Source: Chelatococcus sp. HY11
Lineage (GTDB): Bacteria; Pseudomonadota; Alphaproteobacteria; Rhizobiales; Beijerinckiaceae
Assembly (NCBI RefSeq): GCF_018398335.1
Contig: NZ_JAHBRX010000001.1
Span: forward strand, 4,270,001 to 4,334,000
Reading direction: 5' to 3'
DNA length: 64,000 nucleotides
The notes under the pieces are model-generated. The model made no database searches. It had not been told where the DNA came from and was given only the letters and a program-made list of their open reading frames with translations. Numbering within the stretch: position 1 is the first letter of the stretch; the number at the start of each line of letters is the position of its first letter. A program made the translations under genes and the position numbers. Below are positions 1 through 64,000 of this stretch, piece after piece.

Positions 1-457
1 CGGCGAACTTGGTCGAGCAGTAGATGCCGAAGCCAGCTGCCGAGCGATAGCCACCTATCGACGAGATGTTAAGGATATGGCCCGAATGCTGCTTCCGCAT
101 TGTCGGCAGTACGGCGCGCGTCACGGCGAGCAGCCCGAACACATTGGTCCGATACAGCGCCTCGACCTCCGCGCCTGTTGCTTCCTCGATCGCGCCGAGC
201 AGGCCGTAGCCGGCGTTGTTCAGCAGCACGTCGATCCGGCCGAAACGTTCCACCGTTGCGGCGACAGCCGCCTTCGCCTGTTCTTCGTCTGTCACGTCGA
301 GCGCGGCGGCGAGAAGATTGGGGCGTTCGCCAAAACGTTCCGACACAGTCCTCGGGTTGCGCGCCGTAGCCACGACGTTGTCGCCTCTGTCGAGCGCCAG
401 TTCAGCGATCCTAGCGCCAAAGCCGCGAGAGGCTCCAGTGATGAACCAGGTTTTCAT
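1..457 (-). CDS. Short-chain dehydrogenase/reductase (SDR), 3' end outside window
   Basis: Translating the minus strand from the ATG at 457 gives an SDR with the N-terminal glycine-rich nucleotide site TGASRGFG, the NNAG motif, and the catalytic Ser followed by YCSTK (Tyr-x-x-x-Lys). The frame is open to the window edge, so the C-terminal part is missing. A purine-rich AAAGGG lies upstream of the start. The family reduces or oxidises carbonyl/alcohol groups with NAD(P)H in the cytosol; the substrate cannot be deduced. It is the last visible gene of a minus-strand series that contains a second SDR. Confidence 0.9.
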   Translation of the reverse strand, partial: MKTWFITGASRGFGARIAELALDRGDNVVATARNPRTVSERFGERPNLLAAALDVTDEEQAKAAVAATVERFGRIDVLLNNAGYGLLGAIEEATGAEVEALYRTNVFGLLAVTRAVLPTMRKQHSGHILNISSIGGYRSAAGFGIYCSTKFA

Positions 458-558
458 GGTCGTGTCCCTTTACGTGCACGGTCGGACTCGCCGACAGGTT
501 GATAATCGCATCAGGGGCGCGCGGCTGTCCGCATTTGCGCCCCTTGCCTTGGCGAGAG

Positions 559-1053
559 CTACTGGTTAAGCTTGACGCGGGTCCACAGATCGTTGAACGC
601 GATGCTGTCGTAGAACGCCGTCGCCTTGACGATCTTGCCGTCTTGCATGTCGAGGAACCAAGCATAGGTGTTCACATAGGGCTTGCCATCTTTTGCCGTA
701 CCAGCCGCGTCGAAATGGATGATGACAGTGGTGCCATCAGAATAGATGTCACGAATTACCGGTTTCAGCCCGACGCTCATGCGCTCAACGAAGGGCCGAA
801 TAACTTGGCCGAGGAATGCCTCGCGGCTGGGATAAGTCTTCGATGCCAATGAGTTGCCTGTGATGGTCCATACGGCGTCTTCGGCAAGCAGGTCGTAGGG
901 GCTACCGGTGCCGGCCGCCCAGGCGTCGAACGAACGCTGGACGATCGTCTTGTTCTCCTTGCCCGAGGATTTGTTCGCCTGCGCGACCGGAATGAAGGCA
1001 GCCGTGGCGAGACTTGCTGCGGCGATCGCGATGAGAGGGCTCAAGCTGGTCAT
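559..1053 (-). CDS. Secreted SnoaL-like / NTF2-fold protein
   Basis: The product is about 164 residues. A hydrophobic N-terminal segment ending near VAQA looks like a Sec signal peptide. The rest fits the SnoaL/NTF2-like pattern (RSFDAWAAG near the start, a conserved W in AVWTITG, and FDAAGTAKDG followed by an aromatic-rich end). The ATG at 1053 is preferred over the in-frame GTG at 1062 because AAAGG sits 8 nt upstream of it. NTF2-fold proteins include isomerases, cyclases and non-enzymes, so no reaction is assigned. It lies between two SDR genes on the same strand. Confidence 0.8.
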   Translation of the reverse strand: MTSLSPLIAIAAASLATAAFIPVAQANKSSGKENKTIVQRSFDAWAAGTGSPYDLLAEDAVWTITGNSLASKTYPSREAFLGQVIRPFVERMSVGLKPVIRDIYSDGTTVIIHFDAAGTAKDGKPYVNTYAWFLDMQDGKIVKATAFYDSIAFNDLWTRVKLNQ

Positions 1054-1166
1054 ATCCGTCACCTTTCTTTCGTTGCAACAACGCCTTACGGAGGGCGCTT
1101 TACCAGTATGGGAAGGGAGAGAGGGAGCGGCGGTCGAAGAACCACCGCTTCAAAGGACTTTCGTGC

Positions 1167-1976
1167 TCAGATCTGGTTGTCCCAAGCAGCGATCTGGTGC
1201 TGCTTCAGCATGTCCTCGATCACTTTCGGCACCACGTTGCGGAACTTCCCGGTGTCGGCCGGCACGACTTCGATCATGCGGTCGATCATCTCTTTCGGAT
1301 CCATCTTGCCTTCCGGCGTGGCGAAGAAATCGTCAAAGCCCTTGCGCAGATCGGCGCGCTTGGTGAAGTTCTTCTTGTCATCCAGCCAGCGGAAGGGGTT
1401 GTCCGCCATGGTCTCGTTGTAACCAGTGTAGTAGGCGCCCGGATTGATGGTCTGGATCCTGATGCCGTAGGTGGCAAGCTCCTGCTGCAACGCTTCGGCG
1501 ATCGATTCCAGCGCGTGCTTGGTCGAGACGTAGGTGCCCCAGTTGGCCGGCGTGAACAGGCCGCCCATGGACGAAGTGAAGACCACCTTCTTGCCGTTGC
1601 TGTTACCCTCGCGCACCCAGCGCTGGATCACGCCTTGGGTGAGGACGAGCGGCAGGAAGACATTGATCTCGAAGTTGCGGCGCACGAGATCGACCGGGAT
1701 CTCCCAGACCGGACCGGCTTCACCCTGGCCGGCATTGTTCCAGAGGATGTCGAAATCCCAGGACTGCGCCTGCCTGATATCATAGGGATCGGTGAGGTCG
1801 AGGCGTTCGACGCGGAAATTCTTCAGGCCGAGTTGCTCCGCTTCCTCGCGCAGCGGCGTCACCTGTGGCGAAACCTGAACAGTGGCGATGATGTTGTGGC
1901 CGTTCTTGGCCATCCCGATGGCGGCGCCTTTGCCGAAGCCGGAACCTGCGCCTGTGATAAGAATGGTCTTGGACAT
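1167..1976 (-). CDS. Short-chain dehydrogenase/reductase (SDR)
   Basis: The protein is 269 residues, a normal classical SDR length. It has the cofactor site TGAGSGFGKG at residues 8-17, the NNAG-type motif in LWNNAGQG, and a catalytic Ser (TSSMGG) with YVSTK as the Tyr-x-x-x-Lys pair. AAAGGAACGACC precedes the ATG. It is an NAD(P)-dependent cytosolic oxidoreductase of unknown substrate. It lies 57 bp from the GlcG/HbpS-like gene and probably shares its transcript. Confidence 0.92.
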   Translation of the reverse strand: MSKTILITGAGSGFGKGAAIGMAKNGHNIIATVQVSPQVTPLREEAEQLGLKNFRVERLDLTDPYDIRQAQSWDFDILWNNAGQGEAGPVWEIPVDLVRRNFEINVFLPLVLTQGVIQRWVREGNSNGKKVVFTSSMGGLFTPANWGTYVSTKHALESIAEALQQELATYGIRIQTINPGAYYTGYNETMADNPFRWLDDKKNFTKRADLRKGFDDFFATPEGKMDPKEMIDRMIEVVPADTGKFRNVVPKVIEDMLKQHQIAAWDNQI

Positions 1977-2032
1977 GGTCGTTCCTTTCTTTGAGTTGGG
2001 ACGTGGTCGGGAAGAGGATGGGTTCTCAGGGA

Positions 2033-2446
2033 TTAGCGGGTGAGGTTCTCGAAAGCAGCGAGCGCGGCCTGTGCGACCTCGGCATCCTGAGACACCGCAC
2101 CGCCGGAAACGCCGACCGCGCCGATGACGCTGCCTTCCGGGCAGCGCAACGGGATACCCCCGCCGAAGGGAGCGAGGCCACCGTTGGTCAGCTCCAAGGC
2201 GTGAGCCGGAGCGCCGGGCTTGCAGTATTCCCAGACTGCTTCGCTGTTCGCTTGGAACAGTACGGCGGTCTTCGCCTTGCTCATCGCTATGTCGATCGAC
2301 GCGAGGACCGCGCCGTCCATCCGTCGGAAGGCCTTGAGGTGGGCGCCGGCGTCAAGCACGGCGATGATCACCGGCAGGCCGATCTCGCGAGCCCTGGCTT
2401 CCGCGCCGTCGATGACGGCCTGGGCCTGGTGAGAGGTGATTTGCAT
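2033..2446 (-). CDS. GlcG/HbpS-like protein (DUF336 family)
   Basis: The 137-residue protein has the family pattern: an N-terminal helix (QAQAVIDGAEARAREIG), then VIIAVLDAGAHLKAFRRMDGA and a glycine-rich GLAPFGGGIPL. It has no signal peptide. AGGAGAACGTC precedes the ATG. Members include the haem-binding HbpS of Streptomyces and GlcG of glycolate loci; many are cytosolic with unknown ligand. It is the first structural gene after the large regulator and upstream of the SDR, consistent with a redox-related operon. Confidence 0.85.
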   Translation of the reverse strand: MQITSHQAQAVIDGAEARAREIGLPVIIAVLDAGAHLKAFRRMDGAVLASIDIAMSKAKTAVLFQANSEAVWEYCKPGAPAHALELTNGGLAPFGGGIPLRCPEGSVIGAVGVSGGAVSQDAEVAQAALAAFENLTR

Positions 2447-2595
2447 GACGTTCTCCTGTCTGCGTCGTCTTGACGAGGAGAAGATCGCTGGAAGGCCGGT
2501 GCTGCGCGAGTTCGGTGTTGTTAAGCGGCGTGAAGCTTTGTGAATGCGATAAGGTCGCGGAAGATAACAATCCCTTGCGAGATCGTGGCTACCGA

Positions 2596-5427
2596 TCAGA
2601 CTGCCTCTGGCGGACGGCCGAGCGCTTCCAGCAGCGCCTTCGCGGCGAGGAGGTCGGCGCTACAGAAGCCTTCGCTGAAGCGGGCATAGGTCGCTCCAAG
2701 CAGCTCGCCTGCCGCATCGCTCCGGCCATGGCTTCGCCACAGACGGGCGAGGCTGGTCGCGGCCCGCAGCCGCCAGGATAGTGCGCCCTGTGCCTCGGCA
2801 ATCGCGATCGCATCCTCCAGTGAGCGTTCGGCTGCCTTCTCGTCGCCGGCCTGTGCCAGCAAGTCGCCGCGAACGCGCAGCAGCTCCGGCATGTTGTAGA
2901 CCGCTGTATTCGCCGAAGGTGCCGTTAGTTCCCCTATGAGCGCGAGCGCCTGGTCGTAGTGGCGCCGCGCCGCGAGGCCTTCCGCCAGCGTGCAGCTTAG
3001 CCAAGCCGAATAGTTCTCGTAACGCGCGGCACGCAGTCTGTTTAGTGCCTCTCTGACGAGATTCACGCCTGCCTCTACCTCGCCGCGCCGGAACATCACC
3101 TCGCCCCTGAAACCGAGGCCCACCGATTGGTAGGGGGCGAGCGAGTGCTCGCCCGCATGTTGGATCAGATGATCCACGTAGTCCTCGACGGCTTCCCATT
3201 CTCCCATCAGGTGGAATACGCTGGCCGAGCCGATGAGCGCCACGCAGCCCGTAACCGGATCGAGATTTGCGATGTCACCGGCCTCGAGCGCAGCCTTCGC
3301 GGCCTGATCTGGAAAGCCCATCTGCCAGAGCGTCCTTGGGATAAGGATCGGTGCGTCGCGATCCGCGCCGAAGAACTTCGTTGTTACCCGGCGGTCGTCA
3401 GTCGGCTGCTGTATCGATTCCCAGAGCGCGTCGCGCGCCGGAGCCAAGTTGCCGTTCAGATGGTGCGAGACGCCGAGCATGGAATATGCGGCGGCGACGG
3501 CGACCGGATCGACGAAGTCGGTGGCGATCGCCGCGGCTTTCTCGGCCATCGACACGAGCGCGGCGAAATCCCCCCTCCGCCGATGGTACATATGCATGCC
3601 GCAGAGCAGACGGAACTGCCCCAAGCTGTCGTCAAGCGACTCGGCGATCTCCAGCGCTCGCGCTAGAGAAGCGTGGGCTTCCTCACTGTTGCCCTGAGAA
3701 AACATCAGAGCTTGGCCGAACGCTAACCGTAACGCCATTTCGCTCGATGTGCCGCGCAGGGAAGCGTCGAGCACCGACAGCGCGCGCTGAGTCCATAGTC
3801 GGCATTCGCCAAGCAGCGACAGGTCGAGGAAAAGTTGGGCCGAGCGGGCGGCGAGTTCGGTGCCGAGCCGAGTGTCGCCCAAATCGGAGAAGGCCCATTC
3901 CAGAGCTGCGCGCACGTTGCTCAGCCTTTCACGAGCCGGCCGTTCGGGTTGGCCAGGTGTATTCACAACAGAGCGGTCGAGAAGATCACAATAAAACGCT
4001 GCATGCCGTCGCGACGTATCGGCCAACTCGCCTGATTCGATGAGCTTCAGCCGCGCATAAGCGCGCGTCGTGTCAAGAATACGGTAACGGGTGCGGCCAT
4101 CGCCTGAGTCGGCGACGACTAGAGATTTGGAAACCAGCTGCACCAGGGCCTGGACAACCTGCGCATCATCCACACCATTACCGGCGGCTACGACCTGCGT
4201 TTCCTCAAGCATGAACTGTCCGACGAAGACGGAGAGACGCCTCAGCACGGTTCGCTCGCGATTGTCCAGCAGCTCATAGCTCCAGTCGAGCGTCGCGCTG
4301 AGCGTCTGGTGCCGCGGCAGCGCCGTACGCCGTCCTTGCCAGAGCAAGTTCAATCGTCCACCCAGCTGCGCGGCAGTCTCGCGCAATCCTTGCAGCGTCA
4401 CGCGCGCGGCCGTCAGTTCCACCGCAAGCGCGATGCCATCCACCTTGCGGCAGATGTCGGCGACGATTTCGGCGTCCGCATCGCTAAACTCGGCGCGATA
4501 GCCGGCGGCCACCGCTCGCTCAAGGAAAAGCCGGGCAGCAGGATAGTTGGCGATGGTCTCGGCGGAAATTACGGCGTCGTCGGGCGGAAACGCCAGCGAT
4601 GCAAGCGGATAAACGTGCTCACCATCGGCGCGCAAAGCTTCACGACTTGTTGTAAGGACAGCTACACCCGGTGCCTCCTGGCAGATTAACTCTGCCAGCT
4701 CGGCCGCCGAATCCACGACATGCTCACAACAATCGAGTACAACCAGCATTCGCCGCTCGCGCAGATAGTTGACCACATTGCTCGTCGCGCTGCCCGATTG
4801 AAGCAGGTTGAGCACGCAGGCGAGCGACTCGACCACCGGTACGTCCGATTTGCGCATGCTCAAATCCATGAACTGCACGCCGTCGGGGAAAGTGCCGGCC
4901 AGCTGGCTCGCCACGGATAAGGCCACCGTCGTCTTGCCGATGCCCCCGGGGCCATGAATGGTAACAAAGCGCCGCGACTGCACGATGCTGGCGATCTCAC
5001 TGACTTCGCTCTCGCGTCCTACCACCAGGTTCGACCGTCGCGGTAGATTTGCCAAAATGTCGGGTTGGCAAAGCGCCGTCGCGATCGCGTCCGGCTGATT
5101 GGTCCTGCGATCGACGGCGGCGACGAAGCAATAGCCGCGACCGGCGATGTTCGTCACATAGCGCGCGCCCTCCCGTCCGTCGCCCAATGCTTTGCGCAAC
5201 CCGGCGACATGCACGCGCAAGCTGCTCTCCTCTACGGTTACACCGGACCAGACATGGTCAATGAGCTGTTGCTTGGTGACGACATTGCCGGCGTTCTCCA
5301 CCAGCATGATCAGTATGTCGAGCGCGCGGCTGCCGAGTTGCACAGGCGCGCCCTGCTTCATCAGGCGGCGCTCCTGAACGAACAAGGCGAACGGACCGAA
5401 TTCCGAAGCTTGTACGGAAGATGACAT
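2596..5427 (-). CDS. Winged-helix regulator with NTPase and helical-repeat domains
   Basis: The protein is 943 residues. Residues 10-105 form an OmpR/CadC-type winged helix (PVQLGSRALDILIMLVENAG, then an R-x-HVAGLRKALGD recognition region and RYVTNIAGRGYCF). A nucleotide-binding domain follows, with Walker A GPGGIGKTT at 159-167 and a Walker B-like LVVLDCCEH. The C-terminal half is rich in Ala/Leu helices like TPR arrays. This is the layout of large STAND-type ATPase activators with N-terminal winged helices. GAGGGGACC precedes the ATG. It lies upstream of the SDR/GlcG genes in the same direction and probably controls them. Confidence 0.85.
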   Translation of the reverse strand: MSSSVQASEFGPFALFVQERRLMKQGAPVQLGSRALDILIMLVENAGNVVTKQQLIDHVWSGVTVEESSLRVHVAGLRKALGDGREGARYVTNIAGRGYCFVAAVDRRTNQPDAIATALCQPDILANLPRRSNLVVGRESEVSEIASIVQSRRFVTIHGPGGIGKTTVALSVASQLAGTFPDGVQFMDLSMRKSDVPVVESLACVLNLLQSGSATSNVVNYLRERRMLVVLDCCEHVVDSAAELAELICQEAPGVAVLTTSREALRADGEHVYPLASLAFPPDDAVISAETIANYPAARLFLERAVAAGYRAEFSDADAEIVADICRKVDGIALAVELTAARVTLQGLRETAAQLGGRLNLLWQGRRTALPRHQTLSATLDWSYELLDNRERTVLRRLSVFVGQFMLEETQVVAAGNGVDDAQVVQALVQLVSKSLVVADSGDGRTRYRILDTTRAYARLKLIESGELADTSRRHAAFYCDLLDRSVVNTPGQPERPARERLSNVRAALEWAFSDLGDTRLGTELAARSAQLFLDLSLLGECRLWTQRALSVLDASLRGTSSEMALRLAFGQALMFSQGNSEEAHASLARALEIAESLDDSLGQFRLLCGMHMYHRRRGDFAALVSMAEKAAAIATDFVDPVAVAAAYSMLGVSHHLNGNLAPARDALWESIQQPTDDRRVTTKFFGADRDAPILIPRTLWQMGFPDQAAKAALEAGDIANLDPVTGCVALIGSASVFHLMGEWEAVEDYVDHLIQHAGEHSLAPYQSVGLGFRGEVMFRRGEVEAGVNLVREALNRLRAARYENYSAWLSCTLAEGLAARRHYDQALALIGELTAPSANTAVYNMPELLRVRGDLLAQAGDEKAAERSLEDAIAIAEAQGALSWRLRAATSLARLWRSHGRSDAAGELLGATYARFSEGFCSADLLAAKALLEALGRPPEAV

Positions 5428-5495
5428 CAGGTCCCCTCAACCTTCGAAATTGCGCTAAAGCTGAGACGAAGCTTAAGTGTCCTCGTTAAACGGGC

Positions 5496-5529
5496 CAGTG
5501 CGCCCAGTGCTTTTTTTGTATGGCAGTGC
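5496..5529. promoter_or_regulatory. Three CAGTGC direct repeats upstream of the regulator gene
   Basis: CAGTGC occurs at 5496-5501, 5505-5510 and 5524-5529, the last two followed by T-runs. The site lies 70-100 bp upstream of the winged-helix regulator start. OmpR-type domains commonly bind direct repeats, so this could be an autoregulatory operator; that is inference. Confidence 0.35.
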
Positions 5530-5619
5530 TTTTGTCGAAAAACAGAACCGCAGACTTAGCTCACATTCTCGATAGACGAAGCATGCAAGAAAAGACGGGC
5601 CCCATTAACACAACAGCCT

Positions 5620-6525
5620 TCAGAATTTGCGGCTGCGCCGCCAGGCTCCGGGCGTGTCGCCCACGGCGCCACTAAACGCGCGGGTGAAATGGCTTTGGTC
5701 GGCGAAGCCACAGTAATGAGCTATTTCATCTATCGGCAACGCCGAATTCAGCAGCAAGCTTTTGGCACGCTCGATTCGCTGGGCAAAGAGCCAGCGCATG
5801 GGTGTCAGTCCTGTCGTCGCCTTAAAAGCGCGAGCGAAATGAGCTCGTGAAAGGCCGCAATTGCGCGCTAGTTCCTCAAGTCCAATCTTGCCGTCCATGT
5901 TTGCCAGCAGCATGTCCTTGGCGCGGCGTTCCTGCCACGCTGCAAGCGCTGACCTGCGCGGCGTCGGCCAGGCAGCGGCCTCCCCATGCCTGGCTGCCAA
6001 ATGCGTGACCATCGCGAGGCTAACATGATCAATGAAAAGCCGGTTGATTGCTGGCCCCTGATGGAGGGCGGGTAGGAGGCATTCTCCGAGATGCCAGATC
6101 ACGGGATCATCGATCGGATCTCCAAACGAGGCACGCAATGTAATCGGCCGCCGTGTTTCGTTCTCCTCGGCGATGAGGTCCAAGGAGGCGCGCGGCACGT
6201 AGAAGGCCAAGCAATCGACAGCGGCGCGCACGATCGACTGGTGTTCTTGATGGAGATCGAGCAGAAGGAATTGCCCGCGATCAAGAGGTTTCATATCGAC
6301 AGGCTTTCCGTCGATCCAATAGGGATTGGCCGGGATTGCCCGCCTCTGAAGAAAAACGAGAAACGCGTCTTCCCTCCCGATCCGCGTGGCCGCCTCGCTG
6401 TCGCGTTCCTCCCAGGCGAGATGAGTTGTCATGAAATCAGCTGTCTGCAGCAATCGAGCTTCGATCGTCGGCGGGGACTTAACGCCGACCGAGTCTCCAA
6501 GTTTGTCGCCATAGGCGCCTGACAT
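5620..6525 (-). CDS. AraC-family transcriptional regulator
   Basis: The 301-residue protein has a C-terminal double helix-turn-helix of the AraC type from about residue 195: GLEELARNCGLSRAHFARAFKATTG, PMRWLFAQRIERAKSLL, then IAHYCGFADQSHFTRAF. The N-terminal two thirds is a ligand-sensing type domain without a recognisable catalytic motif. It is transcribed toward the large regulator 193 bp away. A role in controlling the SDR/GlcG locus is inferred from position only. Confidence 0.9.
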   Translation of the reverse strand: MSGAYGDKLGDSVGVKSPPTIEARLLQTADFMTTHLAWEERDSEAATRIGREDAFLVFLQRRAIPANPYWIDGKPVDMKPLDRGQFLLLDLHQEHQSIVRAAVDCLAFYVPRASLDLIAEENETRRPITLRASFGDPIDDPVIWHLGECLLPALHQGPAINRLFIDHVSLAMVTHLAARHGEAAAWPTPRRSALAAWQERRAKDMLLANMDGKIGLEELARNCGLSRAHFARAFKATTGLTPMRWLFAQRIERAKSLLLNSALPIDEIAHYCGFADQSHFTRAFSGAVGDTPGAWRRSRKF

Positions 6526-7277
6526 GACCTACCGCCAATAGTTGGATGGATGCCCTCGCCGCTAACAGAGGCACGGCATACCGCTCTTGTCCAGCGCTCC
6601 CCCGTCGGAACAACGACGGTGTCCGCACATAGCTCAGAGTGTAGCCGCACCTTCAGACGCAAGAAAGCTGCCCGTGGCCGTGTCACAGCCTGAAGCTGGC
6701 GAGAGCAACACCTTGCGTCTATGAGACTGGGCGCCCGGACGGGCTGCTGTTCCTGTGAGGTTGCCCATGCTCCCGCTTCACGGGCGCAGCTTTCGCCGGC
6801 CGGAGGTTGCCGCGATCCTTGGCGTGACCGATCCTGTCGTGGCGCATCTCGAGCGCATCGCTCTCGACCCCGGGGCTGACGGCAAGAGATGCCGCCTGCC
6901 TGGCGAGGCGGAGAAAGAAGCCGAGAGGCATGCCGAACGACGGCCCCAAAACGCTATTCTCTGAGCGAGATCGAGCCGGAAGCCACGCACGCTCTGTGAC
7001 CTGTGTCATGTGACGCGGCTTCCCTGCGCTCGGAAGTGACGGAGTGCCGCGAGGCTTTTCCATATCTTACAAGGTGGAAAAACCCACGCCCCCTCCGTGC
7101 GGAGAGCCACGTCCCGAACGGAACGGGAACACGTGGGCCGGAAATCAGGTACGGTTGTGTACGAGGATGAGAACATCAGAGGCACAAAAGTGTCTAGGCA
7201 AAGTGTCTAGAAAACGGTTGAGAGCTGCGTCGCTCTACAGCCATTCTCTATAAGAAATTAATTCAATTGAATAAATT
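6526..7277. other. Gene-poor chromosomal stretch before element A
   Basis: About 750 bp hold no open frame that I can support. Frames on both strands (such as 6755-6964 on plus and 6719-7063 on minus) have no recognisable domain and no good start. The only structures seen are the inverted repeat at 7107-7136 and two copies of AAGTGTCTAG at 7189-7198 and 7201-7210. It may be decayed sequence. Confidence 0.4.
7107..7136. repeat. Interrupted inverted repeat
   Basis: CCACGT (7107-7112) followed by CCCG (7113-7116) pairs with CGGG (7124-7127) and ACGTGG (7131-7136), with a 3-nt bulge on the right arm. No T-run follows on either strand, so it is not an obvious intrinsic terminator. Confidence 0.45.
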
Positions 7278-7289
7278 TGGTAGCGGAGG
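7278..7289. repeat. Left attachment core of element A
   Basis: TGGTAGCGGAGG is identical to 49534-49545, with mismatches on both sides (7277/49533 and 7290/49546). The first three bases would be the complement of the tRNA CCA end. The site lies just outside the last gene and terminator of the phage late operon, as expected for attL. Confidence 0.65.
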
Positions 7290-7394
7290 CTCGTCTTGAA
7301 CATCCTCCCCGCTTATGGAACATCCGGAGAACGATCTTAGCCAAGTCCTTGTGACACTTCGCATTCGGCAAGGCCCCGAGAAATAGGTGGGCAC

Positions 7395-7417
7395 AAAAAA
7401 GGCGCCGCGAGGGCGCC
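7395..7417 (-). terminator. Intrinsic terminator at end of minus-strand operon
   Basis: On the minus strand GGCGCC-N5-GGCGCC (7417-7401) is followed by six T (7400-7395). It lies 27 bp past the stop of the last minus-strand gene and would end the transcripts of element A before attL. Confidence 0.8.
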
Positions 7418-7443
7418 TTCTCTGTTTCAGGGGCTTGGTCGAA

Positions 7444-7794
7444 TCAGGCGGCGTTCGCTGCCTTCACACCATCGGCCACCCACCGCCACTGACCGCACTC
7501 AAGGCCCCACCGCGCGATGATGTCCGCCCGAGCCCGCCGCTCGGTCAGGTCGTTCGGCAGGCGGTGTGTTGCCTCCTCCTGCACTGCTGCCAGCATGAAG
7601 CTCAGGCGCTCGACCTCGAACCCGAGAAGGTCCTCCACCGCCCCGCTCGACGTGGCGCAGTGAACCGCCAGCACGTCCTTGGCCGTGTTGATGGCGAGAT
7701 AGAGGGCGGACAGCCGGGTCATCTCCACCCCGGACAGATCCACGTCCAGGATCGTCGCGTCCGGTGTCGTTTCGGTCAGGGAGAGGCCCGTCAT
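7444..7794 (-). CDS. Unknown phage protein
   Basis: The 116-residue product starts MTGLSLTETTPD and contains helical segments (LSALYLAINTAKDVLAVH, LSFMLAAVQEEA). I recognise no domain. The ATG at 7794 overlaps the stop of the upstream gene by four bases, so it is probably translated by coupling; a longer frame upstream is basic and out of character. It is the last gene of the left-end operon. Confidence 0.6.
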   Translation of the reverse strand: MTGLSLTETTPDATILDVDLSGVEMTRLSALYLAINTAKDVLAVHCATSSGAVEDLLGFEVERLSFMLAAVQEEATHRLPNDLTERRARADIIARWGLECGQWRWVADGVKAANAA

Positions 7795-8036
7795 GCGGCA
7801 CCTCCCGTCTTGGCGATGGCGTTCTTGACGATCTCGCCTTCGATCGTCTTTTCGAGGGACTGCCACCAGCGATCTTCAACCGCGCTATCGAAGTCGCACC
7901 AAGCATCGATGATCACGCCATCGGGCACGCCTGGGAAAGCGGCTTCGGCCGCCTTCCACACGTCTTCACCTTTCTCGTGGGCCTGCTCCATCACTTGGAT
8001 GATCTGAGCGCGGACCTGTTTCCGGATGTCGTTCAA
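7791..8036 (-). CDS. Unknown small phage protein
   Basis: The 81-residue protein is charged and helical (RKQVRAQIIQVMEQAHEKGE, EDRWWQSLEKTIEGEIVK). No family is recognised. It overlaps both neighbours by four bases in a tightly packed minus-strand operon downstream of the antirepressor-like gene, so it belongs to that transcription unit. Confidence 0.6.
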   Translation of the reverse strand: MNDIRKQVRAQIIQVMEQAHEKGEDVWKAAEAAFPGVPDGVIIDAWCDFDSAVEDRWWQSLEKTIEGEIVKNAIAKTGGAA

Positions 8037-8347
8037 AGCTGACCTCCCGTCCCGGGCAACCGCCGGATAGCCGTCTGGAGGCGGCGCTTGGCGTTGTACG
8101 TCTCGCGCTTCGCCCGCTCCACAGCGTCATACTGCTGTTCGGTGAAACCCTTCATCGCCTCCCATTCGGGCGTGTTGAAGTCGACGTGCGGGACGCTGTG
8201 CGCCTCCTTCCACACCCGATAGCCGTCATGGAGATCCTGGACCCGGCACTTCTGATCGAACTCGCAACGCTCGAGCTCAACGGCCCGGCGAGCGATCTCG
8301 ATCATCAGCGGCAGATGCTGTGTCATGGTGAGAATGTCGGCCTTCAT
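8033..8347 (-). CDS. Unknown small phage protein
   Basis: The 104-residue product is helical and charged (LPLMIEIARRAVELERCEF, DAVERAKRETYNAKRRLQTA). No conserved domain is recognised. Its ATG overlaps the stop of the antirepressor-like gene by four bases, implying translational coupling. Confidence 0.6.
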   Translation of the reverse strand: MKADILTMTQHLPLMIEIARRAVELERCEFDQKCRVQDLHDGYRVWKEAHSVPHVDFNTPEWEAMKGFTEQQYDAVERAKRETYNAKRRLQTAIRRLPGTGGQL

Positions 8348-9276
8348 GCCGCACCTCCTTCAAAGCTGGTAGCCGGGGCACGGAACTGGATGACCTTCTG
8401 GTCGACCGGCAGCGAGGCCTTGGCGCGGCGCTCTGTCCGTCCGGCCACATAGGACCGGACCAGCTCAGCACCGAGGCTCGCGCCGAACAGAAATTCCTGC
8501 GCTTTCTCCCGAGGGAAGCGCCAGGGCTGGCTACGGTTGACATGGGCCGGTGTGCGCCAGCATCCGACCTTGGCCGTGAACTTCAGCATCTCACGGGTGA
8601 TGAACTGCGTCGTACCGCGGAACCGGCCTTTGACCTGGACCAGATCGAGCATGTCCGCCGCCGTCACCGTCGATGTCATGTCCACGGTCGGATGCATATC
8701 CTCGCGGCGCTGGGCATCCTGCACGGCCTTGGCGATGATCGGGGCGATCTCGTCGCGAAGCACCACGCCCGTGCACTGCTTGATCATGTTCCCGATGACG
8801 CGCTTGACCTCCTTGTCGAGCATCGTGACCGCCACTTCCGAACGCACAGGCGCGACCGCCTGATTGAAGTAGCTGTCCTCCAACTTCTCGAACACCTCCC
8901 ACGCCATGTCCGTGTCGAGCAGCTTCGCGTGCCGGGCGGCACCACGTTCTGTCCACAAGATGAGGCTGGGGGCGTTCTTTCCAACTAACCCACTCACAGT
9001 GGGTGAGTTCTTGAATTTCTTTAATTTTGAATGGGTTAGCTTGATATAGTGCGTGCCCTCAATGAACCGCTCTTCATTCCGGTCATGGTTCATCTGGATA
9101 TTATGGCCGACCGTGCCGTACACCTTGGCGAGCAGCTCGGTGGTGATAACGCGCCTGCCTTCGTACGCGACGACGGGGAGGTCTTCGACCGCACCTTCAT
9201 GCACCGCTGGCAAGCCGGGCGGCAAAGTCACCACTTCCCCATCATGGGGATTATGCGTATAAACATCATCAACCAT
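8344..9276 (-). CDS. ORF6N-domain protein, putative phage antirepressor
   Basis: The 310-residue protein has an N-terminal ORF6N-type DNA-binding domain at about residues 30-125 (VVAYEGRRVITTELLAKVYG, then RFIEGTHYIKLT and LILWTERGAARHAKLLDTD). A charged C-terminal region follows. The ATG at 9276 has AAGGAG six bases upstream and is preferred to the long in-frame extension. ORF6N proteins in phages often act as antirepressors that relieve lysogenic repression. It follows a ribbon-helix-helix gene, overlapping it by eight bases, as ant follows arc in P22. The antirepressor role is inference. Confidence 0.75.
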   Translation of the reverse strand: MVDDVYTHNPHDGEVVTLPPGLPAVHEGAVEDLPVVAYEGRRVITTELLAKVYGTVGHNIQMNHDRNEERFIEGTHYIKLTHSKLKKFKNSPTVSGLVGKNAPSLILWTERGAARHAKLLDTDMAWEVFEKLEDSYFNQAVAPVRSEVAVTMLDKEVKRVIGNMIKQCTGVVLRDEIAPIIAKAVQDAQRREDMHPTVDMTSTVTAADMLDLVQVKGRFRGTTQFITREMLKFTAKVGCWRTPAHVNRSQPWRFPREKAQEFLFGASLGAELVRSYVAGRTERRAKASLPVDQKVIQFRAPATSFEGGAA

Positions 9277-9526
9277 TAGAGGCTCCTTCACAGCCTTGGT
9301 GGTTACGGGGGCCGCCTGCAAGAGGCGGTTTCGTTTCAGCGACGACGGAGCGGCTTTCCACGGCATGTGCTCCGTCGTCGTTCTTCATGCGATCCAGCTT
9401 CTCCCTGATAGCTCGGACGATCTCGCTGTTCTGCGAGGATCCATTTCGCTTGGCTTCACGCATCATGAAGCGCTTAAGGTCGGTGGGGAGGCGAAGCATC
9501 AGTCTCGGCCAATTTGCTTGGCTCAT
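9269..9526 (-). CDS. Arc-like ribbon-helix-helix repressor
   Basis: The 85-residue protein starts MSQANWPRLMLRLPTDLKRF, with the beta-strand (RLMLRLP) and two helices (TDLKRFMMREAKRNG, SSQNSEIVRAIREKLDR) of the Arc/Mnt family. AGGAG precedes the ATG at 9526. It is divergent from a second ribbon-helix-helix gene and separated from it by three related palindromes. It probably represses itself and the downstream antirepressor-like gene, as Arc does in P22; the target is inferred. Confidence 0.8.
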   Translation of the reverse strand: MSQANWPRLMLRLPTDLKRFMMREAKRNGSSQNSEIVRAIREKLDRMKNDDGAHAVESRSVVAETKPPLAGGPRNHQGCEGASNG

Positions 9527-9541
9527 CGGATCTCCTAGTGA

Positions 9542-9611
9542 CACCAAAATGGTGGGTTAACCATACACTCCACCATTATGGTGTCAAGCTTCACATGACA
9601 CCATTTCGGTG
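9542..9611. promoter_or_regulatory. Three operators between divergent ribbon-helix-helix genes
   Basis: Three 13-bp palindromes share CACCA-N3-YGGTG: 9542-9554 (spacer AAA), 9571-9583 (spacer TTA) and 9599-9611 (spacer TTT, right arm CGGTG). Their centres are 29 and 28 bp apart. The first abuts the Shine-Dalgarno of the minus gene and the third ends 13 bp before the plus gene ATG. Their position and symmetry fit operators for one or both of the flanking Arc/Mnt-like proteins. Confidence 0.75.
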
Positions 9612-9623
9612 GTATCCACAGCC

Positions 9624-9986
9624 ATGGCCAAGCAAGATGACTACATCCGGATCACCCTCAGGCTTCCGCAGGACGTGCATCGGCGGCTCATCGAAGCCGC
9701 GGGTCCGCGATCGCTAAACGCGGAGATCGTCACACGTCTCCAGAACACGCTGGATCTAGATGAAGGCCTCTCCTCTGATCCCTCGCCCGGCTACGAACAT
9801 ATGGAAGAGCCCCCTCCATATCCCCCTATCCCTCAATCGCTGTTGGACGAGTATTCCTTGCGCGCCGACCACGAAAGGCTGGATCGCCTCAAAGAGGCAA
9901 TTGAGTGGATTATCTCGCTTGCCGAACAGCAAATCGGGCGTACCCACAGTAAGGTCAAGAAACCGAAGCCCCGAAGCGGGGAATAA
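9624..9986 (+). CDS. Mnt/Arc-like ribbon-helix-helix repressor
   Basis: The 120-residue product starts MAKQDDYIRITLRLPQDVH, with the family strand-helix-helix pattern (DYIRITLRLP, QDVHRRLIEAAG, SLNAEIVTRLQNTLDL). A Pro-rich linker and a C-terminal amphipathic helix (LDRLKEAIEWIISLAEQQ), possibly for oligomerisation, follow. There is no clear Shine-Dalgarno before the ATG at 9624; an in-frame GTG lies at 9609 inside the third operator. Its stop codon lies inside the loop of the first stem-loop of the array downstream. It is the likely partner of the divergent repressor. Confidence 0.8.
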   Translation: MAKQDDYIRITLRLPQDVHRRLIEAAGPRSLNAEIVTRLQNTLDLDEGLSSDPSPGYEHMEEPPPYPPIPQSLLDEYSLRADHERLDRLKEAIEWIISLAEQQIGRTHSKVKKPKPRSGE

Positions 9987-10437
9987 CCGCTTCGGGACGG
10001 TCGGCCGCTCATCCTCGGAAAATCTGAGGTTGCATTCCCGGAAATACTTGGATTGCCGGGGGCCAGCACAAACCGGGAATTCTCCGGTTTGACCTCAATA
10101 TGGGATTCTCCCACATTGCCAGCCCCCCACATGACCCGGTCTAAAGTACGTTTTGCGTACTTTAGAAGCTCGACGGAATGCGTCGGGGTTTGCCCCACGG
10201 TGGCAAGAACTCTGATTTCGTTGGCGATTTCGGCTTAACCTGTCCAACAGGCAGGTTTTGAGAAGGCGTCACGACGGTCGTGATACCTTGAGGAGAGGTG
10301 CCCTCAAATCTGAGGAGACCACCGCGACATCGAACGATCTTCGTTCGATGACATCCGACGAAATTCGTCGGAGGTGGCGACAATTCGTCGAGGCCCTAAA
10401 ACGTCAAAAGCCGCCCGGTCCCGAAGGACAGGGCGGC
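9970..10437 (+). ncRNA. Candidate structured RNA: dense array of about fifteen stem-loops
   Basis: Stem-loops read by eye (stem, loop): 9970-9996 (10 bp, 7 nt holding the stop codon of the upstream gene); 10013-10029 (7 bp with one G-U, 3 nt); 10037-10060 (5+3 bp); 10069-10091 (8 bp, 7 nt); 10096-10118 (4+4 bp around one mismatch, 5 nt); 10140-10166 (11 bp perfect, 5 nt); 10171-10185 (5 bp); 10185-10196 (4 bp); 10237-10257 (6 bp); 10269-10283 (6 bp, 3 nt); 10288-10307 (6 bp); 10328-10350 (10 bp perfect, 3 nt); 10354-10372 (8 bp perfect, 3 nt); 10378-10390 (4 bp); 10410-10437 (7+4 bp across a G-A mismatch, CGAA loop). No credible coding frame spans it. It lies between convergent genes and is followed by a plus-strand terminator, so the plus strand is the likely RNA. 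Function unknown. Confidence 0.6.
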
Positions 10438-10488
10438 GCGACATTCCGACGTAGCTATGTTATAAAGAGGCGTCTGCAGTTTGGACCT

Positions 10489-10893
10489 TCAGCCCGCTCC
10501 GCGCGTCGGTGCGGGTTTTTTCTTTGACCGGATCACGGCTTCCAGGCGCTTCAGGATCGCCGAGGCCTTCCCCGGCACCGGCCTGTCATCCACAAGGTTT
10601 CCTGTCTCCATCGCATCGAGGATGATCGCGCAACAGGCTATGGCGTGCCCGAGGTGGTGCGCGCCGCTGTCGTCGGCGGTGTCCTCGCCGTCCAGGTAGT
10701 CGAGCAGATGTCTCTGTGCTGCGGCAATGTAGACGCGTGTCCTGACCTTCTTCTCACGCCAGTTGTACGGGTCATATTTGTCGGCGCCGTCCATCATGGC
10801 ATGCGCGCCATGGATCAAGCCGGCAGCCGGGAACAGCGACAGGTCGACCCTGCACGAGCCGGCCCGGTCCTTCGGGTTGGTGTCGTCGGTCAT
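10489..10893 (-). CDS. dATP/dGTP diphosphohydrolase-like protein (DUF5664)
   Basis: The 134-residue protein begins MTDDTNPKDRAGSCRVDL and carries the family segments GLIHGAHAMMDGADKYDPYN, AAQRHLLDYLDGE and a histidine-containing HHLGHAIACCAIILDA, consistent with an all-alpha metal-dependent nucleotide pyrophosphohydrolase fold. Phage members are thought to adjust dNTP pools or modified bases. The ATG at 10893 overlaps the upstream phosphoesterase stop by four bases. Activity is inferred from family resemblance. Confidence 0.7.
   Translation of the reverse strand: MTDDTNPKDRAGSCRVDLSLFPAAGLIHGAHAMMDGADKYDPYNWREKKVRTRVYIAAAQRHLLDYLDGEDTADDSGAHHLGHAIACCAIILDAMETGNLVDDRPVPGKASAILKRLEAVIRSKKKPAPTRGAG
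10493..10521 (+). terminator. Intrinsic terminator after the stem-loop array
   Basis: On the plus strand CCCGC (10493-10497) pairs with GCGGG (10511-10515), with an inner CCG/CGG pairing, followed by six T (10516-10521). It lies within the 3' end of the convergent minus-strand gene and would end transcripts coming from the ribbon-helix-helix gene and the array. Confidence 0.75.
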
Positions 10894-12155
10894 GCCGCCG
10901 CAGGCTCCTTCCACGAAACCCACTCCGCGGTGACGGGGCTGTGGTCTTCCACCTTCACATCCCAACGGCTCGTGATCCCGCGGTCCGGGTGAACGAACCA
11001 AAGTGGCTGTGACGGCTCGCTTGGAGATGCGCGAAGCGCGTTCTTGGCAAACTCATCGAAGCCCTTGAGGGTGTTCGCGACGATGGCGCGCGGTAGCCAA
11101 AGTTGCTGGTGCCAATGGCCGATCAAGAGGATATCGTAGTCGTTGCCGATGGAGGTGGCTTGGCCGCGTGTCTTGACCTCACCGCGCATGATAGGGCCGA
11201 TCGCCCCGATGATCCCGTCCCCTCCCTTCACGCCTAGCATGTCACCATGCATGGCAAGGTAGCGCTGGCCATAGACCCGATAGTGAACCTCGTTTGAAGC
11301 GCGGATGTCGATTGTCACACGCGGATCGTTGGCAAAGTGGCGCTTCAGAAGCTGGTATATCAGCCAGTCGAAGTTCTTGTAGACGTAGCGCTTGAACTCA
11401 GGCTTCGGCGTGCCTCGCCCATGATTCCCGGCTGCGCATGGGACGTAAACCCTCCCGAAGATTGTCGCCATGCGCTCAAGGCCGGTTATCAGGAGGTCCC
11501 GGCACCGCAGCGCGGCGGGGATAACCTCCTCTTCATCGGTCTTGGCAAGCTCGGGATGAAGACCGCCGGAGACGAAATCGCCAAGCAGGTTCACCACAAT
11601 GCCGGGGTAGTTTTTCGGCCCGTGGTTGGCGCAGATATCTACGGTGGCATCGAAGAGCCGGCGGACACGCCGTTCGGCAATGTCGATGTTGTACTCATTG
11701 ACGCCGCCGACTTCCTCCGGCCTCACCACTTCTGGAATGTGCCAATCCGACCAAATGGTCACGGGCACCTCCGGTTTCTTGTTGGGGGTTGCGGCCGGAA
11801 TTCGGACGAGCCAGTCCGGCGGGGCTTCGGGAGCGGCCCCCATGGCTCCCAACGCGGCAAGGATGACCTCGTCTGCTAGATGGCCACGCTGTGCCTCGCG
11901 GAGCTTGGCCCGGAGGTCATTCACCTCGTCCTGAAGACGGACGATCTTGCGATCAGCCGCGACGAGTTCAGCTGCGGAGGCCGGCGCTTCATGCGGGGCA
12001 GATCCCGTCAGACCGCGCTGTTCGGCACGGGCAAGGCGAAGTTGAAAGGTGGAGCGGGCGATGCCCAGCGCTCTGGATGCCGCGTTCTGGCTGCCGTAGG
12101 TCTTTAAGGCTTCGGCCGCCTCGATCGCGAGATCGTCAGACAGGGTCGATGTCAT
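10890..12155 (-). CDS. Calcineurin-like metallophosphoesterase with N-terminal HTH
   Basis: The 421-residue protein has a Fis/HTH-like start (DDLAIEAAEALKTYGSQNAASRALGIARSTFQLRL), a coiled segment (KIVRLQDEVNDLRAKLREAQ), then metallophosphoesterase motifs: WSDWHIPE, LLGDFVSGG (GD), AAGNHGR (GNH), MHGD and GHWHQ. These match the binuclear metal centre of the superfamily. The ATG at 12155 has AAGGA upstream; the longer open frame is rejected. The HTH suggests DNA-related action, for example nuclease or end processing. Substrate unknown. Confidence 0.85.
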   Translation of the reverse strand: MTSTLSDDLAIEAAEALKTYGSQNAASRALGIARSTFQLRLARAEQRGLTGSAPHEAPASAAELVAADRKIVRLQDEVNDLRAKLREAQRGHLADEVILAALGAMGAAPEAPPDWLVRIPAATPNKKPEVPVTIWSDWHIPEVVRPEEVGGVNEYNIDIAERRVRRLFDATVDICANHGPKNYPGIVVNLLGDFVSGGLHPELAKTDEEEVIPAALRCRDLLITGLERMATIFGRVYVPCAAGNHGRGTPKPEFKRYVYKNFDWLIYQLLKRHFANDPRVTIDIRASNEVHYRVYGQRYLAMHGDMLGVKGGDGIIGAIGPIMRGEVKTRGQATSIGNDYDILLIGHWHQQLWLPRAIVANTLKGFDEFAKNALRASPSEPSQPLWFVHPDRGITSRWDVKVEDHSPVTAEWVSWKEPAAA

Positions 12156-12175
12156 TGAGATCCTTGATGGAGAGG

Positions 12176-12436
12176 TTACCGGGGGAGCCCGGAAATGAAT
12201 GGCCAGATCTTGCCGATCAGCCACAGGAAGCCGGACGTTGCCGTGCCCGCGAGGCCACCGACGACGACGAAGACACGCCATCCGCCCTTGGCCTGGGTCA
12301 TGATGTCTTTGATCTCTGTCACGTCCTTCCGCAGGGCTTCGACGTTCGTCTTCACCTCGGCAACGTCGGTCTTGAGGTTGGCAACGCGCTCTTCCAATGT
12401 GGCCAGCCTTTCGCCGGTAGTGCGGGCTGTGCTCAT
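12176..12436 (-). CDS. XhlA-like small membrane protein with coiled coil
   Basis: The 86-residue protein has a heptad-rich N-terminal coiled coil (RLATLEERVANLKTDVAEV) and one C-terminal membrane segment (WRVFVVVGGLAGTATSGFLWLIG). This resembles XhlA-type cell-surface lysis proteins. GGAGG lies seven bases before the ATG at 12436. It sits in the lysis cassette next to spanin-like genes. Confidence 0.7.
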   Translation of the reverse strand: MSTARTTGERLATLEERVANLKTDVAEVKTNVEALRKDVTEIKDIMTQAKGGWRVFVVVGGLAGTATSGFLWLIGKIWPFISGLPR

Positions 12437-12711
12437 CGCCACCCCTCCCGGAGCGCATCGTCACGGGCGATCAGCCGGAGGCCGCAGCGCTGTTGTGAAC
12501 CGGATCGAGCCCGGTCAATCTTCCAAAAGCGTTCGGTGTCTTCGACCGACAGCGCACGGTCGGGGATCTCGAAGACACCGACGAAACAGTGACGGATGTC
12601 GAGCGGGATATCGGGAAGCTTGGGAGCCTCGGCAGGCGGTGGCGCCATTTCACGGGCGGTGGTGCACCCAGCCAAGACTATGATGATGGGAAGGACGAGG
12701 ATCTGCCGCAT
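12433..12711 (-). CDS. Lipoprotein, probable outer spanin (Rz1-like)
   Basis: The 92-residue precursor has a short signal peptide ending in the lipobox LAGC (Cys at about 15), followed by a Pro-rich stretch (MAPPPAEAPKLPDIP) typical of Rz1-type proteins. It lies directly downstream of a membrane-anchored coiled-coil protein, the expected inner spanin. Together they would fuse inner and outer membranes at lysis. It is longer than many Rz1 proteins. Confidence 0.65.
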   Translation of the reverse strand: MRQILVLPIIIVLAGCTTAREMAPPPAEAPKLPDIPLDIRHCFVGVFEIPDRALSVEDTERFWKIDRARSGSQQRCGLRLIARDDALREGWR

Positions 12712-13040
12712 CAGCGCACCCCTCGGATACGGCGGACAACATCGTCAGGCAGGGCTGGCGCGTCGTTCGCCGGGGTCGCCTCGATCGCGGCGCGGTTGGT
12801 CTCCTCGATGCTGTCCTGAGCGTCTTTCAGCTGCGCATCGGCGGCATCGGCCCTCGCGATCGCCGCGTTGCGCTCGATGACGAGTTCAGCCTGACGGGCG
12901 CGCCATACGGCCCGCTCTGTCGCCACGCCGTCGTGATAGCGCAATGCGCCATAGCCCCAGATGCCGCCGGCCGCGAGGATCGCCAGCACGAGATAGATCG
13001 CGATCGGGGGCACGCCGATGGCCGAAGCGACAGCGTTCAT
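12711..13040 (-). CDS. Probable inner spanin (Rz-like)
   Basis: The 109-residue protein has one N-terminal transmembrane segment (IAIYLVLAILAAGGIWGYGA) followed by a long Ala-rich coiled coil (RAVWRARQAELVIERNAAI to DSIEETNRAA). That topology fits i-spanins. The ATG at 13040 overlaps the endolysin stop by four bases, and the downstream lipoprotein gene follows directly. Confidence 0.7.
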   Translation of the reverse strand: MNAVASAIGVPPIAIYLVLAILAAGGIWGYGALRYHDGVATERAVWRARQAELVIERNAAIARADAADAQLKDAQDSIEETNRAAIEATPANDAPALPDDVVRRIRGVR

Positions 13041-13549
13041 TTCAGGCTCTCCAGGCACAGCTCCAGCTCACCCATGCGAGCCGCGTCGCCGTATTCGCGC
13101 CGGTTCTTCAGACCGGCGATCACCTTGCCGCCGGCCCGGTTGAACCAGGTCATGGCATGACAGGAGCCCCGGAAATCGCCGGCCCGCGCGCGCTTGGCTG
13201 CCGTCGATGAGCAAGCCGCACCGACGCCGATGTTGTAGGTTTCATCCAGCATCGCGCCCTGCCAGCCGAGCGGGGCATCGTCGAAGCCGGGGATGCAGCG
13301 GGCGAGCGGCTTGTGGAAGTCGTTCTCCAGCCGAGACAGGAGCATCGCCTTGCACTCGGCGTCGGTCTTCACCATGCCGGGCTTCACGTTGAGCGTTTCG
13401 CCCGTGCAGATGGTCCAGACGCCTCCGAGCCTATCCCAATAGGCGGTGTTGACGGTGCCTTCCCACGGCTCGGTCAGGTAGGTTGCCGTCATGGCGATGA
13501 GGCCAAGCGCGGCCCCCGCTGCCAGGGCCTTGCGGGCACGAGCGCTCAT
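13037..13549 (-). CDS. Endolysin: GH24 phage lysozyme with N-terminal membrane anchor
   Basis: The 170-residue protein carries the T4-lysozyme-type triad in EPWEG (Glu30), YWDRLGG (Asp39) and VWTICTG (Thr46). The first 25 residues are a hydrophobic Ala/Gly-rich segment like a signal-anchor-release domain. It would hydrolyse peptidoglycan in the periplasm during lysis. The ATG at 13549 lies just inside the holin stop; the longer upstream frame is basic read-through of the holin region. Confidence 0.92.
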   Translation of the reverse strand: MSARARKALAAGAALGLIAMTATYLTEPWEGTVNTAYWDRLGGVWTICTGETLNVKPGMVKTDAECKAMLLSRLENDFHKPLARCIPGFDDAPLGWQGAMLDETYNIGVGAACSSTAAKRARAGDFRGSCHAMTWFNRAGGKVIAGLKNRREYGDAARMGELELCLESLK

Positions 13550-13770
13550 TGTTTCTCTCCCGACACGGAATTTTGCGCGACGATGCGCGCGACGAAGGCG
13601 CCGCAAACGGTCAGCGCGCACAGGCTGGCGAACACGCCGCGATGGATGGGCAGGATCTCTTGCAGGAGCGGAAGCGCGACCTCGGCACCGGACAGAGCGC
13701 CGGCGAGGATCAGCAGGCGGATGCTCCAGGCGTAGCGCAGGACCTCTCGCCAGTTGGGGACGAGCCTCAC
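13546..13770 (-). CDS. Holin-like membrane protein
   Basis: The 74-residue protein has two hydrophobic stretches (SIRLLILAGALSGAEVALPL and GVFASLCALTVCGAFVARIV) with a charged C-terminus. The N-terminal MRLVPNWREVLRYAWS resembles a phage holin family. It starts with GTG at 13770, overlapping the stop of a tiny lipoprotein gene, and is immediately followed by the endolysin, the classical holin-endolysin order. Confidence 0.75.
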   Translation of the reverse strand: MRLVPNWREVLRYAWSIRLLILAGALSGAEVALPLLQEILPIHRGVFASLCALTVCGAFVARIVAQNSVSGEKQ

Positions 13771-13892
13771 CGGTCTTCGCCTTCAACGACGTATTTCGTG
13801 CCGTAAGCGACACCAGCCCAATAGTTGCCCTCGCGAGACGCACAAGCGCTCAAGGCCGCGGCGACGAGCACCACGATCAGCAGCAGTTTCAT
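13767..13892 (-). CDS. Tiny lipoprotein (41 aa)
   Basis: The frame encodes 41 residues starting MKLLLIVVLVAAALSACASR. The LSAC lipobox gives a mature lipoprotein of about 25 residues. It overlaps the holin GTG by three bases. Such small lipoproteins occur in lysis cassettes; an alternative outer-spanin or entericidin-like role is possible. Confidence 0.6.
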   Translation of the reverse strand: MKLLLIVVLVAAALSACASREGNYWAGVAYGTKYVVEGEDR

Positions 13893-13932
13893 TGATGTCT
13901 CCGAAGGCTATTCCCGCATGCGGCACGGGCGA

Positions 13933-14259
13933 TCAATCCGTGACAGGCGCGAAGATCGTCTCTGCCTCAAGCAGGGCGTACGGCAGATCACGCAGATAGG
14001 CGACCATTGCCGCCGCATTGGCGATGTAGGCCGGATCGTCGATGATGCGCTTCGGCGCCACGAACTTGCCGACGAGTTCAACGACCGCGCCCGCCTCGAA
14101 TTCGACCGCATCCGGGTTCAGGTTGATCCCGACGCCCGGCGATGCCGTGTCGATCGCACGCGGGGCGATATAGACCGGGGGAATGCTGGTCGGGTTACTC
14201 AGCGCTTCGAGGGCGACCTTCTGCGCGGCGGTGATGATGAATTTGTTCTCGACGCTCAT
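13933..14259 (-). CDS. Unknown phage protein near tail fibre genes
   Basis: The 108-residue product has no recognisable domain. It contains PPVYIAPRAIDTASPG, then a hydrophobic beta-rich middle and a helical end. Its ATG overlaps the stop of the upstream 274-residue protein by four bases. Position between receptor-binding and lysis genes suggests a virion accessory or chaperone, which is inference only. Confidence 0.55.
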   Translation of the reverse strand: MSVENKFIITAAQKVALEALSNPTSIPPVYIAPRAIDTASPGVGINLNPDAVEFEAGAVVELVGKFVAPKRIIDDPAYIANAAAMVAYLRDLPYALLEAETIFAPVTD

Positions 14260-15080
14260 GCTGCGACAGCCTTTATCTTTGTGATGTAGTTCTGGATGAC
14301 GGTGTTCAGATTGGCTTCCTTGCCGACCATCGAAGCCCCGAACATTGCGAAGGCCACGCGGCGCGTGCTGAAGGTCGAAGGCGATCTGCCGCCGATGCGA
14401 AACTCTCCGGTGGGGCGGCCGGCAGCCGAGACGGTGGCTTCCGCCATCTGGACGCCATCGCGCCAGATCCGTTCGGTCGTGGCGTCGATGCGGGAGATCC
14501 CCGAAAGTCCGGCCGATGACGCGACAACAGCGAGCGTGGTCGCGCCGCTGACCCGGTTGAGCTGCCCGCCCATGGAGCCCGTGGCGCCACGCGGAATGCA
14601 GAAGGCGGAAAAAGTCTCACCGGCCCCGACATCCGGCACGGACGCGGCTACGTCTGTGTCTGTATAGGACCAGATACTGGCGTCGTTGACGGTCCATTTG
14701 ACGCCGTCAACAGACGGCCGGCGGCCTGTGCCCACGTAACTGGACGTGCCGTTGCCGGTCCACCCGTATCGGTCAGTCCACGTCGGAGAGTTCGACAAGG
14801 CGAAGATCTTCGACGCTTCGGGGTTCTTCAGGTCCGTGACGCCATGGATCATGTTGGTGGCGCCCGTCGGGGCGATCAGATCCGCGTCCGGCCAAATGCC
14901 AAAATCCTGGAAGGCAACGATCGTCTCGTTGAGGAGAGACTTCACGGCAGCGGATGGAGCAGCCCCGACGCCGTCCCAAAAGTCAAAGACCGCTTTGGCT
15001 CGCGCGTCATAGCTCGGCGGCGTCCAGAGACGGGGGCGCCGCGCCAGCCCGAGCCCGGTTGAGAGCGCGAGGCCGGCCAT
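14256..15080 (-). CDS. Probable tail fibre / lectin-fold protein
   Basis: The 274-residue protein starts MAGLALSTGLGLARRPRLW and is rich in Gly, Ser, Thr and Trp, with alternating beta-type segments (DASIWSYTDTDVAASVPDVG, GEFRIGGRSPSTFSTRRVAF). This resembles concanavalin/LamG-type phage carbohydrate-binding proteins. No catalytic motif is visible. It lies among tail fibre genes, fitting a host-recognition role. Confidence 0.5.
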   Translation of the reverse strand: MAGLALSTGLGLARRPRLWTPPSYDARAKAVFDFWDGVGAAPSAAVKSLLNETIVAFQDFGIWPDADLIAPTGATNMIHGVTDLKNPEASKIFALSNSPTWTDRYGWTGNGTSSYVGTGRRPSVDGVKWTVNDASIWSYTDTDVAASVPDVGAGETFSAFCIPRGATGSMGGQLNRVSGATTLAVVASSAGLSGISRIDATTERIWRDGVQMAEATVSAAGRPTGEFRIGGRSPSTFSTRRVAFAMFGASMVGKEANLNTVIQNYITKIKAVAA

Positions 15081-15400
15081 CAGTCGAGCGCCTTGACCGC
15101 GATCTTGTGCCCAGCCGGCACCAGGAGGTCGATCGAGCTTCCAGCCAGCAGCACGCGGCGCGGCGCATTCGACGGGTTCGGCGTGCCTGTGCCGCTCGTC
15201 AGCCACACGTCCACGTCGGTGGTGACGCGGGCGATATTCTGGTCTTGCCCGTTGACGGTCATGCCACCCGGCGCGGCAGCGGAGACGGCCGCCGTTCCCG
15301 AGACCGCAAGCTTCTCCGAGGCAACAGGGGCCGCATGGTGCAGCCCCTGCGAGATAGCCGGCGACGCGGCCGAACCGAATTCGACATAAACCGTGGCCAT
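15080..15400 (-). CDS. Small beta-rich virion-associated protein
   Basis: The 106-residue protein starts MATVYVEFGSAASPAISQGL and is Ala/Ser/Thr/Val-rich with short beta segments (VDVWLTSGTGTPNPS, KIAVKAL). No family is certain. It lies between two fibre genes with a terminator just upstream on the same strand, so it may be transcribed from its own promoter or by partial read-through. Confidence 0.5.
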   Translation of the reverse strand: MATVYVEFGSAASPAISQGLHHAAPVASEKLAVSGTAAVSAAAPGGMTVNGQDQNIARVTTDVDVWLTSGTGTPNPSNAPRRVLLAGSSIDLLVPAGHKIAVKALD

Positions 15401-15417
15401 GCGGCCCTCCTGAATTG

Positions 15418-15440
15418 AAAAAGCCGCCTCGGAGGGCGGC
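15418..15440 (-). terminator. Intrinsic terminator inside the tail fibre region
   Basis: On the minus strand GCCGCC (15440-15435) pairs with GGCGGC (15428-15423), followed by five T (15422-15418). It lies between the beta-propeller gene and the next small gene and should reduce expression of the downstream fibre and lysis genes relative to upstream tail genes. Confidence 0.75.
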
Positions 15441-15497
15441 GGGTGAGCGGTTCTTGAGGGAGAAATCAGGCCGGGGTGCGAAGCAGCGGTCGGTGGA

Positions 15498-16412
15498 TCA
15501 CCACTCTTCCAAGCTTAGTATACCGCGAACCGCTGTCGAAGACGGTGTTGTCCTTGCGGTCCATGGGCCGGTTGGGTCTGTGGCGGTGAGTATTCCACTC
15601 GTCGTGGAAGCGACATACAGCCCCAGCGCGGCATTGTAGACTACCTTATTGATGGCATCCGATGTCCCGCTAGTTCGCTGCGTCCAGGTTCCGGTTGGAT
15701 CCGTAGCGGTCGCAATTTTCCCGGCATTGCCGACCGCAACCCAATAGGATGCGCCCTTGCAAATGCCGTTGATGTTGTCCGATCCGAATGACGATGTGCG
15801 GGAAGTCCACGCGCCAGTCGGCGACGTCGCGGTGCGCATGTCGCCCGAGACACCGGCCGCGACATAGAGCCCATCGTCACCTTTCGCGACGTCATTCATC
15901 GTGTATGTTCCAGATAGCCGATTTGTCCACGTCCCTGAAGCCGTCGAGGCCGTGTATATCGCGTTCTGACCAGCCGCTATAAAAACGGTTCCATCATGAA
16001 TAACCTTTCGGGCATTGACGGTTGATATTGCTGTCCACGGTCCTGACAGAGCGGTAGCCCTCTGAGAACCGCTACCTGCTTGAGAAAAAATGACGTTCTC
16101 AGTCGCTGAGAATGCGCCACTACCTGCTGCCGTGCCAGGAACCGTGCCCCCAGTCCACCCGGCCATTGGGTCGTTCGTGTAGAGATACGAATTGACGTTA
16201 GAATTCTCGCCCGCCAGGAAACAGGGAGTTCCGGACAGCGAGCCAACCGCATACCACGAATAGTTGCTCGGGACTGTAAATCCGGTATTCGTCGTCCAGG
16301 TGATGCCGTCGCGCGAATAGATCATGCGATAAACGCCGCCGACGAACCCGCTTATCATTAGGAGGGGCTTTTTTGCGGATGCGAAAACGTATGGGTTGAT
16401 GATCAGGCTCAT
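15498..16412 (-). CDS. Tail fibre beta-propeller (BNR/sialidase-like repeats)
   Basis: The 304-residue protein has repeated Asp/Thr-Gly-x-W-T blades (YSRDGITWTT, STASGTWTNR, TSPTGAWTSR, ATDPTGTWTQR, ATDPTGPWTAR), the signature of Asp-box/BNR propellers. No catalytic residues for a sialidase are evident, so it is more likely a receptor-binding propeller. The ATG overlaps the stop of the long fibre gene by four bases. Confidence 0.7.
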   Translation of the reverse strand: MSLIINPYVFASAKKPLLMISGFVGGVYRMIYSRDGITWTTNTGFTVPSNYSWYAVGSLSGTPCFLAGENSNVNSYLYTNDPMAGWTGGTVPGTAAGSGAFSATENVIFSQAGSGSQRATALSGPWTAISTVNARKVIHDGTVFIAAGQNAIYTASTASGTWTNRLSGTYTMNDVAKGDDGLYVAAGVSGDMRTATSPTGAWTSRTSSFGSDNINGICKGASYWVAVGNAGKIATATDPTGTWTQRTSGTSDAINKVVYNAALGLYVASTTSGILTATDPTGPWTARTTPSSTAVRGILSLEEW

Positions 16413-19384
16413 GATTGGTTACCGATCAGTTCGACGATGAGGCCGGCCGCCGTGCCGTTGCCAATCTGGTCGATGTCGATCGTTACCTCGTCGTCAGCGA
16501 GGAAGGCGGCGGAGGATATGACGGCGGGCGTCGCGGCCGTGGCAGACGTCTTCTCGGTGTTGTCGATGGTGAGCTTCGTCGAAATGACGGAGGTGCCGTT
16601 CTTGTTGATGTCGACGGTGAAGATGCTGCCGGATGCCTGCGCGGTGAGAAGCGAGGCTTTGACGGCCGTGAGGGTGAAGGCATAGGGCAGCCGGAAATAG
16701 GCCTTGCCGGTGCCGGTGGTGAGCGACGTGGTGAGGTCGCTGCAGGCGAGGATGAAGGCCTCGGGCTTGGCAGCGATCGCGTCGGCCTGCGCGGCGGATA
16801 CCGGCTTGTTGGCATCCGACGTGTTGTCGACATCGCCGAGGCCGACATCAGCCTTGGCGAGGCCCGTTGGCGAAATGATCTCCGGGCTGGTCAATGTCTT
16901 GTTGGTCAGCGTCTGCGTGTCGGTGGTGCCAACAATCGCGCCGGAAGGGAGAGCCTTGCCGCTGTCCTGAATGCTCTTCCCGGAGCTGTTCGAAAAGCTC
17001 GCGGCATTCCCCGATGTGGATGAGGCCGGGCCAATCACCGCACCGTCGAGATTGGTCTGCACCACCTGCCAATTCGCGCCAACAGAGGCGTGCGTGCCCG
17101 CGCTCGATCCATCGACGAAGCAGAACACCATGTCGCCGACTTCGACGACGGGGCCGGAGCCGCCGCCGATGCGGCCCGCCGTCGTGATGCGATAGGTGTC
17201 GCCTGCATTGGCCGCCGGATAGTTCGGGTTGGTCGAGGCGCTGATGCCGCCCTTCATCGACGCGAAGTCCGCGCCGGCCAGGAGGTTATTGATATAGGCC
17301 TTGATGGCCTTCTGTGTGGCAAGGCGGGTATCGCTGTCGGCCGCCAGCGTGTTGTCAGCGTCGATGACGCCGGATGCAAAATGCGAGGTCGCGATGCCGC
17401 TGATCGTGTTGTTGGCGAAATTGATGACCTTGTTCGTCAGCGTGGCAGTGGCCGACCATTTCGTGCTGTCGGACGTATTGTCGACATTGCCGAGGCCAAC
17501 GTCACCCTTCGTCAGGGTGAGCGCCGCCTTGAGCGCAGCATAATCCGCAAGGCCGCCGAGCGTCCGGCCGAAGGAGGTCAGGTTATATTCGGCGACGACC
17601 CCCGCGCCCGTTGCGTAAAAGCCCTTGTTCGCAGCCGTCGCCAGCGCGGCGATTGAGGTGAGCGTCGCGGAAGCAGCCTGGACGTCGGTGCCGATCTCCA
17701 GATTGAGCGCCGCCTTCCAAGCCGCCTCATTGGCCCCGCCCAAGAGCGATGCGGAATAGGAGCTGAAGGCGCCGCCGCTTTCGAGGACCTTTCCTGTCTC
17801 GTCGGCAAAGACAGCGATATCACCTGCGGCAACGGCGCCGGAGGTCGTGACATCACCCGAGCCTGCGCCGGGCGGACCGGCATCGCCTGTCCGCGCGAAG
17901 CTGAAGGCCAGCTTGGCGCCGTTCGTCGGCGTACCGCTGCCGGTGACATAGGCAACCGGCACCTTGCGATAGCCGGTGCCGTCGACGACCGCGCCCGTCA
18001 CCCGGTAATCGGCGAAGGTCGTCGGGGCGTCGACCATCGCCAGGCGGATGGTGCCCTTGTTGCCAGAGGTCGTCGAATCGTCGAGGGCATCGAGCCAGGC
18101 GGTGACGGTGGCGCCGCCGGCATCGAGATTGTCGAAATAGATGAAGGTGGCGGAGGCAGGCGTTGCGTGGTTGAGCCGCACATTGCCATTGCCTGGATCG
18201 GCATCGGTCGTGGTGGTGGAGAAGTTCCAGGAAGCGGCGATCACGGGACCGGCCGGGCCAACAGCGCCCTGGGGAATGGCGAAATTGAGGAGCGCTTCGC
18301 CCGACGTTCCCACATTGGTGACGGTCGGCGTTGATCCGGCGGGTAGGCCCGACACGGCACCGATCTCGATCGTCGCGGCGGCGCCGGGGTCTCCCGCCGG
18401 GATCTTGAAATTGAGGGTTGCCGCCTGCGACGTACCGACATTGACGACGGTCGCCGGCTCGCCAGCCGCCACGGTTTCCACCGCCCCGACTTCAACGGTG
18501 GCAGCCGTGCCACGCAAGCTGGCACCCGCCCCCCATGTGCCGGAGGTCTTTGGCCCAAAAATCTTCAGGGCTGCAGTGTCGATATAGAAGTCGCCATCTG
18601 CGCCTAGGCCGCCGCCGGGATCGCCGGTGCCGGAATGGATGGTTTTCCCATCGGCGCCCTTGATGCTGCGGCTGCTCCCCCACGCGCCTGCTGACTTGGG
18701 GCCGTAGATCGTATTGGCGCCAGTATCGATGTACCAATCACCATCGACGCCAAGCCCTGACGAAGGCGCGCCTGTCCCAGACCTTACTGTGTTGCCAGCG
18801 GGGCCAACGAGGCTTCTTGCCGCCCCCCACGCGCCGGCAGTCTTCGGGCCGTAAATGGCGTTGGCCGTTGTGTCGATGTAAAAATCACCATCGATGCCGT
18901 CGCCGCTTTCGGGGGCACCCGAGCCGCCCAGAATGGTGTTGCCATCAGCGCCAGGCTCACCCTCGCCCGCCGGTCCAGACAGGTAGATCGTCCAGTCCGC
19001 AGCCGAGCCCGAGCCGATCGCCGCGCTCACATCGACGGTCAGCGACGTGCCAGAATAGGACGTGATCTGGCCGGACATCTGCCGTGTGGTCGGGTTCGCC
19101 GCCGAGACGATCTGCACATAGCGCCCGACATTGAACGACTTGCCGGCCTGCGTGACAAAGGACTTCGAGCCGGTGCCGATCGCGGTCGACGTGGTCGACG
19201 TGCCCGTGAGATTTGCCGCCGCATTGATGGCGAGCAAGGCTTCGGCCGCGATGGCGTTGGCGACGACCCCCATGTCATTGCCGGTCTGGGGAAAGACCGT
19301 CTGATGGTTGAAGCCGTTGAAATTCGCCGGAATGAGCGCGATAAGCCGCGCCACCGCAGCGAGTGCGGTCGAATCAAGAGCCAT
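16409..19384 (-). CDS. Long tail fibre protein with repeat and collagen-like segments
   Basis: The 991-residue protein has an N-terminal helical part, then Gly-x-Y runs (GPAGEGEPGADG) and three repeats of about 47 residues built on DGDFYIDT, IYGPK and GAWG at roughly residues 145-290. Phage fibre repeats with LTNKVI, LTNKTLTSP and KADVGLGDVDNTSD follow. The C-terminal 90 residues are a beta-rich domain. GGAGG precedes the ATG. It would form a trimeric fibre for host recognition. Confidence 0.85.
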   Translation of the reverse strand: MALDSTALAAVARLIALIPANFNGFNHQTVFPQTGNDMGVVANAIAAEALLAINAAANLTGTSTTSTAIGTGSKSFVTQAGKSFNVGRYVQIVSAANPTTRQMSGQITSYSGTSLTVDVSAAIGSGSAADWTIYLSGPAGEGEPGADGNTILGGSGAPESGDGIDGDFYIDTTANAIYGPKTAGAWGAARSLVGPAGNTVRSGTGAPSSGLGVDGDWYIDTGANTIYGPKSAGAWGSSRSIKGADGKTIHSGTGDPGGGLGADGDFYIDTAALKIFGPKTSGTWGAGASLRGTAATVEVGAVETVAAGEPATVVNVGTSQAATLNFKIPAGDPGAAATIEIGAVSGLPAGSTPTVTNVGTSGEALLNFAIPQGAVGPAGPVIAASWNFSTTTTDADPGNGNVRLNHATPASATFIYFDNLDAGGATVTAWLDALDDSTTSGNKGTIRLAMVDAPTTFADYRVTGAVVDGTGYRKVPVAYVTGSGTPTNGAKLAFSFARTGDAGPPGAGSGDVTTSGAVAAGDIAVFADETGKVLESGGAFSSYSASLLGGANEAAWKAALNLEIGTDVQAASATLTSIAALATAANKGFYATGAGVVAEYNLTSFGRTLGGLADYAALKAALTLTKGDVGLGNVDNTSDSTKWSATATLTNKVINFANNTISGIATSHFASGVIDADNTLAADSDTRLATQKAIKAYINNLLAGADFASMKGGISASTNPNYPAANAGDTYRITTAGRIGGGSGPVVEVGDMVFCFVDGSSAGTHASVGANWQVVQTNLDGAVIGPASSTSGNAASFSNSSGKSIQDSGKALPSGAIVGTTDTQTLTNKTLTSPEIISPTGLAKADVGLGDVDNTSDANKPVSAAQADAIAAKPEAFILACSDLTTSLTTGTGKAYFRLPYAFTLTAVKASLLTAQASGSIFTVDINKNGTSVISTKLTIDNTEKTSATAATPAVISSAAFLADDEVTIDIDQIGNGTAAGLIVELIGNQS
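18511..18948 (-). repeat. Three tandem fibre repeat units in coding sequence
   Basis: Three units of about 141-150 bp encode related 47-residue blocks ending in Gly-Pro-Ala-Gly or a similar turn (SGTGAPSSGLGVDGD, YIDTGANTIYGPK). Units differ at many third positions, so the repeat is old or diversified at DNA level. Confidence 0.6.
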
Positions 19385-19399
19385 AAGGAGGCCTCCGGT

Positions 19400-20266
19400 C
19401 TAGATGAGTTCTTTGAGTTCGAAGGAGGTCCCGCCGCGCTGATAAGTGTTCTGCGAGAGGCCGCCAATGGAGCGCAGCCGGCCCAAGAAGGAGCGGCGCT
19501 GAATGAATGCGTCGGCCGGGTCCGGGATCACGAAGACCTCGCGGTCATCGCCCGCCATCCGCATCATGCGATAAGCGGATGAGTACATCTCAGCATCGGG
19601 AAGGTGATCGAGGTTGAACGAAAATACTCGCACAGCCGGACCGAGCCGGCTGGAATATTCGGCGCCCGAGATCGACTTTTCGCGGATGACGTTGGGCTCG
19701 AAGGTCAGGCCGTTATTGCCGTATTGGTAGTTGATGGACGGCTCCCACCAATCGGCCATGAACAGGCGGCCCGCCTCGAAATAGCCGGCCGCATTGCCGG
19801 TGTCGTCGATCTCGAGCTGCCAGAATTGCGCGGTCACCTGCTCGTCAAAGACATGGATGATCCAGGGCCTGACTTCCGGGTCATCGTTCTCGGTGCCGGC
19901 ACCGCCCAGCCACCAGTTGAAGGTTTCCCAAGGCAGGGTCAGCGATGAGACCGAGCGGCCTATCCACCCGGTGTCGAAGATCAGCGTGGAGTAGCCGGAG
20001 TTGGAATAGCCGCGGATGCGGTATTGCATGCCGCCTGAGCCGTTGTGAGGCCCGAGCAGAAACACCCGTTGCGCGATGGGAGTGGAAAATCCGATACGGA
20101 AACGGGTGCTGGTCAGATTGAGATTTGTCGAGCGGGCGCGCTTGAACAGCTGGCTGTTCTGGAGATTGGCAAGCGGCAGGCCGGCGGTCCATGAGCCGTA
20201 GCCAGCCGCGATGGCGCCGCCATCGGACAACGCATTGTAAAGCAGCATGATTCTGTTATCGGCCAT
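19400..20266 (-). CDS. Tail tip-associated structural protein
   Basis: The 288-residue protein is aromatic- and beta-rich (LPWETFNWWLGGAG, WIIHVFDEQVTAQFWQLEID) and lacks membrane segments. Homologues lie between tail tip and fibre genes in siphovirus-type prophages; the exact role is not known to me. It is followed by the long fibre gene and preceded closely by another tip protein. Confidence 0.55.
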   Translation of the reverse strand: MADNRIMLLYNALSDGGAIAAGYGSWTAGLPLANLQNSQLFKRARSTNLNLTSTRFRIGFSTPIAQRVFLLGPHNGSGGMQYRIRGYSNSGYSTLIFDTGWIGRSVSSLTLPWETFNWWLGGAGTENDDPEVRPWIIHVFDEQVTAQFWQLEIDDTGNAAGYFEAGRLFMADWWEPSINYQYGNNGLTFEPNVIREKSISGAEYSSRLGPAVRVFSFNLDHLPDAEMYSSAYRMMRMAGDDREVFVIPDPADAFIQRRSFLGRLRSIGGLSQNTYQRGGTSFELKELI

Positions 20267-20272
20267 GGCGCC

Positions 20273-21742
20273 CTAACCGCAGAGATAGATGCAGGCGACG
20301 AGCTTGACCTCGTCGGGATCGGCGAACGTCACGGCCTCGCGAATGCGGGCCACGGTGTAGTTGGTGACGAGCTGGACGGACTGGCCACCGAGATCAAAAT
20401 CCGGCTGCCGCATGCCGACGCCCGGCATCGTCGATGTGCAGGCGAGATCGCCCAAGGCAAGATCGCCACCCCGGCCGCAGACCAGTACCTGGCCCTCGCC
20501 GAGGCCGTTGATCACGACGCCGTCGAAGCGGGCTGCCCAGTCCGCGCGCTTCGCCTTGCTCTGCTTCCAGGCCTCGCGGTGCTTTCTCAGCGCCAAAGCG
20601 CCGCTGCCAAGGCGCTGTTGCAGGCTAACCGCCCCGTCGAACTTCATCGGCGGGACGTCGGATCCATCGACTACGGCGTGCAGAGAAGCCTCATCGAGAG
20701 CGTGCCGACGCGTCAGAACGCCAATTGCCGCCGGGTCCATCGCCTTGCTTGCGAGCGCGACCGACGTGACGGTGTCGTCGACGCCGCGCCGGTCAATCAC
20801 ATCGAGGTCGACCAGGATTGACCCAAGCGGGATATCGGGCGCGTTCTTGCTGATGAAGCCAGGATGCGAACCGGTAAACGGCCCAACCGTGCCGCTCTCG
20901 CAGAAGACCGCGTAGCCACCGGACGCGGGCGGCAACCCGAGCAGCGCCGAGCCGCCCGCAGGGCCGGTAATCGGAATGCTGTTGAAGCGCGCGCCGTGCG
21001 ACTGCGGCCCCGTGCCGAGATTGGTGCCATAAATGGCCGCCTCGCCATTCGCCCCGGTCTGGTTGATCTTCACCGAAGAGACGTTGGGAGCGACGGTCGA
21101 GTTGAAGGTGATGCCGGGCTCGACGAGGGTGCCATCGGTCGCCTGGATGCGAATGCGCGTGCCATTGAGACTGCCACCGTTGATGAGCGGCGCTGTCATC
21201 GTGATCGTTGCCGTGACGACGCCCGCTGTCAGCTTCGCCGCGGACATAGTGACCACCTTGGCGTCGGTCACCTGAAGGTTGTCGATGTTGCCGGTTTTAA
21301 CCGCGAGGGCCTGGATGTGGGCTGAACCAACGGCGAGATTCGCGATCTTCTGCGCGGTCGCCGCGCCATCCTGCAGCTGCGGCGTACCGACCGAATTCGG
21401 CGGCGGCACCTGATTGCTGGTCGTCGCCACGACGCCGTCAGTGGGCGAAAACGGATACCATTCACCGACCAGCGGCGGGCTGTTGTTGTCGATCGCCCGG
21501 AACCAGTAATACCAGGTCTCGGACACGCCGAGATTGCCATGCACGAAGGTGCCGATCGTGTCGCCGACCTTGGTCGCGGTGGCGCGGTTGTTGGTCTTGG
21601 AGGCGTAAATTTCCACCTTCTGCAAGGCCATGTAAGGCAAGCACTCATTCCCACCGCCACCGCTCGTGGTGACGATCAGTAGGATCTGGCCAGCCCCGCC
21701 GGACTTGACGACCGACGCGATGGTGATTGCGCTATCTGCCAT
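20273..21742 (-). CDS. Tail tip / central fibre protein (J-like C-terminal part)
   Basis: The 489-residue protein contains a fibronectin-like N-terminal region (VEIYASKTNNRATATKVG, ETWYYWFRAIDNNSPP) and then the AAKLTAGVVTATITM-type segment common in the C-terminal part of lambda J-like proteins. Preceding VGSAHIQALAVKTGNIDNL is a typical trimeric stalk repeat. It probably forms the central tail fibre together with the upstream 511-residue protein. Confidence 0.65.
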   Translation of the reverse strand: MADSAITIASVVKSGGAGQILLIVTTSGGGGNECLPYMALQKVEIYASKTNNRATATKVGDTIGTFVHGNLGVSETWYYWFRAIDNNSPPLVGEWYPFSPTDGVVATTSNQVPPPNSVGTPQLQDGAATAQKIANLAVGSAHIQALAVKTGNIDNLQVTDAKVVTMSAAKLTAGVVTATITMTAPLINGGSLNGTRIRIQATDGTLVEPGITFNSTVAPNVSSVKINQTGANGEAAIYGTNLGTGPQSHGARFNSIPITGPAGGSALLGLPPASGGYAVFCESGTVGPFTGSHPGFISKNAPDIPLGSILVDLDVIDRRGVDDTVTSVALASKAMDPAAIGVLTRRHALDEASLHAVVDGSDVPPMKFDGAVSLQQRLGSGALALRKHREAWKQSKAKRADWAARFDGVVINGLGEGQVLVCGRGGDLALGDLACTSTMPGVGMRQPDFDLGGQSVQLVTNYTVARIREAVTFADPDEVKLVACIYLCG

Positions 21743-21747
21743 GAGGG

Positions 21748-23283
21748 TCAGCCGAACAGATCGAGGGTGACGATGTTCTCGGCGCGGCTCTCATCGCGTC
21801 CGATCACGCGCATGGGGCGCCCGGCCGCATAGCCGAAGCGCGGCACCTGCACGGTGACGGTGTCGTTGAGCTTGATGCCGGCGGCCCGCTCAGCCCACAG
21901 CACGACCTTCACCCGGTCACGCCTGACCTTGTAGAGCGAGAGCAGCCGCGTCGCCTCGACAAGCGCGTCGGTCGGCTGCGTGAAGCATGTCTCGATCGTC
22001 AGCTCGCCCGCGTTCTTGTACTTGGTCTTGATCGCGGCATCTTCCGCCTTCCGCTCCCGCCATTCCGTGGCGAGATAGGCCTTGTAGTCTTCATTCTGCT
22101 GCGTGCACTTCGCGACCTCGGAGCCCGACAACGGCGTGTAATTCCGCTTGTAGCGAGCGACGACGCGCCAGACGGGCACGCCCCGGCCCGCATCATTCGT
22201 GACCTCGAAGGTCATATTCTCCGGCCGGATGATGTCATCCATCGTGATGGTGGTGACCGGCGTTCCCGGCGCCTCGAAGCGACCGACCTCCAGCACGCCA
22301 TTGGCATTCGGCGCGATCCAGGCGCCGACCGAGTTCAGCACTTGCTGTACGGCGTCCAGGATATGCTGATCACTGTCGATCCAGACGCCGCATTCGGACA
22401 GGCTGAGACTGCTCAGCGCCGCAAGGCTCGCCTCGGAATAATCCGCCGTGGTGAGGCCAGCGCGCTGAAGCATCTTACGGACGATGGCGGCGGCATTACG
22501 CTCGTACCATTGCACGCCCTCCTGCACGTCGGCGGTGAGCTGGAACGCGGACCGCGTGATGCGGAAAAGCCCGAGGCTGAAACAGGTCGCATAGCGGCCC
22601 GGCAGGACAGTCGCGGCGATGAGGGCGGCGAGCGAGGTGTAGTTGCCGACCTGCGTGAGCGGGGAGCCCCCGTCAAAGACGTCGATGTCGTTGACGGCGT
22701 TGTCCGCCACCTGGAACACGCCATCGAACGGGTTCGCGGCATAGGGCCGGATGCCATAGACCTTGCCGAAGACGAGCGGCTTCGGCTGGTCGCGCAGATC
22801 TTCCGTGCCCTCGGCGGTGTTGCCGGCGCCCAACGTCGTCCCGGCATAGCGGTTGACCTGCAACGGCCGGTCAAGGGTCAGCCGGTTGTCGAAGATCCGC
22901 ACCCGCAGCGTCTTCCAGGCGTCCGTCGTGTCGATCGTCTCGATCGTGCCCTTGAACACCGTCACCGCCGACGAGAAGGACGAAGCGACGCTCGCGAGCT
23001 GCTTGATCTCGATGCGGCGACCGTCGAAGCCATAGTCAAACCACGCATCGAGCCCACCATCGGCATTGGCGAGGATGAGATCGCCGAAGCCGATGGAGGC
23101 GCTGCCGCCGGTCTGCCCCGCGTTGTAGAGATTGGCGGAGAAGGAGCCGGGGTCGACGATGCGCGGTTCATAGATGGTGTTGGCCGGGCTGTCGGACGGG
23201 CTGGTGATGTAGGCTTCTGTCGCGAAGCGAAACGTCAGCAGCGCCGCCCCGTTATGGGCGTCGATCTCGACGAGATAGAGCAT
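21748..23283 (-). CDS. Tail tip / baseplate hub protein
   Basis: The 511-residue protein starts MLYLVEIDAHNGAALLTFRF, with beta-rich domains and motifs such as RRIEIKQLAS, KPLVFGKVYGIRP and WIDSDQHILDAVQQVLNSVG, followed by RIVVARYKRN-like hub segments. The order tape measure, this protein, central fibre fits a distal tail/hub component. The Shine-Dalgarno is weak. Confidence 0.65.
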   Translation of the reverse strand: MLYLVEIDAHNGAALLTFRFATEAYITSPSDSPANTIYEPRIVDPGSFSANLYNAGQTGGSASIGFGDLILANADGGLDAWFDYGFDGRRIEIKQLASVASSFSSAVTVFKGTIETIDTTDAWKTLRVRIFDNRLTLDRPLQVNRYAGTTLGAGNTAEGTEDLRDQPKPLVFGKVYGIRPYAANPFDGVFQVADNAVNDIDVFDGGSPLTQVGNYTSLAALIAATVLPGRYATCFSLGLFRITRSAFQLTADVQEGVQWYERNAAAIVRKMLQRAGLTTADYSEASLAALSSLSLSECGVWIDSDQHILDAVQQVLNSVGAWIAPNANGVLEVGRFEAPGTPVTTITMDDIIRPENMTFEVTNDAGRGVPVWRVVARYKRNYTPLSGSEVAKCTQQNEDYKAYLATEWRERKAEDAAIKTKYKNAGELTIETCFTQPTDALVEATRLLSLYKVRRDRVKVVLWAERAAGIKLNDTVTVQVPRFGYAAGRPMRVIGRDESRAENIVTLDLFG

Positions 23284-23294
23284 GGAGGGTGAGC

Positions 23295-26200
23295 CTATCC
23301 GTTGGTGCCGGTGCGGCGCGCGATCTGCGCCGTTGAAGCCGTGCGAGTGTCTGCCTTCACCGCGCTGGTATTCTCGACAACGGCCGCGGCAACCGCCTGA
23401 TGGCCTCGCGCGGAGACGGCAATCAACTGCTCGACGAGTGCCCTGAGCGCCCGGATTTCCTCCTTCGCGCTGTCGTCATTGGCCGGCGCGCGGCCGGAGC
23501 GCATCGCCTCGAGCACGGGGAGGTTCGCCCGCGTCTGATGCGCCGGCATGACATATTCACCACCCGCGAGCGCGATATTGCCGCCGCCGGCGTAACGCGC
23601 GATGACGCTGTCGACATCAAAGATGCCGTTGCCGATGAGGCCGCCCCGCGCGTAGGCCCCGACGATGCCGCCGAACCGCATGGCGCCGGCCGCCTTCGCA
23701 TCGGCGAAGGCCTGGTCGAGCTGCGACGTCGAGAGATCCGACTTCACCCAGAAATCAAGGCCCGCCTGATCGGGCTGGCGGCCGAAGTATTTCTGGTAGA
23801 GCGAGGTCACATAGGCCGTGCGCTGGTCGGGCGTGCCCGTACCGTTGCCGATCTGGGCAGCCTGCGCCGCGGCCAAGGCGGCAACCGCCGCGTTCAGCTT
23901 CTCGATGCCCGCCGCCACCGTCAGCACGCTGTCGTTGACCGTGAGGAGGCCGCTGACCTGCGCGTCGAGCGCTGAGAGCTGCGCCCGGGCGATATCGAGT
24001 TCCGATTGCGCCTTGCTGCCGACCGCCTCAAGGGTCGACTGCACTTCCTCGAAGATCCGGGCATAGACCTCGTTGAAGCCGTAATAGGCCTTCGATTCCT
24101 CCAGATACCGGCGCGCCGCGTCGGCGAGCTGGTCCATCGCCGACTGATCGCCCGCCATGGCCTTGGCCGCCAGCTCCTGGAAGGTGGCCTGAGCTTCCTG
24201 CTGCTGCTGGCGATCGTTATAGGGCGACAGGCTGTCGTCGGAACGCAGGTCGGTGCGCAGCTTGCGGATCGATGAGGTGAAGGCCTCCAGCCGCGAGATC
24301 GTGGCGTTGATGGTGGAGGCCTGCTGCTCATAGGCCCGCTGGAGATCGGCGCGGGCATCATCAACGGCCCGCTGGGCTTCATCCACCTTCTGCTGCGCCG
24401 CGCGGGCCGCCTGTTCGGCCGCCTGCTGCTCAGCCGCTTTCGCCTTGGCCGCGAAGTCATTGACGATCTTGACGCGCTCGGCGGCGAGGGCAAGCTCGAG
24501 ATCGGTGATGGCCTGTCCGCCGGCCTTCATCTCCGCTTCACGCTCACGCTGCGCCTGGCGGTCGAAGGCCTTCAGCGCACCTTCCAGCGTGCTGTTGTCG
24601 TTGGCCGCGTTGAAGATGCGATCGTAGTAGCCCTGCTGGCGCTGGGCGATGGCGGCGAGGTCGTTGCCCATGTCGGCAAGCGCCTGCGAAAACTCCTTCA
24701 CGACGCCGGCCAGTTCGGGGAACTGCTGCACGAGGGCGTTGAACGCATCGCCCGCGAGTTCGGCACCATTGACGATCTGCTGGGCTTCGGCCGCGAAGAC
24801 CTTGGCCGCGAGGGCGCCATCGAGCCCGAGGGCGGCCGAATCCGCTAGATCCTTGCGGTACTGCGCAATCTGATCGCTGATCTCATTGATATAACCGCGA
24901 TCGCTCGCCTCATTGAGCCGGCGCTCAAGGCCATCGGTGAAGGCATCACGCAACCGGTCCATGGCGTTCTGCACGCGATACTCGATCTGCCAGGCCGTGT
25001 CATAAGCGGACATGCCGAGTTCTTGCAGCACCTTCGACAGGCCAGCGGCCGTGCCGTTGATCGACTGGATGGACTGCTGCACTTCCGTGAGCGTCTTCGC
25101 CTGGTCGAGCATGGACAGGGCATATTCGAAGGAAGCCTCGCGCGCGGCCTGCACTTCCGCAGTGCCGTCACCGAACACAGTTTTCGCGTCGGCAATGAAC
25201 GACTTGGCGCTCTGCCCGAACTGCTTCACTGCGTCGGATGCTTGCTTGAACGGGCCTTGAGCGCCAAGCCCAGCGCGCAGCTCCTCAATCGTGCCGGTGA
25301 AGTCCGCGCGAAACTCATCCTTCATCCGGGCGACGAAGGTGTTGTAATCCTTCTGAAGGGCGATCAGCTCATCGACATGACCCGCGTTGACGAGGATAGG
25401 GCCAAGCTCGTTGAGCTTGTCGATACCGCCCTGGATCTGCTGCTGGATGTTACCAAGGTCGTCACCGCGAAACAGTCTGCCTAATTCAGCAACTTGCGGC
25501 TTAGCATTGTCATAGTTTTCCTGTGCCTGACGCTGGAGTTCTTCCTTCTGTTGCTTTCGAGCCGATTGGCCACCAAGAAAGCCGAGGCCACCACCGATGA
25601 CAGCCCCAACCGCCATACCAATCGGGCCGAAGGTGGCTCCGGCAATTGCGCCGCTGATCACGCCGGTCAACGCGCCCATCGTAGGGGACCCAGACGACAG
25701 CCCCCCACCGTAGGCCGCAGCTGCGGCGGCTAATGCCGTCACCCCGCCCGCCATTGTCTTTCCAGACGCACCGAACAGCCCGCCGCCTTCGCTGGCCATT
25801 TGTTCCTGCGTGCGTGGCCCAACAAAATCCTTCAGACCATTAGTGGTGCCTTTTGCGACGGCATCACGGAAGAACTTAACATCGCTTCCCATGAGAGCGC
25901 CGAACAGCCCACCCGTCGATTTACCGTCCGAGCTTGCCATGCCAGTAAGGCCCGCGAGCGGCCCCTTGCCCGTGAACAGCGCATCGAGTGCAGCCGACTG
26001 AAAAGCTTGGCCAAGTGATTTCAGCGCGTCGGCGAAGCTCCCAGATGCATCCAGAAGATCCTTTGCGACGTCGCGAAGCCCATCGAGGGAAAACTCTTGC
26101 GCCTCCAATTCTTCACGGGCGGCCTTGGCTGCGGCTTGTAGTTCGGCCATGCGCTCAGCTTGTTGACGTACGGCTGCTGACATTGCGTCCGTCACCTGGA

Positions 26201-28187
26201 CGCCATCCCGCTGAGCGGCCTTCATCAACTCATATTGCATGCGGAGATCCAGAACTTCGGCCGATGTCTTGCCGTAGCCCTTCGCCTCCATTTCCATCTG
26301 TTCGATCCGCGCTTCGTTGCGGGCCATCAGATCTTTGACAGCGTGATCCTCGTCCTTCTTCGCCTTCGACGCTGCGTTTACCGCCTGCTGGCGAGCCAGG
26401 GCGCCAGCACGCTCAATTCTTGCCTGCTTATCCAGCGCTCCAACAGTTTCGCCGATCAGATCCAGCCGCGCTTGCTCCTGAGCAGCGGCGGCTTTTTCGG
26501 CTGGCGTCTTCGCCTGAAGGGCCTTCAGCCTCGCTTCGTCCTTCTGGCGGAGCACATCCTCTTGCGTGATGATCTTGCCGTTGGCCATCTCCATGGACTT
26601 ATAGGCTTGGGTGACCATATCGAGAGACCGCTTGGTCTTCTCCAGGTCAGTCACCCGGTTGGCGCCAAGACCGTTCACCGTCGTGTCGAAGCGATCGAAC
26701 TGACCGTTGGCGGTGTCGACTTGCTTTTGCAAATCAGCGGCCTGAGCCTTAAGCGTGCGATACTTGGCTCCCATCGGGTCGAGGCCATCATTGATCTTGT
26801 CGACCTCAAGCGACAGCCTCGCAGCGCCCTGCGCCGCCTGGCCGAACGCAGCTTTGAAGTTGTCGCCTGCAATGGATTTCTGAAGGTCGAGGATCTGACC
26901 GTCTAACTGCTTCAGCTCGTTTGAGAATTTGCCACCACTTAGGTTATCCCAGAAGGAATCGTAGGAGCCGACCTTCTGCCGACGCTCAAGAAGCACGGCC
27001 AACTGCTGAGCCTTCGGTGCCGCCGAGATGGCCTGACCGATCCAGGCGAACGCATTGCTCGCGGCCTTCGCGACGGTGTCCCATGCTCCAGCGAGACCGG
27101 TGGTGGACACGGCCGCACCGTCAATTGCCGGGCGCAACGCATCGATGAGAACTTTCTGGGCTCCGATTTGATCGTTCTGGTCGACCAGCGAACGAATGTG
27201 ATCGCGGGTCTTGCCATCGAGGAAGCCCAACGTCTCGTTCAGCTTGTCAGCGCCTGCGAGGGGGTCTGAGAAGGCTCGGGACAGCTCAGCAGCAGCGTCT
27301 CCAGCCGCGAGCCCAACCGTCTTTCCAAACCGCTCGGTGATGCCGATCAGGTCATCGAAGTTGCTGAGGCCGATCTTGCCGGTCTTGGCGAATTCAGCGG
27401 CCATCGAGCGCGCGGCGGACACCGTGATGTTGCCGGCCTTCGCTCCTGCCTCAGCCATGCGATTTAGATCGTCGACGGTCGCCCCCGTCGCCGCGCCCAC
27501 GCCCTTCAGTGACTGCTGAAGCGCAGACTGACCGTCGTTGAATGACTTGTAGGCGAGGAGCGCGGTGGCGCCGAGCGCTACGAAGGCCGCGCCAGCGGCC
27601 GTCACCGGCGTGATGAGCGCGCCGATAGCGCTTCCGATGCCCTTCACAGCGCCTGACACGCCAGTCTGACCGAGGATCTGGGCGATCTGCCCGCCTTGGC
27701 TCGCCAAGACCTGAAACGGGCTTGCTCCCATGGCGAGCATCGTCGCGACGTCGTTCAGCTGATAGCCGAGGTTCTGGATATGGTGACCGGCGACCTTGCT
27801 CGTATCGCCTACCCTGACGATCCCCGTCGCGGCATTGTTGTTGGCCGCCTCCAGCGATTTCGACTGCCGGATGACATAGTCCTGCACGCGAGCATATTGC
27901 TCGGTTCGCTCTGCCGCCGTGCCCCGACCGCGATCCAGAAGGGCCTGCGCCTCGGCAACCTGCTTGGTCATCCGATATTCAGCGTCCAGGCGCCGCGCGA
28001 GGCGTTCAAGCGACTTCTCAGCCGACAGCGCCGTCCTGGACGTGTTCTCGGTAGCCGTCGCCATCTCGTCGCCGGTAGCGGCAACGCGGCCCTGCGCGTC
28101 GGCCATCTTGTTCAGGCCGGCAGTCGCCTGCTCGACGCCTTTCGTCGTGGCCTGGATATCGATGCGCTTGATCGCATTAACTTGCAT
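23295..28187 (-). CDS. Tail tape measure protein
   Basis: The protein has about 1630 residues. The N-terminal region contains the lambda-type tape measure segment (HHIQNLGYQLNDVATMLAMG, SPFQVLASQGGQIAQILGQ) followed by hydrophobic helices. Long coiled coils fill the middle. A Gly-rich segment with ARKQQKEEL lies in the middle to C-terminal third. Near the C-terminus LYQKYFGRQPDQAGLDFW matches a DUF4214-type domain. It sets tail length and is ejected with DNA. The ATG at 28187 has GAGG upstream and is preferred to the start at 28202. Confidence 0.92.
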   Translation of the reverse strand: MQVNAIKRIDIQATTKGVEQATAGLNKMADAQGRVAATGDEMATATENTSRTALSAEKSLERLARRLDAEYRMTKQVAEAQALLDRGRGTAAERTEQYARVQDYVIRQSKSLEAANNNAATGIVRVGDTSKVAGHHIQNLGYQLNDVATMLAMGASPFQVLASQGGQIAQILGQTGVSGAVKGIGSAIGALITPVTAAGAAFVALGATALLAYKSFNDGQSALQQSLKGVGAATGATVDDLNRMAEAGAKAGNITVSAARSMAAEFAKTGKIGLSNFDDLIGITERFGKTVGLAAGDAAAELSRAFSDPLAGADKLNETLGFLDGKTRDHIRSLVDQNDQIGAQKVLIDALRPAIDGAAVSTTGLAGAWDTVAKAASNAFAWIGQAISAAPKAQQLAVLLERRQKVGSYDSFWDNLSGGKFSNELKQLDGQILDLQKSIAGDNFKAAFGQAAQGAARLSLEVDKINDGLDPMGAKYRTLKAQAADLQKQVDTANGQFDRFDTTVNGLGANRVTDLEKTKRSLDMVTQAYKSMEMANGKIITQEDVLRQKDEARLKALQAKTPAEKAAAAQEQARLDLIGETVGALDKQARIERAGALARQQAVNAASKAKKDEDHAVKDLMARNEARIEQMEMEAKGYGKTSAEVLDLRMQYELMKAAQRDGVQVTDAMSAAVRQQAERMAELQAAAKAAREELEAQEFSLDGLRDVAKDLLDASGSFADALKSLGQAFQSAALDALFTGKGPLAGLTGMASSDGKSTGGLFGALMGSDVKFFRDAVAKGTTNGLKDFVGPRTQEQMASEGGGLFGASGKTMAGGVTALAAAAAAYGGGLSSGSPTMGALTGVISGAIAGATFGPIGMAVGAVIGGGLGFLGGQSARKQQKEELQRQAQENYDNAKPQVAELGRLFRGDDLGNIQQQIQGGIDKLNELGPILVNAGHVDELIALQKDYNTFVARMKDEFRADFTGTIEELRAGLGAQGPFKQASDAVKQFGQSAKSFIADAKTVFGDGTAEVQAAREASFEYALSMLDQAKTLTEVQQSIQSINGTAAGLSKVLQELGMSAYDTAWQIEYRVQNAMDRLRDAFTDGLERRLNEASDRGYINEISDQIAQYRKDLADSAALGLDGALAAKVFAAEAQQIVNGAELAGDAFNALVQQFPELAGVVKEFSQALADMGNDLAAIAQRQQGYYDRIFNAANDNSTLEGALKAFDRQAQREREAEMKAGGQAITDLELALAAERVKIVNDFAAKAKAAEQQAAEQAARAAQQKVDEAQRAVDDARADLQRAYEQQASTINATISRLEAFTSSIRKLRTDLRSDDSLSPYNDRQQQQEAQATFQELAAKAMAGDQSAMDQLADAARRYLEESKAYYGFNEVYARIFEEVQSTLEAVGSKAQSELDIARAQLSALDAQVSGLLTVNDSVLTVAAGIEKLNAAVAALAAAQAAQIGNGTGTPDQRTAYVTSLYQKYFGRQPDQAGLDFWVKSDLSTSQLDQAFADAKAAGAMRFGGIVGAYARGGLIGNGIFDVDSVIARYAGGGNIALAGGEYVMPAHQTRANLPVLEAMRSGRAPANDDSAKEEIRALRALVEQLIAVSARGHQAVAAAVVENTSAVKADTRTASTAQIARRTGTNG

Positions 28188-28241
28188 GCTAACCTCGCCC
28201 ATCGCCGCAATGTGCGGACTGAAGAAGTGCTTGGGGGGAAA

Positions 28242-28766
28242 ATGAGAGTATTTGCCGCAATCGCGGGGGCACTATTGCTCGCCGGGTGTCAAACCGCTGG
28301 CCAGAGCGACGCGACCGTCAGCGACTGGAAGATTGAGCAGAAGCAAGACGAGATATCCGGCAAGGTTAGAACGAACATCTCGGCCACCACCGTGAAAGTC
28401 GATCTCACTTCGCACAGCGGCATACACGCAGCGGTGCTTGGCTTGTCGTGCACCAAAGGTGCGCCAAGCATCATGGTCTATTATGACTGGCCGGTTGGCA
28501 CGACGAACAATGCGGCAATCTCTTACCGATTTGACGACGCGCCGGGCGTCGACGTGAAGAATTTCAGGATGATGAACTTGCAGGCGGTGGTCATCGACAA
28601 CAAGGCTGAAGTCAGCAAGTTCTTATCCCAGCTGCCGACCGCTCGCACACTATACTTCCGCGTTTCGTCGCCAGTTGCGGGCCAGTCAAACGCGTTGTTC
28701 GGGGTGCGAGGCGGTTCTATGGCCCTTGACGCCCTGAATCAGGAGTGCAGCACAGGACCAGCTTAA
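28242..28766 (+). CDS. Phage cargo lipoprotein, VasI-like fold
   Basis: The 174-residue precursor has a signal peptide with lipobox LAGC (Cys at about 16). The mature part has a beta-rich pattern (ISYRFDDAPG, VSKFLSQLPTARTLYFRVSS, FGVRGGSMALDALNQEC) similar to VasI-type proteins and related periplasmic domains. GGGGGG precedes the ATG. It is a plus-strand gene inside the minus-strand tail operon, convergent by four bases with the GT chaperone frame, so it is a moron expressed from its own promoter in the lysogen. A surface or superinfection-exclusion role is a guess. Confidence 0.75.
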   Translation: MRVFAAIAGALLLAGCQTAGQSDATVSDWKIEQKQDEISGKVRTNISATTVKVDLTSHSGIHAAVLGLSCTKGAPSIMVYYDWPVGTTNNAAISYRFDDAPGVDVKNFRMMNLQAVVIDNKAEVSKFLSQLPTARTLYFRVSSPVAGQSNALFGVRGGSMALDALNQECSTGPA

Positions 28767-29110
28767 CGTCGGGCCTCGCTCGGCTGCTGCTTGTTGACCG
28801 CTGCGAGGTACACGGCGTCCATCAGCCGGATCGCACGCCGAAGGAGTTCAAAACCTTCGGCATCATCATACCCGTAGCGGGATGCATAGCTATCAATCGA
28901 CGAGAAGGGGATAGGCCCGACGCCGAAGCCAACCGGCCTATCAGTGCCCAACTCGTTGAATGCCTCAAGAAGGTCGGCTTCGAGGAGATCGAGATCCGGC
29001 GGAAGCATGTGCTCCGGCACTGGCTGCCCGATCTTCTCGAAATTGGCGATCAGCGCCTCGCTATGACGGCTCCAGGCCTGCTGCCACTCTACCGCTGCCC
29101 GGAGGCGGGA
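28763..29110 (-). CDS. Tail assembly chaperone T extension of the GT frameshift product
   Basis: This -1 frame is entered from the upstream G frame at the slippery heptamer 29116-29110 and runs to 28763, adding 115 residues (SRLRAAVEWQQAWSRHSEAL and onward) to give a GT fusion of about 260 residues. An internal ATG gives an 85-residue frame, but no Shine-Dalgarno supports separate translation. In lambda and relatives GT binds the tape measure and recruits tail tube subunits. Confidence 0.8.
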   Translation of the reverse strand, partial: SRLRAAVEWQQAWSRHSEALIANFEKIGQPVPEHMLPPDLDLLEADLLEAFNELGTDRPVGFGVGPIPFSSIDSYASRYGYDDAEGFELLRRAIRLMDAVYLAAVNKQQPSEARR

Positions 29111-29544
29111 AAAGGGTAGCTATCGGCCGCGTCGGCGTCCCCGTCGTCCTCGTCCGCGTGCTCCTTGCTGCCCGCCACAAAGGCTGCGGCCCACAGCACC
29201 GACGTGCGGAAATGGCGATAGTCCTTGTCGGTGAGGAAGGTGCGAGCAAGATCCTTGCTATATGGCACCTCCTCATCCCCGCTCTTGAGATTTGCCCAGT
29301 CGATCAGTACCGTTTCAAGCAGGGCTTCACCGACGATCTTCTCCATCAGTGCGGGCGGGACGGTGCCGTCGCGGTGACGGGCGCCCTTCGGGACGTTGCG
29401 CAAGGCCTTATTGAGGAAACGCTTGAAATCCTCGTTGCCTTCACCGCGCACCTTCAGGCGCAGGTCGCCCATCTCCGGGATCTTGTCGACCCATTCGCCG
29501 GTCTCGATGACCGCGCTGTCAACCTTGATGCTCTTGATATCCAT
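29089..29544 (-). CDS. Tail assembly chaperone G
   Basis: The 151-residue protein starts MDIKSIKVDSAVIETGEWVD, helical and acidic at the C-terminus (EHADEDDGDADAADSYPF). It lies between the tail tube gene and the tape measure, the standard G position. The ATG at 29544 has AGGAGA upstream. A canonical slippery heptamer occurs 18-24 bases before its stop codon, so a fraction of ribosomes should make the GT fusion. Confidence 0.8.
   Translation of the reverse strand: MDIKSIKVDSAVIETGEWVDKIPEMGDLRLKVRGEGNEDFKRFLNKALRNVPKGARHRDGTVPPALMEKIVGEALLETVLIDWANLKSGDEEVPYSKDLARTFLTDKDYRHFRTSVLWAAAFVAGSKEHADEDDGDADAADSYPFPASGQR
29110..29116 (-). promoter_or_regulatory. Programmed -1 frameshift site C CCT TTT
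   Basis: In the G reading frame the codons TAC CCT TTT give the heptamer C-CCT-TTT of the form X-XXY-YYZ. Slippage by one base re-pairs CCC and TTT and continues in the open frame that ends at 28763. Position and frame match the lambda G/GT mechanism. Confidence 0.8.
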
Positions 29545-29560
29545 TGAAAAAGGTCTCCTT

Positions 29561-29592
29561 GTCACAGAAAGGGTGGCGGAAGGCGCTGTGAC
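29561..29592 (-). repeat. Inverted repeat upstream of chaperone G
   Basis: GTCACAG (29561-29567) pairs with CTGTGAC (29586-29592), and the Shine-Dalgarno of G follows at once on the minus strand. It may reduce read-through or translation between the abundant tail tube and the scarce chaperone. Confidence 0.45.
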
Positions 29593-29651
29593 CCGCCTCC
29601 CGCCGGCCGCGAGGGATCCGTCCAGGACCTCACGACGTCGGTGGGGCCGGA

Positions 29652-31127
29652 TTAGGCCGGCAGGTAGTGGAAGCGCTGGACCGCCATGGTGTAGCCAAGC
29701 GTCGGGTGACGGATGGCCTGGAAGTTGGCCGACAGCATCACGTCGGCGTTCTTGCCGCTGACGGAGGGAGAACCGGACGAATACTTCGTGTACGGCAGAT
29801 CGATCAGGATCGAGGGACGCGTCCCATCCTGGCGGCCGAAAAGGATGCTGAAGTTCGAGGCCGTGTTGTTGGTCACCTGCTCGTAAATCGACTTGTCGCC
29901 GAAGTAGAGTTCCTGCGTGCCGGTCACCGCGAATTCGCCGTTACCGATGCCAACCGCACCGATCGAGCCCACGGCGTTCTGTGCCCGCAGGTTGTTGTTG
30001 ACCTCAATGGTCGCCGACATGACGAAGTTCGGGCCGGTGACCGCAACGCCGCCGATGCCGATGCGGCCCACATTGGACGAGGTGTTGAGCACGTCGCCCG
30101 TGGTCGCAGCGACATCCGTCGCACCCGAGACCCGTGTCGCAACAATTTCAGAGGATCGCCCGATGTAGCCCTTGGTGTAGGTCGCGATCTGCTGCGCCGG
30201 GGCGCTGACACTGAGCGTGTTCAGCTCCAGGCCGCGGAAATACTCGTAGCTGACCGGGGAGTGATCGAGATACTGGCGCTCGAAGGTCGAGGAGCGCTTC
30301 GTCGTGCCGTTCTTCAGGAAGTCGCCGGTGAAGATCTGGATCGTCTTGCCCGTGCCCGTGTCGGCATTCCAACCGGCCGGAACCTGATCGAATGAGAGCT
30401 TGCCCGCGGCGATGGCCGACACACGAGCCCATCCATTATTCGCGGCGGTCCCGAACTGGGTACCCGTGGCGGTCCCGCCGATCTTCACCCATTCGCCGAC
30501 GTTGAGCCCGAGTGTGGTGAAATCGAGGGCCGTCGCGGTCAGGCCGTTGCCGCCTGCCGTCACGGCCGCCACGTCAGCAGATGCCGCTTCAAAGCCAACG
30601 ACACGCGCTGCTGCACCGACAGGGATCGGATCAGCCTCGATCGCGAAGGTGGCAGCCGGGAACACGATGGTCGTCGCAGTGGACGAGGTGACCCGGGCCA
30701 GCTTGTTGTTGGCTGGCGTGGGAAGGCCGCTCAGCGCGACGAGATGACCAGCCTTGAAGGCCGCGCCACCCGAAGCGACGGTGACGGTGGTCGCGGTGAC
30801 GTCCGAGATCTCGGTGTCAACGGTCGCAACGACGATCGCGGGCTTGCTCGCCCACGTACCCTGGAGCGCTTCCTCGAAATCATCATCCGCTGCGCCAAAG
30901 GACAGCTCACCGCCGACATCGCCAGCGACCTGATATCCAACGAGGATGAGGTCAGCGACCTGACGGTCAGCGCGGATCTCATTCGAGGTGACGGTCTGGG
31001 GTGAGGGATTGAGACCGCTCGACGTCTGCCGGATTTCCTTGAAGGCAGGGTTCGGAGGAGTGACGCCTGCGGTGACTTCACGGACCTTGGCGAGCTTGAC
31101 GCGGTTGGTTGACTGCAGATCGGCCAT
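29652..31127 (-). CDS. Major tail tube protein
   Basis: The 491-residue protein is beta- and Gly/Thr-rich: VKLAKVREVTAGVTPPNPAF at the start, then AGDVGGELSFGAADDDFEEA, two Ig-like inserted segments, and an end (LGYTMAVQRFHYLPA). This matches the long phage tail tube family. Strong AAAGGAGG precedes the ATG. Next to the chaperones and upstream of the tape measure gene, it is the tube subunit. Confidence 0.85.
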   Translation of the reverse strand: MADLQSTNRVKLAKVREVTAGVTPPNPAFKEIRQTSSGLNPSPQTVTSNEIRADRQVADLILVGYQVAGDVGGELSFGAADDDFEEALQGTWASKPAIVVATVDTEISDVTATTVTVASGGAAFKAGHLVALSGLPTPANNKLARVTSSTATTIVFPAATFAIEADPIPVGAAARVVGFEAASADVAAVTAGGNGLTATALDFTTLGLNVGEWVKIGGTATGTQFGTAANNGWARVSAIAAGKLSFDQVPAGWNADTGTGKTIQIFTGDFLKNGTTKRSSTFERQYLDHSPVSYEYFRGLELNTLSVSAPAQQIATYTKGYIGRSSEIVATRVSGATDVAATTGDVLNTSSNVGRIGIGGVAVTGPNFVMSATIEVNNNLRAQNAVGSIGAVGIGNGEFAVTGTQELYFGDKSIYEQVTNNTASNFSILFGRQDGTRPSILIDLPYTKYSSGSPSVSGKNADVMLSANFQAIRHPTLGYTMAVQRFHYLPA

Positions 31128-31211
31128 GCGGGCCTCCTTTATGGTCGTGCGGGAGCCGCATGCGACCCGAGAAAAGCGAGCGATCAGCCCGCCGGTGAAT
31201 TGTCGAAGGGA

Positions 31212-31622
31212 TCAGCCGAGGGTGTCGGCGTAGTAGGGAACGGCGAAAGTCACCGTGAAGTAGTTGTCCGCGTAGTTCCGACTATCGAGCGTCGGCGGTG
31301 ACGGCGCCCAGGTGGTGACACCACCGAACTGCTTCGCCTGGAAGATCAGCGCCAGCTCGTCAGCCCAGGCGAGCGCCGTATCTCGTCCTTGGCCGCGCTC
31401 GGTGCGAAGGACGAAGCGGATGGCGCCTTCCTCACGAAAGACGTTGTTGCCCGGCGCTCCGATGGTGATCTGCCCCCGGTTCGCGACGGGGTACTGGACT
31501 TCCAGAAAGGCGGACCCGTCTTCCGGGCCCGTTGGCTCTTCGTTGATGTCGAACACGGGGCACCGCGTCCACAGAGCGGCAAGCCGCGCCTCGACGGCGT
31601 CGGCGACTGCTTTGCTGGGCAT
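31212..31622 (-). CDS. Tail completion/terminator protein (DUF4128-like)
   Basis: The 136-residue protein (AVADAVEARLAALWTRCPVF, PEDGSAFLEVQYPVANRGQI, YFTVTFAVPYYADTLG) resembles the phage tail terminator family that caps the tail tube. It lies between head-tail joining genes and the tail tube gene, the normal place. Confidence 0.75.
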   Translation of the reverse strand: MPSKAVADAVEARLAALWTRCPVFDINEEPTGPEDGSAFLEVQYPVANRGQITIGAPGNNVFREEGAIRFVLRTERGQGRDTALAWADELALIFQAKQFGGVTTWAPSPPTLDSRNYADNYFTVTFAVPYYADTLG

Positions 31623-31626
31623 CCCG

Positions 31627-32226
31627 CTACCTCAATGTGATGATGACAGCCGGCTGCCTGCTGTCCGGATCTTTCTTGGATCCGGCAACCGTCCGGTATG
31701 AGAAGCGGATACGAGCCATGTTGCCGAAGCGGGCATTGGCGAGCGCGGCGACAGCCTCGAAGACGCCGTCCGGAGCCTGCTCAGAGAGGCCGCGCTCGAT
31801 TTTACGGGCATAGGGCTGGATGTTGACGAAGGCATATTCCTGAGCATCCGGAACGTTCAGACCGGGCTCGATCTCGACGCCGTCCGCATAGAATTTATGG
31901 GAGCCACGATAGCGGCCCGTGAGGACGGGAGAGTGCAGGACCAGTTGCTCGCCAATCCAGGCGAAGATCTCGTTGATCAGGTCGAATTCAAAGACGATTC
32001 GGCCGTCCGGCTTCACGCTATCGAGGGGAGCCCCTTCTTTGCCGTCGACGAAGGCGGTGTGAGGCGTCTCGTGACCAAGGGCCTGCTTGTTCTGTGCCTG
32101 CGCTTTAGCAAGCTCCTCGCGGGCAAAGTCAGCGATGATCTTGCTACGGGCTTCAGGCCCAACGCTCGACGAAAGGGCAAGAGCAATATCACGATCGATC
32201 GGGTCGACCTTCACCTTGACGGCCAT
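31627..32226 (-). CDS. Head-tail joining / neck protein (HK97 gp10-like)
   Basis: The 199-residue product starts MAVKVKVDPIDRDIALALSS and contains HSPVLTGRYRGSHKFYADGV, typical of the HK97 gp10-type neck family (proline-containing S-P-V-x-T-G-x-Y/L). Its ATG overlaps the stop of a small membrane peptide gene by one base (TGATG). Confidence 0.7.
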   Translation of the reverse strand: MAVKVKVDPIDRDIALALSSSVGPEARSKIIADFAREELAKAQAQNKQALGHETPHTAFVDGKEGAPLDSVKPDGRIVFEFDLINEIFAWIGEQLVLHSPVLTGRYRGSHKFYADGVEIEPGLNVPDAQEYAFVNIQPYARKIERGLSEQAPDGVFEAVAALANARFGNMARIRFSYRTVAGSKKDPDSRQPAVIITLR

Positions 32227-32372
32227 CAGCGCATCTGCCCCCTGATGCAATACAGAACGCTGTGCCCGAACGCTCGGCATTCATCCCATGTGGCGAGGCC
32301 AATCGCGACAGCCACACCGCCGAACACGACAGTGAAAATGACGGCGATGGCGTTGCGATGAAACCGGCTCAT
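32226..32372 (-). CDS. Small membrane peptide (48 aa)
   Basis: The 48-residue peptide starts MSRFHRNAIAVIFTVVFGG and has one hydrophobic segment through VAVAIGLATW, then a Cys-containing tail. Start and stop both overlap neighbours through TGATG, so it is translated by coupling. No family is recognised; the tight packing argues that it is real. Confidence 0.6.
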   Translation of the reverse strand: MSRFHRNAIAVIFTVVFGGVAVAIGLATWDECRAFGHSVLYCIRGQMR

Positions 32373-32710
32373 CAGCCCGGCACACCTTCGCAGTCGAGTT
32401 CGATGCGCACCACCTGACCCTGTACACGCTTCACGCGCGGCATCTGGACAGTGCGGGCCTTGCCATCGACGAGGATCTGATCGAGGCGCTTCGGAATAGC
32501 CGGGAGGCCGGTGGGCGAGATGATCACCACCGAGCGGACGATCGCCACGCCGTTGCCGTTCTCACTACCGTCCACGTCCCGGACATGACCCTTGATTGGG
32601 GTGTCCACGTGAGGCGTCGGGGCCTTATGGATCTGCCGGAACACTATGTCGGTGCCGTCTTCCGCCAAGATGGCGTCGAGATCGGCGATCATGTCAGCTG
32701 GGCTCATCAT
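32372..32710 (-). CDS. Head closure / head-tail adaptor protein
   Basis: The 112-residue protein starts MMSPADMIADLDAILAEDGT and continues with beta segments (VDTPIKGHVRDVDG, VAIVRSVVIISPTGL). Size and place, between the gp6-like connector and the gp10-like protein, fit a head closure protein. The ATG at 32710 overlaps the connector stop by four bases. Confidence 0.6.
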   Translation of the reverse strand: MMSPADMIADLDAILAEDGTDIVFRQIHKAPTPHVDTPIKGHVRDVDGSENGNGVAIVRSVVIISPTGLPAIPKRLDQILVDGKARTVQMPRVKRVQGQVVRIELDCEGVPG

Positions 32711-33333
32711 GCCAGTGGCCAGCAACGGAAGGGCTCGAGGAAGTTCGCCACAGCCTGGCGGGTGATCGCGTCAACCGCTCCTGTCATGTCCCATTCGCGG
32801 GAGCCGATGCCGTCGACGACCTTCTTCTTCAGGTTCACGTCGGAGCCGGTCATGCCGTATTGCGACCGAACATGGAGAAGCATCGCGGACAATAATTCGG
32901 CTGGCACCGTCTCGAAACCGACGACGGCACGGACAATAATTCGGGATCCGGGCTGGATAGCTGGCCAGCGCGTGCCGTGAGCCGGGACGATCGAGACAGT
33001 CATTCCGTCATTGCGGAGCTCAAATGCCTCGTCATCGAGGACCTGGTCATCGCCCGTCGTGTCGACGTACGTGATCGTTTCCACAGACTGGACAGGCGCC
33101 ACCGGAACCCGCGTGAAATCACAGAACCTGTCGCACTTCACCACGACCGTCTGAGACGGAACGTAGATCGAGCAATAACGCTCCACATGGCCGCGAGCGG
33201 CCTTCATCATGAGTTCCAGCGTGTCGTCCAACTCGGTATCGGACAAGGCAATGCCGCACTGGCGCTTGACCTGCTCAAGGGTGAGCGGGTCCGTGCCGTC
33301 CGGGGGAATAACGACAGTCGCCGGATACCACAT
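32707..33333 (-). CDS. Head-tail connector (HK97 gp6-like)
   Basis: The 208-residue protein starts MWYPATVVIPPDGTDPLTLE and contains the family signature QVKRQCGIALSDTELDDTLE followed by ARGHVERYCSIYV, DFTRVPVAPVQSVETITYVD and IVVRAVVGFETVP. These proteins form a ring below the portal. It follows the capsid gene and a small gene. Confidence 0.88.
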   Translation of the reverse strand: MWYPATVVIPPDGTDPLTLEQVKRQCGIALSDTELDDTLELMMKAARGHVERYCSIYVPSQTVVVKCDRFCDFTRVPVAPVQSVETITYVDTTGDDQVLDDEAFELRNDGMTVSIVPAHGTRWPAIQPGSRIIVRAVVGFETVPAELLSAMLLHVRSQYGMTGSDVNLKKKVVDGIGSREWDMTGAVDAITRQAVANFLEPFRCWPLA

Positions 33334-33334
33334 A

Positions 33335-33521
33335 TCAGCCCCGCTTTTCCGGTGCGGGCTTCTTCGTAGCGCGCTCGACCTTCTCGTCATCCTTGACGGG
33401 AACAGCCATGCCGGCCTCGATCATCCGCGTCGCCTCCTTGGTCGAGAAGCGATCCGTCTCCTCATTGGGAGACAGGGCGAAGTCAGTGCCGGCGATGCCG
33501 ACGAGCATCTTGATCTTCATG
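33335..33521 (-). CDS. Small protein between capsid and connector
   Basis: About 61 residues, starting MKIKMLVGIAGTDFALSPNE and ending in a Lys/Glu-rich tail. The region RFSTKEATRMIEAGMAVPV resembles small capsid-adjacent proteins of many HK97-type phages. GAGG precedes the ATG at 33521. Function unknown. Confidence 0.65.
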
Positions 33522-33571
33522 GGGATCACCTCGGAAGGGGTTGGCGCCGCGATGTACGGCGCCAACGTTGG

Positions 33572-34846
33572 TTACGAAGCGGCGGTGATGAGGTGCTTCA
33601 CCGCGGCAGTGTCGCCAAGCTCACCATCGAAGCGGATGAGGCCAGCGATGCCGAGATCCGGCCAAAAGCGCTCGCGAAGGACGCCAATGACGGGAGATCC
33701 GACCTTTCGGACGAAATACTTGCTGAAATCGCCAAAAAGCATGACCTTTTTGGCCGCTCCAAGCGAATCCATGTCGTCATTGATGCTGTAGCGGTAGCCA
33801 AGCAGGGTGCTGGGCTCGCCAGTGGTGATGTCCCCCATCTGCCAGAGATAATTACCCTGACCGTCCTTCAGCTTACGGATTGCCGCGAGGGTCGTATCCG
33901 CGAACATGAACCGGGACTTGGGAGAGCGCCGGTAGGCCGAATTCACCGAGTGAAGAAGATCGATGATCTCGTCGCTGGTGATCGCGGCGGTGGCGGCGGC
34001 GGTCTTGCCGAGGCTGGACGCCGTGACGATGCCGTTGGGGTCGCCAGTGCCGTCGCCGACCGTCAGCTCCTTGTTAGCCAGGCGGCCGAGGCGCTCACCG
34101 AGCAGGTCACCCAGCAGGGATTCGACGTTGAAGATCGAATCCTGCGCCAGCTCCATGGAGAAGCGGATGAACTCGGTGTCGTAGACGTAGGCGTCAAGGG
34201 ACTTCTGCCCGAAGGTGACGTCCTTGCCGCCGTCGTCCGTGAGGGCCGTTGCTTCCGTATGCTTTTCAGCAGTGACGGCCGTGTCATCGACGGTCGGGAT
34301 CTTGATCGGGTTGCCGCTCGACGTGTTGAGGACGGTGCAGATGTCCTCATCGTACATCGGCCCCCAGGCCTTCATCGTCTTGATGATGAAGCCGGCAAGC
34401 TCGGTCGGGACCGTGAAGCCGCCCGCGGTCGTCGTACCGGCCGTCTGAGCGCGAAACTCAGCCTTTGCCTCGGCGCCCCGGCGAAGAACGGCGCGCTCTT
34501 CCGAGTTCAGTTCGGACGGGTCGCCGCCAACCGCGAGGAACTTGTGGAATACCTGGCGATATTCCAGCGGGGTGCCGTCATCGGAGCCGCGGGCCTCCCC
34601 GTCACCGGGCGCCGGACGCATGCGGGCACGACGCTCCTCGTCACGCTTCTCGATCGCGGCAAGGGTCTCCTCGCGCTTGATACGAGCCTCGATCTGGTCA
34701 TGCTCTGCCATCGCGGCGTCGTGCTGGCTCTCCAGCTCCTTGACGCGGGCCTCGTCCGTGGTGCCGTTGATCTGGTCGAGACGTTCGCGGGCCTCGGTGA
34801 CAAGCTTCGCCTGCCGGTCCCGCAATTCCTTGATGCGATTGTCCAT
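33572..34846 (-). CDS. Major capsid protein, HK97 fold
   Basis: The protein has about 424 residues. Residues 1-75 are a coiled-coil delta/scaffold domain (RIKELRDRQAKLVTEARERL, EEARVKELES type). Cleavage by the prohead protease would fall before the HK97 core that begins near AGTTTAGGFTVPTELAG. The core has DEDICTVLNTSSGNPIKIPT and the ending KVGSPVIGVLRERFWPDLGI. GGAGG with six-base spacing supports the ATG at 34846 rather than 34852. Confidence 0.93.
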   Translation of the reverse strand: MDNRIKELRDRQAKLVTEARERLDQINGTTDEARVKELESQHDAAMAEHDQIEARIKREETLAAIEKRDEERRARMRPAPGDGEARGSDDGTPLEYRQVFHKFLAVGGDPSELNSEERAVLRRGAEAKAEFRAQTAGTTTAGGFTVPTELAGFIIKTMKAWGPMYDEDICTVLNTSSGNPIKIPTVDDTAVTAEKHTEATALTDDGGKDVTFGQKSLDAYVYDTEFIRFSMELAQDSIFNVESLLGDLLGERLGRLANKELTVGDGTGDPNGIVTASSLGKTAAATAAITSDEIIDLLHSVNSAYRRSPKSRFMFADTTLAAIRKLKDGQGNYLWQMGDITTGEPSTLLGYRYSINDDMDSLGAAKKVMLFGDFSKYFVRKVGSPVIGVLRERFWPDLGIAGLIRFDGELGDTAAVKHLITAAS

Positions 34847-34861
34847 CGCCATCCTCCAATA

Positions 34862-34885
34862 AAAAAGCCCGCGCGAAGCGGGCCG
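34862..34885 (-). terminator. Intrinsic terminator upstream of the capsid gene
   Basis: On the minus strand GCCCGC-TTCG-CGCGGGC (about 34883-34868) is followed by a run of six T. It lies between the protease and capsid genes. A promoter downstream of it, or partial read-through, would separate capsid and tail expression from the terminase-portal-protease block. Confidence 0.75.
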
Positions 34886-34905
34886 GGTGTGCGGTTGGGC
34901 GGGGC

Positions 34906-35514
34906 TCAGGCCCGCGCTTTACTCCTCGACGTCAAGTCGAGGGTGACCTTCATGCCGAGGCGTCGAGCCGCGGCGTTGAAATTCTGCTGGCGGCGTTCCT
35001 TCCGGGCGGCGTCCAAGGATCTCATGGCGATCGACGTGCCGTCGTAGGCCGGTTCCGAGACGATCGACACCTCGTCCAAGATGACCTCACGAATGGTGCG
35101 GAGCGGCGTTTCGCCTGTCTCGTCCCACTCCTGTTTTGTCACGACGAAGCCGAAGGACATCCCGGAAATGTCGCCGCGCTCAATAAGGGTCCTGGCATCC
35201 CGGCCATCGGAGGTGTCCGGCAAGTCGATCTCGACAGCGAGGCCCTTCTCGTCTTCCCGAAGGCGTAGCGTGCCGGCCGATTTCCGACCGAGCACACGGC
35301 CGCGATCGTGTCCGAAGTAGGCGCGGACGTCCGACGATGCCAATGTCTTCTCAAAGGCGCCGCGCGTCAGCACTTCGCGGAAATGCCCCCCGATATCGGC
35401 GATCTCACCGAACACGGCAGCGTAGCCCGCCACTGTCATCTTGCCAGCATCGTCAGCGCGATGCTCGACGTCACGCACGAGCGAGCGGATTTCCGCTTCA
35501 GGCTGCTGCGGCAT
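34906..35514 (-). CDS. HK97-type prohead protease
   Basis: The 202-residue protein starts MPQQPEAEIRSLVRDVEHRA and has the family order: VAGYAAVFGEIADIG, RGAFEKTLASSDVRAYFGHD (His), then SGMSFGFVV (Ser) and VILDEVSIVSEPAYDGTS. It would cleave the capsid delta domain during maturation. GGAGAG upstream favours the ATG at 35514. It overlaps the portal gene by 17 bases. Confidence 0.9.
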   Translation of the reverse strand: MPQQPEAEIRSLVRDVEHRADDAGKMTVAGYAAVFGEIADIGGHFREVLTRGAFEKTLASSDVRAYFGHDRGRVLGRKSAGTLRLREDEKGLAVEIDLPDTSDGRDARTLIERGDISGMSFGFVVTKQEWDETGETPLRTIREVILDEVSIVSEPAYDGTSIAMRSLDAARKERRQQNFNAAARRLGMKVTLDLTSRSKARA

Positions 35515-36781
35515 TCTGCTCTCCATTGTCGTCCAGAGGCGGCCCGCCGTTATCGCCAATCCCACGCTCGGGCTGTTGTCCCAAAACCACCGTGGCGCCC
35601 TGCACAAGAAGTTCGTCAGCGGCCGGGTTGCTATGCGCGGCACGCTCTTCAAGGGCGCGGGCTTCATTCGGCGTCATCTGCGCCGTCTGAACGGCACGGG
35701 CGATCGCCTCGATACGGGTCTTCAGATCACCGCGCATGATGCCGTCGAGGTTATGCCGCACATACCGCGAGCCGCGTCCACGCCCGAACAGCTTCAGGTT
35801 CATCTCGTCTTCGAGGGCGCCAGCCCAATGGCCGATGAGATGCTTGACGAGGTGCAGGTCCTGCTGTTCGGCGTTGGTGAAGGTCGCACGAGTGAGATCC
35901 TGCAGAAATACCGGGGGCAGCTGCCAAGCCCTGGCAAATTCCTCCACCTGGAAGCGGCGGGCATCGATCATCTGGCCTTTTGCCGGATCGAAACCGACAG
36001 GCTTCAGCTCGTAGCCTGGCGGGATCGCAAAAACGGGCTTGTCTGACTTCTTGGCGGCCTCGATCGCGCGCCAGGTGTCATCCATCGAACGCTTGATGCC
36101 ATCAGCGCCAGCCGCAAGCGGACCCGTCAGAGCAAGCGGCGGCACACCTCCACCGGCAAAGAACTGGCTTCCGTAATCGTTCATCGCCAGAGCGAGCTGA
36201 ATTGCCTTCGCGGCCATCTGGATCGGTCCATGATGCCCGGTCTGGTCATCCTTCAGCATGAACGCGACGTCGATGATGTCCTCTGCCGGGTACTCCTTGC
36301 CCTCGAACTGATAGACAAGCTTGAGACCGCGGCGCTTGATCGTGACCTTCTTCGCATTGATGGGCCAAATGTTCTCGACTGACGACCCGCTGCGCTCGAT
36401 CCAGGCGAGCCCCCGCCCACCGGTGAACACCTGCTGCCAGAAATACTGCCGGAACTTAAAGCTGCCCATCTCCGGGTTCGGCGCGTCGCGCACGATCGTC
36501 TGAAGCTTGCCCCCGACCTTGACGGCGCCCTTGTCGGTGTCTCGATACGCGTGCAGCGGCAGGTAGGCCAGCGTCCGCGAGAGAAACGATACCGCCGCCA
36601 GCACCGCCGGCACCCGCAAGGCGCTGTCGATCGTGACGCTCGGCAGATTGGCTGACGACTGCCCGAAGAACGCGAGGAAGTTCTCTTCGCTAACTTTTAC
36701 GGTCGGGTTCTCGATGCTCGCTGACCTCCACTCGGTCTGAACCGGTGGCGTCATGGGCTGTGAGCGGTTGAATGGCCACAT
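35498..36781 (-). CDS. Portal protein, HK97 family
   Basis: The 427-residue protein starts MWPFNRSQPMTPPVQTEWRS. It has family segments VPAVLAAVSFLSRTLAYLPL, GRGLAWIERSGSSVENIWPI, WRAIEAAKKSDKPVFAIPPG and RRFQVEEFARAWQLPPVFLQ. It forms the dodecameric DNA channel at one capsid vertex. Start and terminase stop overlap by TGATG. Confidence 0.92.
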   Translation of the reverse strand: MWPFNRSQPMTPPVQTEWRSASIENPTVKVSEENFLAFFGQSSANLPSVTIDSALRVPAVLAAVSFLSRTLAYLPLHAYRDTDKGAVKVGGKLQTIVRDAPNPEMGSFKFRQYFWQQVFTGGRGLAWIERSGSSVENIWPINAKKVTIKRRGLKLVYQFEGKEYPAEDIIDVAFMLKDDQTGHHGPIQMAAKAIQLALAMNDYGSQFFAGGGVPPLALTGPLAAGADGIKRSMDDTWRAIEAAKKSDKPVFAIPPGYELKPVGFDPAKGQMIDARRFQVEEFARAWQLPPVFLQDLTRATFTNAEQQDLHLVKHLIGHWAGALEDEMNLKLFGRGRGSRYVRHNLDGIMRGDLKTRIEAIARAVQTAQMTPNEARALEERAAHSNPAADELLVQGATVVLGQQPERGIGDNGGPPLDDNGEQNAAAA

Positions 36782-38343
36782 CAGGCGGACACCAGGCTGA
36801 AGTTGGGATCGTCCCACGGTGATGTCATGATGACTTCCTCTTCGTGGGTCGCTGCCACGCTCATGGCCATTACCAGGGCGACCATTCCGTCAATGCGGCC
36901 TCGGCTCTTGGCCTTGGTCAGTTTCCGGTTTCCGGCTGGATCCGGCTGCACCACCGCGTTGGCGGCGCACATGGTCAGAACGGGGTGCATCCCGTGGACA
37001 AGACGCTCGTTCAAAAGCGCGGCCTCCAGGTCGCGAAGCGCTGGGCTCATCGACTGGAAGCCTTGGCCGAACTCAACGAATCGGGCCTCGATCTCGGCAT
37101 CGCTGAAACCTGACTTGACCAGCCAAGGCTTGAGGTGCCGGAAGTTCCACCGGTCGAAGGCGATCTGGCGGACGTCGTAGAGGTCGCAGACGTGGCGCAG
37201 ATGCTCGGCGACGAACTCGTAATCGACAGTCCGACCGGGCGCTGTCTGGAGGAAGCCCTGATCACGCCACACGTCATACGGAACGCGGTCTTTTCGGGCC
37301 TTCTCTCTCAGGTTCTCACCCGGTAACCAGAACGTCGGGCGGACGTGCCACTTGCCTTTCGATGGCGCCACCATGACGAAAGCCGTCAAGTCGGTCGTCT
37401 CCGATAGATCGAGGCCACCGAACACCGGAAGCCCTTCGAAATCAGCAACGCCGTCGCCCGCATTCGCCTGCCACACCGGGCGCGACACGAACGGCGCGAA
37501 CATCTCGACGCGCCGGTTAAGGACAAGGTTCTCGAATTCCGGTTGCCGAGATGGCTGGCGCCTGGCGTCTTCCGCCATGGCCAACACTTCCACCTCGTTC
37601 TGGAAGTCGCCGAAAGCCGGGTTGGCTGCCCTGATGGCTTCCTCGCTGAATGTGTCCGCCGTCTCTGGCGCCGAGTACAAGAACAAGCGCACCCGAGGGT
37701 CTGCCTCGGTCCTGGCATCGTCGATCAGCACGGACAGAAGATCCGCATCAGTCGGCGCCTGCGTCGAGATGATGATCGAGAGCGGGTCACTCTGCGCGGC
37801 GGTCGCCGTCTCAAGCGCCTCGTACAGCTCCGACTTCGGCCCCTTCACCTGGCCAAGCTCGTCATGCACCGTGAACACGGGTGATAGCCCGTATGCGGTC
37901 GTAGCATCAGCCGACAAGGCTCGATAGATCGTGCCGAGTTCAGCGCATAGCAGCTGCTTGCTCGATTGGACTGGGTTCACATAGGCGCTGAGCGTCGGCG
38001 ACAGGCGCACCATCTTGGCAGCCAGGTTGAACAGAATGCCCGCCTGCTCACGTGATTGAGCCGCGCTGTACAGCTGGGAATTCGGTTTCGCCTCTGGCCC
38101 GCACAGATGGAGCAGCAGAAGGAAGGCACTGAGCGCCGTCTTGCCGTTCTTACGGCCGAAGCTGATGATCGCGCGACGCGTCGGCTGGTCGTAGATGCCG
38201 CGAATGATATCGCGCTGCCACTCCCGGAGCTTGACCGGCTTCCCGACAAGGCGCCCCTCCGGCACCCGGCAATGTTCCTCTATCCATGCAATGTTGCGCT
38301 CGGCACGTGTCCGAACGGGTTTGGCCTTTACACGTCTTGCCAC
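36781..38343 (-). CDS. Terminase large subunit
   Basis: The 520-residue protein has a Walker A-like SFGRKNGKT at 61-69, Walker B with acidic pair VFTVHDE (Asp161-Glu162), a coupling motif near IIISTQAP, and the nuclease aspartate in VFGGLDLSETTDLTA. It is the DNA packaging ATPase/nuclease that docks to the portal. It overlaps the small subunit gene by 16 bases. Confidence 0.93.
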   Translation of the reverse strand: MARRVKAKPVRTRAERNIAWIEEHCRVPEGRLVGKPVKLREWQRDIIRGIYDQPTRRAIISFGRKNGKTALSAFLLLLHLCGPEAKPNSQLYSAAQSREQAGILFNLAAKMVRLSPTLSAYVNPVQSSKQLLCAELGTIYRALSADATTAYGLSPVFTVHDELGQVKGPKSELYEALETATAAQSDPLSIIISTQAPTDADLLSVLIDDARTEADPRVRLFLYSAPETADTFSEEAIRAANPAFGDFQNEVEVLAMAEDARRQPSRQPEFENLVLNRRVEMFAPFVSRPVWQANAGDGVADFEGLPVFGGLDLSETTDLTAFVMVAPSKGKWHVRPTFWLPGENLREKARKDRVPYDVWRDQGFLQTAPGRTVDYEFVAEHLRHVCDLYDVRQIAFDRWNFRHLKPWLVKSGFSDAEIEARFVEFGQGFQSMSPALRDLEAALLNERLVHGMHPVLTMCAANAVVQPDPAGNRKLTKAKSRGRIDGMVALVMAMSVAATHEEEVIMTSPWDDPNFSLVSA

Positions 38344-38744
38344 GGTGGCTTCATCGTCGTGGGCTTGCGTGCCTGTTCAGCGCGAACCGTTGCCTGCTGG
38401 CTGATGCGCATGCGCGTGGCAAGCGACGAGATGGCCCGCGATTGCTCCTCCTCCGATCGAAGGAGATCGCGATATTCCTTCACGTCGATATCCTCGGATG
38501 TCTCCAGCTTGTTGAGCAGCTGGGCGAGGCGTCGGGCTCGAACAACATGGCGGCAATATTGCGCCAGCATCCCGTGCGTCTCGCGGGGGAACCAGTCAAC
38601 CGGCATGCGATTGACCACCGCCCACCACTCATCTGCCTGCTCGTCAGTCAGATCGTATGGGGCATCAGGACGCTCGATGGTCTCGATCGTCGGGATCGAG
38701 GCAACGGCCAATGACGCCGCCGGAACTCGGCCGCGTTTCGCCAT
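38328..38744 (-). CDS. Terminase small subunit (P27-type)
   Basis: The 138-residue protein has the helical P27-family pattern: DLTDEQADEWWAVVNRMPVD, MLAQYCRHVVRARRLAQLLN, and RDLLRSEEEQSRAISSLATR with a basic C-terminus. It recognises the phage packaging site. It is the first gene of the packaging/head block. Confidence 0.82.
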   Translation of the reverse strand: MAKRGRVPAASLAVASIPTIETIERPDAPYDLTDEQADEWWAVVNRMPVDWFPRETHGMLAQYCRHVVRARRLAQLLNKLETSEDIDVKEYRDLLRSEEEQSRAISSLATRMRISQQATVRAEQARKPTTMKPPWQDV

Positions 38745-38994
38745 GTGAAACCTTTTTTATACGGGTTTTGCTCAAGTCGGGGCCCCAGTCGGTCGGCGCC
38801 CCGGAAATGTTGCAAAAATGACCCGCCCCCTACCGCACCGCAACATCGACCGTTGTGCGGCGCAACATGACCCATTTTGACACGCCATAGATGGTTTCAG
38901 ACGAAATGATCGGAAATGATTCAAAATGACACGATCAAATCGGTTGCGTCTGTAACTATCTCGAAGCCGGGGTCGGCCCGAACTCGGCACGTGG
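38745..38994. other. 250-bp non-coding gap upstream of terminase, candidate packaging site
   Basis: No gene is seen. CGGGGC and GCCCCG arms flank a 16-base spacer near 38778-38806; related TGTTGC/GCAACA words recur at 38816-38865; AAATGATC, AAATGATT and AAATGACA occur within 38903-38932. Repeats next to the small terminase gene are common at cos or pac sites and late promoters. Assignment is tentative. Confidence 0.35.
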
Positions 38995-39372
38995 TTATGT
39001 GCGGTTCCACGGGTGATCGGCCGCGAGGGGCCTGCCGTTCACATCGTTGCCGATCGCGTAGCCTCGCATCTCTTCAGCCTTGACGATGCTGTCGTGACAG
39101 GCCTTGCACACGCTCTGATGGTTCGTCGGGTCGATGAACAGTGTCCAGTCGCCCTTGTGAGGCTTGACGTGGTTGACCGTGTCAGCCGGGGTGATGATGC
39201 CTCGCTGGTCGCATCGCTCGCACAGGGGCTTGCGTCTCAGCTGGTGTGCTCTCAGTCCCGTCTCAGGGTGACGCCATGCGGGGAGGCTGTACCAGGCTCG
39301 CCATGGTTGTTCGGCCCTGCGCTTCGCATCGTGCTCACGCTTGCGGCGAAGGCGCTGGTGATCAGAGGTCAT
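38995..39372 (-). CDS. HNH endonuclease
   Basis: The 125-residue protein starts MTSDHQRLRRKREHDAKRRA and carries a Cys pair (LCERCDQRG), the VNHV His centre and CKACHD, the usual zinc-binding HNH pattern. Phage HNH proteins beside terminase genes often support DNA packaging. The ATG at 39372 overlaps the upstream gene by 11 bases. Confidence 0.85.
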   Translation of the reverse strand: MTSDHQRLRRKREHDAKRRAEQPWRAWYSLPAWRHPETGLRAHQLRRKPLCERCDQRGIITPADTVNHVKPHKGDWTLFIDPTNHQSVCKACHDSIVKAEEMRGYAIGNDVNGRPLAADHPWNRT

Positions 39373-39616
39373 GGGCCTCGATGGCAGTCCGAACCCGAGC
39401 GGCGACGAATGCGTCCCAACCGCTGTAATCCTCGAAACGGCGATACCACGCATCCTCAGCCTCGGTCAGTGTCTCGACCTTGGCCGCTCGACGGATGCGC
39501 TTCGTAAAGCCCCGCTTGATCTGGGGCAGGTTCCGCGGCCGGTTGTAGCAATGGCGGGTGCGGGTCAGGTAGTCGACCTCGTCGCCGTTAGTCAGCGGCT
39601 CGCGATGGCCCATCAT
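39362..39616 (-). CDS. Unknown small protein
   Basis: The 84-residue protein starts MMGHREPLTNGDEVDYLTRT and is basic in the middle (PRNLPQIKRGFTKRIRRAAK) with a charged helix after it. It is coupled to the upstream membrane peptide by TGATG. No family recognised; it may act with the HNH nuclease. Confidence 0.55.
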   Translation of the reverse strand: MMGHREPLTNGDEVDYLTRTRHCYNRPRNLPQIKRGFTKRIRRAAKVETLTEAEDAWYRRFEDYSGWDAFVAARVRTAIEAHDL

Positions 39617-39738
39617 TTCAGCCAGCCTGCCCACCACATGAGGCCCATCGTTGGGAGGATGGCGAGCCAGAGCACCACGCCAATGACCGACAGGATCTGA
39701 CCGAGCACAACCATCGTGATGATGACGCCTTGCTTCAT
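39613..39738 (-). CDS. Small membrane peptide (41 aa)
   Basis: The 41-residue peptide starts MKQGVIITMVVLGQILSVIG and is almost entirely hydrophobic, ending MWWAGWLK. It overlaps the next gene by four bases. Function unknown. Confidence 0.5.
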   Translation of the reverse strand: MKQGVIITMVVLGQILSVIGVVLWLAILPTMGLMWWAGWLK

Positions 39739-39832
39739 GTCCGTCCCCATAGCTCAGCCCATGCTCGATAGGTGGAGTGCCACCAGAGGGCGATGACGAC
39801 AGCGTGCATTGGTTGCGGCCCTCGGGGTCGAA

Positions 39833-40297
39833 CTATTGGGGCCGCGCGTACCCATGGTTTTGTAAGTGCCTGTCAAGATAGGCTGCGATTAACTGGATCC
39901 GCTCTTTCACAGCCAACGGCTTGTCACCAAGCATCCCGATCGCAACATTGCACGGCGAACAAAGGATCCCTCTCACTACACTCGTCTCGTGGCAATGGTC
40001 GACAACGAGCGGGGAACGTGCGCCGCATGCCTCGCAGCAACCGCCGCTACGGCTTTTCGCATTGATCACTTGGGAGACGGGGACGCGAAGACGGTTTGCT
40101 ATAACCCTGTCCGGGTTGTCGCGCTTCCACTTGTTCGATGATCGTACCTGCTTCTCACGATTGGCCGGATACCAGACCGACTTCACATAAGCATTGTGGC
40201 ACGCCTTGCACTTTGAGTGCCGTCCATCCGGAGACGCAGCTTTACGGGAGAAGGCTTCCAACGGATGTTGCAGCTTGCAGGAGCAGCATACCTTCAT
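39833..40297 (-). CDS. Recombination endonuclease VII-like nuclease
   Basis: The 154-residue protein starts MKVCCSCKLQHPLEAFSRKA. It has an N-terminal CxxC pair with CKACHN, then CCEACGARSPLVVDHCHETS and RGILCSPCNVAIG, the His-Me finger/zinc pattern of the endonuclease VII family, which resolves branched DNA before packaging. GGAG precedes the ATG at 40297. Confidence 0.85.
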   Translation of the reverse strand: MKVCCSCKLQHPLEAFSRKAASPDGRHSKCKACHNAYVKSVWYPANREKQVRSSNKWKRDNPDRVIANRLRVPVSQVINAKSRSGGCCEACGARSPLVVDHCHETSVVRGILCSPCNVAIGMLGDKPLAVKERIQLIAAYLDRHLQNHGYARPQ

Positions 40298-40366
40298 ATG
40301 CAGCTCCAGGCAGTTAGACCGGGCAGCCCACCGGGGCTTGTGACCGCAGAAACTCACCCAATTTTC

Positions 40367-40409
40367 GTACACGAATATTCTTGACGCTTACCTATTTTTC
40401 GTGTACAAA
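40367..40409 (+). promoter_or_regulatory. Promoter and operator of the BrnT/BrnA operon
   Basis: TTGACG (40381-40386) and TACAAA (40404-40409) are 17 bp apart. GTACACGAA (40367-40375) and TTCGTGTAC (40398-40406) form a 9-bp perfect inverted repeat; the right arm overlaps the -10 box and the -35 box lies between the arms. BrnA-type antitoxins repress their own operon. The -10 is only about 7 bp before the ATG, which suggests a leaderless or near-leaderless mRNA. Confidence 0.7.
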
Positions 40410-40415
40410 AAATAC

Positions 40416-40664
40416 ATGATGATCACTTACGACGAAGCCAAGCGGCAGACCAACCTCAGAAAGCACGGGCTCGACTTTGCCGACCTCGATGTCGAGTTCT
40501 TCGCTTCGTCCATGGTGATCCCGGCAAAAGCTGGCCGCTTCATGGCTATCGGAGAATTCCGGGGCGAGATCATCATCGCCGTGGTGTTTCGCCCCCTCGG
40601 TTCGGAAGCGCTGTCGGTTATCTCGATGCGGTCGGCAAGCCGGAAGGAAAGGAGCATCCTATGA
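40416..40664 (+). CDS. brnT: BrnT family toxin
   Basis: The 82-residue product starts MMITYDEAKRQTNLRKHGLD. It has the BrnT pattern WDxxK-like YDEAKRQTNLRKHGLDF, then RFMAIGEFRGEIIIAVVFRP and ISMRSASRKER. BrnT is a RelE-fold RNase that inhibits translation and is neutralised by BrnA. Start at 40416 is chosen from the promoter position. It overlaps brnA by four bases. Confidence 0.88.
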   Translation: MMITYDEAKRQTNLRKHGLDFADLDVEFFASSMVIPAKAGRFMAIGEFRGEIIIAVVFRPLGSEALSVISMRSASRKERSIL

Positions 40665-40960
40665 CGAAGCGAACCAAGCACATCACCGATGTGGAAGAAG
40701 CCCGGATCCAGCGGCAGATCGCCAGCGATCCCGATGCACCCGAAGCAACCGACGAGCAGCTTGCTCAAGCCAAGCCGTTTGCGAAGGCTTTCCCGGACCT
40801 GATGGACAGCATCAAGCGTGCTCGGGGACGGCCAAGGGTCGCCGCACCGAAGGAGGCGGTGACCTTGCGCCTTGATCCCGCTACCGTCGCCCGGTTCAAA
40901 GCGGCCGGGAAAGACTGGCGGGTCAAAATGTCAGAGCTGCTGGAAAAGGCCAACGTCTAG
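40661..40960 (+). CDS. brnA: BrnA family antitoxin
   Basis: The 99-residue protein has a basic/acidic N-terminus and a C-terminal ribbon-helix-helix-type module (KEAVTLRLDPATVARFKAAG, DWRVKMSELLEKANV), as in BrnA. It binds BrnT and represses the operon. The pair lies between nuclease and primase regions on the opposite strand to its neighbours and may stabilise the prophage. Confidence 0.88.
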   Translation: MTKRTKHITDVEEARIQRQIASDPDAPEATDEQLAQAKPFAKAFPDLMDSIKRARGRPRVAAPKEAVTLRLDPATVARFKAAGKDWRVKMSELLEKANV

Positions 40961-40974
40961 GCCCGAAACGACAA

Positions 40975-41004
40975 CGCCCGGAGCCGCATGAAGCGATCCG
41001 GGCG
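40975..41004. terminator. Hairpin between convergent genes
   Basis: CGCCCGGA (40975-40982) pairs with TCCGGGCG (40997-41004) around a 14-nt loop. T-runs are weak on both strands. It lies between brnA and the end of the minus-strand early operon and may act as a bidirectional terminator. Confidence 0.4.
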
Positions 41005-41048
41005 CAAAAATCCAAGTTCCTGATTTGTACCAATCTCGGTCGACCGTG

Positions 41049-41951
41049 TCAAGCGGCCTCGCTATCGCTTGATCCAAGCTCCCGCGCGGCACGCAACAGG
41101 CCATGTCGGGGGCCGGCAACGCCGCGATGTTCTGCCACCTCCCGCAACGCCTCGATCAAGCGGGCGGTCACGATCGCCTCTGCTGACTTTTGCCAGCGCG
41201 GCTTTCCGCCATCGGTCGTGATTACCGTCCGGCCCCATATCGCTGCGACTTCGGCGATAGCCTGCCCCTGACCCACGATCGACGTCAGCAACAAGTATCC
41301 CTCGCGCCGCACCACAGGCAGGATCGCTCGAAGATCGCGGCTGGCCTGCATCGTCGAATCGGAAAGGGGATCGCTGAAGCCGCCACCGTCAACCGGCTCT
41401 TTGGTCGGATCGAAGGCCGTCAGCGGGCCGATGGAAGCGCGCTCGTACACGGCCCGAAACCATTGGCCCGCCTCATACTCGGCATCGTCGATGCGGCGCC
41501 GTGATTTCAGGATCTCAAGCGGGCTCTCGCGGACGTTGATGGTGACGCGGAGGCGCTTGTCAGGTTCGTATGGATCCTTGACGTCCTTGTGCCCGATCTC
41601 GATACGGCCGTCGTTCCCGTGCAGATCCTCGCGGCGATGGCGACGACGGCGCATCGTGTTCGCCTCGTCCTTGCGCTCGCGGTTCAGCCTCGCGGTGGCG
41701 CCCTGGATGCGCTCGGCAAGACGATCCGCACCCCGCGCATAGGCGGACAGGGGCGCATATCGGTTCACCGCGCGCTTGGCCTTCGTGAGCAGCCGGAAGG
41801 CACGGGCGTGCAGGGCCTCATGCTTGACGGCGCGGTCATGATGCCCCTTCGCGCGGGCACGCTCGGCAGCAAGCCGGTGCCGGTCTGCGCTGCGCTCCCA
41901 GCGTTCCGCCTTCGCTTCTGCCTCTGCCTTGCGCTCATGGACTGTCTTCAA
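41049..41951 (-). CDS. Unknown early protein, DUF6456-like segment
   Basis: The 300-residue protein has an Ala/Arg/His-rich helical first third, then RRRIDDAEYEAGQWFRAVYE, which resembles alphaproteobacterial DUF6456 regions, and a C-terminal segment (YLLLTSIVGQGQAIAEVAAI, WQKSAEAIVTARLIEALREV). The ATG overlaps the primase stop by four bases. As last gene of the replication operon it could be a late regulator; that is inference. Confidence 0.6.
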   Translation of the reverse strand: MKTVHERKAEAEAKAERWERSADRHRLAAERARAKGHHDRAVKHEALHARAFRLLTKAKRAVNRYAPLSAYARGADRLAERIQGATARLNRERKDEANTMRRRRHRREDLHGNDGRIEIGHKDVKDPYEPDKRLRVTINVRESPLEILKSRRRIDDAEYEAGQWFRAVYERASIGPLTAFDPTKEPVDGGGFSDPLSDSTMQASRDLRAILPVVRREGYLLLTSIVGQGQAIAEVAAIWGRTVITTDGGKPRWQKSAEAIVTARLIEALREVAEHRGVAGPRHGLLRAARELGSSDSEAA

Positions 41952-42883
41952 GCTGCTGCCCTTTCCATCATGAGAACGTCGTTCCAGTCGGTGCCGATGT
42001 CGCGGGGGATCTCGACAGACACGTCACGGCCGCTGTCCGCGAGGCGCCTTGCCAGAGAGAAGGCCATGTTCTGGCCCGCGTATTTCAGGTCGTTATCCCC
42101 GAAGATCACGATGCGCTTTGCCTCTTCAGGCGGCTGCCAGCCCGCTAGCTTCCCGGCATCCAAGGCAGACCAGACAGGCATGTTGAACAGGATCGATGCG
42201 GACAAGGCTGTCTCGATCCCCTCGGCTATCCCGAGCGTGTCGGTAAACTCGGCAAGCCGCACAGCCCCGCCATGGGGCGCCTGTCCCGGCATGAGCTTGC
42301 GCGGTGGCTCAACAGGCGCTTTCCGTCCGTCAAGCGTCAGGTATGTCCGGTGAAGCGTGCCGTTCTTCCCATCGACGGCGGCAGAAACAACCGCCACCAT
42401 CCCCGGGTACAGGGTGCCGGCATCCGATGAGTGGAACATTTCTGTCACCGATCGGAGGCACGACGGGAACTCTTCCAGTGCGATTCCACGGGCTCTCAAG
42501 TACCGATCGACGTGGTCGCCGCGCTTGACCTCGGTCGTCGCCTTCCAAAGCTTGACGCTGGCATCGCGGCTTTCCTTGTCGTCGCGCTTTTGCTTGAACT
42601 CCTGCACCGGAATATCGCCGAGGATGGAGTCGATCTCATCGGCCGTCTGGCGGAAATCCCAGCCCTTAACCAGCATGACGAGGTTAGCGCCGTCTCCTGC
42701 CTCGCATTTCGAGCAGATGTAGGTTCCACGGCCGTCCTTGTTGTCGAAGCGGAACCTGTCCTTGCCGCCACAGATGGGACAGGGGCAGTGCTTGCCGGTC
42801 AGGAACTCAGGTGACACGCCCAGCTTCGGGAGGATGCCCAGCCACTTGCCGCGAGCCCGATCTCTGAATGTGGCCATGCTCAT
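41948..42883 (-). CDS. Primase-like protein with zinc finger and Toprim domain
   Basis: The 311-residue protein has an N-terminal CHC2-type zinc site (CPCPICGGKDRFRF at 33-46, then YICSKC) and a Toprim domain (LGIAEGIETALSA with its Glu, and IVIFGDNDLKYAGQ with the Asp pair). This matches phage P4-alpha/gp4-like primases without a helicase part. It primes replication with the adjacent helicase. Start overlaps the helicase stop by four bases. Confidence 0.88.
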   Translation of the reverse strand: MSMATFRDRARGKWLGILPKLGVSPEFLTGKHCPCPICGGKDRFRFDNKDGRGTYICSKCEAGDGANLVMLVKGWDFRQTADEIDSILGDIPVQEFKQKRDDKESRDASVKLWKATTEVKRGDHVDRYLRARGIALEEFPSCLRSVTEMFHSSDAGTLYPGMVAVVSAAVDGKNGTLHRTYLTLDGRKAPVEPPRKLMPGQAPHGGAVRLAEFTDTLGIAEGIETALSASILFNMPVWSALDAGKLAGWQPPEEAKRIVIFGDNDLKYAGQNMAFSLARRLADSGRDVSVEIPRDIGTDWNDVLMMERAAA

Positions 42884-44382
42884 GCGGCAGCTCCACGTTC
42901 GGCGAGCTTCCGGCCCATGGACTTCCTGATGTTGTAGGATTTCACCCAGTTCAACACGGTGTTGCAGGGCTCCTGCGGCCTTACATCGTTGAGACGGGGG
43001 TCCTTCGGCTTCACGCCGAATTTCTCCACGTAGGCGTAGTAAGCCCAGCCGCCCTTGTATCCCCGACGCTCGGCATAGCCTTTGAGTTGGGCGTAGAAGC
43101 TGATCTTCTCGGCCATGGTGGCTTCCGTCTTCGATTTCGCCTTGCCGCGCGACGACAGCTCGATCAGCTCACCCGGCGCACATTCGATCTGGGATTGCCG
43201 TTGAGGGGCGAAGCCGCAGCTCGGGCAGACATGAACCTTCGCCGGCTTGAGGAAGGTGCAGCTCGGGCATTCTTTCGGCAGCGCCTCCGGCCTTTCTTCG
43301 CGCGTCGATCCCGACGACTTCTTCGGATCACCGTTGTCCAGATGCTCGTGGCGGATGTCCGTGACGAAGCCGAGCTTCAGGGTGGTGTCGCTGTGATCGA
43401 GAATCAGGCAGTCAGCCTTGCCTTCGGCCGTGCGCAGACCGCGCCCGATGATCTGGACGTAGAGCATTTCCGACTTGGTCGGACGGGCAAGGATGATGCA
43501 CCGGACATCCCAGTCGATGCCGGTGGTAAGGCACCCGACGTTGCAGACGACCTGAATGTTGCCAGCATGGAAATCAGCTTCGACCTTCTCTCGATCTTCG
43601 ATTTCGGTCCTTCCGTCGATGTAGCCGGTGCGAACGCCAGCAGCCTCGAAACGAGCCTGTAGCTTTTGGGCGTGAGCACGGTCGACACCGAAGCACAGGG
43701 TCGGACGATTCTCGCCACGCTCAAGCCAGGTCTGAACGATGTCGGCGGTGAGGGAGCCCTTATCCATCGCCTCGGATAGCTGACCCTCGTGGTAGTCGCC
43801 CGCGATAGTCTTCACGCCGGTCAGGTCGGGATGCGACGGCGCGAAGACGCGGAATGGCGACAGGTAGCCGCGCTCGATCAGGTCGCCGGTCGTCGCGGCG
43901 ATGATGAGATCGTCGTAGTGCTTACCGAGGCCCCGCGCCCAGGGCGTGGCTGATAGCCCGATGAACGGGACCTTCTGCCAGTCCGCGTCATTCATCCACC
44001 GCCGGTACAGGTCATGCATGACGTGCGCCTCGTCGATGACCACCACGTCAGCGGCAGGCAACTGGCGGTTCCTCAACGTCTGGACGCTCGCGATCTGGAT
44101 GGGCTGTGAAGGGTCGGTCCGTGGGTGGCTCGCTTGGATCACGCCGATCCCGGTAAGCCCCTCCTTCTCGAAGGCCTCAAGGGTCTGGTTGATGAGCGAA
44201 ATCTGGGGGGCGCAGAAAACGACGCGGTTCCCTTTTCTCCGCGCACCATCGACGACAGCCGTCGCGAGAAGCGTCTTTCCAAAACCTGTCGGCGCTTGGA
44301 GCATGATGCGCTTGTTCCCTGCCATCAGGGACTGCCGCATCAACGCCAGCGCGCTCACCTGGTGGTCGTAGAGCGGCCTCAT
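42880..44382 (-). CDS. SF2 DEAD/DEAH helicase
   Basis: The 500-residue protein has motif I APTGFGKT, motif II VVVIDEAH, motif III LSATPW and motif VI QIIGRGLRT, with VCNVGCLTTGIDWD between them. A four-Cys zinc ribbon (CPSC and CPSC) and a basic C-terminus follow. It is of the type III restriction/RecG-like SF2 group found in phage replication modules. Confidence 0.92.
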   Translation of the reverse strand: MRPLYDHQVSALALMRQSLMAGNKRIMLQAPTGFGKTLLATAVVDGARRKGNRVVFCAPQISLINQTLEAFEKEGLTGIGVIQASHPRTDPSQPIQIASVQTLRNRQLPAADVVVIDEAHVMHDLYRRWMNDADWQKVPFIGLSATPWARGLGKHYDDLIIAATTGDLIERGYLSPFRVFAPSHPDLTGVKTIAGDYHEGQLSEAMDKGSLTADIVQTWLERGENRPTLCFGVDRAHAQKLQARFEAAGVRTGYIDGRTEIEDREKVEADFHAGNIQVVCNVGCLTTGIDWDVRCIILARPTKSEMLYVQIIGRGLRTAEGKADCLILDHSDTTLKLGFVTDIRHEHLDNGDPKKSSGSTREERPEALPKECPSCTFLKPAKVHVCPSCGFAPQRQSQIECAPGELIELSSRGKAKSKTEATMAEKISFYAQLKGYAERRGYKGGWAYYAYVEKFGVKPKDPRLNDVRPQEPCNTVLNWVKSYNIRKSMGRKLAERGAAA

Positions 44383-44963
44383 GCCCGCACCTCGATCTGC
44401 TCAGCGTCGCCGATGGAAGATCCCCAGCCAGAGGAAGCGAGGCCACCCGCCACCACCCGAAGCACCGGACGTCCGAGCCCTGCCTCTCGCGTACGTGGAG
44501 CCTCTTCCTGAAACGTCAGTTCCTCTTCTTGGCTAGGGTGTTTGTATATTTCCTGTAGTTTTCCCTGGCACTCCACTGCCGGGGGGTGCGGCACTACACT
44601 GCCGGTTACGGATTTCGCTGCCACCGGCACTGCACTGCCGGTTACGACGGGACGGGTAACCTTCCGGAGATCACCGCGACAGACATCGAACGTCTTGTCC
44701 AAGGCCAACGTAATCCGATCGGAGAGGCGACCCTTGTTCCCCGCGTTCCGTTGTTCCCTCGTAATGACGCCGAGCCGGGTCAGGACGGCGAGCGACTGTC
44801 GGACCTGTCGATCCTTCAGGCCAAGGTCCCGGGCGATGGTCGCCTGACTGACATAGGTCGATCCATCATTGCCGACGCGAGCGGCCAAGGCATTTAAGAG
44901 AGCATGGAGATGGGGGGCGCCGACTTTTTGTTGTCGTGCCCAGATCATGGCGGCGCCGCTCAT
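44379..44963 (-). CDS. HTH replication initiator-like protein (lambda O analogue)
   Basis: The 194-residue protein has an N-terminal winged HTH (HLHALLNALAARVGNDGSTY, SQATIARDLGLKDRQVRQSL, RLGVITREQRN). A low-complexity middle with VTGSAVP and VTGSVVP repeats follows. The DNA of this middle part has three iteron-like repeats next to an AT-rich segment, the arrangement of the lambda O gene. It overlaps the helicase start by four bases. Confidence 0.72.
   Translation of the reverse strand: MSGAAMIWARQQKVGAPHLHALLNALAARVGNDGSTYVSQATIARDLGLKDRQVRQSLAVLTRLGVITREQRNAGNKGRLSDRITLALDKTFDVCRGDLRKVTRPVVTGSAVPVAAKSVTGSVVPHPPAVECQGKLQEIYKHPSQEEELTFQEEAPRTREAGLGRPVLRVVAGGLASSGWGSSIGDAEQIEVRA
44574..44646. 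repeat. Iteron-like repeats, candidate replication origin of element A
   Basis: CACTGCCGGTTACG occurs at 44597-44610 and 44633-44646, with CACTGCCGG at 44574-44582. An AT-rich stretch lies at about 44540-44568. Repeats lie inside the initiator-like gene, as do the lambda iterons in O. Confidence 0.55.
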
Positions 44964-44972
44964 ACTTGCGCC

Positions 44973-45161
44973 TCACTTGCCTTTAGAGGCATAGCGCTGC
45001 ATCGCCTCAATCAGCGAAGCCATGTTCTGGCGCGCCACAAAGATGCGCTGCTCCCCCATGTGCTGGCAGTCTTGGACTAGCGTGAACCCCTCTGTGTACA
45101 CTTCGATCGCGATCGATTGCTGATGAGGCAGAATCTCGGTCTGCCCGCTGTCCGTGCTCAT
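44973..45161 (-). CDS. Unknown small early protein
   Basis: The 62-residue protein starts MSTDSGQTEILPHQQSIAIE and looks like a small alpha/beta protein (VYTEGFTLVQDCQHMGEQRI). AAAGGA precedes the ATG at 45161. No family recognised. Confidence 0.6.
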   Translation of the reverse strand: MSTDSGQTEILPHQQSIAIEVYTEGFTLVQDCQHMGEQRIFVARQNMASLIEAMQRYASKGK

Positions 45162-45174
45162 GTGAAATCCTTTG

Positions 45175-45474
45175 CTAGGATGCTTGCTGGACTGGCACCG
45201 GCTCGATGCCTTCAACCCACGCGCGGGCGCGGCGGTCGTTGATCTCTTCTTCGTAGGCAAGCACGACACGCTCCCGCTCAACGATGCGGGCCTGTAGCTG
45301 CTCGACCTGCCATCGAAGGGTCAGGATCTCGCGGCGCGCGCGTTCGGCGTCGGTGATCTTCGGATCAGATGCCCATGTTCCGGCCGCCGTCGAGATAGCC
45401 GCGTTCATGGCATCGCCAAGGGTGACGAATTCGCCTTCACGCGCGTGGCGCGCGTTGTGACACGGGGCCGCCAT
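45175..45474 (-). CDS. Unknown early protein with coiled coil
   Basis: The 99-residue protein has a strong helical segment (REILTLRWQVEQLQARIVER). No family recognised. It overlaps the stop of the Cro-like gene by one base and is probably cotranscribed with it. Confidence 0.6.
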   Translation of the reverse strand: MAAPCHNARHAREGEFVTLGDAMNAAISTAAGTWASDPKITDAERARREILTLRWQVEQLQARIVERERVVLAYEEEINDRRARAWVEGIEPVPVQQAS

Positions 45475-45707
45475 CAGGCGGTTACCCCGATCTCAGCACC
45501 GGGCGCGTCAAAGACGTCCGGGCAAAGTCTCCACTTTGGTATTGAGCCGTTGGTCGCTCGGTGTATGGCAGCAGCCAAGCGAGGCGACACGCGGCCCGCA
45601 CGCTTTGCCTTCCAGATGGCAGCCTGCGACACGCCGCAAGCTAGTGCCAGCTTTGATTCTGAGCCCCGTATCGCGATGGCGGCGCGGATAAGTTCGTCCT
45701 GTTTCAT
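45474..45707 (-). CDS. YdaS/Cro-like HTH protein
   Basis: The 77-residue protein has one HTH (SESKLALACGVSQAAIWKAK) followed by VSPRLAAAIHRATNGSIPKW and a C-terminal RPD-like CPDVFD, the pattern of YdaS/Cro-like phage proteins. It is divergent from the repressor gene across 91 bp, the normal cI-cro arrangement, and heads the early minus-strand operon. Confidence 0.82.
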   Translation of the reverse strand: MKQDELIRAAIAIRGSESKLALACGVSQAAIWKAKRAGRVSPRLAAAIHRATNGSIPKWRLCPDVFDAPGAEIGVTA

Positions 45708-45798
45708 GTCGGCCGTTAACCACTACTTTGAGTTTCGGTTTCCACAACTACCATATTCCGATATCGGTACGCAACTGGCTGTTGTAAAGGTTGTCGCC
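45708..45798. promoter_or_regulatory. Divergent operator region between Cro-like and repressor genes
   Basis: A perfect palindrome CCGATATCGG lies at 45758-45767, and CAAC-N5-GTTG lies at about 45772-45784. Both promoters of the lysis/lysogeny switch must lie here. Which protein binds which site cannot be told. Confidence 0.5.
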
Positions 45799-46494
45799 AT
45801 GAAGTGGTTCGAGAAAATCCGCGAGCGCCGTATGGAGCTTGGCCTGTCGCAGGCCGAGCTTGCGCGGAAGGTGCGCATGTCGCAGGCATCGATCGACAAG
45901 ATCGAGCGGGGGCGGGTTGAGCGTCCGAGGAAGCTCCCCGACCTCGTTGCTGTGCTCGGTATCGATCCGAAGGATATTGAAGCAGGGGGCGCCGAGTGGT
46001 TCGGCTTGGTGGCCCCGGCCTACCAACCAGGGCCTCCGGTGCATTCGGTCCCTTCGGGATCGATACCGGTCTTCGCCGCCGATGCAGAATTCGTCGCGCT
46101 ACCCGCGCCACTGGATCGCGCAATAGAATTTATACCAGCATCACCGGGGATTCCCGCGCTTCCGGACGCCTATGCGTTGATGGTGGTCAGCGATGAAATG
46201 TTTCCTGCTTACCGAGCCGGCGACATAATCCTTATAAATCCTCGGCTTCCGCCCATCAGAGGCACCGACGTCGCCGTCTACGCGCGAGCGCACGGGAAAC
46301 AGTCGTACAGCGCTATCATCGCCCGGTTTGAGAGACCGAGACAAGACGCTTACGTCTTGCATCAGTATAATCGGCCGAATGAAGACGAGGAAGATGAGGC
46401 GGACGATATGCGGCCTCTGATGGGCCTCACGTTCCCGGTCTTGAAGGCAAATGTGATAGCGGTCCACCGCGTAGTGGCGCGCATTATTCGATAG
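45799..46494 (+). CDS. CI-type phage repressor with degenerate S24 domain
   Basis: The 231-residue protein has an N-terminal HTH (LGLSQAELARKVRMSQASID) and a C-terminal LexA/S24-like domain (ALMVVSDEMFPAYRAGDIIL). The usual G-D-S-M is S-D-E-M here, so the catalytic Ser is replaced by Glu133, and the expected Lys position reads Ala (SAIIARF). It should therefore not self-cleave after DNA damage. The ATG at 45799 is the first sensible start; the longer open frame crosses the divergent Cro gene. Confidence 0.85.
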   Translation: MKWFEKIRERRMELGLSQAELARKVRMSQASIDKIERGRVERPRKLPDLVAVLGIDPKDIEAGGAEWFGLVAPAYQPGPPVHSVPSGSIPVFAADAEFVALPAPLDRAIEFIPASPGIPALPDAYALMVVSDEMFPAYRAGDIILINPRLPPIRGTDVAVYARAHGKQSYSAIIARFERPRQDAYVLHQYNRPNEDEEDEADDMRPLMGLTFPVLKANVIAVHRVVARIIR

Positions 46495-46510
46495 TGACGT
46501 AATTTGGTTG

Positions 46511-46539
46511 TTGACTATTAACCACCTTTGGATTTAAAA
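46511..46539 (+). promoter_or_regulatory. Promoter of the right-end operon
   Basis: TTGACT (46511-46516) and TTAAAA (46534-46539) are 17 bp apart, 19 bp before the ATG at 46558. It lies just after the repressor stop codon, and the preceding GGTTGTTGAC may be an operator half-site. Confidence 0.6.
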
Positions 46540-46557
46540 CTTCTCCATCGCCACCCG

Positions 46558-46839
46558 ATGGAGGCCGCCTTGTTCTCTCCCCAAACGATCACCGATGAGC
46601 CCACGCCAGCCGGCATCGGCCATCGGGAGCTTTGCTACCGCTACGCCGCCTTCCTGCATTCGGAGCTGCGCATGCTCCAGTACGAGATGGGGCTCGGGCG
46701 GTTCGTCCCGGCTGACAGTGTCGTCTTCGACGTCACCGAGCAGACGCCACCGAGTACCAGGGCGCTGGACGTTCTCTCCACGGCCGGTGTGTCTCTGGAG
46801 CCAGCGGAAGACTGGGATTTCGCGGATGCGCCGCTATGA
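46558..46839 (+). CDS. Unknown protein, first gene of right-end operon
   Basis: The 93-residue protein starts MEAALFSPQTITDEPTPAGI and has an aromatic helical middle (GHRELCYRYAAFLHSELRML). No family recognised. Placed just downstream of a strong promoter. Confidence 0.6.
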   Translation: MEAALFSPQTITDEPTPAGIGHRELCYRYAAFLHSELRMLQYEMGLGRFVPADSVVFDVTEQTPPSTRALDVLSTAGVSLEPAEDWDFADAPL

Positions 46840-47144
46840 CCGGCCGCGATCAGACGCTCGCGAGCCTCTATGAAAAGCTCTCGCGCGAGCTTGCGACATT
46901 CGAGAGCAACCCGGACATGTCCGATGATGAGGGTGACGCGATCATGGGTCGGGTCCACGTCCTTGAGAAGGCGATCGTCAAAGAGCCGGCCGACACAATG
47001 AGCGGCTTCATGATCAAGCTGGCTGCCTTCGAGGAAGATATCGCAGAGCAGCTGAATGGCAGCGGCCTGCCGGAGCTGTTCTTCGCCGACCTCTGCAGAA
47101 CTGTCCGTCGGCTTCACGGACAGGGTTTCGCTCCCCAAACGTAG
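46836..47144 (+). CDS. Unknown small protein
   Basis: The 102-residue acidic protein is helical (LASLYEKLSRELATFESNPD, MIKLAAFEEDIAEQLNGSG). The ATG overlaps the previous stop by four bases. No family recognised. Confidence 0.6.
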   Translation: MTGRDQTLASLYEKLSRELATFESNPDMSDDEGDAIMGRVHVLEKAIVKEPADTMSGFMIKLAAFEEDIAEQLNGSGLPELFFADLCRTVRRLHGQGFAPQT

Positions 47145-47150
47145 CCTTGG

Positions 47151-47250
47151 TAAGTGTTTCCAACCCGACAAGCTGTCGCGAAGGAAACACATACCGCCAA
47201 CCCGAATAAATGCTTCCCTCGCGACAACGTTGCCGCGACGCCAACACTTA
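47151..47250. repeat. Overlapping inverted and direct repeats in an intergenic region
   Basis: Inverted pairs: TAAGTGTT (47151-47158) with AACACTTA (47242-47249); GTGTTTCC (47154-47161) with GGAAACAC (47183-47190); TGTCGCGA (47174-47181) with TCGCGACA (47219-47226). CCAACCCGA is repeated at 47160-47168 and 47198-47206. The 117-bp gap holds no gene and probably contains control sites for the recombinase operon. Confidence 0.6.
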
Positions 47251-47261
47251 AGGGCATATAG

Positions 47262-47789
47262 ATGAGCCGAGGTCCGGGCCGAATTGAGCAGGCCATCGCC
47301 AAGACATTTGAGGACCACCAGGAAGAGACATTCGACGTCGAGGAGCTCGCACGCATCGTCTATCCCGGCATCAACCGAATTGAAAAGAAGCACCGCGTAG
47401 CCGTGCTCAGGGCCGCGCGTAAGGTCGCTTGGCGGATGAACTGGTCATACTGGTACCAGGAGGTCCCGAGCGCGCCCGCCGTGTTCGGCAACTTGCTAAA
47501 TGTCAGATCCTACGGCCTCGCCATGGTCAGGTCGCAATATCGCTGGCGGCCGACCACGCTGGACCAGCACCGCGCACGCGTCGACGATCCGAAATCACAC
47601 GATTCCCGATGGGCGTGGATCCAGCCGGGCGGTTCGTGGTGGCTCCACGTCGAGATCAACAAGGCCAAGGCCAACGGCGACGACGATCGCGCGGCCGATC
47701 TCAAGCGGCAGCTTAACCGGAGCCTTGTCCCGCAATTCATCCGTGCTGGCCTACGCCCGCCACCCGAGATCATGGAGAACGCAAAGTGA
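47262..47789 (+). CDS. Unknown phage protein
   Basis: The 175-residue protein starts MSRGPGRIEQAIAKTFEDHQ, with a winged-helix-like N-terminal part (FDVEELARIVYPGINRIEKK, RVAVLRAARKVAWRMNW) and a Trp-rich, charged rest. It may bind DNA and act with the recombinase two genes downstream, for example as a directionality factor; that is a guess. AAGGG precedes the ATG. Confidence 0.6.
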   Translation: MSRGPGRIEQAIAKTFEDHQEETFDVEELARIVYPGINRIEKKHRVAVLRAARKVAWRMNWSYWYQEVPSAPAVFGNLLNVRSYGLAMVRSQYRWRPTTLDQHRARVDDPKSHDSRWAWIQPGGSWWLHVEINKAKANGDDDRAADLKRQLNRSLVPQFIRAGLRPPPEIMENAK

Positions 47790-47965
47790 GTAGATCCCGG
47801 CCATACCACGGCAGGGCGCCACTGACCCGCTCTTGCGGCCGGCCGATCGATCCCGCTGTTCTGGAACTCGCACGAGCCCTTGCGCGGGCGGATGCCAGAC
47901 GCGAATATGCCAACCAGCGAGAGCAAGCAGAACGAGCGCACCAAGCTGATGGGACAGGCAAGTAG
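47786..47965 (+). CDS. Small basic protein (59 aa)
   Basis: The 59-residue product starts with GTG at 47786, overlapping the previous stop, and reads MSRSRPYHGRAPLTRSCGRP and onward with a charged helix. It overlaps the recombinase start by 17 bases. No family recognised; tight coupling supports it. Confidence 0.55.
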   Translation: MSRSRPYHGRAPLTRSCGRPIDPAVLELARALARADARREYANQREQAERAHQADGTGK

Positions 47966-49577
47966 ACACGCAGCAATCTACGCGCGTTTTTCCAGCGATC
48001 TTCAGAAGGACCGCTCGATTGACGATCAGATTTCGCTTGCCAGGGCGTATTGCTCACGAAATGGGCTGTCCGTTGTCCGGGAATATTCCGACCGAGCTCG
48101 GTCCGGCGCCTCGCTGTTCGGCCGCGAGGGGCTCGAAGCCCTTATGCGCGACGCGAAAGGCGGGCTGTTCGATGTCGTCGTGGTTGAGGCACTAGACCGC
48201 CTGTCGCGAGACCAGGAAGATCTGGCAGGGATCTGGAAGCGCCTTCGTTTCATCGGCGTCGAGGTGGTGGCGGTGCACGAGGGCACGGCCGACGCGGTGC
48301 AGATCGGAGTGCGGGGCCTATTGGGCTCACTCTTTCTTGCGGATCTTGCCCATAAGGTTCGGCGGGGCCAATCTGGAATCGTGCGTGAAGGTCGCCATGC
48401 TGGTGGAAAAGCTTATGGATATCGCCCTGTTGCCGGCAAGCCAGGCGAGATGGAAATCGTACCGGATGAAGCGGACGTGGTGCGCCGCATTTTCACCGAG
48501 TATGCAGGAGGCAGGACGCCGCGCGACATTGCCGCCGGGCTCAACCGAGATCGCATAGCGCCGCCGCGTGGGCAGGTATGGAACGCCTCGACGATCAACG
48601 GCAACATGGCCCGTGGCTACGGCATCATCTTGAACGATATCTATGCCGGTAAGCTCGTTTGGAACCGGGTCCGAATGATTAAGGACCCCGACACTGGCAA
48701 GCGTGTCTCCAGGCCAAACCCTGAAAGCGAATGGCTCACGGCTGACGTGCCTCACTTGCGCATCGTGGAACAGGATCTTGTCGACGTTGCGCGGACACGA
48801 AAGCTGAAACGGTCCCATACACCAGCATCTCACAGACAGAAGCCAAAGCATCTCCTGTCCGGCCTGCTTAAGTGTGGGGAATGCGGATCCGGTATGCGTG
48901 TCCATGACAAGGACCGAGGGCGCCTTAGGGTGCGCTGCTCGCGCCACGTCGAAAGCGGTTCGTGCACAAATGGCCGCCGCTACTATGCCGACATAATCGA
49001 GAAGACCGTTGTCGAAGGCCTACGCGATGAAATGCGTGATCCACAGGTGATCGCGGAGTACGTCGCCACCTTCCACGCCGAGATGAAGAGGCTTTCCGCT
49101 TCCAGCCGGCGCAACCGGTCCGCCATCGAGCGAAAGCTTGGCGAGACCAAACGAGCGATGGACAGGATCATAGACGCTATCGCCGATGGATCTGTGCCGG
49201 CGGCGATGGTGTCGGACAGGTTGAGGGACCTGGAGGCTGACAAGCGGCGCTTTGAAGCTGACCTCGCCTTGGCCGACCAGGAAGACCAGGTGATCGCTCT
49301 GCACCCTGGCGTCCTGTCACGCTATGGCCAGCACCTCGACGACTTGGCGGCCAGCCTTGCCACCTCACTTCGGGATGATGAGGCCGGGCTTGAAGCGTTT
49401 CGATCATTAGTGGATAGCGTCGTAGTGCAGCCAAGCCGCCCCGGTGAGAACCTAACTGTCGATATCAAAGGAAGGCTATCAGCGTTGCTGGAACGCGATG
49501 TGTTCCCATCTGTTCGCGTTGCGGGGGTGCAGATGGTAGCGGAGGAGGGACTCGAACCCCCGACACGCGGATTATGA
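47949..49577 (+). CDS. Large serine recombinase (integrase of element A)
   Basis: The protein has about 542 residues. The N-terminal resolvase domain has IYARFSSDLQKDRSIDDQ (catalytic Ser15), VVVVEALDRLSRDQEDLAGI and a D-R pair. A recombinase domain and zinc ribbon (LLKCGECGSG, RCSRHVESGSC) and a coiled coil follow. The ATG at 47949 is preferred over 47880. The last 14 codons lie in the tRNA-Met fragment at the attachment site, ending EGLEPPTRGL. In the free phage the frame would run into the other phage end. Confidence 0.92.
   Translation: MGQASRHAAIYARFSSDLQKDRSIDDQISLARAYCSRNGLSVVREYSDRARSGASLFGREGLEALMRDAKGGLFDVVVVEALDRLSRDQEDLAGIWKRLRFIGVEVVAVHEGTADAVQIGVRGLLGSLFLADLAHKVRRGQSGIVREGRHAGGKAYGYRPVAGKPGEMEIVPDEADVVRRIFTEYAGGRTPRDIAAGLNRDRIAPPRGQVWNASTINGNMARGYGIILNDIYAGKLVWNRVRMIKDPDTGKRVSRPNPESEWLTADVPHLRIVEQDLVDVARTRKLKRSHTPASHRQKPKHLLSGLLKCGECGSGMRVHDKDRGRLRVRCSRHVESGSCTNGRRYYADIIEKTVVEGLRDEMRDPQVIAEYVATFHAEMKRLSASSRRNRSAIERKLGETKRAMDRIIDAIADGSVPAAMVSDRLRDLEADKRRFEADLALADQEDQVIALHPGVLSRYGQHLDDLAASLATSLRDDEAGLEAFRSLVDSVVVQPSRPGENLTVDIKGRLSALLERDVFPSVRVAGVQMVAEEGLEPPTRGL
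49534..49545. repeat. Right attachment core of element A
   Basis: TGGTAGCGGAGG is identical to 7278-7289 and is the complement of the tRNA 3' terminus (acceptor strand plus CCA). It lies within the last codons of the serine recombinase gene. Confidence 0.65.
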
Positions 49578-49578
49578 T
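49534..49578 (-). pseudogene. tRNA-Met(CAU) 3'-half fragment, attachment site of element B
   Basis: On the minus strand 45 nt match tRNA positions 32-76: anticodon loop ATCATAA with CAU, 3' stem TCCGC, variable loop GTGTC, T arm GGGGG-TTCGAGT-CCCTC, acceptor CTCCGCT and ACCA. The 5' half is missing; the sequence changes abruptly at 49579. This is the usual displaced attachment copy left by a tyrosine integrase that recombines in the anticodon loop. The intact tRNA should lie at the far end of element B. Confidence 0.8.
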
Positions 49579-49637
49579 GCAACTATAAGTACTTATTCTT
49601 CAACGGCTTGATATAGACGTGTTGCACGCGTGTTGCA

Positions 49638-50780
49638 TCAGCCGATCAACTTGCTTTCAACATTCTGGAGTACCGCGCGATCCTCGTCCAGGGTTGAGAT
49701 CGCATAAGCGTATATTTGCATCGTCGTCGAGATATTGGCGTGCCCTAGCATTCTCTGCAATGCTTTCACGTCCATTCCCTCGCGCGCCAGGAGCGCTGCC
49801 GCGGAATGGCGGAGCGCGTGCAGCCCAAATTTGCCCTTCGCGACCTTGATCGGGTTCCCGTCCTTGTCCTCTCCGTCGACATATCGAACGACACGCGCGA
49901 GGACCTGTACGGGGCCTATCACGCGATTCGTCCAGTTGGCCAAGCTCTCTACCTTGCCCGCGCCGGTCGGGAAAACGAGATCGTCGTCCTTCTTGAAGGT
50001 GCTCCGCATCTTGTGCTCACGGAGCAAGGCGACAACCCCCGGCGTCAACGGGATGTCCCGAATTGCGGCAGCGGTCTTGGGAGCCCCTATAGCGTTGTAT
50101 CGGTCGGCACGCTGGCGAATGTGCATCGCTCCGGCCTTCAGATCCACATCTTGCCAGCGAAGGCCGCGCAGCTCCGAAGCTCGGGCGCCGCTGAATAGGG
50201 CCGTGAAGATGAGGGCCCTGTGCGCCTCTGGAGCCACCTTGAGAATCGCTTTCAGCTCCGCTTGCGTCGGCCACTGCTTGGCTTCCTGGCCGCGTCGGGT
50301 TGAAGAGAGCTTCACCTCGCGCACGGGATTATAAGCGATCAACCCGCGCCGGGCGGCTTCGCTCACAATTGCTCCCAAGCTCGCGAGGATCTTCTTTTGC
50401 AGGGCAAGCGATCGGCCTTCGCGGAGGTTGTCGGCAAAGGAGTGCACCCCGGGGATTGTGAGCTTCGCGAGCTTGGTGCCACCGATCAGCGGCTTTATGT
50501 GAAGGTCAACGTGCTGCCGGTATTGTGCGGTTGTGGATGCCTCCAGGCCTTTCCGTTCGGCACGCTCAAGCCAGAGATCAGCTACCTCGCTGATCGTCAG
50601 GGAATCGCTTTCCGCGACGTGTAGCCCGAGTTGTACCTCCCGCTTTGCCTTCGTGAGCCAGGCGTCGGCGTCCTTTCGGCGATCGAACTGCTTCGCTCGC
50701 CTCTTGCCGCCAACGTCTCGGTAGTCTGCCAGCCAGCGGATTTCACCGCTGGGCAGGGTTCGCTTTCGGATTGTTGCCAT
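49638..50780 (-). CDS. int: Tyrosine recombinase (integrase of element B)
   Basis: The 380-residue protein has an N-terminal Arm-binding-type region, a SAM-like core-binding domain and a catalytic domain with Arg200 (SGARASELRGL), Lys235 (PKTAAAIRDIPL), His321-x-x-Arg324 (HALRH), His347 (LGHANI) and Tyr357 (MQIYAY). All expected residues are present. Its stop lies 60 bp from the tRNA fragment, the expected int-att order. Confidence 0.94.
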   Translation of the reverse strand: MATIRKRTLPSGEIRWLADYRDVGGKRRAKQFDRRKDADAWLTKAKREVQLGLHVAESDSLTISEVADLWLERAERKGLEASTTAQYRQHVDLHIKPLIGGTKLAKLTIPGVHSFADNLREGRSLALQKKILASLGAIVSEAARRGLIAYNPVREVKLSSTRRGQEAKQWPTQAELKAILKVAPEAHRALIFTALFSGARASELRGLRWQDVDLKAGAMHIRQRADRYNAIGAPKTAAAIRDIPLTPGVVALLREHKMRSTFKKDDDLVFPTGAGKVESLANWTNRVIGPVQVLARVVRYVDGEDKDGNPIKVAKGKFGLHALRHSAAALLAREGMDVKALQRMLGHANISTTMQIYAYAISTLDEDRAVLQNVESKLIG

Positions 50781-50863
50781 CGTACCCCCTTGAAAAATAT
50801 TGATGTGATGAGGGAGAAAGCAGGGTATCTAGATTTTATCGGGAACGATAGCAGAAAAAGCGC

Positions 50864-50894
50864 TTGACGTTCATCTGCGATGATTGCATATAAA
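50864..50894 (+). promoter_or_regulatory. Promoter of the element B plus-strand operon
   Basis: TTGACG (50864-50869) and TATAAA (50889-50894, 19-bp spacer) or CATATA (50887-50892, 17-bp spacer) precede an AAAGGA and the ATG at 50908. It lies in the divergent region between int and the first plus-strand gene. Confidence 0.5.
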
Positions 50895-50907
50895 AAGGAC
50901 CGAAGCG

Positions 50908-51600
50908 ATGGCACTCCTAACCGAACTTGTGAAGGCGATCGCAACGGTTGAGGGAATTGAAGAATCGTTCGTAACTGGCGTGGCCCGCTACCTTCGGGAG
51001 GCAGGGCTTATTAGCCAGGCTGGGCGCGGGCGTGGCGCGGCTAAGATGACCTATGCTGATGCCACGGCTTTACTTATTGGGGTGAATGCAACCTCAATGG
51101 CTAAGGATGCAGAGAATGTGGTTTCTGCATTTCGATCGCTTACTCGCACTTCCGAGAGTAATATTAAATCGGGCAATATCAGTATCAGCTCTTCCATCCC
51201 ATTAAACGCGTCTTTTAGCAGTGCTCTTGAGCGTTTACTGATGATGGCGACGCCAAAGGCCGGCGATCCATTCCATTTTAATGAGCTTCAGCAGCAAATG
51301 AACAGCTCTTCTGAATGGCAAGGTGTGCCTACTTATGATGAAGTTGTCGAAATCACAGACAGGACATCGCTCATTGAAGTGGAATTCGAGCGACCTATAG
51401 CTAAGGCGTCGATTTGGCACTTGGCACGGGAAAGCGGCCATAGCGATCTCAATGAATATCGGCGTGGTTACGTCGTGAAGGATAAGCTTATTTTTGAATG
51501 TGCACGAAGCGACATTCAATTACACCGATCTGACCGCAGAGATACGTCATCATTTACGAACAAGACTATCTTTGCTGTCGTAGCAGCCCTGCTGAAATAA
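50908..51600 (+). CDS. Unknown protein, first plus-strand gene of element B
   Basis: The 230-residue protein starts MALLTELVKAIATVEGIEES. It has helical N-terminal segments (VARYLREAGLISQAGRGRGA) that resemble a DNA-binding domain and a beta-rich C-terminal half. No family recognised. Base composition is less GC-rich than that of its neighbours, consistent with recent transfer. Divergent from int. Confidence 0.6.
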   Translation: MALLTELVKAIATVEGIEESFVTGVARYLREAGLISQAGRGRGAAKMTYADATALLIGVNATSMAKDAENVVSAFRSLTRTSESNIKSGNISISSSIPLNASFSSALERLLMMATPKAGDPFHFNELQQQMNSSSEWQGVPTYDEVVEITDRTSLIEVEFERPIAKASIWHLARESGHSDLNEYRRGYVVKDKLIFECARSDIQLHRSDRRDTSSFTNKTIFAVVAALLK

Positions 51601-51615
51601 GCCATAGGTGAAGTA

Positions 51616-51873
51616 ATGGAACATGACACACCGCGCCGCGATGGTGCGAACGGCGGAGCTTTGCCCGCGCTGAGCGATGACCTGCTCAACGGTGCCAAGG
51701 CAATCGCACAATTCATGTACGGGGAAGCGACGATCACGGCACAGAGGCGTGTCTATCACGCGGCTGAACACCTTGGAATGCCGACGTTTCGTATCGGAAA
51801 GACGATCTGCTCACGCCGCTCGACAATCCTCCGGTGGATCGAAGAGCAAGAACGCCGGTCGTCGGCGGCATGA
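51616..51873 (+). CDS. Small HTH DNA-binding protein
   Basis: The 85-residue protein has a MerR/AlpA-like HTH: LLNGAKAIAQFMYG, YHAAEHLGMPTFRIG, CSRRSTILRWIEEQ. Such proteins act as excisionases or activators in integrative elements. It lies directly upstream of the initiator-like gene. Confidence 0.7.
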   Translation: MEHDTPRRDGANGGALPALSDDLLNGAKAIAQFMYGEATITAQRRVYHAAEHLGMPTFRIGKTICSRRSTILRWIEEQERRSSAA

Positions 51874-51880
51874 GGCTCAT

Positions 51881-52699
51881 GTGGCCGATGATCCGTCCTC
51901 GACGGCCTCTTTCACGAGCTGGAAGCTCGATATCCTGAACGGAATGGCATGCGATGACCGGATCACGGCCGTTCAATTCCGTATAGCATTCCGGGTAATG
52001 CAGGCCATCAACTCCGAAACCCGCATCGGGATCATCGGAGACGATACGATCCGGGATGAAGTTCCGGGGTGCAAGAGCCGCTTCACCTGCAACGAGACCC
52101 GCAAGCAATTGTCGCTTCTCGGCTGGTGGACCGTAGAGCCAGGACGCGGCGGAAAAGCCTCCCGATACCGCTTCAGCGATGCGCCGATAAACGCCATCCT
52201 GGACCGTCTTATAGAGGCACGCGACAAACGAATGGAGGGGCGTAAGGCTCGTCGACTGGCCCCCCAGATGAGAAAAGACGCGGTCCCATTACCACGTCCC
52301 AAGCGATCAGTAGACGTGGTTGTAGAACCACGTCCTAACAGAAGAGACGTGGTCCTAGAACCACGTAAGCCGAGGGGGGATGTGGTTGTAGAACCACCTT
52401 GCAACGTGGTCCTAGAACCACGTGTACACCTTATAGGTACACCTTCACTTTCAGAGCTACCAGTGGAGAATAGAGCTATGGCGCACGCACGCGCGAGGAC
52501 GATTACGCCACTCCCTCCTCAAGGCAACGACGCGGGCCAGCAGCTCGCGCTTCTCGCAGGAGATGGCAGCTTCAATCGTGGCATGGACCTTTGCATGAAG
52601 CTCACGAGCTTCCGGGCCTGGCGACAGCGACTGGCTGAGCAAGGGCTGACTGAGGATGAGGTTTCCGAATTCCTGCAGGAGATCGAGAGGGCGGCTTGA
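51881..52699 (+). CDS. Replication initiator-like protein with internal iterons
   Basis: The 272-residue protein starts at GTG 51881 (GAGG five bases upstream), giving MADDPSSTASFTSWKLDILN. It has a helical/winged N-terminal domain (AVQFRIAFRVMQAINSETRI, CNETRKQLSLLGWWTVEPG), then a repetitive middle (DVVVEPR, DVVLEPR, DVVVEPP, NVVLEPR) encoded by five palindromic iterons, and a C-terminal helical domain. The plan resembles lambda O: DNA-binding domain, in-gene origin, partner domain. Confidence 0.68.
   Translation: MADDPSSTASFTSWKLDILNGMACDDRITAVQFRIAFRVMQAINSETRIGIIGDDTIRDEVPGCKSRFTCNETRKQLSLLGWWTVEPGRGGKASRYRFSDAPINAILDRLIEARDKRMEGRKARRLAPQMRKDAVPLPRPKRSVDVVVEPRPNRRDVVLEPRKPRGDVVVEPPCNVVLEPRVHLIGTPSLSELPVENRAMAHARARTITPLPPQGNDAGQQLALLAGDGSFNRGMDLCMKLTSFRAWRQRLAEQGLTEDEVSEFLQEIERAA
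52277..52422. repeat. Five palindromic iterons, candidate origin of element B
   Basis: Consensus ACGTGGT-N6-ACCACGT at 52277-52296 (one mismatch), 52313-52332, 52346-52365, 52379-52398 (outer mismatches) and 52403-52422. The spacing of starts is 36, 33, 33 and 24 bp. The spacer alternates TGTAGA and CCTAGA. They lie inside the initiator-like gene. Confidence 0.72.
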
Positions 52700-53595
52700 T
52701 GGCGAACGTCCATACATTTCGAAAGTCGGATGTCCCGGGTAATGACGAGGCGATCAACCGGCAGGATATCGTCAGGAGCCTCCATGACGCTCTGAATGGA
52801 GCACTGCGAGGGATCGATCAAATACCGATCTTTATGCGCGAAGCGTTCAAGCACCGCGTCTGGGAATGTGACCGGATCTTCGCAGGCGGCACGAAGCAGC
52901 CACCTATCAGCTTCCATGAGTTCGTCCACCTTCCATATCCTGTTGGCCTCGAAAGCACCTATGACACCGTCCGCCGCTTCCTCGTGACCGACGCTGCAAC
53001 GCTGGCGTTGTGGGATAAGGCCGTGGCTGGGGTGCGGAAGCAAGGTGCCCGGACCGACCTCGTTGACAATGTACACGATGTCTCAACATCGCGCCCTGCC
53101 GGCAACTCCTCCCAATCCGCCATCCGCCGCCTCCGCAAAGCTTCCGAGTCCGGCGATGCCAAAGCGGTGGACCTTCTCGCCAAGGTCGAAGCTGGCGATG
53201 TGAAGCCAAACCGCGCTGCTATCGAGATGGGATGGCGGTCGAAGACAATCACCGTCGTCGATGACGCTGAGAAGATCCTGGACGAAGCGATCAAGCGGAT
53301 CGGCCGTGTTGGCTGCATTGAGAAAATCGCCACTGGCATGACCACTGCCGAGCGTGATGTTATTGGCGAGACACTCACCGTTAAGCTGGTCGAAGATCTC
53401 AAGAAAAAGCTGAAAGCGGCAAATGATGCGGTCGAGAAAGCCCGCGACAAGAGAAGTAAGATCGAAGGTGATCTCGCGGTCACTCAGCGGATGTTGGCAG
53501 ATGCCCGCGAGGATCGCGATAGATTTAGGAACGATCTTTCGGAGGCTCAGAGCAAAATCGCTTACCTAGAGCGCCTTCACCACGCCGGCCGGTAG
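52699..53595 (+). CDS. Unknown protein with C-terminal coiled coil
   Basis: The 298-residue protein starts MANVHTFRKSDVPGNDEAIN, coupled to the previous gene by TGATG. Residues 140-190 look like a ParB/HTH-like helical region (SAIRRLRKASESGDAKAVDL, AAIEMGWRSKTITVV). The last 90 residues form a coiled coil. It may be a replication or partition accessory protein. Confidence 0.55.
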   Translation: MANVHTFRKSDVPGNDEAINRQDIVRSLHDALNGALRGIDQIPIFMREAFKHRVWECDRIFAGGTKQPPISFHEFVHLPYPVGLESTYDTVRRFLVTDAATLALWDKAVAGVRKQGARTDLVDNVHDVSTSRPAGNSSQSAIRRLRKASESGDAKAVDLLAKVEAGDVKPNRAAIEMGWRSKTITVVDDAEKILDEAIKRIGRVGCIEKIATGMTTAERDVIGETLTVKLVEDLKKKLKAANDAVEKARDKRSKIEGDLAVTQRMLADAREDRDRFRNDLSEAQSKIAYLERLHHAGR

Positions 53596-53918
53596 TGGCG
53601 CTGTGGCAGTTCTTTCCGTGCCTCAGGGGCCTTCGGAGGCCTCCCACGTTTTGGGCGTGCTCTCAAGTTCTCCGGCGCTGAGAGCGTGCGAAGGTCGAGA
53701 AATTCCCCGTAACGGCTCACGAATTGCCTGACGCCTTCGGGGTCCCATGCGAGCTTGCCCATGGTCTTGATGGGCGCCGGTATGAGCCCGCGCTTCACAG
53801 CCAGGCGAAGCGACGCAGCGCACATCCCCGTTGCGATAGTGACGCGCCAAGTTGGCCAAACGACCGCTGTGGATAATTCATCGCTCTTTGCAGATGGTAG
53901 CATGTTTTCGCAATTCAT
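53577..53918 (-). CDS. HTH/AlpA-like DNA-binding protein
   Basis: About 113 residues. MCAASLRLAVKRGLIPAPIK followed by WDPEGVRQFVSRYGEFLDLR is a MerR/AlpA-like winged helix, and the tail is basic (RARPKRGRPPK). No clear Shine-Dalgarno; the start is uncertain. It overlaps the convergent upstream gene by 19 bases and points away from the head genes, so it could regulate them. Confidence 0.55.
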   Translation of the reverse strand: MNCENMLPSAKSDELSTAVVWPTWRVTIATGMCAASLRLAVKRGLIPAPIKTMGKLAWDPEGVRQFVSRYGEFLDLRTLSAPENLRARPKRGRPPKAPEARKELPQRHYRPAW

Positions 53919-54034
53919 CGCAGGTGGTATCAAATAATCGACAAGCGTAAATCAGGTGATGTCGGGCATATTTGCTTGACGAATGGAAAGATGGTACCGG
54001 ATTTATTCAGCGAATCAGGCTGGATTTAATTTCA

Positions 54035-55234
54035 GTGAAATGGTTTTGGCAGAAAAATAGACCGAACGAGCAGCGATCGCTTGCGACGCCGTCTCCTTTG
54101 CTGCTCGAAATATTCGGCTCCAAGCCGACCGCCGCAGGAGTGTCCGTCTCTGCCACGACAGCCTTGCGCAGCCCGACCACGCTCGCGGCCTGCCGTGCTA
54201 TTTCTGAATCGGTCGGATCTCTGCCATTTCACCTATTCCGTCGCGGCAACAGCGGAGCCCGAGAGCGAGACACGGATCATCCTGCTGCCGCGCTTCTGGC
54301 TGGCGATTGGTGCCCGTGGGCCGGCGGCGTTGAGACGCGCACCGCGCTCCAGCTCGACGGGCTTCTCCATGGCGCAGGCTATGCGCTTGTCATCCGCGTG
54401 AATGGACAGCCACGCGAGCTTCACCGGCTCATCCCTACCAGCGTGACCCGAGACACCACAGGGCCGGAGCCGCGCTTCCGCGTGCAGGACGGCAGCGTAG
54501 AGAAAATCTACCGTTGGCAGGATATCCTCTACCTGCCGACCCCTGGCAGCGCCGATGGCCGGCTCGTTTGCCTGATCGATCTCTGTCGCGAGGCCATCGC
54601 GCTTGATCTGGTGATGGCGGAACACCAAGCGCGCATCTTTGCGAACGGTGGCAGGCCGTCAGGTATTCTGAGCTTGCCCGGCAGTCTCGCCGGGGCTGCT
54701 GTTGAGCGCATTAGAAAGTCCTGGAAAAAGGCCTTCGGCGGGGAGCGTAGCGGCGACACAGCGGTTCTAGAGGCTGGGATCGACTTTAAGCCGCTCACAT
54801 TCAGCAGCGTCGATCTCCAGTTCATTGATCTGCGCCGGCTAGCCGTTCAAGAGATCGCCCGCGCCTTCAAGGTGCCGGGCACCCTGATTGGCGATCTCGA
54901 CCGCGCGACCTGGCGCAACGTCGAAGAGCTGATGCGCCAGTACATTCAGACCTGCCTGATGCCTTGGACAGAGATTTGGCAGTCGGCCTTGGAGCGCGCG
55001 CTTCTGACGCAGGAAGAACGCAGCGAGCTCTTCGTCGAGGCCGTCTTTGACGACATGTTGCGCGGCGACCTTGCAGCCCGCTTTACGGCCTATCGGCAGG
55101 CCAGCGGCGGGAGCTGGCTGACGCCGAACGAAATTCGCAGCTTCGACAATCGCCCGCCTATCGCTGGCGGCGATGAACTGATCCGGCAAGCCGGACAGGG
55201 CGGCGCGACCGAGCCGGAAGGAGCCGCAGCATGA
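54035..55234 (+). CDS. Portal protein of element B, HK97 family
   Basis: About 399 residues from GTG 54035 (MKWFWQKNRPNEQRS). Family segments: TTLAACRAISESVGSLPFHL, LLHGAGYALVIRVNGQPREL, IFANGGRPSGILSLPG and RRLAVQEIARAFKVPGTLIG. Distinct from the element A portal. It heads the head module. Confidence 0.9.
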   Translation: MKWFWQKNRPNEQRSLATPSPLLLEIFGSKPTAAGVSVSATTALRSPTTLAACRAISESVGSLPFHLFRRGNSGARERDTDHPAAALLAGDWCPWAGGVETRTALQLDGLLHGAGYALVIRVNGQPRELHRLIPTSVTRDTTGPEPRFRVQDGSVEKIYRWQDILYLPTPGSADGRLVCLIDLCREAIALDLVMAEHQARIFANGGRPSGILSLPGSLAGAAVERIRKSWKKAFGGERSGDTAVLEAGIDFKPLTFSSVDLQFIDLRRLAVQEIARAFKVPGTLIGDLDRATWRNVEELMRQYIQTCLMPWTEIWQSALERALLTQEERSELFVEAVFDDMLRGDLAARFTAYRQASGGSWLTPNEIRSFDNRPPIAGGDELIRQAGQGGATEPEGAAA

Positions 55235-55776
55235 CACGCGAAACCCCTGACTTGTTAGCATCGGAGGTTCGCTTCGCTGTCGACGAGGCCGCGGGCACGC
55301 TTGAAGGCTATGCGGTCGTGTGGGACGATCATGTTCCGACTTTCAACGAAACCGTGCGGCGGGGTGCCTTCAGTCGCTCCCTTGTCGAGCACGGCCGGGC
55401 CGGCACCCGGCCGGTCATGTTGTGGGCGCACAATCCCCGCGAAATCGTCGGCGTGTGGACATCGGTCTCCGAAGACGAACGCGGCCTGAAGGTCGTGGGC
55501 CGGCTGATCACCGAGACGAGCCGCGGCGCGGAGGCGCGGGCCCTGCTGCTGGCTGGCGGTCTGTCCGGCCTCTCGATCGGCTTCTCTGTCCGCAAGGCTG
55601 AGCGCGACACACGAGGCGTCCGCGTCATCACGGATGCGGACCTCGCAGAGATCTCCCTCGTTGCTTTCCCCGCCTCGCCACGAGCGCGGGTCGTGTCCGT
55701 GCGAAGCGCGGGCGCAGCGGCCTTGACCGAGGCGGCCCGCCGCGCCGCACTTTCCATCAGGGGAACGACACGATGA
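55231..55776 (+). CDS. HK97-type prohead protease of element B
   Basis: The 181-residue protein has GTLEGYAVVWDDHVPTFNET, RRGAFSRSLVEHGRAGTRPV, LWAHNPREIVGVW (His), GGLSGLSIGFSV (Ser) and LAEISLVAFPASPRARV. Overlaps the portal by four bases and the capsid by four bases. Confidence 0.9.
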   Translation: MTRETPDLLASEVRFAVDEAAGTLEGYAVVWDDHVPTFNETVRRGAFSRSLVEHGRAGTRPVMLWAHNPREIVGVWTSVSEDERGLKVVGRLITETSRGAEARALLLAGGLSGLSIGFSVRKAERDTRGVRVITDADLAEISLVAFPASPRARVVSVRSAGAAALTEAARRAALSIRGTTR

Positions 55777-56948
55777 AGCATATGCTTCCTCTTGAACTGC
55801 GATCGGCTGATCCGATCGAAACGCGCAACGAAGGCGGCGATGACATCGCTGCTGCCGTCCAGGCTGTCGATGAGCTCCGGTCCGCTGTCGACCAGCACCG
55901 GACCACCACGGACCAGCGCATCACGACCGAGTTGCGCAGCATCACCGAGCGGCTGGACGCGATCGACCTGCGCACCCAGCGCCCGGGCGGTGGCACCGCG
56001 ACGACGGACGCCGCGGCCGCAGAGGTCCGGGAGGCCTTCGGAACCTATATCCGCCTTGGCAACCAGACCCCTGCCGAGGAGCTGCGCGCGCTCACTGTTT
56101 CGTCAGATCCGCAGGCCGGCTATCTGGCGCCGCCGGAGACGGTGAACGAGTTCATCCGTGACCTCGTGGAGTTCTCACCGATCCGTTCTGTGGCCTCGGT
56201 GCGCACCACCTCAGCACCCTCAGTCCGATATCCGCGCCGCGCCTCGATCACGTCAGCCCAATGGGAAGACGAATTGGAGGAGAGCGAGGAATCGACGGTC
56301 GGCTTCGGCATGCTGGAAGTGCCGGCCCACAAGCTCACAACCCACATTGATATCTCGAATGAGTTGCTGAGCGATAGCGCAGGGCAGGCTGAAGCGGAAG
56401 TGCGCCTCGCCCTTGCGGAGGATTTCGGCAGGGCGGAAGCACAGGCCTACGTCAACGGCAGCGGCTCCAAGCAGCCCGAAGGCCTGATGACGAATGCTGA
56501 GATCCAGCACACGGTGAACGGCAGCGCGACGGCAGTCAGCCCGGACAAGCTGATTGAACCGCTCTACGCGCTTCCGCCCTCCTATCGTAATGCACCTGGC
56601 GCCCGATGGGCGATGAACGGCAATACGCTTGCGGCTGTTCGCCAGCTTAGGGACGGCGCCGGCCTTTACCTCTGGCAGCCGAGTTACCAGGCGGGCCAGC
56701 CCGAAATGCTGCTCGGCAAGCCGGTGCTCGAAATGGTCGACCTGCCCGACATTGGCGCCGGCAAGTTTCCGATCATCTTTGGCGACTTCAGCGCGTACCG
56801 CATCATCGACCGGCTGAGCCTGTCGGTTCTGTCGGACCCCTACACGCAAGCGCGCCGGGGCGTCACGCGCATCCATGCGACGCGGCGCACGGGAGGCCGC
56901 GTGCTCCAGGCGGCGCGCTTCCGCAAGCTCAAGACGGCCACGAGCTGA
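55773..56948 (+). CDS. Major capsid protein of element B, HK97 fold
   Basis: The 391-residue protein has a coiled-coil delta domain (residues 30-75: VQAVDELRSAVDQHRTTTDQ), then a core beginning after AEELRALTVSSDPQAGYLAP. The typical TTHIDISNELLSDSAGQAEA, LAEDFGRAEAQAYVNGSGSK and a C-terminal FRIIDRLSLSVL-like end are visible. Confidence 0.92.
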   Translation: MKHMLPLELRSADPIETRNEGGDDIAAAVQAVDELRSAVDQHRTTTDQRITTELRSITERLDAIDLRTQRPGGGTATTDAAAAEVREAFGTYIRLGNQTPAEELRALTVSSDPQAGYLAPPETVNEFIRDLVEFSPIRSVASVRTTSAPSVRYPRRASITSAQWEDELEESEESTVGFGMLEVPAHKLTTHIDISNELLSDSAGQAEAEVRLALAEDFGRAEAQAYVNGSGSKQPEGLMTNAEIQHTVNGSATAVSPDKLIEPLYALPPSYRNAPGARWAMNGNTLAAVRQLRDGAGLYLWQPSYQAGQPEMLLGKPVLEMVDLPDIGAGKFPIIFGDFSAYRIIDRLSLSVLSDPYTQARRGVTRIHATRRTGGRVLQAARFRKLKTATS

Positions 56949-56976
56949 GCCCCAGCACAGAAAGGACACCACGACA

Positions 56977-57396
56977 ATGATGCGCGATCTTGCATCGAAT
57001 ATCGCTGTGCGGCCGGTCATCGTGCCAGCAGCCAACGCCGACCTCGGCAGCACGCCGTTGGTCGGAACCGTCATCGATGGGCTGGGCTTCAATAGCCTGG
57101 TCTACGCCATCGTCCTCGGCACTCTGTCGGACGCTGACGCCAGCTATACCGTCGCGATCGAAGAATCAGACGCCGCCGGCACCGGCTTCACGGCGGTTGA
57201 CGACAAGTATTTGACCGGGACCGAGGCGGTGGCCGGCTTCGACTTCACCGACGATGGCGAAACCCGGAAGCTCGGATACCGAGGTTCCAAGCGCTACACG
57301 CGCCTCACCATCACGCCGACCGGCGCCGACAGCGGCAACAGCCCGATTGCGGCCATTGCGATCCTCGGCAACCCTGCTGTCGCTCCTGTCACCTGA
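56977..57396 (+). CDS. Putative capsid-associated / decoration protein
   Basis: The 139-residue protein starts MMRDLASNIAVRPVIVPAAN and is beta-rich (LGFNSLVYAIVLGTLSDADA, RYTRLTITPTGADSGN). Small proteins of this kind follow capsid genes in several HK97-type phages. Role inferred from place. Confidence 0.6.
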   Translation: MMRDLASNIAVRPVIVPAANADLGSTPLVGTVIDGLGFNSLVYAIVLGTLSDADASYTVAIEESDAAGTGFTAVDDKYLTGTEAVAGFDFTDDGETRKLGYRGSKRYTRLTITPTGADSGNSPIAAIAILGNPAVAPVT

Positions 57397-57520
57397 TCAG
57401 CCTGCGCTCCCATGAGGGCGGGCCGGGGCGTCCAATAACGATAGGCGGGATCGGCGCGCGGGCAAAGTTCTTGAGCCGTCAATCTCACCATCCCCGGCAA
57501 TTGATTTCAGTGGTGGAGCC

Positions 57521-57865
57521 ATGAAGCGCACGCCGAAAATCTGTTCATGCGGCCGTCTCCTCGCACCTGGCGCGGTGTGCCAGTGCCGGGCCGCGCGGAA
57601 GCGTGACGCGGATGCACGGCGGCCGAATGCGCGGCAGCGCGGCTATGACGGCGAATGGCAGGCGGTGCGCGCTCTGTTCCTTGCTGCTCATCCCATGTGC
57701 TGCCAGCCCGGCTGCACGGCGCGGGCGACCGAGGTTGATCACGTCATCAGCGTGCGGCAGCGACCTGACTTGAGGCTTTCATGGTCGAACCTGAGGCCGT
57801 TCTGCAAGCCGCATCATTCCGCTCGCACTGCCCGTGAGCAAGCTTTCGGGCGAGGAACACGATAA
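57521..57865 (+). CDS. HNH endonuclease of element B
   Basis: The 114-residue protein has an N-terminal Cys cluster (CSCGRLL, CQCRAARK), then PMCCQPGCTARATEVDHVIS and NLRPFCKPHHSARTAREQ, the HNH pattern with paired His. The stop overlaps the tape-measure-like ATG (TAATG). Confidence 0.88.
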   Translation: MKRTPKICSCGRLLAPGAVCQCRAARKRDADARRPNARQRGYDGEWQAVRALFLAAHPMCCQPGCTARATEVDHVISVRQRPDLRLSWSNLRPFCKPHHSARTAREQAFGRGTR

Positions 57866-60675
57866 TGGCCATTGCCCTTTCCAGCCTCCGGGTTTCAGCT
57901 GATCTGGACGCCAGCGGCTATGCCCGCGGGATGAAAGAGAAGACCGACGCTGATGCGGCGGGCGTGCGATCCTCCCAGCAAGTTGGGCAGGCCCTGGCGC
58001 AGCAAGACGCAGCATTGGGCAAGGCCGACAAGACTGTTTCCAGCCTCAGCCGCCAGTACATCGAGGGCTATTCCAAAGCCTCGCAGATGGAAAAGGCGAT
58101 CAAGCAGCTCGGTTCCGCGCTGGATCGCGGGGCAATATCGGGCGAACGTGCTGAAGCGACCTATGCAGGCATCACCCGGAAATATGGCACGATGGCCAAC
58201 GCGGCGGCGATCGCGTCCCGTGGTCATACTCAGCTCGCCAGCGTCGTCACCACGGTGAATGCGCGCCTCGCTGTGCAGGCAGGATCTGCCGATGCGGCAT
58301 CGGCGGCCCTGTCGCGGTCGGCTGAGCGCACGCGGGCCGCAGCCGCGGCAAACGACAACATCGGCCGGAGCTTCAATCAGGTATTGATGGCTGCTCAGGC
58401 TGCGGTGCCCGGGCTCGATCGCTTCAGCATGGGCCTATCCGGCATTGGCGGGCTTGTCGGTGGTGTGGCGGCAGTTGCCGGGGCGGTTGCGGTCGCCGGT
58501 GGCGCAATTGCTGCCGCTGGTGACCAGTACACGCGATACGGCAACCTGTTGCAGGCGGCGGGCGTATCTGCTCAGCAGCTTGGCGACCGCCAACAGATGC
58601 TCGTCGACCTGGCGCTGAACACCCGCACCGCGCTCGAGCCGACCGTGACCTTGTATGCCGGCCTGTCGCGCTCGACCCAGGAGCTCGGCAAGACGCAGCA
58701 GGACGTTGCGCGCGCTACCGAGACAATCAACAAGGCCTTCAAGCTTGGCGGCGTGTCGGCGGAATCAGCGGCGGGCGCAATCCTCCAGCTTAACCAGGCG
58801 ATGGCGGCCGGCGCCTTGCGCGGTGATGAGCTGAACAGCGTGCTTGAAGGTGCGCCACCGCTCGCCCGGCTGATCGCCAAGGAATTCGGCGTCGGCATTG
58901 GCGAGTTGAAGAAGCTCGGGGAGGAAGGCCGTCTCTCCGCTTCCCGCGTCTTCGACGCGATTGTGAAGGGCTCCGATGACATTGACAGCGCCTTCCGTGG
59001 CAGCAAGGTCACGATGAAGGATGCTGCCACCAATGGTGTTACCGCCTTCACCGAACTTGGCGCGGCGCTCGACCAGGTGCTTGGCATCTCGGCAAGCGTG
59101 GCGGGCGCCCTGTCCGCGATAGCCAATGAAGTCCATCGGATTGCGGCAGGCGTCAGGGCGATGCCTGGCGATATTGAGCTGAAGAAAATCCAGGGGCTTC
59201 TCAACCAGGCGAAGGAATCACAATCGCCGGCCGGCCGTGTCACGCAGGGCCTCGCGGCAGCGGGCGGCCTCTGGGGTGCTGATCTCTCAGGTGCGCAGGC
59301 CGCGGCTGAAGCTGATCGCCTTATTCAGCAACGTATTCGCGGCATGCTTGGCGTGCTTCCGGAGGTGAAGGATTTCCGCAGGGAGCTTGAGGAGCTGCCG
59401 ACTAAGACCATCGATGCTATAGCCCGCCCGACTGAAGGCCTCGACGACATCAGCCGGAATATCGACCGCACCTTTGCTCCGATCAAGAAGCTTGCCGATG
59501 CCAATCGGGAGCTTGAGAAGACCAGTCAGGATGCTGTCCGCAACGGGTTGCGGCCGTTCGATCGGGCTGTATCGGATGCCCAAAAGAGCCTTGAGGCCCG
59601 CAAGAAGACGGCCGATGAGATGCGGGCCGCGGGCGTCGCTGAGGCTGACGTCAATATTTACCTAGCCAAGAGCCAGAAAACCTACGCTCAAGAGGTGGCG
59701 AACGCCACGGCGGCGGCAGCCAAGAGCGGATCGGCCCGTTCGGCCGCCAATCGTACAACCTCGGATTCCTACGACCGGCTTCTTGATCGGCTGCATAAGA
59801 GCAATGCCGATATGCAGATCGAGCTTGCGACGATCGGCGCTAGCACCGAAGAGGTGCTGAAGCTCAAGACCGCCCGAGAATTGGAGCGGGAGGCGATTGC
59901 CAGCAAGCGGCCCCTCACGGCGGACATGCTTCGCCAGATCGATGAAGAGGCCGGCCGTTATGCCCGGCTGAAGACTGAGATTGACGAAACCCGCCGCGCT
60001 CAGGACGCGCTCAACGATGCGCAGAATGCTCTCGGTGAGATGGGTGTGGACATTCTCAAGAGCCTCACTCAGGGCGCCGGCTCATTCGCCGAAGCCTTGG
60101 GCCGCGCCAGTTCCTCGCTTCAGGACATGCTGATCAACGCTGCCTTTATCGGTCAAGGCCCGCTCGCTGGCCTCTTTGGCATGCAGGCGAACCAGCAGGG
60201 GCAGACGGGCGGCGTCTTCGGCATGCTGATGGGCAATGACATCAAGGCCTTCCGCTCGGCTGTCTCCGACGGGACCCGGGCCGGACTGAAGGGCTTTGCC
60301 AATGATGCGGCGTCGAGCGGCGACGGCAGCAATCCTGCCTTCTCACTGTTCGGCATGTCCGGCAAGCAGCTCCTGCAAGGTGTGGTCGGCGTCGCTGCAA
60401 TAGCTAGTTCGTACAGCATGGGACAACAGGCCGGCTCACCCATGATGGGAGCGGCCTCCGGCGCCTTGTCCGGTGGCCTGGGCGGCGCCTCACTCGCAAC
60501 CGCGATCTTGGGCGCGAGCGCAATGGCGGGGCCGGTTGGATGGGCGATCGCCGGCGCGGCAGCGCTCATTGGAGGCGGTGCCGGTGCCTATGGCGGCCCA
60601 ACTCAAAGAAAGAAGGATCGAGACCATGTCCGCGCTCAATATCGTCGTGAGTACGCAGCGCGCCTGGCTGCTTAG
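57865..60675 (+). CDS. Tape-measure-like protein of element B
   Basis: The 936-residue protein has the tape measure N-terminal domain (TLYAGLSRSTQELGKTQQDV, INKAFKLGGVSAESAAGAIL, GALRGDELNSVLEGAPPLAR). Coiled coils and a Gly-rich segment (GQGPLAGLFGMQ, GVFGMLMGNDIKAFRSAVSD) follow, the last clearly related to a segment of the element A tape measure. It ends soon after that segment, so it lacks the roughly 700-residue C-terminal part of the A protein. Confidence 0.82.
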   Translation: MAIALSSLRVSADLDASGYARGMKEKTDADAAGVRSSQQVGQALAQQDAALGKADKTVSSLSRQYIEGYSKASQMEKAIKQLGSALDRGAISGERAEATYAGITRKYGTMANAAAIASRGHTQLASVVTTVNARLAVQAGSADAASAALSRSAERTRAAAAANDNIGRSFNQVLMAAQAAVPGLDRFSMGLSGIGGLVGGVAAVAGAVAVAGGAIAAAGDQYTRYGNLLQAAGVSAQQLGDRQQMLVDLALNTRTALEPTVTLYAGLSRSTQELGKTQQDVARATETINKAFKLGGVSAESAAGAILQLNQAMAAGALRGDELNSVLEGAPPLARLIAKEFGVGIGELKKLGEEGRLSASRVFDAIVKGSDDIDSAFRGSKVTMKDAATNGVTAFTELGAALDQVLGISASVAGALSAIANEVHRIAAGVRAMPGDIELKKIQGLLNQAKESQSPAGRVTQGLAAAGGLWGADLSGAQAAAEADRLIQQRIRGMLGVLPEVKDFRRELEELPTKTIDAIARPTEGLDDISRNIDRTFAPIKKLADANRELEKTSQDAVRNGLRPFDRAVSDAQKSLEARKKTADEMRAAGVAEADVNIYLAKSQKTYAQEVANATAAAAKSGSARSAANRTTSDSYDRLLDRLHKSNADMQIELATIGASTEEVLKLKTARELEREAIASKRPLTADMLRQIDEEAGRYARLKTEIDETRRAQDALNDAQNALGEMGVDILKSLTQGAGSFAEALGRASSSLQDMLINAAFIGQGPLAGLFGMQANQQGQTGGVFGMLMGNDIKAFRSAVSDGTRAGLKGFANDAASSGDGSNPAFSLFGMSGKQLLQGVVGVAAIASSYSMGQQAGSPMMGAASGALSGGLGGASLATAILGASAMAGPVGWAIAGAAALIGGGAGAYGGPTQRKKDRDHVRAQYRREYAARLAA

Positions 60676-61510
60676 CGACTCCTCCATATACGATGCTGAA
60701 GGCGTCCTCACCAGATTCGACCGGAAGGCCATTCCCATTGAGAGTTGGAATGGTGTGGTTTCTTCGCGCGGTCATATATGGGGCATCGTCGCTGCCTTTG
60801 TTGTAGCTGAGCGTTTTCCGTCCTTCGATGCCTTCATTGCGCAGAGCGCGCCGCTCATCGAGCGGGAGCACCGCGCCGCCGTGCAGCGCGGCGAGTTACA
60901 TGGGCAGACGATCATTAGCATCAGGGCCCTTGGATGGAGCGAACAAGTCGACAGGCCGCGCTCGTATACCCTGACATCGCCAAGCCCGCTCAGCGAAGAC
61001 CCTTCCTATGTGTGGATTGATGACCTCGACGGCGACGTGAGCGGATATGTCTTTGGCCCGGGCCTGTCGTTGGCTGATGACTGGCGCCTCCATCGCGAGG
61101 GGCTGGAGCCGGGTAAAGACTGGCAGCCCGAAATCTTCGATCCGGTCCGGCACGGCATCCCGTTGATGGAAGCCCAGCGGCGCCAGCTCACGGCCCCTCG
61201 CGTCTTCCCGCGCCCCTTCCATTGCGTCGGCGGTGAGATCTGGTGTTCGACCGTTACGCGCGAGGGCGTGGAGCAAGAGGTCATCCACGAATGGCCTGAC
61301 GAAGTCGGATTGCCGATTGAGCCCGAGGCCGACACCAAGGCCGCCCGCCTTCCTATCGTCGCACCGTCCTTCGTCAAGCGGAAGGATGAGGCGCTCTGGA
61401 TCGAGCAATATCGACGCGGTGAGATCGGGCCGGACCTCTTGCCGCCCCGCCCCGCTGCCGCCCCGCTCAACCGCCAGCAGCGCCGCGCATTGGCGAGGGC
61501 CGGCCGATGA
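60626..61510 (+). CDS. Unknown protein after tape measure
   Basis: The 294-residue protein starts MSALNIVVSTQRAWLLSDSS, with AGAAGGATCG upstream. The start, with LSDSSIYDAEG and then NGVVSSRGHIWGIVAAFVVA, resembles N-terminal nucleophile-type beta sandwich folds, but this is weak. The C-terminus is basic (LNRQQRRALARAGR). It overlaps the tape measure gene by 50 bases. Confidence 0.6.
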   Translation: MSALNIVVSTQRAWLLSDSSIYDAEGVLTRFDRKAIPIESWNGVVSSRGHIWGIVAAFVVAERFPSFDAFIAQSAPLIEREHRAAVQRGELHGQTIISIRALGWSEQVDRPRSYTLTSPSPLSEDPSYVWIDDLDGDVSGYVFGPGLSLADDWRLHREGLEPGKDWQPEIFDPVRHGIPLMEAQRRQLTAPRVFPRPFHCVGGEIWCSTVTREGVEQEVIHEWPDEVGLPIEPEADTKAARLPIVAPSFVKRKDEALWIEQYRRGEIGPDLLPPRPAAAPLNRQQRRALARAGR

Positions 61511-61899
61511 GCAGCGCCGCGCTTCGTCTGATCCGGGCCGCCGGCCGTGAGCATGGCCGGCAGGTTGCCGTCTTCGTCATGCGCCATTGCATTGCCGAGC
61601 GCCCGCCTAAAGAGTGGGATGTTCACCTCAAGGCGTTCTGGGAGGTGCACACCTGCATCGAGATGCCCAAGAAGGTGGCTGCGCTGAAGGAGCTCGGCGC
61701 CACCGACGATGAAACGCAGGCCTTCTGCGATGCCTCCTTCCGCGCTCTCACGAACACCATCGACAAGACGGCTGCCATGCTTGCCGAGGTCAATGTCAAG
61801 GCCAAGGCGGGGGGAGGTCAGAAACTTTGCGAAGGGGGGCAGGGACCGGCGGGGGGCTCTCGCGTGGGACACCCGGATGATTTTCCCTCGGCAGGATAA
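61507..61899 (+). CDS. Unknown protein
   Basis: The 130-residue protein starts MSSAALRLIRAAGREHGRQV, with a helical body (HLKAFWEVHTCIEMPKKVAA). The tail is encoded by G-runs at about 61807-61857 and has low complexity. No family recognised. Confidence 0.55.
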   Translation: MSSAALRLIRAAGREHGRQVAVFVMRHCIAERPPKEWDVHLKAFWEVHTCIEMPKKVAALKELGATDDETQAFCDASFRALTNTIDKTAAMLAEVNVKAKAGGGQKLCEGGQGPAGGSRVGHPDDFPSAG

Positions 61900-61906
61900 G
61901 GAAAAA

Positions 61907-62548
61907 ATGAAGGCCATGGACGGGCTCACGTTGCTCACGCCGCCATCTGGCGAGGTCGTCGGCATCGACGAAATCAAGGCTCACCTCGACATCAAGAACG
62001 ATGCGCGGGCGGATTTACTCGCCTCGCTCGCCAAAGCGGCGACCGCGAGCCTCGACGGTATCGGCGGCCTTCTCGGTCGCGCGTTGCTGCCCCAGCGGTG
62101 GCGGCTCGACCTCGATTGCTTCCCCTGTGAGATCATTTTGCCGCTGCCGCCGATCAAGGCGGTGGAAAGCGTCAGCTATGTGCCGCCCTCGGGCGGTATC
62201 AACGCCACCCTGCCGACAAGCGAATATCAGGTGATCGGCAGCGACAAGGCGCGGATTATTCCCGCCTTTGGCCATCAATGGCCGGCAACGCGATGTTATC
62301 CCGCATCGGTGTCCGTCACCTTTGAGTGCGGCTACGCCGATGCCGCGGCCGTGCCGGAGCCTATCCGCGAGGCGATCCTGCTCATGGTGGGGCAGCTCTA
62401 CCTGCTTGCCGACAAGAGCGCGGACATGCGGAGCAGTGAAATCGACGGCGTGGGAAAGTGGGAATATTTGGATCCGCGTACGGTATCGAACATGTCGCGG
62501 GACATCGTGAATTCCCTTCTCATGCCCTATCGGCAGATGGCTTTCTGA
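61907..62548 (+). CDS. Head-tail connector of element B (gp6-like)
   Basis: The 213-residue protein starts MKAMDGLTLLTPPSGEVVGI, with EIKAHLDIKNDARADLLASL, ALLPQRWRLDLDCFPCEIIL and LPPIKAVESVSYVPPSG. The same family as the A connector at 32707-33333 but clearly diverged. Confidence 0.85.
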   Translation: MKAMDGLTLLTPPSGEVVGIDEIKAHLDIKNDARADLLASLAKAATASLDGIGGLLGRALLPQRWRLDLDCFPCEIILPLPPIKAVESVSYVPPSGGINATLPTSEYQVIGSDKARIIPAFGHQWPATRCYPASVSVTFECGYADAAAVPEPIREAILLMVGQLYLLADKSADMRSSEIDGVGKWEYLDPRTVSNMSRDIVNSLLMPYRQMAF

Positions 62549-62557
62549 GGGGCGGGG

Positions 62558-62950
62558 ATGGCGAAGGTTGTCGCGTTGAGAGGCCGCAAGCGGAAGGGGC
62601 CGCCGCCACCGGCCTGGCTTACCGATGAGGTCGCGCGCACCGAGTGGCTGAAGCTCGCGGCGGGCCTCGCTGAGCGGGGCATTCTCACCGACGTGACGGA
62701 AACGACCTTCGCGGAATATTGCAGCACGGTCGCACTGATCCGGCGCATGGATGAGGCTTTGCAGAGCGAGCCGCTCATGATCACGGGCCGGGATGGCATT
62801 CCCAAGCCGCATCCGCTGATCGGCGGGCGCAACAAGGCTTCCGCTCAAATGCTCCAGCTTGGCAAGCGGCTCGGCATCATCGGCAATGGCGATGCCAGCC
62901 CGCCAAAGGCCGGCAAGGGCGATCCCTATAGCTCACTGGGGATCGAATGA
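62558..62950 (+). CDS. Terminase small subunit of element B (P27-type)
   Basis: The 130-residue protein has PPPPAWLTDEVARTEWLKLA, ETTFAEYCSTVALIRRMDEA, HPLIGGRNKASAQMLQLGKR, the typical P27-family pattern. Distinct from the A small subunit, implying different packaging specificity. Overlaps the large subunit start by four bases. Confidence 0.88.
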   Translation: MAKVVALRGRKRKGPPPPAWLTDEVARTEWLKLAAGLAERGILTDVTETTFAEYCSTVALIRRMDEALQSEPLMITGRDGIPKPHPLIGGRNKASAQMLQLGKRLGIIGNGDASPPKAGKGDPYSSLGIE

Positions 62951-64000
62951 TGACGGCGCCGGCATGGGTATTCGACGATAGCCCGATTCCTGACCCTGAC
63001 GGCAGGGCTGCGCGCGTGCTCACCTTCTCTGAGCTTCTGCGGCACCCGAAATCGGAGGCCGCGGGGCAGCGGCTGGTGCTCACGCGCTGGCAGCGGCGTA
63101 TCTTGAGCCGGATCTATGGTCCGTCCGATGACGCGGGCCGGCGCCAGGTGCGCACCGTGTTCCTGATGCTGCCGCGCGGCAACCGCAAGACCTCGCTCGC
63201 CAGCGTGATCGCCCTGGCGCATACTATTGGTCCGGAGCAGGTGCCGGCCGGGCAGGTTATTTCGGCCGCCTCCGATCGGTCGCAGGCCCGCATTGCCTTC
63301 GACGAGGCCAAGGAATCGGTGCTTCTCGACGAGCGCATTCATAAAGCCTGCCGCGTCCGCGACACGAAAAGCCGGATCGAGCACCCGAAATCCCGATCGG
63401 TCTATCAGGCCATCAGCGCGGACGGCGATGCGCAGCACGGCAAGACGCCAACCGTGGTGCTCGCGGACGAGGTGCATGTGTGGAAGGGCTATGAGCTCTG
63501 GAGCGCCCTGAAAACCGGCCTCTCGAAGGTGCCCGGCAGCCTTCTCATCGTCACCACGACCATGGGACCCGAGGAGGGCGTCAACCCGCTGTTCGATGAG
63601 CTCTACGCCTATGCGTTGAAAGTCGCGGCCGGTGAGATCGATGATCCATCCTTCCTCCCGATTCTCTTCTCGGCTCCCGATCATCTCGCTTGGGATGACG
63701 AAGAGGGCTGGCGCCTTGCCAATCCCGGCCTAGTCGAAGGCGATTTCCCCGACCTGCCATCCCTGCATGACGAGGTGCGCCTTGCTCGTGAGATCCCGCG
63801 CATGCGGATCGAATTCGAGCGGCTCCACCTCAACCGGCGGCCGAAGACGAGCGCCACGGGCGGCTTGATCGATATGGCGGTGTTCGATGAATGCCGCGAG
63901 GCGATCGATCCCGCCGACCTGGAGGGCGAAGCTTGTTGGATCGGGCTCGACATGAGCCGGACCTACGACCTCACCGCCATCGTCGTCTGCTTCCGCCGCG
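62947..64000 (+). CDS. Terminase large subunit of element B, C-terminus outside window
   Basis: 351 residues are visible from MMTAPAWVFDDSPIPDPDGR. The ATPase domain has FLMLPRGNRKTSLAS (Walker A-like, Arg80 in place of the usual Gly), AASDRSQARIAFDEAKES, TVVLADEVHVW (Walker B) and LLIVTTTMG. The visible end CWIGLDMSRTYDLTAIVVCF has the first nuclease Asp. The frame continues past 64000. Confidence 0.92.
   Translation, partial: MMTAPAWVFDDSPIPDPDGRAARVLTFSELLRHPKSEAAGQRLVLTRWQRRILSRIYGPSDDAGRRQVRTVFLMLPRGNRKTSLASVIALAHTIGPEQVPAGQVISAASDRSQARIAFDEAKESVLLDERIHKACRVRDTKSRIEHPKSRSVYQAISADGDAQHGKTPTVVLADEVHVWKGYELWSALKTGLSKVPGSLLIVTTTMGPEEGVNPLFDELYAYALKVAAGEIDDPSFLPILFSAPDHLAWDDEEGWRLANPGLVEGDFPDLPSLHDEVRLAREIPRMRIEFERLHLNRRPKTSATGGLIDMAVFDECREAIDPADLEGEACWIGLDMSRTYDLTAIVVCFRR

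Follow-up and report, generated by a model that had tools for sequence, protein, structure and literature searches.

What kind of element is the dense run of hairpins that lies between two convergent genes in a prophage of Chelatococcus sp. HY11? A preliminary description had read the 468 bp at 9970-10437 as about fifteen different stem-loops, possibly a structured phage RNA, and the locus raises the question of whether these hairpins are real and whether they belong to an RNA, to a set of protein-binding sites or to the DNA itself. Positions refer to the window, the whole stretch of 64,000 nucleotides that was analysed. The prophage looks intact in outline, with an integrase gene (49638-50780) and genes for terminase, portal, tape measure and tail fibre, and an endolysin gene (13037-13843) and an Rz-like gene belong to the same prophage as the array. 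A second phage portal gene (53972-55234), on the opposite strand and beyond the integrase, perhaps belongs to another prophage or to a gene-transfer-agent-like cluster. The immunity region holds two divergent regulator genes and an ORF6N antirepressor gene (PF10543), and the features around the array are:

8344-9366, minus strand: ORF6N antirepressor gene, with the palindrome ACCCACTGTGAGTGGGT in loop codons at 8988-9004
9269-9547, minus strand: divergent Arc-like gene (Arc-like PHROGs; Pfam Arc 19.9 bits, cut-off 20.4)
9624-9986, plus strand: likely ribbon-helix-helix regulator gene (start codon chosen by eye)
10489-10893, minus strand: dATP/dGTP diphosphohydrolase gene (PF18909), the convergent neighbour of the array
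10498-10515, plus strand: intrinsic-terminator-like site closing the region (terminator scan)

A Pfam search with the 9624-9986 product gave nothing at E ≤ 0.001, and it is from the four PHROGs that its gene has in common with the divergent gene (795, 1287, 2685 and 1388) that we infer its ribbon-helix-helix nature and a role as repressor. Between the two divergent regulators, at 9539-9612, lie three related inverted-repeat arms of the TGACACCA..TGGTGTCA type (CACC...GGTG), which are likely operators. The array fills the convergent gap, from the stop codon of the rightward regulator gene to the terminators of the convergent genes, so the setting given in the preliminary description holds, including the plus-strand terminator after the array; the stop codon at which the array was said to begin falls within the first hairpin's loop, and the gene's repressor role, there taken as given, is putative.

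Counted against 500 dinucleotide-preserving shuffles, 9970-10437 contains 8 stems of at least 6 bp (shuffles: mean 0.77, maximum 4) and 5 of at least 8 bp (mean 0.06, maximum 2), and none of the 500 matched the observed number. When the 64-kb window was scanned in 20-bp steps and scored by stem base pairs, this stretch ranked first among all those of 468 bp, with 65 stem bp as against 35 for the best elsewhere and a median of 6. A mechanical search of 9965-10440 returned 11 perfect stems of at least 5 bp. The imperfect hairpins (10013-10029, 10096-10118, 10263-10289, 10378-10390 and 10410-10437, found by eye or in the inverted-repeat listing) and the alternative stem at 10302-10315 raise the total to about 15, in agreement with the number first proposed, and all five hairpins that had been spelled out were recovered with the same positions and stem and loop sizes. 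Folded as RNA, 9965-10530 reaches -258.1 kcal/mol on the plus strand (z = -9.1) and -256.1 kcal/mol on the minus strand (z = -8.2), and on each strand 0 of 100 shuffles folded as well, which settles in the affirmative the earlier expectation that the real sequence folds better than dinucleotide shuffles. The dense stems and the low folding energy on either strand indicate that the array is real and nearly strand-symmetric.

The palindromes are mostly 13-27 nt long, their arms are all different, and some are centred on ACGAANTTCGT or something near it. Odd lengths prevail: 10 of the 11 perfect palindromes (at least 5 bp) are odd, as against 321 of 585 in the remainder of the window. The array has no repeated common sequence at constant spacing, since the arms differ and the centre is common to some units only, and the earlier statement that the stems differ and form no iteron is therefore upheld. 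No sigma-70-type promoter-like site was found within the array. The frame at 10258-10527, open in the window, is closed early in the related genomes G001 and G002 (by eye), which supports the earlier statement that the region lacks coding content.

A search of 100 related genomes gave matches at E ≤ 0.001 in five, including the window's own (6.95 Mb). Four arrays are found in all, namely that of the window, that of a related prophage in G002 and those of prophage remnants in G001 (Chelatococcus asaccharovorans DSM 6462) and G003, the last three being shorter than the window's; in Camelimonas lactis DSM 22958 (G026) two to three related hairpins lie where open reading frames converge. In the window, the array is composed of about 14 short DNA palindromes closed by a minus-strand terminator:

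9970-9996: palindrome 1, 10 bp with a 7-nt loop, terminator-like when read on the minus strand
10013-10029: palindrome 2, CCTCGGAAAATCTGAGG, 7 bp with one G-T on the plus strand (by eye, in agreement with the plus-strand fold)
10069-10091: palindrome 3, CAAACCGG GAATTCT CCGGTTTG
10096-10118: palindrome 4, CAATATGGGATTCTCCCACATTG, 10 bp with one A-C on the plus strand (by eye), perfect core at 10101-10113
10140-10166: palindrome 5, TCTAAAGTACG TTTTG CGTACTTTAGA, 11 bp with a 5-nt loop
10171-10185: palindrome 6, CGACG GAATG CGTCG
10190-10206: palindrome 7, TTGCC CCACGGT GGCAA, containing one end of an 82-bp unit missing from G002
10237-10257: palindrome 8, AACCTG / CAGGTT
10263-10289: palindrome 9, perfect core at 10269-10283
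10288-10315: alternative stems, TTGAGG/CCTCAA (10288-10307) or CCTCA AATC TGAGG (10302-10315; by eye), mutually exclusive
10328-10350: palindrome 10, CATCGAACGA TCT TCGTTCGATG, 10 bp with a 3-nt loop; centre ACGAACTTCGT in G001 and G002
10351-10375: palindrome 11, ACATCCGACGAAATTCGTCGGAGGT, centre ACGAAATTCGT; Camelimonas lactis has a similar palindrome
10378-10390: palindrome 12, CGACAATTCGTCG; CGACGAATTTCGTCG in G002
10410-10437, minus strand: terminator-like hairpin of the convergent gene, GCCGCCC..GGGCGGC then TTTT

The list of hairpins first drawn up thus stands with two corrections, the exclusive alternatives at 10288-10315 and the nature of the last element. On the minus strand 10410-10437 is a GCCGCCC stem followed by TTTTGACGTTTT, which a stricter terminator scan missed, and its outer 7 pairs are kept in all four array sequences.

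The G002 prophage has the same diphosphohydrolase gene, followed by its shorter array, which reaches the stop codon of an HTH_3-type regulator gene. In the remnants of G001 and G003 a homologue of the 7444-7866 region is fused to part of the array. The remnants (L003 860-1620 and L004 920-1600) adjoin a tRNA gene that appears by eye to be the same one in both Chelatococcus genomes. The units themselves come and go. In the pairwise comparison the BLAST homology between window and G002 stops at palindrome 5; the 82-bp unit at 10202-10283 is present in the window and absent from G002; the match to G001 starts at 10327, one base ahead of palindrome 10; and no homologue of palindromes 1-4 was found in the related-genome and pairwise searches. 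These boundaries suggest that the array changes by whole hairpins and that exchanges or deletions end at or near them; the junction role draws on these three BLAST boundaries, which were assessed by eye. In the G002 version of palindrome 5 (GCTAAAGTACG AAATT CGTACTTTAGA) only the outermost pair is altered while 4 of 5 loop bases differ.

A family-wide DNA search gave matches at E ≤ 0.01 in 29 of 298 genomes. Outside G000-G003 and G026, 11 loci from the other 24 genomes were viewed and have the appearance of coding sequence or single terminators. In the phage databases 9900-10600 had no DNA match, and the right part matched at E ≤ 10 over no more than 32 bases, always at the terminator end. The window's own genome has one array; its 17 other matches at E ≤ 10 cover at most 51 query bases (one was viewed), and near-identical dispersed copies, as in REP/REPIN repeats, were not found there.

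The diphosphohydrolase gene is present in 8 viral contigs and, within the 298 family genomes, in 8, which include that of the window and G002. The 700 bases 3' of it hold 9 stems of at least 6 bp (72 stem bp) in the window and 0-4 stems (0-32 stem bp) in the 8 viral contigs and 6 other genomes. A general tie between array and gene was thus rejected, as other relatives of the gene have no comparable array 3' of them.

Compared with G002, the window differs at 7 of 108 positions in stems and at 24 of 80 in loops or spacers (Fisher p = 2e-5), which supports constraint on the stems. The stems for these counts were defined on window and G002. The right block, which takes in the terminator, has 4/76 stem against 11/47 loop or spacer changes, the left block 3/32 against 13/33, and the other five right-block pairs point in the same direction, from 4/76 against 18/50 through 10/61 against 17/39. 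Compensatory change among homologues, to which the preliminary description had looked for a decision, is barely present: among the four sequences one of 38 pairs, in G003, has changed on both sides, and 126 of 500 shuffles scored as high. The four arrays contain few wobble pairs, and these favour neither strand clearly: 2 G-U would form on the plus strand and 5 on the minus. The change counts indicate that the stem sequence is conserved; the data neither demonstrate RNA covariation nor pick a strand.

It is against this evidence that the main rival has to be weighed, a plus-strand structured 3' UTR or stand-alone RNA that would run from the regulator gene through the hairpins to 10498-10515 and stabilise the repressor message or act as a regulatory RNA. 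In its favour are the very low folding energy of the plus strand, the position of the array 3' of a regulator gene in both window and G002, the plus-strand terminator at its end, the conserved stems, and two G-U pairs in palindrome 6 of G002 that suit the plus strand. Yet the minus strand folds about equally and the wobble direction is mixed, the single compensatory change does not rise above shuffles, and in the G001 and G003 remnants the array part adjoins another gene. Rfam, at the gathering score, gave 0 matches in the 64 kb, and the earlier failure to name an RNA family is confirmed. A covariance model (R1) run over 347 genomes of the order matched in 13, one match being the window's own array, and the 13 loci viewed from the other 12 look like ordinary terminators or coding sequence, so that no further array was found by the model in those 347 genomes; G001-G003 are not among the R1 matches listed, and the same model detects their arrays in extracted loci. 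We consider this rival somewhat unlikely. An RNA function is not needed to explain the data, though any read-through transcript would fold, and the proposal of a single structured RNA, sponge or decoy is not supported, given that the strands fold equally, that wobble is mixed and that the longest palindrome (TCTAAAGTACG) occurs in only 2 of 298 family genomes, both times inside arrays. The last observation also led to the rejection of this palindrome as a decoy for a host operator.

Two further explanations treat the array as DNA. The palindromes could be neutral by-products, perfected by template switching during replication and tolerated in an unconstrained convergent gap between terminators. 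In agreement with such an origin, the arms are perfect but unrelated in sequence, most centres are odd and several loops measure 3 nt; the gain and loss of units and the absent covariation signal agree with it as well. The lower rate of change in stems than in loops and spacers speaks against it, as does the fact that an equal density is found nowhere else in the 64 kb, and a common centre with unlike arms would not be expected; a neutral origin is accordingly improbable. If the palindromes were instead binding sites, whether operators or decoys, for dimeric DNA-binding regulators of one or several kinds, this would account for the half-site ACGAA common to some of them, and in several other viral contigs ACGAANTTCGT pairs flank promoter-like sites in a manner that is operator-like by eye. 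A protein site, however, does not need arms that differ and yet remain complementary, the array has no promoter-like site of its own, its longest palindrome is confined to arrays among the 298 family genomes, and the operator-like repeats at 9539-9612 differ in sequence from its palindromes. Binding sites are in our judgement a highly improbable explanation.

The reading that we prefer, at a probability of roughly 40%, is that hairpin-forming DNA palindromes are clustered here, with units coming and going, at a boundary where repressor modules are exchanged. The palindromes would act, or arise, as DNA hairpins or cruciforms; their units would multiply by duplication, the arms drifting while staying complementary; and the array would mark a junction at which repressor modules are swapped and strand exchange or deletions end. 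The minus-strand terminator at the right edge would be a separate, ordinary part. On this account the array may tentatively be seen as the border that separates the repressor module of the prophage from its late/lysis genes. Against the preferred reading it must be said that stem conservation is equally expected of RNA or of protein-binding sites.

How far the palindromes form one class depends on their centre. In the window the exact ACGAANTTCGT centre is found in palindrome 11 only, palindromes 10 and 12 are near it, and most others are without it. The exact sequence occurs once in the window's array, three times in that of G002 and twice in that of G001, and whole genomes (~7 Mb) contain 6-10 copies each; the reversed pattern, used as control, has 1-2 copies per genome, which marks the 11-mer as a somewhat common sequence in its own right. 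Among 16 ACGAANTTCGT loci viewed, the longest palindrome measures 25 bp, in the G002 array, followed by 19 bp in the window array and at L229. Of two scans of genome contigs the first gave no match and the second, made with a pattern, gave 13 stretches, of which 8 were scored for hairpins and 3 viewed. An odd length with a fixed centre (CGAANTTCG) and complementary but differing arms is seen in palindrome 11 and in several palindromes of G002, G001 and Camelimonas, and is lacking in most window palindromes.

In viral contigs, two ACGAANTTCGT within 34 bases were found in 18 cases, all viewed, and at least 8 resemble repressor operators by eye. At L137, L139, L140, L143, L146 and L147 such pairs flank or overlap promoter-like sites (by eye). 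Pairs placed around promoter-like sites in this way are probably repressor operators and not arrays. At L110 (1181-1235) two long adjacent palindromes lie directly 3' of a KilA-N gene, a small independent array in another phage. TCNGACGANNTTCGTCNGA was found in 48 viral contigs, which by estimate is about the number expected by chance, and the raw count thus carries no meaning. The same centre with another arm of equal composition occurred in 0 contigs, against 7 for the arm encoding SDEIRR; this indicates that the SDEIRR-encoding arm is common and leaves the centre itself untouched. The evidence was therefore restricted to arm extension past the pattern and to ORF6N loci fetched by protein similarity.

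The latter loci, the best 80 of 246 relatives, were collected by protein similarity and not by palindrome; the seed alignment was built from four palindrome-bearing ORF6N genes, a possible bias. The 79 loops with a usable anchor fall into 34 clusters, and L155, which was left out, has a 7-bp palindrome. A loop palindrome of at least 8 bp is present in 14 of 34 clusters, as against a mean of 0.55 and a maximum of 3 in 200 codon-position-preserving shuffles, and absent from the other 20. With terminators removed, palindromes occur at 3.66 per kb in the loop and 0.30 outside it. Those from the cluster list are 17-33 bp long with unlike arms. For the 20 clusters with a CGAANTTCG centre, 109 of 140 cells at distances 5-11 hold complementary arm bases, whereas 2000 permutations gave a mean of 61.7 and a maximum of 79; complementarity fades beyond distance 15, and over distances 5-15 the mismatches (15 G-T, 12 A-C) show no strand bias. 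The palindrome core is read in all three codon phases of ORF6N genes, as DEIRR, RRNSSD or TNFV. Where the frame reads ExR, the Arg codon varies at its silent third base along with the codon before it: CGG accompanies TCC in 2 of 2 rows and CGT accompanies AC-ending codons in 25 of 26, among 28 rows that are partly redundant. The three phases and the silent-base pattern argue for a feature of the nucleic acid and not of the protein alone.

Palindromes with a fixed centre and variable arms are seen within ORF6N reading frames of unrelated phages at L072, L111, L142, L152, L154, L161, L197 and others, and L111, L142 and L152 have two per loop and so form small arrays. The loop of L175 contains AAAGTACG/CGTACTTT, the inner arms of the window's palindrome 5. 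The window's own ORF6N palindrome is 7 bp long and lacks the CGAANTTCG centre. A relative of its ORF6N protein is present in 107 phage records, three of which were examined for loop palindromes: the matching loop of Azospirillum phage Cd has ACTGACCCTCTCTGGGAGGGTCAGT and that of Gifsy-1 has ACCCGAAACAATCGGGT (6 bp), and an Acinetobacter phage relative has only a 7-bp palindrome, further on than the matching loop. The window's own genome is the only one of 298 in the family with an ORF6N match, and a scan of the viral contigs with the window's ORF6N protein gave no match. The G002 prophage, which has an array, carries a Rha/KilAC antirepressor gene in place of an ORF6N gene, so array and ORF6N are not strictly coupled. 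The palindromes within ORF6N reading frames are possibly of more interest than the array itself.

Among known systems, intrinsic (Rho-independent) terminators resemble 10410-10437 (minus) and 10498-10515 (plus), both hairpins with T tails, and palindrome 1 is terminator-like on the minus strand; the terminator scan did not call the other hairpins of the array, whose number far exceeds what termination needs. REP, BIME and REPIN sequences are short, intergenic, clustered palindromic repeats whose units are gained and lost, all of which applies to the array, but its stems differ from one another, its genome holds no second array, and the centre alone is common, and that to some units only. Rickettsia palindromic elements occur also inside reading frames, as do the ORF6N loop palindromes; the latter, unlike them, are 17-33 bp long with unlike arms and bound to one gene family. 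Csr/Rsm-type RNA sponges have serial stem-loops, and the array likewise has many in succession, without a recurring loop motif or a clear strand preference; GGA lies wholly in the loop in 1 of its 11 perfect palindromes (by eye). The array thus matches no described family, and clustered short palindromes are already known as a kind. A literature search, from which subscription papers were mostly absent, found neither a description of ORF6N-gene palindromes nor one of comparable arrays. In the one paper found to contain both 'ORF6N' and 'palindrom', PMC6591296, the second term refers to CRISPR alone.

A bolder reading, which we regard as a long shot, would make both sets of palindromes an undescribed class of phage DNA palindrome with a fixed centre and drifting complementary arms, located in ORF6N loops and in arrays next to repressor genes. 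Copying from one palindrome to another on a hairpin template would then diversify the antirepressor loop, and the array would be a silent stock and a recombination boundary of the immunity module. The ORF6N case is open to synonymous recoding, because there the palindrome lies inside a reading frame, and the signature of arms that are complementary yet different lends itself to searches of any phage genome. Should the palindromes form a single class, they would offer a DNA mechanism for two long-standing observations, the exchange of phage immunity modules at sharp boundaries and the variable loop of antirepressor domains.
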